Part shown: piece after piece, positions 1 to 39,398 of the stretch
Layout: the number at the start of each line of letters is the position of its first letter
Position numbering within the stretch: position 1 is the stretch's first letter
Source of the DNA: Reyranella sp.
Lineage (GTDB): Bacteria > Pseudomonadota > Alphaproteobacteria > Reyranellales > Reyranellaceae
Reading direction: 5' to 3'
NCBI GenBank assembly: GCA_017990895.1
Contig: JAGNNA010000003.1
Span: forward strand, 1 to 39,398
Length of the DNA: 39,398 nt
Made by a program: the position numbers and the translations under genes
Notes under the pieces: model-generated
The model's database searches: none
Told to the model about the DNA's origin: nothing
What the model saw: the letters and a program-made list of their open reading frames with translations, nothing else

Positions 1-63
1 CCCGATTTTCTGTTATTTGCTTTTCGAACACCTGAACGTAACGTCCTTCGGTAATCTGTCCAG

Positions 64-1519
64 ATGACAGAGCCGCAAAGCGTACAGGCGTATATCGACC
101 AGACGCCGTCCTGGCCCGACGGGACGCCGACGCCCAGCGTGCCGATGACCCGGATGCAATGGCGCATCTGGACGCTCGCCACCGCGGGCAAGTTCTTCGA
201 AGGCAAGGTCGTGTTCATGACCGGCGTCGCCTTGCCCCTGATCGTCGATGAGTTCGCCCTCTCCGCCGTTGGCAAGGGCCTGGTGAGTGCCGCCACCCTG
301 GCGGGCATCATGATCGGCGCCGTGGCGTTTGGGCGGGCTGGCCGACACCTACGGCCGCCGCCGCATGTTCGTGATCGAGATGCTGGTCTTCGTCGTCTTC
401 CTGGCCGGCCTGACCATGGCGCCGAGCTTCGGCTGGCTGCTCTTCTTCCTGTTCGGCGTCGGCGTGGCGCTGGGCTGCGACTATCCGACCGCGCATCTCG
501 TGATCTCCGAAAGCATTCCCAGCCGTGACCGCGGCAAGCTGGTGCTGGCAGCCTTCGCCTTCCAGGCGATCGGCGCGCTGGTCGGCACGGCGCTGGGCTT
601 CGTGATCCTGACCCTGGATCCCTCGCTGGATGCCTGGCGCTGGATGTACGGCATCGTGATCGTGCCCGCTTCGTTCGTCGTGGTCGCCCGCCTGTTCGTG
701 AGTGACAGCGGCCAGTGGCTGATGAGCCGCGGCCGCCGCGCCGATGCCGAGCGCGAGCTGCGGCGCCTGCTCACGCGCGAGCCGCAGTATCCCAAGCAGG
801 TGCGGCTGGCCGAACTCGCCGACGCTCCCCACCGCAGCCACCACCGGCGCGGCCGCTGGAGTGAGCTCTTCGACCGGAAGAACCGCCGCGCCACGATCCT
901 CGCCTCGGTGCCCTGGTTCTTGCAGGACCTCGGGACCTACGGCATCGGCATCTTCACGCCGACCATCCTGTCCCACGCATTCGGACACGAGATCAGCAAC
1001 GCCCACAATGTGTCGACTGTCATCGCCCGCGACCTCGAGGGCGCGAAGGGTGCGGCCCTGGTCGATACGCTGCTGATCGTGGGCATTCTCGCCGCCGTGC
1101 TGATGTCCGACAGGGTCGGCCGCATCCGGCTGCAGGTGCTGGGCTTCATCGGCTGCGCCGCAGGGCTCGCGATGGTGGCCCTGCAGTCCCATGTCGAGGA
1201 GCCGGCGCGTACCATGCTGCTGTTCGGGGGGTTCATGCTGGTCAACTTCATGACCAACCTCGGGCCCAACGCGCAGACCTACCTGCTGGCCGGCGAGGTC
1301 TTCCCGACGCACATCCGCGGCAAGGGTGCGGGCTTCGCCGCCGCCTTCGCCAAGATCGGCGCCGTGCTGACGGCCTTCGCCTTCCCGGTGCTCCTGGCCG
1401 AAACCGGCACCGACATCCTGCTGACCGCCCTCGTCTTCACCTCGCTCCTGGGGGCGCTGATCACCTGGTGGTTTCGCATCGAGACGGCAGGCGTCAATTT
1501 GGAGCAGATCGGGCGCTGA
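64..1519 (+). pseudogene. MFS transporter, sugar/metabolite:H+ symporter type, frameshifted
   Basis: Inner-membrane secondary transporter of the major facilitator superfamily; substrate unknown. The N-terminal part is read in one frame from ATG 64 (residues about 1-89, ending at GAVAFG). The rest continues in the next frame as GGLADTYGRRR, the MFS loop 2-3 motif, and runs to TGA 1519. The join falls in the run tttgggcggg at 328-337, where removing one G restores a continuous protein of about 484 residues. Later family signatures are intact, such as GCDYPTAHLVISES, a central loop rich in Arg, and AGEVFPTHIRGKGAG, so only one lesion is visible. No clear Shine-Dalgarno precedes the ATG. A second MFS gene follows after 52 bp on the same strand. 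The frameshift may be real or a homopolymer sequencing error. Confidence 0.85.
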
Positions 1520-1571
1520 AACCGGCAGGCCGCGCTTCGCTTGAGGCGGCCCCGCAGGTACCCTCTGCGCA

Positions 1572-2789
1572 ATGGACTCGCCGATCCGGGAGCTATTGCG
1601 CTCGCCCGACTTCCTCAGGCTGTGGCTGGTGGGCGCCTTCGCCAACGCGATGCGCTGGCTGGAGCTGCTGGCGTCGGGCCTGTTCGCCTGGGAAGTCACT
1701 CATTCCGCCTTTGTCGTCACGGTGGTCGTGGCGCTGCGTCAGATCCCACAGCTGCTGTTCGGCGCCTTCGCGGGCGCCCTCTCGGAGGCGCTGAACCGCA
1801 AGCTGATCTTCATGCTGGCGCTGGTCGTGCCGGCGGTGATCTCGACCCTGCTCGCCACACTGGCCTTCACGGGCCACCTCGAAGTCTGGCACGTGGCGCT
1901 GGGCAACCTCGTCTCCGGCACGATGTGGTCGACCGAGATGTCGACACGCCGGCGCATGGTCGGCGAGGTCGCGGGCCCGAACCGCATCGTGAACGCCATC
2001 GCGCTCGACAGCGTCACCTCGGCGGCGACGCGCGCGGTGGGGCCGCTGCTGGGCGGCGTGGCCTTCGAATGGCTGGGCATGAAGGGCGCCTACACCGTCA
2101 CCGCCCTCGTGCAGTTCGCCTGTGCCTTCGCCATCGCGGGCCTCACGCATGCGCAGCTGACGCGACGGCTCGACCTGCTGCGCATCCCGCACGATATCGC
2201 CGACGGGCTGCGCTTCGCCTGGACGCGGCCCACCATCCTGCTGGTGTTCGGAGTCACCATCGTCACCAACGCCTTCGCCTTCGCCTATTCCGGCCTCGTG
2301 GCGCCGCTCGGCCAGGGCGAGTTCCACGTCTCACCGGCGCTGGTCGGCCTGCTTGCAGCGGGTGAGCCGCTGGGCGCACTGGTGGGCGGTTCGCTGATCG
2401 CCGCGGGTCTCCTGCGCATGGACCGCCGCCTCGCCTTCGCCGGCGGCGCATCGCTGTTCATGGTCGCGCTCATCCTGATGGCGCTGTCGCCGTCCTATTG
2501 GCTGGCCTTCGCGCTTCTCGTGCTGGGCGGCTTCGGCACGGCGGGATTCGGCAACATGCAATCGACCCTGATGCTGACCGAGGCGCCGCCCGAGATGCGA
2601 TCGCGCCTGATGGGCGTCGTCACCGTCTGCATCGGCACCGGCCCGCTCGGCCAGCTCGCGGCCGGCGCGCTTTCCGATGAACTGGGCTCGCGCGGCGCGG
2701 TGATCGCGATGGCGGCCGTGGGATTGGTGCTCACGGGGGCGATGCTGCTGGCGTTGCGGAAGAGGCCGCCCGGGCCGCCCGCAGCCTAG
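1572..2789 (+). CDS. MFS transporter, EntS-like (MFS_3 type)
   Basis: Predicted 405-residue inner-membrane permease with about 12 hydrophobic segments. The start (FLRLWLVGAFANAMRWLELLASGLFAWEV cut short here: FLRLWLVGAF, residues 13-22) and the later blocks LLGGVAFEWLGMKGAY and MQSTLMLTEAPPEMRSR resemble the EntS/MFS_3 group of efflux proteins. The block SRLMGVVTVCIGTGPLGQLAAG cut to RLMGVVTVCIGTGPLG marks TM10-11. ATG 1572 is chosen because the mature TM1 follows at once; no good ribosome-binding site is visible. It lies 52 bp after the frameshifted MFS gene and could share its transcript. Substrate cannot be named: the group includes siderophore and drug exporters. It is the last high-GC gene before the low-GC island. 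Confidence 0.85.
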   Translation: MDSPIRELLRSPDFLRLWLVGAFANAMRWLELLASGLFAWEVTHSAFVVTVVVALRQIPQLLFGAFAGALSEALNRKLIFMLALVVPAVISTLLATLAFTGHLEVWHVALGNLVSGTMWSTEMSTRRRMVGEVAGPNRIVNAIALDSVTSAATRAVGPLLGGVAFEWLGMKGAYTVTALVQFACAFAIAGLTHAQLTRRLDLLRIPHDIADGLRFAWTRPTILLVFGVTIVTNAFAFAYSGLVAPLGQGEFHVSPALVGLLAAGEPLGALVGGSLIAAGLLRMDRRLAFAGGASLFMVALILMALSPSYWLAFALLVLGGFGTAGFGNMQSTLMLTEAPPEMRSRLMGVVTVCIGTGPLGQLAAGALSDELGSRGAVIAMAAVGLVLTGAMLLALRKRPPGPPAA

Positions 2790-2995
2790 TGAGGAAGCGG
2801 AAAGTGTCAGCCGACTACCGTCTCAGTACATGTTGTTCAATCTCGCCTTGCCACTACCGTCGCTTGACATAAGATTAACGACACACGCTGTCTCAGGAAG
2901 GCATCTACCGGAATGGTTGACAAAAATTGCCAGACTGTCGCTTCGCGTCAAAATTGAAGATTCGGGCACATACCTGCTGACGTTGAATACTAGCC

Positions 2996-3457
2996 ATGCA
3001 CGAAGTTGGTGAATACCTTCGCGACAAAGCGCTCGAAAGTAATGCTGACTTGTTCGGCCGCAGTGCTTTTAATCGATACTATTACGCAGCATATTTGAGC
3101 GCGAGAGAGCTATTGCAAGAATTAGATCCTAAATGGGCTGCCTCCTCACACAAGGCAATACCGGACCTGATGGAAGGCATAGTTGTTGATCGCCTCAAAG
3201 CAGTCGCAAAAAGACAAGGCGAACATGGAATAGTTAACAGCGCGTATAAAGCGGCATCGGAAATCGCAAATGTGTTGCGCACCGCCTATGCAGTAAGAGT
3301 TGTGGCAGACTACCAGCCCAACAACCGTGTGGAATTTTCCAATGGAACGTTCAAGCTTGTCGAGCACTCTGCAGCAGAGGCAGCGAGCTGGGCACGGCGT
3401 GTGGATACCCCGAAGGGAACACTTCTGCGTTTGTACAGAAAGCTAGGAATTGTCTAA
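2996..3457 (+). CDS. HEPN-like protein, putative effector of the retron-like cassette
   Basis: Predicted 153-residue soluble protein. The segment RSAFNRYYYAAYLSAREL (residues 22-39) and the later RVVADYQP (101-108) match the two helical signatures of small HEPN proteins: a helix like RsxxxRxYYAaf, then an R..ADY motif. HEPN proteins are often ribonucleases or the toxin half of toxin-antitoxin and abortive-infection systems. The classical R-x4-6-H catalytic motif is not obvious here, so RNase activity is inference. Start ATG 2996 has no clear Shine-Dalgarno. Its stop overlaps the start of the winged-helix gene by 8 bp, implying coupled translation. It is the first gene of the operon-like HEPN, wHTH and reverse-transcriptase set and is much less GC-rich than its flanks. 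Confidence 0.7.
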   Translation: MHEVGEYLRDKALESNADLFGRSAFNRYYYAAYLSARELLQELDPKWAASSHKAIPDLMEGIVVDRLKAVAKRQGEHGIVNSAYKAASEIANVLRTAYAVRVVADYQPNNRVEFSNGTFKLVEHSAAEAASWARRVDTPKGTLLRLYRKLGIV

Positions 3458-4196
3458 AGAAGCCGAAATTCAGCGATATTTGCAGGACCGAGAAATTGGG
3501 CCCGCTGTGGTTGCGCGCTTCGACGATGCTGTGCAAACGCTCTTTATTGAAGTATCCATCGGCGTGATTCGCGACCATGCAGACAACGAGTCTGCATCAA
3601 GATATCAACTAACAAGACTGGCCCATGCAATTGCCCGCCGCTTCTCGGTAAGGACAGCCTTAATCTACCGACCTCCCGCTGAGTTTGCTGAAATCGAAGC
3701 GCAACTGCGTAGTAAACTCGCCGAAAAGTGGGCCTCATATGTTGAGAATGTTTACTTGTCGTTTGCCACTGGCAAAGAAGCGTTTGCATGGATCACGTCC
3801 AAGGACCCAGTAACCGCTGACGTGTTGAGCCAAATAATTAAAGAAGTGTCCGACCATCTGGCGGCCAGAGAGATTGCCCTTTCCGGCAGCGAACTCGTAG
3901 TGGCTGACTCCGAACCGCCATCCCAAGCAGCCATTTTGCGTGCAGTTAAGGCACTAGCCCCTGCCAGCATCGAGCAGGTCATCGACCATCTTGAGAAGCG
4001 CGAGTTTTCCCGCCCGTCAGAGCGCTCGGTACGAAATACGCTCGATAGCGCGCGCAAACGAGGACTGGTAGTCTGGCACGAGCCTGGTCGCTACACGTTG
4101 ACATCATCAGGTCTAGACTTTGTGCCACACACACGGACGCGAACGAGTTCCGATATAGAGCGAATCCTATTGATGGCGAGGCGCCGAGAATGGTAG
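3450..4196 (+). CDS. Winged-helix protein associated with the retron-like RT
   Basis: Predicted 248-residue protein of unknown family. Residues about 158-226 look like a winged-helix DNA- or RNA-binding domain: helices around AILRAVKALAPASIEQVIDH, a recognition-helix-like ERSVRNTLDSARKRGLV, and a wing ending GRYTLTSSGL. The N-terminal two thirds (1-150) is a mixed alpha/beta region I cannot assign. The start is TTG 3450, which overlaps the HEPN stop by 8 bp; no in-frame ATG exists near the front, and the overlap supports translational coupling. Known retrons often carry an accessory protein with a winged helix, so a role in binding msDNA or holding the HEPN partner inactive is plausible but inferred. 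The gene ends 158 bp before the RT start. Confidence 0.65.
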   Translation: MSKEAEIQRYLQDREIGPAVVARFDDAVQTLFIEVSIGVIRDHADNESASRYQLTRLAHAIARRFSVRTALIYRPPAEFAEIEAQLRSKLAEKWASYVENVYLSFATGKEAFAWITSKDPVTADVLSQIIKEVSDHLAAREIALSGSELVVADSEPPSQAAILRAVKALAPASIEQVIDHLEKREFSRPSERSVRNTLDSARKRGLVVWHEPGRYTLTSSGLDFVPHTRTRTSSDIERILLMARRREW

Positions 4197-4204
4197 CGTT
4201 TCTA

Positions 4205-4372
4205 TGGTGGTGGTGTCATCGCGAGGGTGTGTATCATGCCCATTAGCGAAGACTAGCCTTAGAAGGAACGCCGGCTGAGTGGCCGTCGCTCCTTCGAATC
4301 GACGCCCACTCAGCCGGCGTTCACAACGAAAGCTCTAACAGCTTTGCTGCTCCCGTGAAGGCACCACCACTA
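4205..4372 (+). ncRNA. Candidate retron msr-msd non-coding RNA
   Basis: The gap between the winged-helix gene and the RT holds nested structure. (a) A perfect 17-bp inverted repeat, 4266-4282 with 4306-4322 (GAACGCCGGCTGAGTGG), continues after one mismatch as 5 more pairs (4284-4288 with 4300-4304) around an 11-nt loop; this resembles an msd stem. (b) Upstream, 4225-4231 pairs with 4235-4241 (7 bp, two G-U) around a 3-nt loop, an msr-like hairpin, followed by TTAGCGA at 4243. (c) The ends TGGTGGTGGTG 4205-4215 and CACCACCACTA 4362-4372 can pair over 11 bp, as a1/a2 do. These pairs are read directly; the RNA role is inference. The a2 candidate overlaps the first RT codons, and the a1/a2 match is low-complexity, so the exact ends are uncertain. 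Confidence 0.55.
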
Positions 4373-5317
4373 CTAGTCTCCTTCTCAGCCGTAGAAGACT
4401 TCGTTGCATCTCTCCCAGATGCGGTTCGCGAAGCGCACGAACCCGAGATTCTCAAATTGCATTCGGCTGGGTTGCCAGCGGTAATTTCTGTGCGCGCGAT
4501 TAGCACCCTGTTCAATATCAGTGCTGAATTCGTAAACGCAATCAGCCGCACTCCGCAGCGGCACTACAGAAAATTCCAAATCAGAAAAGGTAAGAAAACG
4601 CGAGATATCTTAGCACCGCGAGTTGCGCTCAAAGTGATCCAACGTTGGATTGCCACTCATCTCGCAGCATCCATTAGGCTGCCAAGTTGTGTCTTTGGCT
4701 TTGTCCCGGGGAAAAGCGTCATCGACGCGGCGAGCGTTCATTGCGATGCAACATGGGTCTATTCGCTGGACCTCAGAGATTTTTTCCCCAGTATCACTGC
4801 CCGCCAAGTGTACGATGCCATTCGATCACTCGGTTACTCAGAAGATGCCGCAAGTCTAGTCATGCAACTATGCACCTTAAACGGGAGTCTACCTCAAGGG
4901 TCGCCCGCCAGCCCCGTCCTTTCAAATCTTGTCTTCCGAGATACCGATGTTTTGCTCTCGTCATTGGCTGCTGCTCGCAGCGTCCGCTATTCAAGATATG
5001 CTGATGATCTGGTCTTCTCCGGCTTGGCGCCTGCGCCAGCCGACCTGCAAACGACGGTGAAGGCGGTTTTGTTGGATGCAGGATGGAAGCTCGCCATTGA
5101 AAAAGAGCACCTTGCAGCACTCCCCAACAGGCTGAAAGTTCACGGTCTATTGGTTCATGGGTCAAGCCCACGCCTAACCAAGGGTTATCGAAAGAAGATT
5201 CGCGCATATCGCCATTTGACGAGAGTTGGAAAAGTCAAGCCAGCAGATGCTAGTCGCATTGCCGGGCATCTTGCGTATGCGTCGTCGATTGAAAAGTTCA
5301 CCAAAAGCAAAGAGTAG
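4355..5317 (+). CDS. Retron-type reverse transcriptase
   Basis: Predicted 320-residue RNA-directed DNA polymerase, about the size of known retron RTs. Visible RT motifs in order: an N-terminal GLPAVISVRAISTLF block (39-53); motif A SLDLRDFFPSI (137-147) with Asp139; motif B LPQGSPASPVLSNL (179-192); motif C YADD (215-218); and the thumb-side KVHGLLVHG (261-269). The last sits where retrons carry the VTG triplet, and DAASVH (124-129) sits where they carry NAxxH, so both retron signatures are altered. No fused maturase, protease or nuclease domain is present. The start is uncertain: GTG 4355 lacks a good Shine-Dalgarno, and TTG 4457 would give an N-terminus closer to Ec86. It probably makes msDNA from the RNA just upstream and acts with the HEPN and winged-helix proteins. 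Confidence 0.88.
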   Translation: MKAPPLLVSFSAVEDFVASLPDAVREAHEPEILKLHSAGLPAVISVRAISTLFNISAEFVNAISRTPQRHYRKFQIRKGKKTRDILAPRVALKVIQRWIATHLAASIRLPSCVFGFVPGKSVIDAASVHCDATWVYSLDLRDFFPSITARQVYDAIRSLGYSEDAASLVMQLCTLNGSLPQGSPASPVLSNLVFRDTDVLLSSLAAARSVRYSRYADDLVFSGLAPAPADLQTTVKAVLLDAGWKLAIEKEHLAALPNRLKVHGLLVHGSSPRLTKGYRKKIRAYRHLTRVGKVKPADASRIAGHLAYASSIEKFTKSKE

Positions 5318-5421
5318 TGCTTCAAGCTCTATTTCCTGTCGTCTAGCGCCCGTACCGGCCAGGCTTTCCTGCCATCTCCACGATGCGTTCTGGCCTCGAA
5401 TGCGGAATGGCTGCACAGTAG

Positions 5422-6087
5422 GTGATTGAGGACGGCACGACGGGGGACAGATTGGAAGACGGTCAGGGCACGGCGTCCCCCGCCAGCAGAGCAGCTCCTG
5501 CCCGCATGGACCGCAGGCGGCTGCGCAGCGAGCGCACCAAGCAGCTTATCATCGAGGCCTACCTCGCGCTGCTGCGAGAGAACCCCGAGGTGCCGACCTC
5601 GGCCCAGATCGCCAAACGCGCCGGCTATTCCGTGCGTTCGGTCTTCGAGCGGTTCGACGACCTGCTGGCGCTCAGTTTCGCCGCGGCGGACTATGCCTTC
5701 GCCGCGGGGATGGCCCAGGCGACGATCCGCGATCTCGACGGCGATCGCGCGGCGCGCATCCGCTCCCAGGTCGAGACCCGGGCCGGGATCTGCGAGCAGT
5801 GGCTGCCGCTGTGGCGGGTGCTGCTGCACAACCAGCGGGAATCGCCCCTGCTGACCCTGCGCATCGACCGCATGCGAGACGCGGTGTGGGCGCGGCTGAT
5901 GCTGATGTACCGGCCCGAGCTCTCGACCCTGGCGGAAGCCGACCGGACGGCCCTGCTGATCACGCTGGAGGCGCTGACCGATTTCGAGAGCTGGGGCCGG
6001 ATGCGCGAGCGCCACGGGCTCGGCGTCGAGGCGGCGCGCGACGTATGGGTCCGCGCCATCGACCGGCTGTTGCCGCCGACGCCCTGA
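5422..6087 (+). CDS. TetR/AcrR family regulator (copy 1)
   Basis: Predicted 221-residue DNA-binding repressor. The N-terminal helix-turn-helix is seen in RSERTKQLIIEAYLALL and AQIAKRAGYSVRSVFERFDD (about residues 34-80); the C-terminal ligand domain is divergent. It is clearly paralogous to the regulator at 9706-10371: both share RRLRSERT, the AGYSVRS-FERF block, an LPLWR segment and the ending VWV-AIDR-LP. GTG 5422 is used because the paralogue also has a long N-terminal arm; ATG 5506 is the alternative. It stands at the right edge of the low-GC island and 72 bp before a GST gene on the same strand, which is a possible target. The effector ligand is unknown. Confidence 0.85.
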   Translation: MIEDGTTGDRLEDGQGTASPASRAAPARMDRRRLRSERTKQLIIEAYLALLRENPEVPTSAQIAKRAGYSVRSVFERFDDLLALSFAAADYAFAAGMAQATIRDLDGDRAARIRSQVETRAGICEQWLPLWRVLLHNQRESPLLTLRIDRMRDAVWARLMLMYRPELSTLAEADRTALLITLEALTDFESWGRMRERHGLGVEAARDVWVRAIDRLLPPTP

Positions 6088-6159
6088 GCCGGACACTTGC
6101 CGTCAGGCTATGAACATCGATGGCCATCAGGGCCGATTGTCGTCATCGGGGATCAGGGA

Positions 6160-6888
6160 ATGCTCACGCTCTATCATGGCTGGAAATCGTCGGCGTCGCG
6201 TCGGGTGAGGTTGTGCCTGGCCGAAAAGGGCCTCACCTTCGAAAGCAAGGTGATCGACCTCACCAAGATGGAGCATCACGCGCCCGCGTTCCTGAAGCTC
6301 AATCCCAACGGCGTCATCCCCCTGCTGATCCTTGAGGACGGGCGCTCGCTCTACGAGAGCGGCACGATCTGCGAATATATCGACGAGACCTGGCCCGAGC
6401 CGCCGCTGCGGCCGGCGGACGCCTACGGGCGCGCCGTGATGCGCAACTGGATCCGCCATGTCGACGGGCTGATCGGCAACCTGATCATCTTCAACTGGGC
6501 ACACTCGATGGCCAAGGTCGCCACCCAGTGGTCGGACGCGGAGCTCGCGGAGAAGCTCGCCAACGTGCCCAGCAAGGAGCGGCGCGAGGCGTGGCTGCGC
6601 ACCGCGCGCAAGCCCTACACAGAGGAAGAGCGCCAGGAGGCACGCACCAAACTGAAGGTCGGGCTGGTCGATCGCATGGAGGAGACGCTGCGCCACAGAA
6701 GCTGGCTGGCGGGCGACGGCTATTCGCTGGCCGACATCGGCGCGGTGCCCTTCATCAAGCGGATCGACGAGGAAATCGCGCCGGAGGAGATCACGCCGGC
6801 CAGGCATCCGAGGGTCGCGGCGTGGTGGACGGCAATCCAGTCGCGGCCGGCGTTCGCAGCGGCCAGGATCGGTCCGTTCACGGGGTGA
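6160..6888 (+). CDS. Glutathione S-transferase family protein
   Basis: Predicted 242-residue cytosolic enzyme. The thioredoxin-like N-domain has the active-site region SSASRRVRLCLAEKGL, the cis-Pro loop NGVIPLL and the glutathione-binding Glu-Ser of LYESGTICEYI. The C-terminal helical domain ends with WLAGDGYSLADIGAVPF, the N-capping and hydrophobic-staple motif of GSTs. ATG 6160 is chosen over upstream codons because the first beta strand (MLTLYHGWKSS) begins there and a purine-rich GATCAGGGA precedes it. The middle insert, rich in charged residues (about 120-165), is longer than in the commonest bacterial GSTs. It follows the TetR gene at 72 bp, so co-transcription or regulation by it is likely. 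Substrate unknown. Confidence 0.88.
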   Translation: MLTLYHGWKSSASRRVRLCLAEKGLTFESKVIDLTKMEHHAPAFLKLNPNGVIPLLILEDGRSLYESGTICEYIDETWPEPPLRPADAYGRAVMRNWIRHVDGLIGNLIIFNWAHSMAKVATQWSDAELAEKLANVPSKERREAWLRTARKPYTEEERQEARTKLKVGLVDRMEETLRHRSWLAGDGYSLADIGAVPFIKRIDEEIAPEEITPARHPRVAAWWTAIQSRPAFAAARIGPFTG

Positions 6889-6955
6889 GGGAGCAGGCAC
6901 CGGCTGCCCTTCGCCGAGGCGAAGGACGTGGGCCGAGGCGGTCCTGAGCTGATGG

Positions 6956-7171
6956 TCAGGCGCGCACGAGCGTCTTGATGGCGAGGACCGGCTTGCCGGA
7001 CTTCTCGGCGACCTCGCGATCCTGCTCCTCGATGATCGCCCGGGCAGGCAGGTCCTTTTCGAGCCCTTCGAGGGCCTCGAGTGGCACGCGGCGGTTGGAG
7101 CGCTGGCTGCCGTCCTCGTAGGTGACGTTGAACAGCACGTATTCGGTCTTCTTGCTGGATTTCTTGCCCAT
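6956..7171 (-). CDS. Small conserved-looking hypothetical protein
   Basis: Predicted 71-residue basic and acidic mixed protein that begins MGKKSSKKTEYVLFNVTYEDG. I do not recognise the family. The start at 7171 is set by a strong GGAGG placed 5 bases upstream; longer in-frame starts would read through this site. The sequence alternates short beta-like stretches (YVLFNVTYED, AIKTLVRA) with a charged helix, so a small folded domain is plausible. It lies downstream of the cold-shock gene on the same strand but behind a strong terminator, so it probably has its own promoter or is reached by read-through. No membrane segment or signal peptide. Confidence 0.6.
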   Translation of the reverse strand: MGKKSSKKTEYVLFNVTYEDGSQRSNRRVPLEALEGLEKDLPARAIIEEQDREVAEKSGKPVLAIKTLVRA

Positions 7172-7219
7172 CGGGGCCTCCATTTCGGTTCCGGTGTGCA
7201 GACAGGAAGCCAAAGAAAA

Positions 7220-7244
7220 GCCCCGCACCCAGAGGGTGCGGGGC
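7220..7244 (-). terminator. Rho-independent terminator of the cold-shock gene
   Basis: Perfect 11-bp stem GCCCCGCACCC 7220-7230 with GGGTGCGGGGC 7234-7244 and a 3-base loop. Read on the minus strand it is followed by CTTTTCTTTGG, a T-rich tail. It sits 47 bases past the stop of the minus-strand cold-shock gene, the expected place for its terminator. Confidence 0.88.
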
Positions 7245-7291
7245 CATTCTCGCATTCCGAGACGTGGCCGCCGTTACCGGCAGCCGCGCAA

Positions 7292-7504
7292 TCAGCCGAT
7301 CGTCTTCAGATTGTCGGCCGCCATCTTGCCGCTGCGACGGTCAGCGACGAGTTCGAACTCGACCTTCTGACCTTCGTTGAGCGTGCCCAGGCCGGCGCGC
7401 TCGACGGCGCTGATGTGCACGAAGGCATCGGCACCGCCGTTGTCCGGCTGGATGAAGCCGAAGCCCTTCTGAATATTGAACCACTTCACGGTTCCCGTCG
7501 CCAT
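7292..7504 (-). CDS. Cold-shock domain protein (CspA family)
   Basis: Predicted 70-residue single OB-fold RNA chaperone that melts secondary structure in mRNA. The RNP1 motif is KGFGFIQP (residues 13-20) and the RNP2-like motif is DAFVHISAV (26-34); the length is standard for the family. ATG 7504 is set by the conserved [10 protein letters not shown] start and by AAAGGG a few bases upstream; the longer open frame to 7747 is not protein-like. The 257 bases between it and the divergent monooxygenase would hold its promoter and a 5' leader; cold-shock genes often have long leaders, but I cannot show a structure. A strong terminator follows. Confidence 0.95.
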
Positions 7505-7761
7505 GGGTAACCCTTTCACTACTTTAGATATGCTGAACCGCGCGGCGTCCCACTCATAAAATGGAACGCGCAGCCGGCCGTCGAATTCGCACTGGTTTTC
7601 GGGATCAAAGTTCGGGAGCGAGCTGCCGGCGAGGCCGGGAACGCGGACCAAATCGTCTGTCCGTCTATCGACCGCGTGCATATGGCCTTTTGTCGGGACA
7701 TTTGCAAGGACCGTTTGGCCGCGGTCGGGTAGGCTGCTCCCAGACATGCAGGGGAGTTCGC

Positions 7762-9231
7762 GTGGCCAAAAATCCCAAAGTGCTCATCTCGGGAGCGGGC
7801 CCGGTCGGCCTGACCCTCGCCAACGAGCTGGTGCGGCACGGTATTCCGGTCCGAATCGTCGACAAGTCGGCCGCCCGTACGGACAAGTCCAAGGCCCTCG
7901 TGCTCTGGAGCCGCACGCTCGAACTGCTGGACGATGCCGGCTATGCCGAGGACTTCCTGTCGTCCGGCATGGCGGCGCATGGTACACAGATCTCGACCGG
8001 CACGCAGATCGTGGCCAGGGTCTCGTTCGACCTGATCGACAGCCGCTTCGCCTATGCGCTGATGATCGCGCAAAGCGAGACCGAGCGGGTGCTCGAGGAC
8101 AGGCTGGCAGCGGCCGGCGTGACGGTCGAGCGCACGGTCGAGGTGACGGGCTTCTTCGACAACGGAGCGTCCGTCGAAGCGGTGCTGACGAAGGCGAACG
8201 GCGCGCGGGAAACGATCCAGGCCGACTGGCTGGTCGGGTGCGACGGCGCCCACTCGACCGTGCGGCACGGGCTAGGCTTCGCGTTCGAAGGCTCGACGCT
8301 CCCGTCCCACTGGGCGCTGGCCGACGGCCACATCGAGGGCCTCGCGCCGGCGGATCATCTCCACATCTTCTGGCACCGCGACGGCATCCTCGCCTTCTTC
8401 CCGATCGCCGGCGACCGCTGGCGGGTGGTCGCCAATCTCGGCCCGGCGAAGGACGACGAAACCCATCCCGATCCGACGCTCGAGGAGATCAACGTCCTGA
8501 TGGCGCGTCGAGGCTCGCCGGGCATCGTAATGTCCGATCCGGTCTGGCTCGCCGCCTTCCGCATCAACGAGCGCAAGGTCAGGGACTATTCCAGGGGCCG
8601 CGTGTTCCTGGCGGGCGATGCGGCGCACATCCACAGCCCAGCGGGCGGACAGGGCATGAACACCGGCATGCAGGATGCCTTCAACCTCGCCTGAAAACTG
8701 GCGCTCGTCATCCAAGGTGCCGCGAAGCCGTCCCTGCTCGACAGCTACTCGCCGGAGCGCACGGCGGTCGGCGAGCGCGTGCTGAAGAATGCCGGCCGCC
8801 TCACGGAGGCGGCGACGCTCAGCAATCCGCTGCTGCAGGACGTACGCAACGCGATCGTGCGCTTCGCGGCGACCTTTCCCCACTTCCGGCACAAGGTGGC
8901 CGACCAGCTCGCCGAAATGGACATCGGCTATCCCGATAGTCCTCTCACCGCCCGGAACGGCCACCCGGCCGACGGGCCGAGAGCGGGCGAACGCTGGCCG
9001 CACCGGCTGCCCGAAGGGGCCGGCGGCCGGAAGTTCACCACACTGGGACCTGCCGATGTCGTGGTTGATCTCGCCGCGAAGTTCCCGACACTGGTCGTCG
9101 CGGCGCCGGCACGGGATCCGTCGCACGCGACTGCCTTGCGCCTGATCAGGCCCGATGGATATGTCGGCTTCGCCGGGCCGCCAAAGGACGCCCTCCAGGC
9201 AGAAGCCTATCTGGCGGTCCTGGCCCCCTGA
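7762..9231 (+). pseudogene. FAD-dependent monooxygenase (PheA/TfdB type), interrupted by TGA
   Basis: Flavoprotein aromatic hydroxylase family (FAD_binding_3). GTG 7762 has an AGGGGAG site 5 bases upstream. The N-terminus shows the FAD Rossmann motif GAGPVGLTLANEL; the middle shows LVGCDGAHSTVRHGLG (DG motif), and then GRVFLAGDAAHIHSPAGGQG (GD motif). Immediately after, DAFNLA is followed by TGA at 8692-8694, then KLALVIQG in the same frame. Family members have DAFNLAWKL here, so a Trp TGG codon has become TGA. The frame stays open for another 179 codons to 9231 with normal family sequence, including a thioredoxin-like C-terminal part. Unless TGA is misread, the 310-residue product lacks its C-terminus. 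It may equally be one base-calling error. Its tail overlaps the convergent STAS-like gene by 25 bp. Confidence 0.85.
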
Positions 9232-9632
9232 GCCATCGGCCAAACGGCTCCAGCCTCTGCCGACGAGACGCGGAAGGTCATGAGCCAGCCGCGAGCGTCG
9301 AGGGTATTGGTGAATACGCGAGACGGCCGCGCTCCCACGCGCTGCTTCAGCAGCACCGCCATGTCGATGTTGAGGGCGCCCTGCACGACCATGGCGACGG
9401 GACCGGCAGCACCGTCCGCTCCATACTGGACCAACATTTCGGCCACGGACTGCAGATCGTCGCGATCGAGGGTGAGATTGCCGACCGTTAGATCGACCAG
9501 CTTGGCGTGGGTCTTGGTCCCTTCCCGGACGGTGGCGCCGAGATAACCTTCGATATCATGCCGGTTTATATTGCCTTGTCCCACGACGGTCAGAATTCCG
9601 AACTCGTCACTGCGCATCCAACGGAGCGGCAT
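9207..9632 (-). CDS. STAS/SpoIIAA-like small protein (copy 1)
   Basis: Predicted 141-residue cytosolic protein. It begins MPLRWMRSDEFGILTVVGQG and shares with the gene at 10453 the pattern MPL-W, LTVV--G, a helix around YL, a K-L-D segment, GP-A-VV and an R-VF ending. This matches the small SpoIIAA-like/STAS-SEC14 proteins found in many copies in alphaproteobacteria, whose function is unknown. The start ATG 9632 has a strong GGGAGGG upstream on the minus strand. The 3' end overlaps the convergent monooxygenase by 25 bp. Family assignment is by resemblance from memory, so it is moderate. Confidence 0.7.
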   Translation of the reverse strand: MPLRWMRSDEFGILTVVGQGNINRHDIEGYLGATVREGTKTHAKLVDLTVGNLTLDRDDLQSVAEMLVQYGADGAAGPVAMVVQGALNIDMAVLLKQRVGARPSRVFTNTLDARGWLMTFRVSSAEAGAVWPMAQGARTAR

Positions 9633-9705
9633 GCGACCCTCCCTACGCGAACGAAATCACACCACACGTTAACAACCCAGACGGGCAAAAGGTTGCAGTG
9701 TAAGA

Positions 9706-10371
9706 TTAGGGACTTTCCGGGAGCATCCGGTCGATGGCGGAGACCCAGACGTCGAGGGCCGAATCCCAAGCCATGTCAAAATCTTCGCGCAACGCACCCC
9801 AGCTTTCGAAGCTCGTGAGCGTCACCAGCGCCATGACCAGCGCCTTATGTGCTGGAGGATCGACCGTTGCGAGTTCAGGCTGGTACATCAGCTCCACGCG
9901 TTCGAGGTTGGCCTGGCGCACGGCCAGCACGCGCGCCCGCAGATTGGTGACCTGTTCCTGGACCGGCTTGGCCGTGAGCATCCGCCACAACGGCAGCCAC
10001 TTCTCGCAGGCCTCTGCCCGAGTCAGGACATGCGAACGGATTCGGGTAGCACGGTCGGCCTCGGTATCGCGTGCCACGGCCTCGGCGCGGCCGAGCACGA
10101 TCGCATAGTCCGCCGCAGCGAGACTCAGCGTATCGAGATCGGAGAAACGCTCGAAAATGGACCTTACGGAATAGCCGGCGCGGACCGCGATCTCGGCCGA
10201 GGTCGGCATGCGCCGATGCTCCAGCAGGAGCGCCAGATAGGCCTCGATGATGAGCTGCCGTGTCCGCTCACTGCGCAGGCGTCGACCGTCGAGGCGGATG
10301 TTTGCGGCCGGGGCGAGGTCGTGATCCTGCGAGGACACAGTGTGGACTCCAACGATATGGGCGGACAGCAC
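9706..10371 (-). CDS. TetR/AcrR family regulator (copy 2)
   Basis: Predicted 221-residue repressor, the same length as and clearly paralogous to the regulator at 5422. The HTH region is RSERTRQLIIEAYLALL followed by AEIAVRAGYSVRSIFERFSD. The C-terminal domain keeps EKWLPLWRML and the final VWVSAIDRMLPESP. GTG 10371 is taken as start by alignment of length with the paralogue. It is divergent from the STAS-like gene at 10453 (81 bp between starts) and tail-to-head with the STAS-like gene at 9632, so it may control one or both. Ligand unknown. Confidence 0.85.
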   Translation of the reverse strand: MLSAHIVGVHTVSSQDHDLAPAANIRLDGRRLRSERTRQLIIEAYLALLLEHRRMPTSAEIAVRAGYSVRSIFERFSDLDTLSLAAADYAIVLGRAEAVARDTEADRATRIRSHVLTRAEACEKWLPLWRMLTAKPVQEQVTNLRARVLAVRQANLERVELMYQPELATVDPPAHKALVMALVTLTSFESWGALREDFDMAWDSALDVWVSAIDRMLPESP

Positions 10372-10452
10372 TAGGGCGGCGGGGCGGCGGAGTCACCCCC
10401 TCCTTTCGCAGCTCTGGTGATTCATTCCGGTCGCTGACAGACTCTGCCGCAA

Positions 10453-10842
10453 ATGCCGCTGCACTGGACCATCAATTCCAAAGCGAAACTCCTTACCGTC
10501 GTCGCGGAGGGCGTCGTCACGCAGGCCGACTTCGAGTCCTATCTCGACTTGATCGATCAGGCCGGCCTTCATGCCTATCGAAAGCTCTTCGACGGCATAG
10601 ATGCCGACACCAGCATGGGACCGGAGCAGATTCTGGCGATCGGCGTGCGCATGCGTACGTCACACCAGACTCAACCTGTCGGTCCGCTGGCCGTCGTGGT
10701 CGCGGAGGACAAGGTCCCCATGGTCTCCCGCCTGCTTGGCATGCTGGCCGCGGCGCGCAGACCGATGCGCGTTTTTCACGAGGCCGGTCCGGCCCGCAAC
10801 TGGATCCTGAAGCAGCGTCCCGGGCGTAGCGCGGGCAAGTGA
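10453..10842 (+). CDS. STAS/SpoIIAA-like small protein (copy 2)
   Basis: Predicted 129-residue protein related to the gene at 9207-9632. It starts MPLHWTINSKAKLLTVVAEG and has YRKLFDGIDADTSM, VGPLAVVVAEDKV and RRPMRVFHEAGPARNW in the expected order, giving an alternating beta-alpha pattern typical of STAS-like folds. ATG 10453 is the only reasonable start. It is divergently transcribed from the second TetR gene, and the 81 bp between them is a likely operator-promoter region. Function unknown; such proteins may bind nucleotides or partners. Confidence 0.72.
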   Translation: MPLHWTINSKAKLLTVVAEGVVTQADFESYLDLIDQAGLHAYRKLFDGIDADTSMGPEQILAIGVRMRTSHQTQPVGPLAVVVAEDKVPMVSRLLGMLAAARRPMRVFHEAGPARNWILKQRPGRSAGK

Positions 10843-10878
10843 AAGGCTGCGCCGTTTGAGGACCTTGCTTCCCAGGGC

Positions 10879-11319
10879 TCAGCGACGGCGGCGCGGCTTT
10901 GCCCGTGACGTCGCCGGCACCTCGTCGTCGCGGCTGAGGTTGTCGTGGTGCTCGTCCATGAGACGGTAGTCCATGGTGAGTTCTTCGCCGGCCTTGATGT
11001 CGCGCAACGCGTAGTAGGTCACGTCGCCATCGTCGGAGCCGATGTTGGGATCGGCGTCATGGTTCATGTACCAACCGGTCGAGATTCGCAGGAAGTCGAG
11101 CGGCGCCCAATAACCGCCGCTGACCCGGATGCCGAACCGCTTGATGAGCTGGACCTGCGGCGAGGCATGCGCCCTGGCGAGCGGGATGAAGCGACTGTCC
11201 TTGCCGTCCCACACCCGGACGGACTCGCCTTTCCCGATGTCGATGTCGGCGAAGCAGCCGAGGCCATGAATGGACGAGGGGCCGAGATGGACGAACGCCT
11301 TGCTGGCCTTGCGCTTCAT
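10879..11319 (-). CDS. SET-domain protein
   Basis: Predicted 146-residue single-domain protein with the SET methyltransferase signatures in order: GLGCFADIDIGKGE near the N-terminus, then GWYMNHDADPNIGS (the NHxxxPN pseudoknot motif) and ALRDIKAGEELTMDYRL (the GEELTxDY motif). SET proteins transfer methyl groups from S-adenosylmethionine to lysines; the bacterial target here is unknown, and there is no pre- or post-SET cysteine cluster. A basic tail (KPRRRR) ends the protein. ATG 11319 is chosen because upstream sequence in this frame is Pro/Arg-rich and not domain-like. It is divergent from the DUF3300 remnant. Confidence 0.82.
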   Translation of the reverse strand: MKRKASKAFVHLGPSSIHGLGCFADIDIGKGESVRVWDGKDSRFIPLARAHASPQVQLIKRFGIRVSGGYWAPLDFLRISTGWYMNHDADPNIGSDDGDVTYYALRDIKAGEELTMDYRLMDEHHDNLSRDDEVPATSRAKPRRRR

Positions 11320-11447
11320 GGCTTCACCACTTTCGGAGTCGCGGACGGGCGTCGCGTGAATACCCCGCGCCGACGCGCCATTGCAACGTGGACGAAGCGA
11401 CGAAACTGCAGATAGGCTGCCCATGACATCAGGGCTGGAGATCTGGG

Positions 11448-12502
11448 ATGAAGCGGCGGGACATGGTCGTGATGGGCGTGGCCACGGCCACGACGGGAAT
11501 GGCGGCAAAGGCACTCGCCCAGCTTCCGCGCGCCGAACCGCTGCCCGCTTCGACGGCAGCGCCAGCGACATCGGCCGGGGCCGCGTCGATGGCCGACAGG
11601 CATTTCACGGCGGCGCAACTCGATCAGATGCTGGCGCCGATCGCGCTCTACCCCGACGCTCTGATGGCCCAGATCCTGATGGCGGCGACCTATCCGCTCG
11701 AGGTGGTCGAAGCGGCACGCTGGTCGAAGGACAACCCGGCGCTCAAGGGCGACGCCGCAGCAGACGGTCGTGGAACAGCCGCCGACCGCCGGCGCACCAC
11801 CCGATACGCCGCCGGCCATCGTCATCCAGCCGACCAATCCCGACGTGATCTATATCCCGAGCTACGACCCTTCGACCGCCTACGGCCGCTGGCCCCATGC
11901 GGAGTATCCGCCGACCTACTTCCCGCCATCCCCGGGCTGGGGGTTACGGCGCCGGCCCGGCCGTGATCGGCGGACTGGCGTTCGGCGTCGGCATGGCCGT
12001 CGGCGGCGCCTTCTTCGGAGGATGGGGCTGGGGCTGGCGAGGCTGGGATGCCTGGGGCGGCCGCCATAGCTGGACGACCGTGAATGTCGACCGGTCGACG
12101 CGCATCGTGAACAACTTCGACCGCGACCGCTATCGCGACGGCCGCTGGGCTCACGATCCGGCACACCGTCACGGCGCGCCCAATTGCACTGCGGCGGACC
12201 GCGAGAGATATGGCCAGAATCACCCTGGTGCCGCCGGACGTGCCGGTTTCCGAGGCGGGCACGATGGTGAGGGACGGGGTGAGGGGCGAGACGCAGGCCG
12301 GGGCGACGGGCGAGACGAACATCGTGGTGCGGGAGACCATGGCGCCCTGCATGGCGTGAATCATGGCGCCCATGCGAGGCGCGCATCGGGGCGCGGTCAT
12401 GCTTCGGCGCATCACGCTGCCGCGCATCACGGCGGCGGGGATCATGGCGGAGGGCATCATGGTGGCGGACATCACGGCGGCGGACATGGAGGTCGGCGAT
12501 GA
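11448..12502 (+). pseudogene. DUF3300 protein, internally deleted and frameshifted
   Basis: Exported protein family of unknown role. The first frame from ATG 11448 gives a signal-peptide-like N-terminus and the family core LDQMLAPIALYPDALMAQIL and AATYPLEVVEAARWSK, up to GDAA. It then jumps to the next frame at 11752-11760 and resumes at PQQTVVEQPP, IVIQPTNPDVIYIPSYDP. In intact members roughly 70-100 residues separate these parts. The junction ACGCCGCAG fits both edges, suggesting a deletion between short direct repeats. A second shift at 11939-11944 (run of five G) restores PGWGYGAGPAVIGG. The C-terminus is Gly/His-rich. Its TGA overlaps the DUF2950 ATG by 4 bases (ATGA), so the two were once translationally coupled. 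Family identity is firm; the missing length is from memory. Confidence 0.8.
12425..12484 (+). repeat. Four 15-bp tandem units encoding His-His-Gly-Gly-Gly-like repeats
   Basis: Units start at 12425, 12440, 12455 and 12470, each close to CATCACGGCGGCGGA, giving HHGGG, DHGGG, HHGGG, HHGGG at the end of the DUF3300 remnant. A His-rich tail could bind metal, or may simply be a slippage-prone tract. Confidence 0.8.
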
Positions 12503-13430
12503 GCGGACCGTTCCAACGACGTGAACTCCTGGCGCCTGCCGCCCTGATCATGACGACGGTCGTCGCAGCCCGGCAGCAGGCCGCGGCCCAGCAGGCAACC
12601 AGGCTACAAGCCTTTCCGACACCCGAAGCGGCCGCGACGGCTCTCACCAATGCTGTCCGCTCCGTGAACGACAAGGCGCTGGCGGCGATGCTGGGCGAAG
12701 ACTGGAGCGTCTTCGCGCCCACCCGCGACCGGGACTTCGGGATCGATCGCGATGCCTATCTCGTCGCCTGGCAGGCCGGCCACAAGGCGATCGTCGACGG
12801 CGCGAAGGCGACCATCGAAGTTGGCACGGATGGCTAAACCTTGCCCCTTCCCCTCCTGAAGGACGGGGCCGAATGGCGCTTCGACGTCGCGGCAAGCCGT
12901 GAGGAGATGGCGGCGCGCATCATCGGCAGCAACGAGCTGGGCGCCATCCAGACACTGCTGGCGATCGGCGATGCCGAACGCGAGTATGTCGATCTCAACC
13001 CGATGAACGAGAAGACGCCGACCTATGCGCGCCGGCTAATGAGCTCGACCGGCCGCAAGGACGGGCTCTATTGGCCGACCAAGGCCGGTGAACCGCCGAG
13101 CCCGCTCGGCCGGCAGGTCGCGGTGTCCCAGCCCGACGGCGCCTCGCCCGGACTCCACTACGGCTACAACTATCGCCTGCTCTATGCGCAAGGACCGGCG
13201 GCAACCGGCGGCGCCCGCGACTATTTCGTGCAGGGCCGCATGATCGGCGGCTTCGCCGCCATCGCCCAGCCCGCGCGCTACGGCGTGACCGGCGTCATGA
13301 CCTTCATCATGGGGCACGACATGTCGTCTGGGAGCAAGATCTCGGTCCGGGCACGGCAACACTTGCCGGGCTGATGACCGTCTTCAATCCCGACAAGGGG
13401 TGGGCGAAAGCCGATACCACCCCGTCGTGA
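12499..13430 (+). pseudogene. DUF2950 protein, one nonsense codon and a 3' frameshift
   Basis: Partner of DUF3300 proteins, usually exported; function unknown. GGAGG at 12488-12492 precedes ATG 12499 by 6 bases. The first part (113 codons) has a twin-Arg-like/hydrophobic start and an AFPTPEAAATAL segment, and stops at TAA 12835-12837 after VGTDG. Family members continue W-T-LP, and here TLPLPLLKDGAEWRFD does follow in the same frame, so a Trp codon was lost (two changes from TGG). Family blocks GRKDGLYWP, GEPPSPLG and YFVQGRMIGGFA are intact. Near 13320-13345 the frame shifts; the continuation EQDLGPGTATLAGLMTVFN is in the next frame and ends at TGA 13430. A product is unlikely. Confidence 0.82.
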
Positions 13431-13448
13431 TCTTCACCATTCGGCCCA

Positions 13449-14315
13449 TCAGGCCTTCACGATGAACGGTTTCGCCGCGGCGTCGTAGTCGGCGTAGCCC
13501 AGGGTTGCCCGAAGATCGGCCGGCGACAACGCGGCCTTGCTTTCCGCCTCGCCTGCCTTGAGTGCGGCCAACCCGGCCTTCATGCCGGCGGCGGCCGGCG
13601 ACAGCATGCCGGTCGGATAGGTGCCGATCTTGAAGCCGAGCTTCGCGGCCTCCGTCTGCGAGGGCGTGGCGCGCGGCGCGCCCGGCGACAGCACGGCAAA
13701 GGACGGACGGCCCTTGGCGGCGGCGACGCCGCGCTTGATCTCCTCGTCGTCGGCCGGCGAGTCGAGGAACAGGATGTCGGCCCCCTCCTCGACATACATC
13801 TCGATGCGCGCCACGGCTTCGTCGATGCCCTGCGTCGGGCGGCAGTCGGTGCGCGCCAGAACGAGGATGCCGGATTCCTTCGCGGCCTGCACGGCCGCGC
13901 GGATCTTCATGCGCGCTTCCTCACGTGGCAGGCAGGGTTTGCCCGCGGCGGTGAGTGCGCGCGGCGTGATCTTGTCCTCGATGAGCACGGCGGCGGCGCC
14001 GGCGCGGCCATAGGCGCTGACCGTGCGCTGCACGTTCATCGCATTGCCGTAGCCGTGATCGCCATCGGCCAGGACCAGAAGGTCGGGCGCCGCGCTATGC
14101 ACCATGTTGAAGGAATCGAACATCTCGCCGAACGAGACGAGGTCGAGATCGGGACCGCCCAGTCGACTGGCGGCAACGCATGAGCCCGAGAGGAAGGCCG
14201 TCTTGAATCCCTCGCCGTAGGCCAGCTTGGCGGTGAGCCCGTCCCACACGGCCGGCATGACGACGAGGCCGGGCTCGGCCAGCAGGGCGCGCAGACGCTG
14301 GGGGGCAGTGGTCAA
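13449..14315 (-). CDS. Isocitrate lyase/PEP mutase family enzyme
   Basis: Predicted 288-residue TIM-barrel enzyme of the ICL/PEPM superfamily, which cleaves or forms C-C or C-P bonds next to a carboxylate using Mg2+. Visible motifs: PAVWDGLTAKLA at the start, the metal site DGDHGYGNAMNVQRTV (84-99), the IEDK motif near 112-115, and VLARTDC in the middle. It lacks the KKCGH signature of true isocitrate lyases, so oxaloacetate decarboxylase-, 2-methylisocitrate lyase- or carboxyphosphonoenolpyruvate mutase-like activity is possible; none can be selected. The start ATG 14315 is followed by the normal N-terminus. It ends 18 bp from the decayed DUF2950 gene, tail to tail. Confidence 0.88.
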   Translation of the reverse strand: MTTAPQRLRALLAEPGLVVMPAVWDGLTAKLAYGEGFKTAFLSGSCVAASRLGGPDLDLVSFGEMFDSFNMVHSAAPDLLVLADGDHGYGNAMNVQRTVSAYGRAGAAAVLIEDKITPRALTAAGKPCLPREEARMKIRAAVQAAKESGILVLARTDCRPTQGIDEAVARIEMYVEEGADILFLDSPADDEEIKRGVAAAKGRPSFAVLSPGAPRATPSQTEAAKLGFKIGTYPTGMLSPAAAGMKAGLAALKAGEAESKAALSPADLRATLGYADYDAAAKPFIVKA

Positions 14316-14474
14316 GACGATCTCCTCGAAAATTTCTCAGAACGGGCGCCGGACGATAGCAGACCACACCGGCGGGTCGACATCGGGACGGCACGCGGTC
14401 TAGGCTTTCATTCGCACTGCAATCCCACGGAGACCTCGAGCACCAACAACAAGACATCGTCGGAGGAAACCAGA

Positions 14475-16064
14475 ATGAAAGTCGACAAGACGCGTTTCGT
14501 TTCGATCTGCATCGCAGCAGGACTCATCGGGTGGGCCGGTACCGGATGGGCACAGAAGAGCGGCGGCACGCTGCGCATACAGCACATGGACACGCCGCCC
14601 AGCGCCTCCATCCATGAGGAGTCGACCGTTTCGGTCGCCGTCCCCTTCATGGCGATCTACAACAACCTCGTCGTCTTCGACCAGAACGTCCCGAAGAACA
14701 GCCTCGACTCAATCGTGCCCGATCTCGCGACCGGGTGGGAAACGACGGATGGCGGCCGCAAGATCGTCTTCAAGACGCGCGAAGGCGTGAAGTGGCACGA
14801 CGGCAAGCCGTTCTCGGCAGCCGACGTGGCCTGCACCTTCGATCTCATCCTCACGCCCGACCGGCTGCGCCGCAATCCGCGCAGCGCTTGGTACACGAAC
14901 CTCGAAAAGGTGACCGCCGACAACCCGTCCCAGGTGACCTTCCACCTGAAGCAGCCGCAACCCTCGCTGCTGGCGCTCCTCGCCTCGGGTTACACGCCGA
15001 TCTATCCCTGCCACGTGCCGGCCGCCGACATGCGGCGCAAGCCCGTGGGCACCGGCCCGTTCAAGCTGGCCGACTTCAGGATGAACGAGGGAATCAAGCT
15101 GGTGAAGAATCCCGACTACTGGAAGCCGGGCCGCCCCTATCTCGACGCCATCGAATTCTCGATCATCCCGGATCGCTCGACCCGCATGCTCTCCTTCGTC
15201 GCCGGCAAGTTCGACATGACCTTTCCGGCCGACGTCACCGTGCCGCTCCTGAAGAACATCAAGCGCGACGCGCCCCAGGCGCAGTGCACGATGCGCGCGA
15301 GCGGCGTCAGCACCAATCTGATCGTCAATCGCGAGGTCCCGCCCTTCGACGATCCGAGGATCCGGCGCGCCATGGCGCTGACGCTCGACCGCGAGGCCTT
15401 CATCAGGATCCTGAGCGAAGGCGAAGGCCAGATGGGCGGCGCCCTGCTGCCGCCGCCCGACGGCGTCTGGGGCCTGCCTCCGGAGAAGCTCGAGGGCCTC
15501 ATCGGCTATGGCGACGTCGAGAAGGCACGCGAGGAAGCGCGGTCGCTCATGAAGGAGGCGGGCTACGGCCCGGACAAGCGGCTGAAGCTCAAGGTCAGCA
15601 CCCGCAACATCGCCACCTACAAGGATCCGGCGGTGATCCTCATCGACCAGCTCAAGCAGATCTGGATCGATGCCGAACTCGAGATCATCGACACGACGAT
15701 CTACTACAACCGTGTCTTCAAGAAGGACTATGTCGTTGCGCTCAATCTCACCGGCAGTGCGGTCGACGATCCCGACGTGACCCTGTTCGAAGGCTATGCC
15801 TGCGGCTCGCTGCGCAACTACAACAACTATTGCGACCCGGAGATGACGAAGCTGTTCGAGGAGCAGTCGCGCGAGACCGACCGCAAGAAGCGGCAGGAAC
15901 TGGTCTGGACGATCGACCGCAAGCTTCAGGAGGACGTGGCGCGACCGATCATCGGCCACGGACGCATCGCGGGATGCTGGCAGCCGCAGGTCAAGAACGT
16001 GACGCTGCACATCAACAGTATCTACAACAACTGGCGATTCGAGGACGTCTGGCTCGATCGGTGA
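14475..16064 (+). CDS. ABC transporter solute-binding protein, family 5 (peptide/opine/nickel type)
   Basis: Predicted 529-residue periplasmic protein. A Sec signal peptide is clear: basic MKVDKTRF, a hydrophobic core, and cleavage after GWAQ or nearby (about residue 26). The SBP_bac_5 body follows: PDLATGWETTDGGRKIVFKT, the family signature VKWHDGKPFSAADVACTFD, GTGPFKLADF and NPDYWKPGRPYLDAI. GGAGGAA lies 7 bases before ATG 14475. The usual partner permease and ATPase genes are not adjacent, so it is an orphan here. Ligand unknown: the family binds oligopeptides, dipeptides, opines, glutathione or nickel. It ends 7 bp from the convergent dehydrogenase gene. Confidence 0.93.
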   Translation: MKVDKTRFVSICIAAGLIGWAGTGWAQKSGGTLRIQHMDTPPSASIHEESTVSVAVPFMAIYNNLVVFDQNVPKNSLDSIVPDLATGWETTDGGRKIVFKTREGVKWHDGKPFSAADVACTFDLILTPDRLRRNPRSAWYTNLEKVTADNPSQVTFHLKQPQPSLLALLASGYTPIYPCHVPAADMRRKPVGTGPFKLADFRMNEGIKLVKNPDYWKPGRPYLDAIEFSIIPDRSTRMLSFVAGKFDMTFPADVTVPLLKNIKRDAPQAQCTMRASGVSTNLIVNREVPPFDDPRIRRAMALTLDREAFIRILSEGEGQMGGALLPPPDGVWGLPPEKLEGLIGYGDVEKAREEARSLMKEAGYGPDKRLKLKVSTRNIATYKDPAVILIDQLKQIWIDAELEIIDTTIYYNRVFKKDYVVALNLTGSAVDDPDVTLFEGYACGSLRNYNNYCDPEMTKLFEEQSRETDRKKRQELVWTIDRKLQEDVARPIIGHGRIAGCWQPQVKNVTLHINSIYNNWRFEDVWLDR

Positions 16065-16071
16065 CTTCGGA

Positions 16072-17055
16072 TCAGCCGGCGGCGTTCAGCAACAGCTTGC
16101 CGGCCACGCCCCGGCCTTCGAGGCGGCGGTGCATCTCCGCCGCCTCTGCCAACGGAAACACACCTTCGATGGGCACGTTGAGCCAGCCCTCGAGGAGACC
16201 GGCCATCACCTGGTCGGCGCCTTCCCGCCATTCGGGGGACGCCTGATCGATATGGCCGAGATGCAGTCGGGTGAAGGTCTGGGACCGCGGCAGGATGCGC
16301 TCGCGGATGTTCCTGAAGGGCTGGCCCTCGGCCTCACCGATACTGATGACGTGTCCCAGCATCTTCACCACGCCGAACGTGCGGTCGAGCATCGTGGCGC
16401 CATAGGAATCGATGGCGAGGTCGACGCCCTTGCCGCCGGTGAAATCGAGCACGGCCCGCTCGAAGTCCTCCTGCGTCGTGACCACGACCCGCGACGCGCC
16501 GTAGGCCAGTGCCCACGCCTCCTTGCCCGGCGTCCCCGTCGTGCCGATGACGCGCGCGCCGGCATGGACGGCGAGCTGGGTGCACATCAGCCCGACGCCA
16601 CCGCCGATCGCATTGACCAGCACCGTGTCGCCCGGCCCGATGCCGCCGTAGATCGTCCACATCATGTGCCAGGCGGTCAGCGCCTGGATGGGAAAGGCCG
16701 CCCCCACGTCCAGCCCGACCGCATCGGGCAGCTTGATCAAGCCCCTGGCCGAGGCGACGCATTTTTCCGCGTAGGCGCCGCCCTTCTCCGGGAAGGTCGC
16801 GACGCGATCGCCCACCGCGATGCCCGTCACGCCCGGTCCCAGCGCGGCCACCGTGCCGGAGACCTCGAAGCCCAGGACCATCGGATAGGTCATGGGATGC
16901 GGATAGATCCCCATGCGGACCTGCGTATCGGCCCAGTTGCAGCCGGCATAGGCGACATCGATCAGGACCTCGCCCGGGCCGGGAACGGGATCGGGCAGAT
17001 CGGCCAGCACCAGTTGCTCGGGACCGCCGGTGGCGTGGATGACGACGGCTTTCAT
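16072..17055 (-). CDS. Quinone oxidoreductase-like MDR dehydrogenase
   Basis: Predicted 327-residue NAD(P)H-dependent medium-chain reductase. The N-terminal catalytic GroES-like domain begins MKAVVIHATGGPEQL and has YPMVLGFEVSGTVAALGPGV; the zinc ligands of alcohol dehydrogenases are absent, as in zinc-free quinone reductases. The cofactor domain has VLVNAIGGGVGLMCTQLA (Rossmann GxGxxG variant), and the C-terminus ends in the typical LAEAAEMHRRLEGRGVAGKLLL. The start ATG 17055 gives a normal N-terminus. The likely reaction is reduction of a quinone or enone with NADPH. It runs opposite to the ABC binding protein and follows no obvious operon partner. Confidence 0.92.
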   Translation of the reverse strand: MKAVVIHATGGPEQLVLADLPDPVPGPGEVLIDVAYAGCNWADTQVRMGIYPHPMTYPMVLGFEVSGTVAALGPGVTGIAVGDRVATFPEKGGAYAEKCVASARGLIKLPDAVGLDVGAAFPIQALTAWHMMWTIYGGIGPGDTVLVNAIGGGVGLMCTQLAVHAGARVIGTTGTPGKEAWALAYGASRVVVTTQEDFERAVLDFTGGKGVDLAIDSYGATMLDRTFGVVKMLGHVISIGEAEGQPFRNIRERILPRSQTFTRLHLGHIDQASPEWREGADQVMAGLLEGWLNVPIEGVFPLAEAAEMHRRLEGRGVAGKLLLNAAG

Positions 17056-17119
17056 GGCTTCCTCCCGCGGCGTGTTCGGCGGAGCCTTGCAGCTTCGGTG
17101 CCAGAAGGCCCGCTCGGGT

Positions 17120-17833
17120 CTATCCCTTCTCCGCCAGCACCTCGCGCAGACGGGCCGTCGCGGCGCGACCGATGACGAGCGCGTCGGTCATGCCTTCGAG
17201 AAAGAGCCGGCTGGTCGACCGCGCCGGCGATTCGAAGCGTCGCAACCGGTCGAGATTGATCATCACCGACCGACCCAGCCGCACGAACGAACCGGACGGC
17301 AGCGCCTCCTCGAAATAGGCCAGCGTCCGCAGGATCATCACCGGCGGCTGCCCGGCCACGAACACGCGCACGAAATCGCCGTCGGCGCAGACCGCTGCGA
17401 TCTCCGCCGGTGCCACGAGCAGCGTGCGGCGGGGCGTCCTGAGCTCGATCGTGGCAGAGCCGGAAGGCGTCGCCGACAGGGCGATCTCCCGTTCCGCCCG
17501 CGCCAGCGCCCGTTCCAGGCGGGCCGGCTCGACCGGCTTGAGAAGAAAATCAACGGCCTCGACGGCGAAGGCATCGACCGCGTGTTCGCCATACGCGGTC
17601 ACGAAGACCACGATCGGCCGGCGTTCCAGGGAATCGAGCAGGTCGAAGCCGTCACGGCCGCCGCCCAGTTCGACGTCGAGGAAGACGAGGTCGGGCCGCG
17701 TGCTGGCGACCCGGTGGCGGGCGGCTTCCATACTGTCAGCCTCCCCGACGATCTCCACCCGGGGATGGGCCCCGAGCAGCCGCCGCAGGGCGCTGCGGGC
17801 CAGCGGCTCGTCGTCGACGATCAGGACCCGCAC
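17120..17833 (-). CDS. LytTR-family response regulator
   Basis: Predicted 237-residue transcription factor. The receiver domain (1-115) has the acidic pocket DDEP (7-10), the phosphoacceptor Asp53 in VFLDVELGG and Lys99 in LLKPVEP. The LytTR DNA-binding domain (about 127-235) has AEIAAVCADGDFVRVFV, and FVRLGRSVMINLDRLRRF. LytTR proteins bind direct repeats as dimers. The start overlaps the end of the histidine-kinase gene by 13 bp, so the two are co-translated with the kinase first. The divergently placed cellulase gene is a candidate target, as the kinase promoter lies in the shared intergenic region; this is inference. Confidence 0.94.
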   Translation of the reverse strand: MRVLIVDDEPLARSALRRLLGAHPRVEIVGEADSMEAARHRVASTRPDLVFLDVELGGGRDGFDLLDSLERRPIVVFVTAYGEHAVDAFAVEAVDFLLKPVEPARLERALARAEREIALSATPSGSATIELRTPRRTLLVAPAEIAAVCADGDFVRVFVAGQPPVMILRTLAYFEEALPSGSFVRLGRSVMINLDRLRRFESPARSTSRLFLEGMTDALVIGRAATARLREVLAEKG

Positions 17834-19029
17834 GGTTCCCCCCGGAGTTCGAGCCTTGCGGTCACTTTCTTGTCGCGGGCACGCTCACCGCTCTCGGTTA
17901 AGCTGAAGGCATGCCGGTCGGGATAGTGCAGCGCGAGTCGACGGCGCACGTTCTCCAATCCGATGCCAGGTCGCTGGCGACGGGTCGTGCGCCGCGTCGT
18001 GTCGAGCGGGCCGGTATTTTCGACGTCGATATGGAGCGTGTCGCCGGAGAGGCGGATGTCGACGCGGAGCTCCAGCCCGTCTTCGCGCCGGCCGTGCTTC
18101 ACGGCATTTTCCACAAGCGGCTGCAGCAGGAAACTGGCGATCCGGCGTTGCGCGGCGTCGGGCATTACGTCGAGACGGGTACGCAGACGATTGCCGAAAC
18201 GCGTCCTCTGGACGCCGAGGTAGGCGGCCAGGCCGGCAACCTCGTTCGAAACCGTCACTACCGTATGATCGATGCCATCGAGCGAGTGCCGGAGGTAGGC
18301 GGTGAGATGGCGCAACATCTCCAGGGCCGCGTCCGGATGCTCCGGGATCTCCTCGGCGAGGCCGTTGAGGGCATTGAAGAGAAAGTGGGGATCGAGCTGG
18401 AGCCGCAACTGCTCGAGTTCGGCGCGCAAGGTTTCGGCCTGGGCGCGCATTGCCTTGCGATGCTCCGCCTGCTTCGCCAATTCGGCGCGCAACCAGAAAT
18501 AGGCGAGACTCCATCCCGCCAGGACGAAGAAATAGTGCACGAGCGGAATGAAGAACTCCGCGCGCCCGCTGTGGTCCGGCGTCACGATCCAGGGAAGGAT
18601 TTCATGAGCCACGACGATCATGGTCGCGGTCACCAAGGCGCCGAGAAGCGAAAGCACGGCGATCAGGACGAGGCCTCGAAAGGAAACCTGGGCTTCGAAG
18701 CGGCGCGAGGCGTACACGGCGCGCATCGCCGTCGAGACCGCGACCAGACACAGGAGAATGAGCGCCGTACGGGCGAAGGCGACACTGTAACTGTGAAACG
18801 CCACGCGCTGCGCCATGAGATTGGCGATTGCGAACAGTCCCCATCCTGCCACCTGCCCCCGCCAGAACAGGGGCAGACCGTTCCACCGGGCAAGCAGGAA
18901 TGCGGGCAAGATCGTGAACTCCGGAGGAAGCCGCGGAAGTCCGGCGGAAGATTGGGCATTTGGCGCAGCGAGGCAAGCGCCGGCTGTGCAGCGTCGCCCA
19001 GGCGCCGTTCGTCGAGTTTCCTGCCGCAT
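17821..19029 (-). CDS. LytS/YehU-type sensor histidine kinase
   Basis: Predicted 402-residue inner-membrane kinase. After a Pro/Arg-rich N-terminus come about four hydrophobic segments (residues 60-180) without a recognisable ligand domain. The His_kinase domain follows with RLQLDPHFLFNALNGL and phosphoacceptor His215. The N box is LLQPLVENAVKHG with Asn308, and a G-rich ATPase region GIGLENVRRRL follows. This is the type that pairs with LytTR regulators, and its 3' end overlaps that gene by 13 bp. The first 40 residues are doubtful: ATG 19029 is the furthest start, and translation may begin later nearer the first membrane helix. Signal unknown. Confidence 0.92.
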   Translation of the reverse strand: MRQETRRTAPGRRCTAGACLAAPNAQSSAGLPRLPPEFTILPAFLLARWNGLPLFWRGQVAGWGLFAIANLMAQRVAFHSYSVAFARTALILLCLVAVSTAMRAVYASRRFEAQVSFRGLVLIAVLSLLGALVTATMIVVAHEILPWIVTPDHSGRAEFFIPLVHYFFVLAGWSLAYFWLRAELAKQAEHRKAMRAQAETLRAELEQLRLQLDPHFLFNALNGLAEEIPEHPDAALEMLRHLTAYLRHSLDGIDHTVVTVSNEVAGLAAYLGVQRTRFGNRLRTRLDVMPDAAQRRIASFLLQPLVENAVKHGRREDGLELRVDIRLSGDTLHIDVENTGPLDTTRRTTRRQRPGIGLENVRRRLALHYPDRHAFSLTESGERARDKKVTARLELRGEPCGS

Positions 19030-19112
19030 TCATCGACTGGGGGCGGGGTTGCCGATTTATCGCCCGAAAGTCGATGGCATCTGTGCTGGCACGCAACGGA
19101 GTGGAGGTAGCA

Positions 19113-22100
19113 ATGGCGACGGTGCGATACACGGTCAGAGACAATTGGGGTTCGGGCTTCATCGGCAACATGACCGTCGAAGGAGGCTCGTCCGGCATTC
19201 ATGGCTGGACCGTCGAGTTCGATGCCGGCTTCGCCATCACCAACATCTGGGGCGCCGAGATCGTCAGCCGTGTCGGCACTCACTATGTCCTGCGAAATGC
19301 CTCCTACAACGCGGACGTCCCGTCGGGCGGGAGCGTCACCTTCGGCTTCCAGGCTACCCCGGGCGCAACGGGCGGCACGACGGCGACAGGCCTGTCGCTG
19401 AACGGCGCCGGCGAGGAGCCGCCGCCAGTCGTGCCGACGATCTCGGTCGGCGACGCCTCGGTCGTCGAGGGCAACAGCGGCACCAAGCAGATGGTCTTCA
19501 CGGTCAGCCTCTCGCAAGCCGCCAACGGCCCGGTGACGGTCAATTATGCGACCGCCAACGGCACCGCGACGGCTGGCCAGGATTACGTCGCGAAGTCCGG
19601 CACGATCACCTTCGCGGCCGGCGAGACGCAGAAGACGATCAGCATCACGGTCAACGGCGACAAGGTCGCCGAACTCAACGAGACCCTGGCCCTGAACCTG
19701 TCGGCGCCGACCGGCGCCACGATCGCCGACGGCGCGGCGGTCGGCACGATTGTCACCGACGAGGCCATCGTTCCCAGGATCGCCATCGCGGACACCACGG
19801 TGAAGGAAGGCGACGGCGGGACGCGCGATCTCTCCTTCACCGCCACGCTCTCGCAGGCCACGACCAACACCGTCACGGTGGCCTACGGCACGGCGGACGG
19901 CACCGCCAAGGCAGGCCAGGATTACGTGGCACAGACCGGCACGCTGACCTTCGCGCCCGGCGAGATCACCAAAGTGATCACCGTCAAGGTGACCGGCGAC
20001 ACGGCAATCGAAGGCAACGAAACGGTCAAGATCAACCTCACTTCGCCGACCGGCGCCAGCATCGCCGACGGGGTCGCGACCGGCACGATCGTGAACGACG
20101 ATGCGCAGATCACCGTCGCCGACACCTCGATCATCGAAGGCAACGACGGCACAGCCAGTCTCGCGTTCACGGTCAAGCTGTCTGCGGCGGCATCCGGACC
20201 GGTCACGGTCGCCTACGCCACCAGCAACGGCACGGCCAGGGCCGGCCAGGACTATGTCGCCCAGAGCGGGACATTGACCTTCGCCGCCGGCGAAACGTCG
20301 AAGGTCGTGAACGTGCAGGTGACGGGAGACACGGCGATCGAGGGCAACGAGACGGTGAGGCTCACTTTGTCGTCGCCGGTCGGTGCCGCGATCAAGGACG
20401 GCCTCGCCATTGGCACGATCGTCAACGACGACAGCACCGCGCTACCCTCGCTGTCGATCAGCGACGCCTCGTCCGCCGAGGGCAGTGCGACGGTGCCCGG
20501 CTACACCACGTTCACCGTGAGCCTGTCATCCGCAGCCGTCGGCCCCGTGACCGTGAATTTCGCGACGGCCGACGGCAGCGCCGTGGCCGGCAGCGACTAT
20601 GTCGCCAAGTCCGGCACCCTCACCTTTGCCGCTGGCGAGACGCAGAAGACGATCCAGGTTGCCACCATCGGCGACGCGGTCTCGGAGACGAACGAAAACT
20701 TCAGCCTCGTGCTTTCGGCTGCCAGCGGCGCCACCCTCGCCGACGCGACGGGCATCGGCACGATCGTCAACGATGACGGGGCGCCGGCCCTGCCGTCGCT
20801 CGCCATCTCCGACGCCTCGGTGATCGAAGGCAATCCCGGCGGCGGCGCGGCGCCGGGCTGGCTCAGCACCTCGGGCAACCAGATCGTCGACTCGGCCGGA
20901 CATTCGGTGCAGATCGCCGGCGTCAACTGGTTCGGCTTCGAGTCCTCGACGTTCGCGCCGCACGGCCTGTGGACGCGCGGCTACAAGGACATGATGGACC
21001 AGATGGTTGACCTGGGCTTCAACACGATCCGCCTGCCGTTCGCCAGCGAGATGCTGCACACGACCGCGGCGCCGAACGGCATCGACTTCAGCAAGAACCC
21101 CGACCTCCAGGGCCTGTCGGCGCTGCAGATCATGGACAAGATCGTCGACTATGCCGGCGAGATCGGCCTCAGGATCATCCTCGACCATCATCGCAGCAAT
21201 GCCGGTGCCGGCACGTCGGAAAACGGCCTCTGGTACAACAGCCAGTACACGCAGGCGGCCTGGATCAATGACTGGAAGATGCTGGCGGCGCGCTATGCCG
21301 ACGATCCGGCGGTCATCGGCGCGGACCTGCACAACGAACCCTACAACGGCACCTGGGGCGGCGGCGGCGCCAACGACTGGGCGCTGGCGGCCGAAACGGC
21401 CGGCAATGCCATCGGCACCGCCAACGCCAACTGGCTGATCTTCGTCGAGGGCATCGGCACCTACAAGGGGGCTAGCTACTGGTGGGGCGGCAACCTGATG
21501 GGTGTGCGCGACCGGCCGATCGACCTCGCCCTCGACAACAAGCTGGTCTACTCGGCGCACGACTATCCAAACTCGGTCTACGAGCAGCCCTGGTTCCAGG
21601 GCGCCGACTTCCCTGCAAACCTGCCCGCCAAGTTCGACCAGATGTGGGGCTATATCTACAAGGAGGGCATCGCCCCGGTGTGGATCGGCGAGTTCGGCAC
21701 AAAGCTGGTCGACCCGAAGGACGCGCCATGGCTGGAGGCCATCACCTCCTATCTCGGCGGCGACTTCAACAATGACGGCACATCCGACCTCGCGCCGGGA
21801 CAGAAGGGACCGAGCTGGACCTTCTGGTCATGGAACCCCAACTCGGGCGACACCGGCGGCATCCTGAACGACAACTGGACCACCGTTAACCAGACCAAGA
21901 TGGGCTACCTGACATCCATCGAGTACCAGTTCCACGAAGATGCGCCAGGCGACGGCGGCGCGTCGGGCGGTCCGACGGCCAGCTTCGTGCTCACGCTTTC
22001 GGAGGCGGCGACCCACGAAGTGACGGTCGACTACCAGACCGTCTACGGCGAGGCGGGTGCAGCGGACTTCATCGCCAGCAACGGACACGTCACCTTCGCG

Positions 22101-22610
22101 GCCGGCGAGCAGAGCAAGACGATCACGATCGAGATCTCGCCGGACAGGCTTGCCGAGGGCAACGAGCATTTCGGCGTCGTGCTGAGCAATGCCGTGGGCG
22201 CCACGATCACGCGCGCCACCGGTACCGGCACCATCGTCGACGACGATACGGCGGCGACCCCGCCGGCACCTCCCACCGATCCGACGCCAACACCGGGGTC
22301 AGGGGACTCGGGCGATCTCGACGCCATGTTGGCGATCGTCAATTCCTGGTCGGGCGGCTTCAACGGCAGCGTCACACTCGAGAATGACGGCGCAAGTGCG
22401 ACCACGGGCTGGCAGGTCAGGATCGAGACGACCAACCAGATTGCCGACATCTGGAACGCCGTCATCGTGTCGCACGATGCGAGCGGTTACGTCGTCGGCA
22501 ACGCCTCCTACAACGGCACGATCGCCCATGATGGCGAAACCAACTTCGGCTTCGTGGCCACCGGCGGACAGGATCCGTCCACCGTGCTTATCGATCTGCT
22601 GAACGTCTGA
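19113..22610 (+). CDS. Multidomain cellulase-like protein: CBM2, Calx-beta x4, GH5 inside a fifth Calx-beta, CBM2
   Basis: Predicted 1165-residue protein. GGAGG 5 bases before ATG 19113 sets the start. Domains: CBM2 (about 5-100, with WGAEIVSRV and NASYNADVPSGGSVTFGFQ); Calx-beta 1-4 (about 107-558), each ending G-IV-DD; a fifth Calx-beta that starts ISDASVIEGN and breaks off; GH5 (about 582-942) with acid/base Glu742 in DLHNEPYNG and nucleophile Glu860 in WIGEFGT; the rest of Calx-beta 5 (about 950-1045); a Pro/Thr linker; and a second CBM2 ending in ...LIDLLNV. It probably hydrolyses beta-1,4-glucan. No signal peptide is visible, so export would need a type I or other leaderless route, not shown here. 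It diverges from the LytS/LytTR operon. The CBM2 and GH5 calls are strong; subfamily is not assigned. Confidence 0.9.
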   Translation: MATVRYTVRDNWGSGFIGNMTVEGGSSGIHGWTVEFDAGFAITNIWGAEIVSRVGTHYVLRNASYNADVPSGGSVTFGFQATPGATGGTTATGLSLNGAGEEPPPVVPTISVGDASVVEGNSGTKQMVFTVSLSQAANGPVTVNYATANGTATAGQDYVAKSGTITFAAGETQKTISITVNGDKVAELNETLALNLSAPTGATIADGAAVGTIVTDEAIVPRIAIADTTVKEGDGGTRDLSFTATLSQATTNTVTVAYGTADGTAKAGQDYVAQTGTLTFAPGEITKVITVKVTGDTAIEGNETVKINLTSPTGASIADGVATGTIVNDDAQITVADTSIIEGNDGTASLAFTVKLSAAASGPVTVAYATSNGTARAGQDYVAQSGTLTFAAGETSKVVNVQVTGDTAIEGNETVRLTLSSPVGAAIKDGLAIGTIVNDDSTALPSLSISDASSAEGSATVPGYTTFTVSLSSAAVGPVTVNFATADGSAVAGSDYVAKSGTLTFAAGETQKTIQVATIGDAVSETNENFSLVLSAASGATLADATGIGTIVNDDGAPALPSLAISDASVIEGNPGGGAAPGWLSTSGNQIVDSAGHSVQIAGVNWFGFESSTFAPHGLWTRGYKDMMDQMVDLGFNTIRLPFASEMLHTTAAPNGIDFSKNPDLQGLSALQIMDKIVDYAGEIGLRIILDHHRSNAGAGTSENGLWYNSQYTQAAWINDWKMLAARYADDPAVIGADLHNEPYNGTWGGGGANDWALAAETAGNAIGTANANWLIFVEGIGTYKGASYWWGGNLMGVRDRPIDLALDNKLVYSAHDYPNSVYEQPWFQGADFPANLPAKFDQMWGYIYKEGIAPVWIGEFGTKLVDPKDAPWLEAITSYLGGDFNNDGTSDLAPGQKGPSWTFWSWNPNSGDTGGILNDNWTTVNQTKMGYLTSIEYQFHEDAPGDGGASGGPTASFVLTLSEAATHEVTVDYQTVYGEAGAADFIASNGHVTFAAGEQSKTITIEISPDRLAEGNEHFGVVLSNAVGATITRATGTGTIVDDDTAATPPAPPTDPTPTPGSGDSGDLDAMLAIVNSWSGGFNGSVTLENDGASATTGWQVRIETTNQIADIWNAVIVSHDASGYVVGNASYNGTIAHDGETNFGFVATGGQDPSTVLIDLLNV

Positions 22611-22626
22611 GGGCGCGTCTCGCCCT
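22610..22626 (+). terminator. Weak hairpin after the cellulase gene
   Basis: AGGGCG 22610-22615 pairs with CGCCCT 22621-22626 around a 5-base loop directly after the stop codon. No T-run follows, so it may only stall or protect the transcript. Confidence 0.3.
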
Positions 22627-22700
22627 GCAATTCACGACGCTCGACGGATGCTTCCGGTCACCCCTCCCTGTGCCTAAAATCGGCACCGGGAGGATTTTGT

Positions 22701-23831
22701 ATGAAGTTCAGTTTCTCCGGCGAGCAGGAAGAGTTCAGGACCAGCCTGCGTCGCTTCCTGGCCGAACGATCGCCCACCAAGGAAGTGCGGCGCCTGATGG
22801 AAACCGATGCCGGCTTCGAGCTCGCCGCCTGGCGGAAGCTCAACGGCGAGCTCGGCCTGACAGCGGTGCGCATCCCCGAGTCCTATGGCGGACAGGGCTT
22901 CGGCTTCGGCGAACTGGGTATCGTGCTGGAGGAAATGGGCCGGGCGCTGCTCTGCGCGCCCTTCTTCTCCACCGCCGTTCTGGCGAGCGGCGCCATCCTG
23001 AATGCCGGCACGGAAGCGGAGAAGCAGGCGCTACTGCCCGGTATCGCTGCGGGCGACACGATCGCGACGCTGGCCTGGGTCGAGGACCCCGCCCGTTGGG
23101 ATGCGGCTGCCACCAGGATGACGGCGACGCAGTCAGGCGGCGTCTGGAAGCTCGACGGCCACAAGAGCTACGTGCTGGACGGCCACACGGCCGATCTCAT
23201 CGTCGTGCTGGCGCGCGCGCCCGGCAGCTCGGACGACGCGGGCCTTTCGCTGTTCACCGTCAAGGGTGACGCCGCCGGGCTGCAGCGGCGGAACCTCAAG
23301 GTGATGGATCCGACACGCAAGCTGGCCCGTCTGGATTTCAAGGGCGTCGAGGCGACGCTCCTCGGCAAGGAAGGCGGCGCGGCGGCGCCCTTTGCCCGCA
23401 CCATGGTCGAGGCGGCGGTCTGCCTCTCGAACGAGATGGCGGGCGTTTCCGAGCGGCTGCGCGAGGATGCGCTGGCCTATGCCCAGATGCGCATGCAGTT
23501 CGGCCGGCCCATCGCCTCTTTCCAGTCGATGAAGCACAAGCAGGCGGACATGCTGGTCGACGTCGAACTGGCGAAATCCGCCGCCTACTATGCCGCCGCC
23601 GCCCTCGACGAGGGCGACGAGGACATCGTCGCGGTCGCGTCGCTTGCCAAGGCGGCCGCCAGCGAGGCCGCCCTGCAGACCGCCATCCATGCCGTCCAGA
23701 TCCATGGCGGTATCGGCTTCACCTGGGACAACGACACCCATCTCTGGTTCAAGCGCGCCAAGAGCTCGGAGGTGATGCTGGGCGATGCCCATCATCACCG
23801 CGAGAAGATGATGCAGAACTGGGCCGCCTGA
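22701..23831 (+). CDS. Acyl-CoA dehydrogenase (first of a pair)
   Basis: Predicted 376-residue FAD flavoprotein that introduces an alpha,beta double bond into acyl-CoA thioesters and passes electrons to ETF. The N-domain has FSFSGEQEEFRTSLRRFL; a middle domain and a C-terminal helical domain follow. The C-terminal part has RMQFGRPIASFQSMKHKQADM and IHGGIGFTWDNDTHLWFKRA. The middle domain is short and lacks the usual W(I/x)TN-type FAD motif in clear form, and the product is shorter than its neighbour, a pattern seen when two ACADs form a heteromer (as in FadE-type pairs). GGGAGG 7 bases upstream sets ATG 22701. The second dehydrogenase follows after 11 bp. Substrate unknown. Confidence 0.92.
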   Translation: MKFSFSGEQEEFRTSLRRFLAERSPTKEVRRLMETDAGFELAAWRKLNGELGLTAVRIPESYGGQGFGFGELGIVLEEMGRALLCAPFFSTAVLASGAILNAGTEAEKQALLPGIAAGDTIATLAWVEDPARWDAAATRMTATQSGGVWKLDGHKSYVLDGHTADLIVVLARAPGSSDDAGLSLFTVKGDAAGLQRRNLKVMDPTRKLARLDFKGVEATLLGKEGGAAAPFARTMVEAAVCLSNEMAGVSERLREDALAYAQMRMQFGRPIASFQSMKHKQADMLVDVELAKSAAYYAAAALDEGDEDIVAVASLAKAAASEAALQTAIHAVQIHGGIGFTWDNDTHLWFKRAKSSEVMLGDAHHHREKMMQNWAA

Positions 23832-23842
23832 GGAGCAGGAAG

Positions 23843-25099
23843 ATGAGCGAACTCACCGAAGACTCCGTCCGCGCCGACGTCCGCGCCTGGCTGGAAGCCA
23901 ACTGGAACCCCGAACTGGGCCTCGTCGAATGGCGCAACAAGCTGGCCGATTCCGGCTGGGGCGTCCCGACATGGCCGAAGCAATGGTACGGCCGCGACCT
24001 GCCCCAGGCCTTCCAGGCCGTGGTGGACGAGGAATTTCAGAAGATCGGCGCGATCGGCGTCGCCAAGGCCGGCATCCGCACTCTTGCCGCTGCGACCATC
24101 CTGGCGCACGGCACCAACCTGCATAAGGAGAAGTACCTGCGCCGCATCCTCACCGGCGAGGATACGTGGTGCCAGCTGTTCAGCGAGCCTGGCTCCGGCT
24201 CCGACGTCGCCGGCGCCGTCACGCGCGCCGAGATGAAGGGCAACAAGTGGATCGTGAACGGCCAGAAGGTCTGGACGACCTCGGCCCATCACGCGCACTG
24301 GGGCCTGCTGCTGGCCCGCACCGACTGGGACCAGACCAAGCACAAGGGCCTCTCGTATTTCATCATCGACATGCATCAGCCCGGCGTGAACGTGCAGCCG
24401 CTGAAGCAGATGAACGGCCATGCCTCGTTCAACCAGGTGTTCCTGACCGACGCCGTGGTCGAGCCGGAATTCCTGGTCGCCAACGTGGGCGATGGCTGGG
24501 CCGTGACCACCACGACCCTGATGCACGAGCGGCGCGGCGCCGACGGCCTGCGCACCTGGGCGATGGGTTCGGACCGCAAGGGCCGCATCTACGACGAGGA
24601 GCGTGCCGAGATCGCGACCACGATGGAGCCCTACAAGTGGTATCCCCAGCGCGCGGGCCGGGTCGATCTGATCCTGCAGCGGGCCAAGGAGACCGGCCAT
24701 CTCGGCGACCCGGTGGTGCGGCAGGAAATCGCGAAGCTGATGATCATGTCCAAGGCGGCGGAATGGACGGCGCGCCGCGCCCGAGCCGCCGCCCAGCAGG
24801 GCAAGCCGCAGGGTCCGGAAGGCTCGCTCGGCAAGCTGGCGGCGAGCCATGTCGCCCGCGCCGCCGCGCGCGTGCACACCCAGCTCTCCGGCGCCGATGC
24901 GCTGCTCTCCGGTTCCGACAGTCCGATGAACGGCGTGATCGCGGAAATCCTGGTATCGGTGCCGGCGACGTCGATTGCCGGCGGCACCGACGAGATCCAG
25001 CGCAACATCATCGCCGAGCGCGTCCTCAAGATGCCCAAGGAGCCCAGCATCGACACCACCAAGCCGTTCCGCGACGTGCCGCGGAACACGGTGTCCTAA
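23843..25099 (+). CDS. Acyl-CoA dehydrogenase (second of a pair)
   Basis: Predicted 418-residue flavoprotein. It has LFSEPGSGSDVAGAVTRAE and VNGQKVWTTSAHHAHWGLLLAR, the FAD and substrate segments missing or weak in its neighbour. MHERRGADGLRT carries the region where long-chain members place their base, and the C-terminus has AGGTDEIQRNIIAERVL. ATG 23843 follows a GGAGCAGGAAG site and begins 11 bp after the first gene, so they are surely one operon. The two probably act together, the larger one carrying FAD. Which acyl-CoA they oxidise (steroid side-chain, branched or aromatic-alkyl) cannot be told. Confidence 0.93.
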   Translation: MSELTEDSVRADVRAWLEANWNPELGLVEWRNKLADSGWGVPTWPKQWYGRDLPQAFQAVVDEEFQKIGAIGVAKAGIRTLAAATILAHGTNLHKEKYLRRILTGEDTWCQLFSEPGSGSDVAGAVTRAEMKGNKWIVNGQKVWTTSAHHAHWGLLLARTDWDQTKHKGLSYFIIDMHQPGVNVQPLKQMNGHASFNQVFLTDAVVEPEFLVANVGDGWAVTTTTLMHERRGADGLRTWAMGSDRKGRIYDEERAEIATTMEPYKWYPQRAGRVDLILQRAKETGHLGDPVVRQEIAKLMIMSKAAEWTARRARAAAQQGKPQGPEGSLGKLAASHVARAAARVHTQLSGADALLSGSDSPMNGVIAEILVSVPATSIAGGTDEIQRNIIAERVLKMPKEPSIDTTKPFRDVPRNTVS

Positions 25100-25176
25100 G
25101 ACGGGACGGCCGCCTGTTGGCCTGCGGCGAAACGGGGCGGTAGAGTGAGCGCCGTTCATGCCCGCAGAAGGATGCG

Positions 25177-25944
25177 ATGACCGATACGCAAGCGACTGGA
25201 GCCAAGTGGCCGCTTGCGCGCATCGGGATCGATGGAAGCTGCTACACGGCGGACGATACCGGCCTCGCCGTCGACATGCACGGCTGGCAATCGGACCATC
25301 CGATCTTCGCGGAGGTGTTCCAGAAGCATCGGCCGAAGCTCGTCTGTGAGATCGGCACCTGGAAGGGCGCCTCGGTCCTTCGCATGCACAAGCTGGCCAA
25401 GTCGCTCGGCCTCGAGACCCATTTCATCTGCATCGATACCTGGCTGGGCTCGAACGCCACGCTTTGGCTGGAGGATGACCTGCGAACGCACCTGCAGCTC
25501 GTCCACGGCTACCCGAGCATGTTCAGGCAGTTCGTCCACAACGTGAAGGCCGCCGGGGCCCAGGACTGCATTTCGCCGTTTCCCATCACGTCGACGGCCG
25601 CGGCACACGCCTTTCCCAAGCTCGGCATCAAGTTCGACGCCCTCTATGTCGATGCCGGACACGAAGAGGAAGAGGTCTATTTCGACCTCAAGCTGTTCTA
25701 TGGCTCGGTGGTCGAGGGCGGCGCGATCTTCGGCGACGACTACCATGAGAACTGGCCGGTCGTCATACGGGCGGTCAACCGGTTCTGCGCGGAGAAGAAT
25801 CTCGAGCTGAAGGCGGGCGACGGCAAGTTCTACTTCGTGAAGCAGACCAAGCCCCGCAGCTGGTGGCAGAGCGTGCTCTACAGTACAGCCCTGTCGGCAC
25901 GTGACGCCTTTCGGCGGGTGAAGCCGGTCCTGTTCGGACGCTGA
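25177..25944 (+). CDS. Class I SAM-dependent methyltransferase (CmcI/Methyltransf_24-like)
   Basis: Predicted 255-residue cytosolic protein. The SAM-binding loop is VCEIGTWKGASVLRM, and FICIDTWLGSNATLW supplies the acidic residue at the end of beta 2. FDALYVDAGHEEEEVYFDL and GGAIFGDDYHENWPVV have the Asp/His-rich motifs of the CmcI and sugar or peptide O-methyltransferase-like families, which use a divalent metal. GCAGAAGGATGCG precedes ATG 25177. It follows the dehydrogenase pair by 77 bp and stands before the amidohydrolase on the same strand, but no pathway links them. Acceptor unknown. Confidence 0.87.
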   Translation: MTDTQATGAKWPLARIGIDGSCYTADDTGLAVDMHGWQSDHPIFAEVFQKHRPKLVCEIGTWKGASVLRMHKLAKSLGLETHFICIDTWLGSNATLWLEDDLRTHLQLVHGYPSMFRQFVHNVKAAGAQDCISPFPITSTAAAHAFPKLGIKFDALYVDAGHEEEEVYFDLKLFYGSVVEGGAIFGDDYHENWPVVIRAVNRFCAEKNLELKAGDGKFYFVKQTKPRSWWQSVLYSTALSARDAFRRVKPVLFGR

Positions 25945-26010
25945 AGCGGGATCACGAACCTGTCCTGAAGTTCTTGGCGTCCCGTGCTGCCGGCCGCTAC
26001 TGTCCGGCGC

Positions 26011-27660
26011 ATGACACCGAGCCCGATCACGATCTTCCGCGCCCGCCGCATCCTCACCATGAACCCCGCCCGTCCGGAGGCCACACATGTGGCGGTCCGC
26101 GACGGACGCATCTTGGGCGCCGGCCCGCTGGAGGAGCTGGCCGGCTGGGGCGCCTACGCACTCGACGACACGTTCGCCGACAAGGTGCTGATGCCGGGTT
26201 TCGTCGAGGGTCACAGCCACGCCGCCGAAGGCACCTTCTGGCGCTACACCTATCTCGGTCGTTTCGACCGCATGGATCCAGAGGGCAAGGTCTCGCCCGG
26301 CGCCGAATCCATCGAGGACGTGGTGACGCGCCTGCGGGAGGCCGAGCGCCAGCTCGCCTCGCCCACGGAATCGCTGGCCGGCTGGGGCCTCGACCCGATC
26401 TATTACGGCGACCGCCGCGTGGTGCGCGCCGACTTCGACCGCGTGTCGACGACGCGCGCCGTGGGCGTGATGCATGCAAGCGGCCACATCTTCAACGTGA
26501 ACACCCGCGCCCTGGAGATGGCCGGCCTGCTGCGGCCCGGCGTCAATCATCCCGGCATCCCGCTTGGGCCCGACGGGCTGCCGACCGGCGAGCTGAAGGG
26601 CCCCGAGGCGATGACGATCGTCGGCGCCCATATCGGCTTCGATCGCGAAGCGCTGGCCAACGATGAGGCCGGCCTGCGGCGCTTCGCCAGGCTCTGCGTT
26701 CGTCAGGGCGTCACCACCGCCACCGATCTCGCGAACCTGCTGCCGGACGACGCCGTCTCGATGATGGCCCGCGTCACCGGCGAAGCCGGCTTCCCGGTGC
26801 GCATCGTCTCGTTCCGCCGCTTCCAGGCACTGACGCCCGAGCAGGTGGTCGACATCGCCGTGAAGCTCAAGGCCAGGTCGACCGACCGACTGCGCCTCGG
26901 CGCCATCAAGCTTTTCGTCGACGGCTCGATCCAGGGCTTCTCGGCACGGCTGCGCTGGCCCGGCTGCTACAACGGTGCGCCCAACGGCCTGTGGTACACG
27001 CCGCCCGAGGCGATCAGCGGTCTCTACAAGCTGGCCCTCGAGAAGGGCGTGCTCGTGCACAGCCACACCAACGGCGACCAGGCGACCGAGATGGCGCTCG
27101 ACTGTCTCGAAGGCGCCCTGCTCGACCAGCCGGCGCGCGACCACCGCTTCACCCTGCAGCACTGCCAGCTGGCCGATGCAGCCCAGTTCCGGCGCATGGC
27201 GCGGCTCGGCATGTGCGCCAACCTGTTCCCCAACCATCACTTCTACTGGGGCGACCAGCATTACGAAACGACGGTGGGACCGGAGCGGGCGATGCGCATG
27301 AACGCCTGCGCCACGGCGCTGGCCAGCGGCGTGCCGCTCGCCATCCATTCCGACGCGCCGGTGACGCCGCTCGGCCCGCTCTTCACCGCCTGGGGTGCCG
27401 TCAACCGCCGCACCGCCAGCGGCCGCGTGCTGGGCACCACGGAGTGCATCTCGGTGGCCGACGCGCTGCGCACGATCACGCTGGGCGCCGCCTGGACACT
27501 GAAGCTCGATGGCGAGGTCGGCTCGATCGAGTGCGGCAAGCGCGCCGACTTCGCAGTGCTGGAGGACGATCCGCTGGAGATCGCACCGGAGAAGCTGAAG
27601 GACGTGCGCATCTGGGGCACGGTCCAGGGCGGTCGCCCCTTCCCCGCAAATGGGGTGTGA
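26011..27660 (+). CDS. Amidohydrolase family 3 (YtcJ-like)
   Basis: Predicted 549-residue metal-dependent hydrolase. The first metal motif is PGFVEGHSHAAEG with His68 and His70. Later come KLFVDGSIQGFSARL, VHSHTNGDQATEMAL, FTLQHCQLAD and AIHSDAPVTPLGPL, the ordered signature of the YtcJ group. The C-terminal small domain returns with GSIECGKRADFAVLEDDP. ATG 26011 is preferred: the sequence before it is not protein-like. YtcJ-like enzymes hydrolyse N-acyl or formamide-type substrates, but the substrate here is unknown. A COG0523 GTPase gene follows 24 bp later and might help load metal into it; that pairing is inference. Confidence 0.93.
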   Translation: MTPSPITIFRARRILTMNPARPEATHVAVRDGRILGAGPLEELAGWGAYALDDTFADKVLMPGFVEGHSHAAEGTFWRYTYLGRFDRMDPEGKVSPGAESIEDVVTRLREAERQLASPTESLAGWGLDPIYYGDRRVVRADFDRVSTTRAVGVMHASGHIFNVNTRALEMAGLLRPGVNHPGIPLGPDGLPTGELKGPEAMTIVGAHIGFDREALANDEAGLRRFARLCVRQGVTTATDLANLLPDDAVSMMARVTGEAGFPVRIVSFRRFQALTPEQVVDIAVKLKARSTDRLRLGAIKLFVDGSIQGFSARLRWPGCYNGAPNGLWYTPPEAISGLYKLALEKGVLVHSHTNGDQATEMALDCLEGALLDQPARDHRFTLQHCQLADAAQFRRMARLGMCANLFPNHHFYWGDQHYETTVGPERAMRMNACATALASGVPLAIHSDAPVTPLGPLFTAWGAVNRRTASGRVLGTTECISVADALRTITLGAAWTLKLDGEVGSIECGKRADFAVLEDDPLEIAPEKLKDVRIWGTVQGGRPFPANGV

Positions 27661-27684
27661 GGGGCGGAACTTGAGGAAACGGCC

Positions 27685-28617
27685 GTGAGTGCGGCGCGGC
27701 TGCCGGTCACGGTGATCGGCGGCTATCTCGGCGCGGGCAAGACGACCCTGGTCAACCGGCTGCTACGGGCCGCCGACGGCCTGAAGCTCGCGGTCCTGGT
27801 CAACGATTTCGGCGCGACGCCGATCGACCGCGACCTGATCGTGTCGGCGGACGGCGACACGCTGGAAATCTCCGGCGGTTGCGTCTGCTGCAGTTATGGC
27901 TCGGACCTGATGGACACGCTGATGGCGCTGCCCGAGCAGCGGCCGGACATCGAGCGCGTGGTGCTGGAGACCAGCGGCGTCGCCTTGCCCGGCATGGTGG
28001 CCAGCGCAGTCACCCTGTTGCCGGCCTACCGCATCGACGGCATCGTCGTGATGGTCGATGTCGAGACGGTCCGGACGATGGCCGAAGACGCCTATCTCGG
28101 CGACACGATCACACGCCAGCTCGGCGCCGCCGACCTCGTCGTCGCCAATCGCTGCGATCTCGTGGATGACGCCTCGCTTCAGCAGACGCTCGACTGGCTC
28201 GCCACGCAAAGTCCGGCGGCGCGGATTCTCCCCGCGACACGCGCCGAGATCGCGCCCGATCTGCTGCTGGGATTGCGCGACGGCGCACCGGCCCGGTTGT
28301 CAGCAAAGCTCACGACGCCCGGCGCACCGGACGCGGCATCGCTCTATGACTCGCTCGAGCTCGACGTGCCGGAAGACGTAGACGTCGCCGAGCTCGGCCG
28401 GCGTCTCAGCGGACCGGGCACGGGCATTCTGCGCGCAAAGGGCATCCTGAACGGTGTAGCGCTGCATGTCGTCGGAAGGCGCTTCGAGATCGACGCGGCC
28501 CCTGCCGGCGCGAAGCCCGGCAAGCTGGTCGTGATCGGCCTGCGTCGCGACCTCGACCGGGGCACCGTGACGGAGGCGCTTCAGCCGAGATTGTCGACGT
28601 CGTTGCGCAGCGGCTGA
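27685..28617 (+). CDS. CobW/COG0523 GTPase, putative metal chaperone
   Basis: Predicted 310-residue GTPase. Walker A GYLGAGKTT (13-21), the metal-binding CxCC in GGCVCCS (64-70), and NRCDLV as the guanine-specificity motif are all present; a C-terminal CobW_C-like domain (about 215-300) follows. COG0523 proteins deliver Zn2+, Co2+ or iron to client enzymes. GTG 27685 lies 24 bp after the amidohydrolase, suggesting co-expression and a possible client. The 3' end overlaps the convergent dehydrogenase gene by 37 bp. The metal cannot be told from sequence, and no Zur-type site was recognised. Confidence 0.93.
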   Translation: MSAARLPVTVIGGYLGAGKTTLVNRLLRAADGLKLAVLVNDFGATPIDRDLIVSADGDTLEISGGCVCCSYGSDLMDTLMALPEQRPDIERVVLETSGVALPGMVASAVTLLPAYRIDGIVVMVDVETVRTMAEDAYLGDTITRQLGAADLVVANRCDLVDDASLQQTLDWLATQSPAARILPATRAEIAPDLLLGLRDGAPARLSAKLTTPGAPDAASLYDSLELDVPEDVDVAELGRRLSGPGTGILRAKGILNGVALHVVGRRFEIDAAPAGAKPGKLVVIGLRRDLDRGTVTEALQPRLSTSLRSG

Positions 28618-29579
28618 CCGGCCCCGAAGCGCGCGAGATTGTCGAGAAAGATGCCGAAGATCGCCTCGTTCTGGCCCAGCGAATGGCTGGCCGTGTGCGG
28701 CGACACGATGACGTTGGGAAGGTCCCAAAGCGGAGAGGACGCATCGAGCGGCTCGCGCTCGAACACGTCGAGATAGGCGCCCACCAGCCTGCCGCCCTGC
28801 AGCGCCGCGATGACGTCCGCTTCCACCGCGACCTCACCGCGCGCCACGTTGATGAAGTGCGCCCCTTCGGGCATCGCAGCGAAGGCCGCCGCGTTGGCGA
28901 TGCCGCGCGTCAGCGGCGAGGCCGGACAGCAGAGGATCAGCCAGTCGGCCTGCGGCAGCACTTCGTGCAGCTGTTCGTAGGCGACGACCCTCTCGCAGGG
29001 CTCCACGGGCTCGGCGGTCCGGCGCACCCCGATCGTGCGCATGCCCAGCATCGCGAGGAGCGAGGCAATGTTGCGACCGATCGGCCCCATGCCGACGATC
29101 ACCGCACACTGGCCGGCGAGATCGCGTGGCGAGCGTTCGCCGAGGCGCGGCTCCCAGGCGTGGCGGCGCTGGGCGTCCGCGAGCAGCAGGAAGCGGCGGT
29201 TGATCGCGATCACGGCGCCGAGCGTGCTGTGCGCCACGGTAACCGCCGTGGCGCCCGAGGCCGTCGTCACCTTGACGCCGCGCGCCCGCAGTTCGCGATA
29301 GATCGGCCGCTCGGCGCCGGCCGGATGGATCTGCAGCCATTTCAGGTTCGGCGACTTTCGCACCACCGCGTCGAAGCCCTGCAGCTCGGGCGTCGGGTTG
29401 CTCGGGCTGGATTTGCCCGTCACCTCGCGGGTCATGAAGGCGATGTCGGCGGCGCTGGGACCCTCGGCCGCCAGCGCCTCCTCTGCGGTCAGGAAGGACA
29501 GCGTGCCCGGCGGCACGGCGGCCGCGATGCGCTCGCCCCAGATACGCTGCGCGTGGGACGACAGCAGGAGAGTAATCAT
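28581..29579 (-). CDS. D-2-hydroxyacid dehydrogenase
   Basis: Predicted 332-residue NAD(P)-dependent oxidoreductase interconverting 2-hydroxy and 2-oxo acids. The Rossmann motif is VGMGPIGRNIASLL; catalytic Arg is in FINVARGEV, Glu in FEREPL, and His in VSPHTASHS, all in the expected order. The N-terminal domain is more divergent than in glyoxylate or phosphoglycerate dehydrogenases. ATG 29579 begins MITLLLSSHAQRIWGER. It is divergent from the GST gene (about 50 bp between starts) and overlaps the COG0523 gene at its tail. Substrate unknown. Confidence 0.92.
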   Translation of the reverse strand: MITLLLSSHAQRIWGERIAAAVPPGTLSFLTAEEALAAEGPSAADIAFMTREVTGKSSPSNPTPELQGFDAVVRKSPNLKWLQIHPAGAERPIYRELRARGVKVTTASGATAVTVAHSTLGAVIAINRRFLLLADAQRRHAWEPRLGERSPRDLAGQCAVIVGMGPIGRNIASLLAMLGMRTIGVRRTAEPVEPCERVVAYEQLHEVLPQADWLILCCPASPLTRGIANAAAFAAMPEGAHFINVARGEVAVEADVIAALQGGRLVGAYLDVFEREPLDASSPLWDLPNVIVSPHTASHSLGQNEAIFGIFLDNLARFGAGQPLRNDVDNLG

Positions 29580-29632
29580 GACGGCAGGATAACCGACCCT
29601 CGACCGCGACGACAGACATGCTACGGTTCGGC

Positions 29633-30196
29633 ATGCTCAAGCTTTATTACTCGCCCGGCTCCAGCTCGATGGCAGCCCACATCGCCCTCCACGAAGTCGG
29701 CGCCCCGTTCGAGAAACATGCGGTTTCCGTCCCGCGCAAGGAAACCCGCACCCCCGAATTCCTCGCCGTGAATCCCGCGGGCAAGGTTCCGGTGCTGATG
29801 ATCGATGGCCGTCCGCTCACCGAGGTGGCGGGCATCCTCTACTACCTCGCCCGCACCTATCCCGCCGCCAACCTCCTGCCGGCGGGAGACATCGAGGCCG
29901 AAGCCCAAGTCATTTCCTGGATGTCCTACGTCGCCTCGACGATCCATCCGGCGATCCGGCAGGGCGTCGCCGAGGCGCGCGAGCTCTACGCGGTGGCCGA
30001 CAGGCGCCTGGGCAACCGCAAGTGGATCCTGGGCGACCGTTACTCGATCGCCGACATCCATCTGTTCCGCGTCTACTGGCGCTTCCGCGACCAGCTCGAA
30101 CGCCAGCCGGGCGAGTTCCCCGCGCTGGAGGCCCACCACGCCCGCATGCTGGAGCGCCCCGCCGTCAAGAAGACGATCGAGATCGAGAAGGCCTAA
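29633..30196 (+). CDS. Glutathione S-transferase family protein
   Basis: Predicted 187-residue enzyme. The thioredoxin-like domain begins MLKLYYSPGSSSMAAHIALHE cut to LKLYYSPGSSSMAAH, with NPAGKVPVLMIDG holding the cis-Pro and LTEVAGILYYLAR holding the Glu of the glutathione site. The C-domain ends with WILGDRYSIADIHLFRVYW. It resembles beta-class bacterial GSTs though Ser replaces the usual Cys region. ATG 29633 is preferred to ATG 29618 because the first strand begins there. It is 11 bases before a palindromic repeat pair and convergent with the molybdenum hydroxylase gene. Confidence 0.9.
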   Translation: MLKLYYSPGSSSMAAHIALHEVGAPFEKHAVSVPRKETRTPEFLAVNPAGKVPVLMIDGRPLTEVAGILYYLARTYPAANLLPAGDIEAEAQVISWMSYVASTIHPAIRQGVAEARELYAVADRRLGNRKWILGDRYSIADIHLFRVYWRFRDQLERQPGEFPALEAHHARMLERPAVKKTIEIEKA

Positions 30197-30206
30197 ACGC
30201 CTCATT

Positions 30207-30278
30207 GGAGCGCGCCACTCCAGCGGCGCCCATCCTTGCTATCGACGAAGCTTGAGCGCCACTGGAGTGGCGCGCTCC
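30207..30278. repeat. Inverted pair of short palindromes, REPIN-like, also a possible bidirectional terminator
   Basis: GGAGCGCGCCACTCCAG 30207-30223 is the perfect inverted repeat of 30262-30278; after one mismatch 5 further pairs follow (30225-30229 with 30256-30260). Each arm is itself near-palindromic: GCGCCACT and AGTGGCGC at 30256-30273 flank GG, and the left arm does the same with one mismatch. Two inverted palindromes about 40 bp apart match the architecture of REP/REPIN elements. Being between convergent genes it could also end both transcripts; no T-run is present. Confidence 0.65.
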
Positions 30279-30295
30279 GCTGAACGGCTTCGTCT

Positions 30296-32626
30296 CTAAC
30301 TCGCGTTGATCGCCCGCCAGACCTTCTCCGGCGTGGCCGGCATGTCGATGTGCTTGCCGCCCAGCGCATCGACGATGGCGTTCATGATCGACGGCAGCGC
30401 GCCCGCGCAACCCGCTTCGCCGCAGCCCTTCACGCCGAGCGTGTTGGTCTTGGCCGGCACGGGATGGCTCTGGATCGTGAAGCTCGGCGCGTCCTCGGCC
30501 CGCGGCAGGGCGTAGTCGGTGAACGAACCGGTGAGCAGCTGGCCCTGCTCGTCATAGACGGTGCGCTCCATGATCGCCTGGCCCAGCCCCTGCACCACGC
30601 CGCCATGGGCCTGGCCCTCGACCAGCAGCGGATTGATGACCGTGCCGAAGTCGTTGACCATGAAGTAGCGCACCAGCTCGATCGTGCCGGTCTCGGGATC
30701 GATCTCGACCTCGCAGACATGACAGCCGTTGGGGAACGACGAAGGCGGCGTGTCCGAGACATGCGCGACATCGAGCGTCTGAGGCGCGTCGTCCGGCAAG
30801 GCGAGACCGTCGCGCAGCTTCTGCGCCAATTCGAGGATGCCGATGCTGCGGTCGGTGCCGGCGATCCTGAAGCGCCCCTTGTCGAATTCCATGTCGGCGA
30901 CCGAGGCTTCGAGCACGTGCGCGGCGATCTGCTTGCCCTGGTCGATCACCTTGCGGCTGGCTTCGAGGAACGCCTCGGCACCCACCAGCGCCGAGCGGGA
31001 ACCGCCGGTGCCGCCGCCGGCCTTGAGCTGGTCGCTGTCGCCCTGCAGCAGCTTGAAGCGCTCGAAGGGAATGCCCAGCAGGCCGGTCAGGACCTGCGCG
31101 AAGGCCGAGGCATGGCCCTGGCCGTAGTCGAGCGTGCCGCTCAGCATGGTGACGGTGCCGGCGGGCTCGAAGCGGATGCCGCCATGTTCCTTGCCGGCGG
31201 GCGCCGTCACTTCGAGATAGCTGCCGACGCCGCGACCGCGCAGCCTGCCGCGCTTCGCGCTCTCTTCCTTGCGGGCCGCGAAGCCGTCCCAGTCCGAGAT
31301 GTCCAGCGTCTCGTCGAGGATGGCGCGGAACTCACCCGAATCGTAGAGATTGTTGGCCGGCGACTTGTACGGCATCTGCTCCGGCGCGATGTGATTGCGC
31401 CGGCGCAGCTCGATGCCGTCGATGCCCATCTCGCGGGCGGCCGTGTCGATCAGGCGCTCCATGAAATAGTTGCCCTCGGGGCGACCCGCGCCGCGATAGG
31501 CGGCGATCGGCGTGCAGTTGGTGAAGACGATCTTCGAGTTCACCTCCATGGCCGGCGTCCGGTAGACGTCGATCAGGTTCTTCACCGCGTTCGTCGTGGC
31601 CGGCATCGGCGGATAGATGTAGGCGCCGGCATTGCCGTAGCCGGTCAGCCGCACCGCGAGGAATTTTCCGTCCTTGTCGAGCGCCAGCTCGGCGACGCGC
31701 TCGTGATCGCGTCCGTGATGATCCGACAGGAAGCTCTCGGAACGCTCGTCGGTCCATTTCACCGGACGGCCGAGCTTCTTCGCCGCCAGAAGCAACGGCG
31801 CATATTCCGGATAGGGCGGCGCTTTCATGCCGAACGAGCCGCCGACATTGCCGGTCAGCACATGCAGCCTGTCCGGCGTGACCTTGAGCACGTCCTTGGC
31901 GAGGCCGCCGCGCAGGCCGAAAACGCCCTGGCAGCCGACGTTCAGCACCCAGCGCTCGTTCGCCGTGTCGTAGGAGCCGATGGCCGAGCGCGGCTCCATC
32001 GCGTTGACCACGATCCGCTGGGAATCGATCTCGAGCCGGGTGACATGCGCGGCTTCGGCGAAGGCCTTGGCGACGGCCTCGGCATTGCCGAAGTGGAAAT
32101 CGAGCACGAGGTTGCCGGGCGCACTTTCGTGAATCTGCGGCGCGCCTTCGGCCAGCGCCGCTTCGGGGCTGGTCACGGCCGGCAGTTCCTCGATGTCGAG
32201 CATTACGGCTTCCGCCGCATCCTTCGCCTGGACCGCCGTTTCCGCCACCACGACCGCGACCACCTCACCCACGAAGCGCACCTTGTCCTTGGCCAGCGAC
32301 CAGCGCGGCGGCGTCTTCATCGGCGTGCCGTCCCGCTGCGGGATGTTGAGTGGGCACATCAGTGGGCCGAACCCCGCCTCGTCGAGATCGGCCGCCGTCA
32401 GGATCGTCAGGACGCCCGGCATGTCCCGGGCCTCGGACGTGTCGATTCCCTTCAGCCAACCATGCGCGTTGCGGCTGCGCACCATCACCGCATGGGCCTG
32501 GCCCGGAAGATTGATGTCGTCGGTGTAGCGGCCCTCACCGCGCAGGAGGGTCGGATCCTCCTTGCGCGTCACCGGCTGGCCGACGCCGAACTTCACGAAG
32601 GCAAGACTGTCGTCGAACGTGTCCAT
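30296..32626 (-). CDS. Molybdenum hydroxylase large subunit (CoxL/xanthine dehydrogenase family)
   Basis: Predicted 776-residue molybdopterin-cytosine-dinucleotide-binding catalytic subunit. The N-terminal a/b hammerhead region has GRYTDDINLPGQAHAVMVRS. The active-site loop AYRGAGRPEGNYFMERL is of the AYRGAGR type (form II/aldehyde oxidase-like) rather than the VAYRCSFR of form I CO dehydrogenases. The C-terminal GCGEAGCAGALPS holds the catalytic Glu. ATG 32626 is preceded by GAGGATCGGCGC. The usual FAD and 2Fe-2S subunit genes are absent on both sides, so it either acts alone or uses partners elsewhere. Substrate unknown. Confidence 0.92.
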   Translation of the reverse strand: MDTFDDSLAFVKFGVGQPVTRKEDPTLLRGEGRYTDDINLPGQAHAVMVRSRNAHGWLKGIDTSEARDMPGVLTILTAADLDEAGFGPLMCPLNIPQRDGTPMKTPPRWSLAKDKVRFVGEVVAVVVAETAVQAKDAAEAVMLDIEELPAVTSPEAALAEGAPQIHESAPGNLVLDFHFGNAEAVAKAFAEAAHVTRLEIDSQRIVVNAMEPRSAIGSYDTANERWVLNVGCQGVFGLRGGLAKDVLKVTPDRLHVLTGNVGGSFGMKAPPYPEYAPLLLAAKKLGRPVKWTDERSESFLSDHHGRDHERVAELALDKDGKFLAVRLTGYGNAGAYIYPPMPATTNAVKNLIDVYRTPAMEVNSKIVFTNCTPIAAYRGAGRPEGNYFMERLIDTAAREMGIDGIELRRRNHIAPEQMPYKSPANNLYDSGEFRAILDETLDISDWDGFAARKEESAKRGRLRGRGVGSYLEVTAPAGKEHGGIRFEPAGTVTMLSGTLDYGQGHASAFAQVLTGLLGIPFERFKLLQGDSDQLKAGGGTGGSRSALVGAEAFLEASRKVIDQGKQIAAHVLEASVADMEFDKGRFRIAGTDRSIGILELAQKLRDGLALPDDAPQTLDVAHVSDTPPSSFPNGCHVCEVEIDPETGTIELVRYFMVNDFGTVINPLLVEGQAHGGVVQGLGQAIMERTVYDEQGQLLTGSFTDYALPRAEDAPSFTIQSHPVPAKTNTLGVKGCGEAGCAGALPSIMNAIVDALGGKHIDMPATPEKVWRAINAS

Positions 32627-32653
32627 GCGCCGATCCTCGCAATTTCCAAGCCA

Positions 32654-32685
32654 CCGCAGCCCGGGGATCGCTCCCCGGGCTGCGG
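32654..32685 (-). terminator. Stem-loop downstream of the NIPSNAP gene
   Basis: CCGCAGCCCGGGGA 32654-32667 pairs perfectly with 32672-32685 over 14 bp around a 4-base loop, 23 bases past the stop of the minus-strand NIPSNAP gene. The minus-strand trailer has only a weak TGGCTTGG, whereas the plus strand has TCGTTTCGTTTGTTT, so termination is clearer for plus-strand transcripts. It separates the NIPSNAP-enolase pair from the molybdenum hydroxylase. Confidence 0.65.
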
Positions 32686-32708
32686 TCGTTTCGTTTGTTT
32701 CGATTATT

Positions 32709-33347
32709 CTACTTCAGCGGCGAATAGTTCGTCGGCAGCAGCAGGGTCGAGTGCATCTCCTGCAGCTTGGCCGGGCCCTTGGCGAGATAGGCCTGCCACG
32801 CCGGATCCTTCATCGCCGCGGCGCGCGCCTCGAAGCGTTCCTGCAGGTTCTTGTAGCGCCAGAGATGGATCCACTCGTTGGGCTGCGGGAATTCGCCGGT
32901 CCAGGCGCCCCAGATCGGCGAGTACTTCTCACGCGCCGCCTGGACTTCCTTGAAGTCCTTGCCGTACTGGACCGCGCCGCCCAGGCCGCAGCGATAGATG
33001 CGCAGCTCGTAGACGTTGCCGGTCGTGCCGTCGTCCGGCTTGATGTCGACCACGGCGTTCATCAGGCGCAGGTCCTGGCGGACCACGCAGGTCCGCACGA
33101 TCGGGATGTACTTCTCGGTCCAGTCCTTGTTCTTCTGCAGTTCGTTGCGCAGGCGCGTGCGCTCCTCGTAGCTGTCGTACTTCCACAGGTGCCAGATCTG
33201 GTTCAGGGCGCCGAACTCCGACGTCCAGTAGCCGTGGTTGACGCCGTAATTGTTGCCGCGCGCCGGGCGGCCGATCGTCTCGGCAGCCTTGAGATATTCC
33301 GGCATTTTGCCGGGCGCCAGCGTGTAGGTGCGAAACTCGTAGACCAT
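32709..33347 (-). CDS. NIPSNAP family protein
   Basis: Predicted 212-residue protein with two NIPSNAP-type ferredoxin-like halves: MVYEFRTYTLAPGKMPEYLK and later NVYELRIYRCGLGGAV, each followed by a segment ending in W-L-KY or HLWRYKN. The signatures NQIWHLWKYDSYEERT and EWIHLWRYKNLQER are typical. Function is unclear; relatives often accompany catabolic genes. ATG 33347 lies 18 bp after the end of the enolase-family gene, on the same strand, so the two are surely an operon. No signal peptide. Confidence 0.92.
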   Translation of the reverse strand: MVYEFRTYTLAPGKMPEYLKAAETIGRPARGNNYGVNHGYWTSEFGALNQIWHLWKYDSYEERTRLRNELQKNKDWTEKYIPIVRTCVVRQDLRLMNAVVDIKPDDGTTGNVYELRIYRCGLGGAVQYGKDFKEVQAAREKYSPIWGAWTGEFPQPNEWIHLWRYKNLQERFEARAAAMKDPAWQAYLAKGPAKLQEMHSTLLLPTNYSPLK

Positions 33348-33364
33348 GGGATTGTCTCTTCCTC

Positions 33365-34549
33365 TCAGGGATGCGGATTCTTCGGCGGATGCGCCTTGAC
33401 CGCCTCCTCGTTGATGTCGGCACCCCAGCCGGGCCGGGTGGGCACGATCAGTTCGCCATTCTGGATCACCGGCGGATGAGTCACCAGATCGTCCTTCCAC
33501 GGCACGTCGTCGATATCGATTTCCATGATGCGGAAGTTCGGCATGGCGGCGCACAGGTGCGCGCTCATCAGGGTCGACATGTGGCCGTAGAAATTGTGCG
33601 GCGCGCAGTTGATCTCGTAGGCCTCGGCCATCGACGCGATCTTCAGCGACTCCGCGAGCCCGTTCCACGGGACATCGATGATCGACACGTCGATCGAACG
33701 GTTCTCGAAGAAGGGCCGGAACTGGCGCCGACCGAACAGAGATTCGCAGGAGGCGATGGGCATCGAGGCGCGGTCGCGAATCAGGCGCAAGCCCTCGGGA
33801 TCGTAGGAATCGACCTCCATCCAGAAGAGATTGTAGGGCTCGCAGGCCCGCGCGACCTTGATGTATCCCTCGGTCTTGAAGTTGAAATTGGTATCGAGAA
33901 GGATGCCCATGTCATGGCCGGCGCCCTGCCGGAAGGCCGCGAGCCCGTCGGAGATCGCGCCCAGCACGGCGCCGTCGGCATTCAGCTCCGGCCCGCCGGG
34001 GCTGCGGCCAAAGCCCGGCTGGTACATGTTCGGCGGATCGAGATCGAAGCGGAAGATATTGGTCTTCAGCGCCTTGAAGCCGCGCTCCTTCACATGCCTG
34101 CCGAGCTTCACCAGATCATCGAGCGAGCGCACGGGTTCCACGCCCATCACCTCGGCATTGCGGAACCGGTAGCTGCCGCAGTGCGACCAGTAGAGCGGCA
34201 GCCGATCGCGTACCGGCCCGCCGAACATCTCGCAGACCGGGATGCCGAGCGCCTTGGCCTTGACGTCGATCAGCGCGTTCTCGATCGCGGCCATCGCCTG
34301 CTGGTTCATGCCGCCCGGCGCCTGGCGGGTGATGGCATAGATCGTCGACATGATGCGCTCGATCGGGCGCGGGTCCTGGCCGATCAGGCCCTGCGCCATG
34401 CGCCGGATGACGGCGGTGAGGCCGGCACTGCCATAGCCTTCGTTGTATTCGGACCAGCCGACCAGCCCGTCATCGGTCGTGATCTTGAGAAACGAGAAGT
34501 CGCGCCATCCGGCGTCGCAGTGGAGATCCTCGATTCTGGCGATTTTCAT
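33365..34549 (-). CDS. Mandelate racemase/enolase superfamily enzyme
   Basis: Predicted 394-residue TIM-barrel enzyme that abstracts a proton alpha to a carboxylate, using Mg2+. The capping domain begins MKIARIEDLHCDAGWRDFSF. In the barrel come LKTNIF (the base-region strand), ILLDTNFNF (first metal ligand), WMEVDSYDPEG (second), and PIASCESLFGRRQF (third). GGAGGAAAAAC directly before ATG 34549 sets the start. LDTNFNF and the SCES motif suggest a dehydratase-like member (galactonate or rhamnonate type), but the subgroup is open. It precedes the NIPSNAP gene by 17 bp. Confidence 0.92.
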   Translation of the reverse strand: MKIARIEDLHCDAGWRDFSFLKITTDDGLVGWSEYNEGYGSAGLTAVIRRMAQGLIGQDPRPIERIMSTIYAITRQAPGGMNQQAMAAIENALIDVKAKALGIPVCEMFGGPVRDRLPLYWSHCGSYRFRNAEVMGVEPVRSLDDLVKLGRHVKERGFKALKTNIFRFDLDPPNMYQPGFGRSPGGPELNADGAVLGAISDGLAAFRQGAGHDMGILLDTNFNFKTEGYIKVARACEPYNLFWMEVDSYDPEGLRLIRDRASMPIASCESLFGRRQFRPFFENRSIDVSIIDVPWNGLAESLKIASMAEAYEINCAPHNFYGHMSTLMSAHLCAAMPNFRIMEIDIDDVPWKDDLVTHPPVIQNGELIVPTRPGWGADINEEAVKAHPPKNPHP

Positions 34550-34631
34550 GTTTTTCCTCCCGAAGAGCTCGGAGCATAGACCAGCCAACGGCTACAGCGG
34601 GATTAAACAATGCCTTTAGGAAGTAGGGTCC

Positions 34632-34862
34632 GCTGCGCGTTCCAAGGATGCCAACACCAGCGATTTCCGCCGTGCTCTCGTCGATGAGACTGCAGGTATG
34701 CCGCTTGGGACATGGCGGATGGTTGATACGGTCGCAAGGCGGATAAGTATCGACTCGATGAGGCCGAACGCTGACTGTAGATTGCGCCAAACGTGGTTGG
34801 GCTGAGCACAGCATTCATTCTGTCCGGCTCCAGCAGGCGGGCCGCGACATCGCCGGCGACAA
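34632..34862 (+). pseudogene. Decayed tandem copy of the small gene at 34998
   Basis: Translating in three shifting frames gives pieces that line up with the 83-residue gene just downstream: RRALVDETAGMPLGTWRMVDTVARR against CAALADETSGMSAGSWRMLDTVASR (shown in parts: DETAGMPLGTWRM against DETSGMSAGSWRM), then DCAKRGWAEHSI against DCARRGWTQLAA, then SVRLQQAGRDI against TVRLKEEGQAV. Several frameshifts and stops occur between 34744 and 34783, and there is no start codon in frame. So this is a degenerate duplicate. It fills most of the gene-free stretch 34550-34997; the remaining bases 34863-34997 show nothing I can name. Confidence 0.7.
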
Positions 34863-34997
34863 GTGATGTGGATATCGCGACGAAGAGTGTCGACGGTAGT
34901 CTCGCCGATCTGACATAGGATGAAGCAGCGCCACACGAAGCCGAATATTTCGGGCGCTGAAAATTCGCAGCAGTCGCGAGACGCCTAGGAGTCACCC

Positions 34998-35249
34998 ATG
35001 TCTACGCAGTCAGTTCCGGACAACCGTGCGCGCGCCTTTTGCGCAGCCCTAGCGGACGAAACGTCCGGCATGTCGGCCGGCTCCTGGCGGATGCTCGATA
35101 CCGTCGCGTCGCGCATGCGTCTCGGCTTCTTCGAAGTGGAGGCTATCGCGAAGGATTGCGCGCGACGTGGATGGACACAGCTCGCAGCCGATACGGTCCG
35201 GCTCAAGGAAGAAGGCCAGGCGGTCGTCCTTCAGGGGCGGCGTGGCTAG
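34998..35249 (+). CDS. Small hypothetical protein with a decayed upstream paralogue
   Basis: Predicted 83-residue protein of unknown family, helical in character, with a conserved-looking core DETSGMSAGSWRMLDTVA (20-37) and ARRGWTQLAADTVRLKEEG (55-73). ATG 34998 is preceded by GACGCCTAGGAGT, an AGGAG site 7 bases away. Its coding status is supported by the decayed copy upstream, which keeps the same protein pattern despite frame loss. The 3' end overlaps the convergent acyl-CoA dehydrogenase gene by 47 bp. Role unknown. Confidence 0.65.
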   Translation: MSTQSVPDNRARAFCAALADETSGMSAGSWRMLDTVASRMRLGFFEVEAIAKDCARRGWTQLAADTVRLKEEGQAVVLQGRRG

Positions 35250-36462
35250 ACAGCACAGTTTTGTCGGTCGTTTGGGACGCAGACGCCCTGTCCGCCAACG
35301 CGGGCTGAACCTCTGTCGCCCCCAGTACGTTGCGGGCGATGACGAGCTTCTGGACTTCCGAGGCGCCTTCGTAGATGCGCATGGGCCGCACTTCCCGATA
35401 GAGCTGCCCGATGATTCCGCCTTCGACGACGCCCATGCCGCCGAAGAGCTGGACCGCGGAATCCACGACACGCTGAGCCGCTTCGGTCGCCACGAGCTTG
35501 GCGATCGACGCTTCGAGAGTGCTGCGGGAGCCTCGCGTGTCCTTTTGCCAGGCCGCGCGATAGACCGAGAGCGCGGCCGTTTCGACGTCGACAGTCATGT
35601 CGGCGAGCTTCGCCTGCACGCCCTCGAGCTGCGACATGCTGCGCCCGAACATGCGACGCTCGCGCACCCGGTGAAGGCTTTCATCCAGCGCACGCTTCGC
35701 TGCCCCGACAGCGGCCGCCCCGACCGACGGCCGGAAATAGTCGAAAGTCGCCATCGCGAGCTTGAAGCCCTCCCCGCGCGCTCCCAGCAACGCCGACTTC
35801 GGTAGGCGGCAAGCATCGAAGGTCAGCGAGCCGAGCGGGTGCGGCACGATGAGATCGATCGGCGTCGTCGAGAGGCCGGGAGCACCCGCGTCCACGATGA
35901 AAGCCGAAAGGCCGCGCGCGCCGGGCGCTTCTTCCGTGCGCGCCAGCACGATGTAGTGGTCGGCGATTCCCGCATTGGAGATCCAGGTCTTGTGCCCGTC
36001 CAGGACGAACCCATCGCCGTCCGTCCGGGCAGTTGTCGCGATGGCCGCCACGTCCGAGCCGGCGTCGGGTTCAGAGATGGCCAGCGCGGCGATGCTTTCT
36101 CCGGCACGGGCGGGCGGCAGATAGCGGCTCTTCTGTGCGGGCGTTCCATGCAGGCCGATCAGCGCGGTCCCCAGCCCCTGCATGGTGAACATCGCGTCGG
36201 CCAGGACGTTCCGGTAGGCAAGCGCCTCGCGGGCGATGCAGATAGCACGGACGTCGAATACGGCCTTGCCGCGCTCCGCATGCGGCACGACGATGTCAAG
36301 GAGGCCCGTACCGGCAAACGACCGGACGATCTGCCGTGCTTCCTCGAGGAGGTGGCCGGGCTTCGCCCCGTGAGCGGGACCACTCCAGGCCTTTGCCATT
36401 GCGGCCACGGCATGGTGGCGTGGTTCGAAGAACGGCAGATCTGCCGGAGCCCAGTCTTTCAT
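35203..36462 (-). CDS. Acyl-CoA dehydrogenase (last gene of the CoA-transferase operon)
   Basis: Predicted 419-residue flavoprotein. ALAISEPDAGSDVAAI and LDGHKTWISNAGIADHYIVLAR are the FAD and acyl-CoA binding segments; RRMFGRSMSQLEGVQAKLADM and FGGMGVVEGGIIGQLYREVR follow. RIYEGASEVQKLVIARNVL holds the Glu at the position of the catalytic base in short-chain and glutaryl-type members. It starts 3 bp after the stop of the first CoA-transferase, so it is tightly coupled. It probably oxidises the CoA ester made by the transferases. The last 30 residues are low-complexity and may be extension. Confidence 0.94.
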   Translation of the reverse strand: MKDWAPADLPFFEPRHHAVAAMAKAWSGPAHGAKPGHLLEEARQIVRSFAGTGLLDIVVPHAERGKAVFDVRAICIAREALAYRNVLADAMFTMQGLGTALIGLHGTPAQKSRYLPPARAGESIAALAISEPDAGSDVAAIATTARTDGDGFVLDGHKTWISNAGIADHYIVLARTEEAPGARGLSAFIVDAGAPGLSTTPIDLIVPHPLGSLTFDACRLPKSALLGARGEGFKLAMATFDYFRPSVGAAAVGAAKRALDESLHRVRERRMFGRSMSQLEGVQAKLADMTVDVETAALSVYRAAWQKDTRGSRSTLEASIAKLVATEAAQRVVDSAVQLFGGMGVVEGGIIGQLYREVRPMRIYEGASEVQKLVIARNVLGATEVQPALADRASASQTTDKTVLSSHAAPEGRPPGLLP

Positions 36463-36465
36463 GCT

Positions 36466-37659
36466 TCAGATGACTCCGGCCTGCTGCAGCGATTGGAGCT
36501 CGTCCGGCGTGAGGTTCAGCAACTGCCCATAGATTTCGGCATTGTGCTGGCCCGGATCGAAGACCATTCGACCCGGCTCCAGCGGCGTCCCACTCATCTT
36601 GAGGGGCTGCCCCGGCACGGGCATGTCGCCCATCGTCGGATGGGTCGCCGTGATCACCATCTGCCGGGCGCCGACCTGCGGATCGTCCAGCACCTCGCGA
36701 ACGTCGTTGACGACGCCGCACGGCACTTCCGCTTCCACCAATAGGGCGACGACTTCATCTTTCTTCCGTGGGCTGACCCAGTCCTGCACGACACGCTCGA
36801 CATCCTCGACGCGTCGGATCCTCGCTTCATTCGTCAGGTAGTCGGGATGATCGGCCAGGTTCGCCCGCCCGATGACACGGCACAGCCGCTTCCAGATCGC
36901 ATCGACGCCGGGCGCGATGTAGACGAAGCCGTCGGTCGCCTTGAAGACGTTTGCCGGCGCACTGTAGAGGCGCCGGTTGCCCACGCGCGGCAGCACCTCG
37001 CCGGTCAGCCCAAAATACGGCAGGTCCGCTTCGATCTGCGACACCGCGCTGTCGAGCAGGGAGACGTCGATCCATTGTCCTTCACCGGTGCGATCGCGGT
37101 GTTGAAGGGCCGCGAGTGCACCAATGGCGGCATTCAGTCCTGTCACCATGGCGGCGGTCGACGTTCCCGCCTTGAGCGGCGGGTCGTCGGCATCGCCATT
37201 CAGGCTCATCAGTCCGCCGACCGCCTGCGCGATCATGTCGAAGCCGCCGCGATCCTTGTAGGGGCCCGTCTGACCGAATCCCGTCACCGAGATCATGATC
37301 AGTCTGGGATTTACCTTGCGCAGGTCGTCGTAACCAAGGCCCTGCTGGGCCAGGAATCCGGGGCGATAGTTCTCGATCAGGATATCGGCTCTGCCAACCA
37401 GTTGCCGAAGGAGATCAGCGCCCCGCGCCTCCTTGAGGTTCAGCGTCACCGTCTTCTTGCCGCGGTTGTTCAGCGCGTAGTACACGCCGAAGCCACGTAC
37501 CAGCGGCGTTGCGCGCCGGTCGTCATTGCCGTTCGGTCGTTCGATCTTGATGACCTCCGCGCCAAGGTCACCGAGGATCTGGGCGCAAAGCGGCCCCGGG
37601 GTGAATTGCGACATGTCCAGGACACGGACGTGGCCCAGCGCCTTCTTGGGAATCGACAT
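36466..37659 (-). CDS. Class III CoA-transferase (CaiB/BaiF family)
   Basis: Predicted 397-residue enzyme that moves CoA between carboxylic acids via an aspartyl-CoA intermediate. GHVRVLDMSQFTPGPLCAQILGDLGAEVIKIE is the family start (cut: LDMSQFTPGPLCAQILGDLG), and RGGFDMIAQAVGGLM carries the catalytic Asp. NYRPGFLAQQGLGYDDLRKVNP and GEGQWIDVSLLDSAV follow. The gene is followed after 3 bp by an acyl-CoA dehydrogenase and preceded after 9 bp by a second CoA-transferase, so all are co-transcribed. Acid substrate unknown. Confidence 0.95.
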   Translation of the reverse strand: MSIPKKALGHVRVLDMSQFTPGPLCAQILGDLGAEVIKIERPNGNDDRRATPLVRGFGVYYALNNRGKKTVTLNLKEARGADLLRQLVGRADILIENYRPGFLAQQGLGYDDLRKVNPRLIMISVTGFGQTGPYKDRGGFDMIAQAVGGLMSLNGDADDPPLKAGTSTAAMVTGLNAAIGALAALQHRDRTGEGQWIDVSLLDSAVSQIEADLPYFGLTGEVLPRVGNRRLYSAPANVFKATDGFVYIAPGVDAIWKRLCRVIGRANLADHPDYLTNEARIRRVEDVERVVQDWVSPRKKDEVVALLVEAEVPCGVVNDVREVLDDPQVGARQMVITATHPTMGDMPVPGQPLKMSGTPLEPGRMVFDPGQHNAEIYGQLLNLTPDELQSLQQAGVI

Positions 37660-37668
37660 GCTCTTCCT

Positions 37669-38874
37669 TCAAACCTTTGATCTGCTGGCGGCCGGGCCGT
37701 CAGGGCGCTGGATCACGGCACCGGACTGGAGCCACTGGTCGATCTGCTGCCTGGAGAATCCGGCCTCCTCGAGGATCGCCACCGAGTGCTCTCCTAGATA
37801 GGGTGCGGCTTCCTGCCGGCGGCGAAGCTTTCGGTCGGGAATGCCGGGCAGAGAGATCGTTCCGAGTCCCGGCTGCTGGAAACTCTCGAACGTGCCGAGA
37901 TGACGTGCCTGGGGATGCGCCATGCATTGGGAATAGTTGCGAACGGGCGCATGCAGGATGTCGGCTTCCACGAGTTTCGCCGACCAATGGTCGACCGTCT
38001 GTCCCGAGAGCACGTCACCGATCAGGCTGTTGAGCAGGCCGACATTGGCCACGCGTGCCTTCATTCCGGAGAACTCCGGCCGTTCCAGCCATTCCGCATG
38101 GCCGAGCGCTGCGGCCAGGCGCGCGAACTGCTGGTCGTTCATGGTCACAACGTTGATCGAGCCGTCCTTCGCCTGGAACGTCCCATTGGGCGCCGTGAGG
38201 GCCACCGAGGCCCTTGCTTCCCGTTCGGGGTCCAGCGCGTGCTCTGCATAGTTGCCCACCAGCACCGCCGCGGACGTGTCGAAGAGATTGATCTCGATAT
38301 GCTCTCCCGTGCCGGATCGCGTCCGCTGGAAGAGCGCAGCGCCGACCGCCTGGGCCGCATACAGCCCGGCATTGAGATCGGCGAGGAAGATGCCCATTTT
38401 CCGCGGCGCCCCTTCTCCGCGATTGGAAAACATCAGGCCGGCATCCGCCTGGACGACGGAGTCGGTTGCCGGCGCCACCGAATAGGGACCGTCGAGACCG
38501 TAACCGGAGATCGAGACATAGATCAGGCCGGGATTTTCCTGGCGCAATGCCGTTGGATCCAGGCCGAGACGCACGGCGACGCCGGGCCGGAAGTTCTGCA
38601 CTACTACGTCGGCCTGCTTCGCAAGTTCGATCAGGATCGCGCGGCCGGCCGCTGTCGCGGCATCGACGCAGAGCCCCCGCTTGCCGCCGTTCATGGAGAT
38701 GGTGAGCGAACTGATGTCATCGCGCAGCACACCGACGCCCCTGGACCAGTCTCCGGCCGGCGGCTCAACCTTCACGATGTCGGCCCCTTGCTGCCAGAGG
38801 ACCTCGGCGCAATACGGTCCCGCCGCGCCTTGGCTCACGTCGAGGACCTTCAGACCTTCATAAGGCAACGACAT
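37669..38874 (-). CDS. Class III CoA-transferase (CaiB/BaiF family), second subunit or paralogue
   Basis: Predicted 401-residue CaiB/BaiF protein. LKVLDVSQGAAGPYCAEVLW and NFRPGVAVRLGLDPTALRQENP match the family. Near the catalytic site the sequence is VAPATDSVVQADAGLMFSNRG, where Asp aligns with the active-site aspartate region. It is more distant from its neighbour than two recent duplicates would be, so the pair may form a heteromer, as in the BbsEF benzylsuccinate system, or use separate substrates. It is 9 bp upstream of the first transferase gene and downstream of the Bug-type binding protein. ATG 38874 is supported by the normal N-terminus. Confidence 0.93.
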   Translation of the reverse strand: MSLPYEGLKVLDVSQGAAGPYCAEVLWQQGADIVKVEPPAGDWSRGVGVLRDDISSLTISMNGGKRGLCVDAATAAGRAILIELAKQADVVVQNFRPGVAVRLGLDPTALRQENPGLIYVSISGYGLDGPYSVAPATDSVVQADAGLMFSNRGEGAPRKMGIFLADLNAGLYAAQAVGAALFQRTRSGTGEHIEINLFDTSAAVLVGNYAEHALDPEREARASVALTAPNGTFQAKDGSINVVTMNDQQFARLAAALGHAEWLERPEFSGMKARVANVGLLNSLIGDVLSGQTVDHWSAKLVEADILHAPVRNYSQCMAHPQARHLGTFESFQQPGLGTISLPGIPDRKLRRRQEAAPYLGEHSVAILEEAGFSRQQIDQWLQSGAVIQRPDGPAASRSKV

Positions 38875-38901
38875 GCGCTACTCCGGCTGCACGCCGGCCG
38901 C

Positions 38902-39398
38902 CTAGGCAAGCTGGCGCCATTGCGTCAGGTCCGCCTTCAAGCGGGCCGCCAGCCCTGCGGGACCTTCACCGCTTGGTTCAGCACCGAAATCCCTGATCTT
39001 GACGATGATCGCCGAGTCCCGCAGCGCCTTGGCGACGCCGTCGTGGAACTTGTCGGCCACCGCCGACGGCAGGCCCTTCGGACCGAAGACCGCAAACCAG
39101 ACGCGGCAAACGACACCGGGAATGCCAAGCTCGCCGATCGTGGGAACGTCGGGCAGCACCGGCAGGCGCTTCTCGCTCGTTATGGCCAGGATCTTCGCCG
39201 TTCCCGACCGATGATGGGACATTGCCGAAACGGGCGTCGTGATGCCGGCGGGAATCACCCCGGAGACGACCTCCTGGAGCATCGGCGCCGCGCCCTTGTA
39301 CAGCACGTTCTCGAACGACAGCTTGCCTTTCTCCTTGATGAGGTCGCCGACCAGGCGGGCGGAGTTCTCGCTGCTGCCGATCGCGTACTTTCCCGGCT
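38902..39398 (-). CDS. Bug/TctC-family solute-binding protein, 5' part outside the window
   Basis: C-terminal 164 residues of a periplasmic binding protein of the tripartite tricarboxylate transporter group. The reading frame is open to the window edge (GKYAIGSSENSARLVGDLI). It has the typical order ENVLYKGAAPMLQEVVSGVI, LAITSEKRLPVLPDVPTI, VWFAVFGPKGLP and VAKALRDSAIIVKIRDFG. Full-length members are about 320 residues with a signal peptide, so about half is missing here. It precedes the CoA-transferases on the minus strand, 27 bp away, and probably captures the acid that the operon activates. Ligand unknown. Confidence 0.92.
   Translation of the reverse strand, partial: PGKYAIGSSENSARLVGDLIKEKGKLSFENVLYKGAAPMLQEVVSGVIPAGITTPVSAMSHHRSGTAKILAITSEKRLPVLPDVPTIGELGIPGVVCRVWFAVFGPKGLPSAVADKFHDGVAKALRDSAIIVKIRDFGAEPSGEGPAGLAARLKADLTQWRQLA

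Follow-up and report, generated by a model that had tools for sequence, protein, structure and literature searches.

Does the GH5 catalytic domain encoded at this locus stand beside a Calx-beta domain, or does it interrupt one? The window, which is the whole 39,398-nucleotide stretch of Reyranella DNA that was analyzed and comes from a fragmented assembly, encodes on its forward strand a protein of 1165 amino acids (19113..22610, ATG start), in which a CBM2 domain is followed by four Calx-beta repeats, a fifth Calx-beta domain that we read as split by the GH5 domain, and another CBM2. A longer reading frame with a TTG start is an alternative (18960-22610), and a GGAGG sits five bases 5' of the ATG at 19113.

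Pfam profiles matched this frame in five Calx-beta stretches, one cellulase stretch (PF00150, 169 bits) and two CBM2 stretches (PF00553, 100 bits in all). The N-terminal CBM2 lies at 19116..19409 (residues 53-150 in the numbering of the TTG-start frame), the four intact repeats occupy 19437..20777, with starts at 19437, 19776, 20109 and 20448 set from the PF03160 stretches and alignment, and the C-terminal CBM2, whose boundary was set from the sequence, lies at 22311..22607. No obvious Sec signal peptide was found in the product, in which the CBM2 begins directly at the protein start; a short hydrophobic C-terminal tail (IDLLNV), common to close relatives, is perhaps a type I secretion signal. 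The product is a modular endoglucanase of extracellular type.

The catalytic domain itself (about 20856..21926) belongs to the E1/CelE2 group of GH5 by both profile and fold, the modeled barrel showing 68% identity and a Z score of 61 to CelE2 (8fc0) and 53% and 54 to E1 (1ece). Two glutamates, E183 and E301 (query numbering), which are predicted from the family to be the catalytic pair, are each present in all 76 rows of the alignment. Given that both are kept throughout and that E1 and CelE2 are close matches, the barrel very probably has endoglucanase activity.

Flanks of the catalytic domain

The GH5 domain is bounded by an N-flank, LPSLAISDASVIEGNPGGG (20790-20846), and a C-flank, GPTASFVLTLS...TIVDDD (21969-22247). 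Within the former, LAISDASVIEGN (20796-20834) corresponds to strands A and A' of a Calx-beta domain, while the latter opens at strand B and supplies the remaining strands. When the GH5 insert was excised and the flanks were joined, the product aligned nearly without gaps to repeats 1 to 4 of the same protein. In a genome scan, the C-flank reached 50 bits to PF03160, above the curated cut-off of 27 bits, with its match starting at profile position 27; the intact repeats of the same protein scored about 71 to 74 bits, and the N-flank was absent as a separate match. Consistent with a domain lacking its beginning, HHalign aligned the C-half to intact Calx-beta domains from column 14 (probability 99.9%), and the C-halves of relatives begin at HMM position 5 to 18, mostly 11 to 16, which complements the 12-residue N-half.

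For the short N-half, we used a strand-A matrix built from intact Calx-beta repeats only. The N-flank of our protein scored 29.8 bits, where true strands A have a median of 27.6, and the N-flanks of 107 of 115 relatives exceeded the 99.9th percentile of shuffled flanks, whereas the best segment within GH5 cores reached 0.3. These scores exclude chance as the source of the match. Six relatives had low N-flank scores, yet the motif is recognizable by eye in each.

The fifth domain thus consists of an N-half with strands A and A' (SLAISDASVIEGN, 20796..20834), which contains a conserved glutamate at query position 13 and thus at residue 572 of the protein, and a C-half with strands B to G (PTASFVLTLS...TIVDDD, 21972..22247). 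The first-pass annotation had proposed this arrangement, with GH5 nested in the fifth Calx-beta domain just after the first strand and before strand B, and the joined alignment and the matrix score bear it out. Its interval of 20791-22248 was right to within one base (20790-22247 in the frame of the ATG at 19113), and its break at about residue 578 coincides, in ATG numbering, with the last G of PGGG. That both flanks form one domain, with GH5 in the loop that follows the first strand or strands, is well supported.

Predicted pairing and mounting of the barrel

We modeled query residues 1 to 486 by AlphaFold2 using an alignment of 76 sequences. With the C-flank included, the N-flank formed strands at residues 3-6 and 9-12 (block pLDDT, 86), and the C-flank showed the full strand set, between residues 396 and 483. 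Without the C-flank, in a run that differed in alignment as well as in length, the N-flank strands were gone (pLDDT, 42), while the barrel was unchanged (pTM, 0.90). Since the strands vanish once the C-flank is removed and the barrel stays intact, their partner is the C-flank rather than the barrel. Two strands also agree with the published Calx-beta topology, in which A and A' belong to different sheets (PMC13370880). The single sandwich made from both flanks that had been expected is to this extent supported, by strand assignment and pLDDT; in it, A would pair with B and A' with G. Fold searches of the model against the PDB returned lists whose tops were filled by GH5 barrels and yielded no direct superposition on the seven-stranded Calx-beta sandwich; the Calx-beta chains that went unlisted there are no evidence against a Calx-beta fold.

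These models also bear on the suggestion that the N-flank strand caps the N-terminal end of the GH5 barrel instead of packing on the C-half, an idea encouraged by the mere six or so residues that join the strand to the barrel. AlphaFold2 gave no strand when the barrel was present and the C-flank was not. Moreover, the 8fc0 construct of CelE2 GH5 comprises 381 residues, including the strand-A motif LSISDASATEP but lacking the C-half. In its chain C, 364 of these are present and the alignment starts at residue 18, which suggests that the strand-A stretch was left unmodeled. We find a barrel cap scarcely conceivable.

Our preferred reading, in which the barrel is inserted in the A'-B loop of one Calx-beta fold and hangs on two flexible tethers, is highly probable. 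In this mechanism, strands A and A' and strands B to G would close round the inserted barrel into one sandwich, and the barrel would be held at both ends, at the pole of the sandwich where NCX1 CBD1 binds calcium. The intact repeats would act as a stalk and, judging from their family, the CBM2 domains would bind cellulose. The same sequence pattern would be expected if strand A of one molecule completed the C-half of another, giving dimers or chains; with short linkers and neighboring ends, a single chain closing on itself would be the simpler outcome, and we regard such an exchange as extremely unlikely.

The first-pass annotation further suggested that nesting could hold the enzyme rigidly between the two CBM2 domains, a view that our data do not support. 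Linker 1 (PGGGAAP, 20835..20855) and linker 2 (QFHEDAPGDGGASGG, 21927..21971) are both Gly rich, with pLDDT values below 50 at query residues 16 to 22 and 380 to 394, respectively, and they vary among relatives from 4 to 16 and from 8 to 19 residues; furthermore, the N-terminal CBM2 is four Calx-beta domains away. As both linkers are flexible, a rigid mount is disfavored, and a short two-point tether would be the better fit to the model.

The calcium-ligand residues of Calx-beta domains, located at the distal loops, have counterparts on both halves. Across the 76 rows, E13 on the N-half is kept in 75, and on the C-half D426 is kept in 75, D452 in 74, E456 in 74 and E459 in 73 (query numbering); D484-486 are less strictly kept, and the D446 equivalent is not kept. 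In NCX1 CBD1, the ligands are E385, D421, D447, E451 and D498-D500, with E454 as a Ca1-site residue (PMC3386913). The C-half positions were matched to these by profile alignment, and E13 was matched to E385 by its place just before strand B only, the NCX profile alignments ending short of strand A. The conserved positions suggest that the domain may bind calcium and that calcium may lock the two halves together. It is also conceivable, though we consider it doubtful, that the split domain is a calcium-operated clamp, in which calcium at the pole by the insertion points bridges Glu13 and the C-half's acidic residues, so that the cellulase would change in position, stability or activity with the external calcium level.

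Distribution and history of the nested form

A match that begins in the N-flank and reaches the far end of the C-flank is present in 34 genomes of the genus, including the source genome; in one of them (L033) it crosses an in-frame TAG. A collection scan brought in another 80 loci, the majority of them from Alphaproteobacteria, Mycobacteriaceae and Planctomycetota, and the nested form also occurs on plasmids of Microvirga, Roseibium and Azospirillum. On the Roseibium aggregatum plasmid (L040), the nested GH5 lies in a very large ORF that adjoins a traI relaxase gene. The search for other GH5 proteins with the same split, as had been proposed, was therefore fruitful: both halves were found in 113 of 115 relatives from three phyla, a proportion that overstates the share among all GH5 domains of the E1/CelE2 type, since most relatives were chosen with a nested query or profile, and that counts some genomes twice, by two search routes. 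The other two relatives, L114 and L121, have neither half, and the same is true of L153, a further Azospirillum paralogue beyond the 115. The latter is a second GH5 paralogue on an Azospirillum brasilense plasmid, with different carbohydrate-binding-type domains upstream.

It might be argued that the N-flank is nothing but a linker, left over from a broken repeat of the upstream tandem array, and that the C-half folds alone or is degenerate. Tandem arrays do leave stubs, and one exists in the same genome, where a Calx-beta/CBM2 protein (L142, C498) has a lone strand A (SISDATRAEGTS) directly joined to a CBM2. Against this, the strand next to GH5 is conserved in three phyla, and 75 of 76 rows have Glu13; L114, L121 and L153 lack the strand and the C-half alike; and the predicted strands depend on the C-flank. 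In addition, the N-flank is not an array leftover in 16 relatives, because no intact Calx-beta match lies upstream there and the ORF start is inside the locus. A leftover is thus very unlikely. As to L142, its lone strand, LPSPSISDATRAEGTS, runs straight into the CBM2 at a place where L130 and similar relatives have a whole repeat, and its deletion begins right after the strand-A glutamate.

In a quick tree of 95 cores, which contains long non-nested branches, we counted seven state changes, and L114, L121 and L153 fell within the nested group. The two halves appear to have been gained and lost together. The quick tree suggests, without proving a single origin, that this GH5 lineage probably acquired the nested state once and that the state spread between phyla, with whole losses a few times. 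The nested forms of Mycobacteriaceae group with those of Alphaproteobacteria, which suggests transfer between phyla. In several of the mycobacterial loci (L069, L071, L073, L074, L077, L082 and L087), the ORF with the nested form is about 2,200 residues long. L149 and L150, both outside the nested group, have Calx-beta ahead of an uninterrupted GH5 and may represent the state before insertion. Tandem un-nested Calx-beta repeats followed by GH5 are seen in L149, L150 and L121.

Nesting had also been called an uncommon design. This holds for Calx-beta domains in general, but not for this GH5 group, where it is the norm. No split was seen in the other Calx-beta proteins sampled from Reyranella. 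Among 428 Calx-beta domains screened in the fetched loci, GH5 interrupts 83, and no second kind of inserted domain was convincing. Three other late-starting domains in that screen seem to reflect a chance frame, divergence of the first strand or masked sequence. A search for GH6 as an alternative insert in Reyranella gave no match, and neither did its controls.

Relation to known enzymes and significance

Cellulases that combine GH5 with Calx-beta are already known, and the product of 19113-22610 is a further member of that group. One of them is CelE2 (PDB 8fc0), a GH5 endoglucanase that was obtained from a metagenome and has Calx-beta (Pimentel et al. 2023, as cited in PMC12120621). Its barrel is the one 68% identical to ours, and since its sequence opens with the strand-A motif before GH5, it most likely follows the same nested plan, although the structure solved is that of a GH5 fragment lacking the C-half. 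The Azospirillum proteins were noted in 2011, in a passage that describes them as GH5 followed by Calx-beta with the split unmentioned (PMC3245306); the relatives L041, L042 and L043 share the split, but have one split Calx-beta domain in place of a CBM2-flanked array. E1 of Acidothermus cellulolyticus shares the catalytic fold, whereas its solved catalytic domain (1ece) has no strand-A flank in the alignment. CBD1 and CBD2 of NCX1 and CALX belong to the same domain family as the split domain and match it at the C-half ligand positions, but they are uninterrupted between A' and B. A literature search on nested GH/Calx-beta proteins, which did not cover the CelE2 paper itself, found no description of a discontinuous Calx-beta domain; as far as checked, the nested reading is a new description of the architecture.

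Domain annotation presents such enzymes as GH5 beside Calx-beta and misses the first strands. Should the domain be discontinuous, any construct trimmed on either side of GH5 loses part of its support domain, which is apparently the case for the CelE2 fragment, with consequences for expression, stability and crystallization in a cellulase group that is widespread. The architecture furthermore points to the A'-B loop as a place in Calx-beta where an insert of about 360 residues is tolerated, with possible use in enzyme design.
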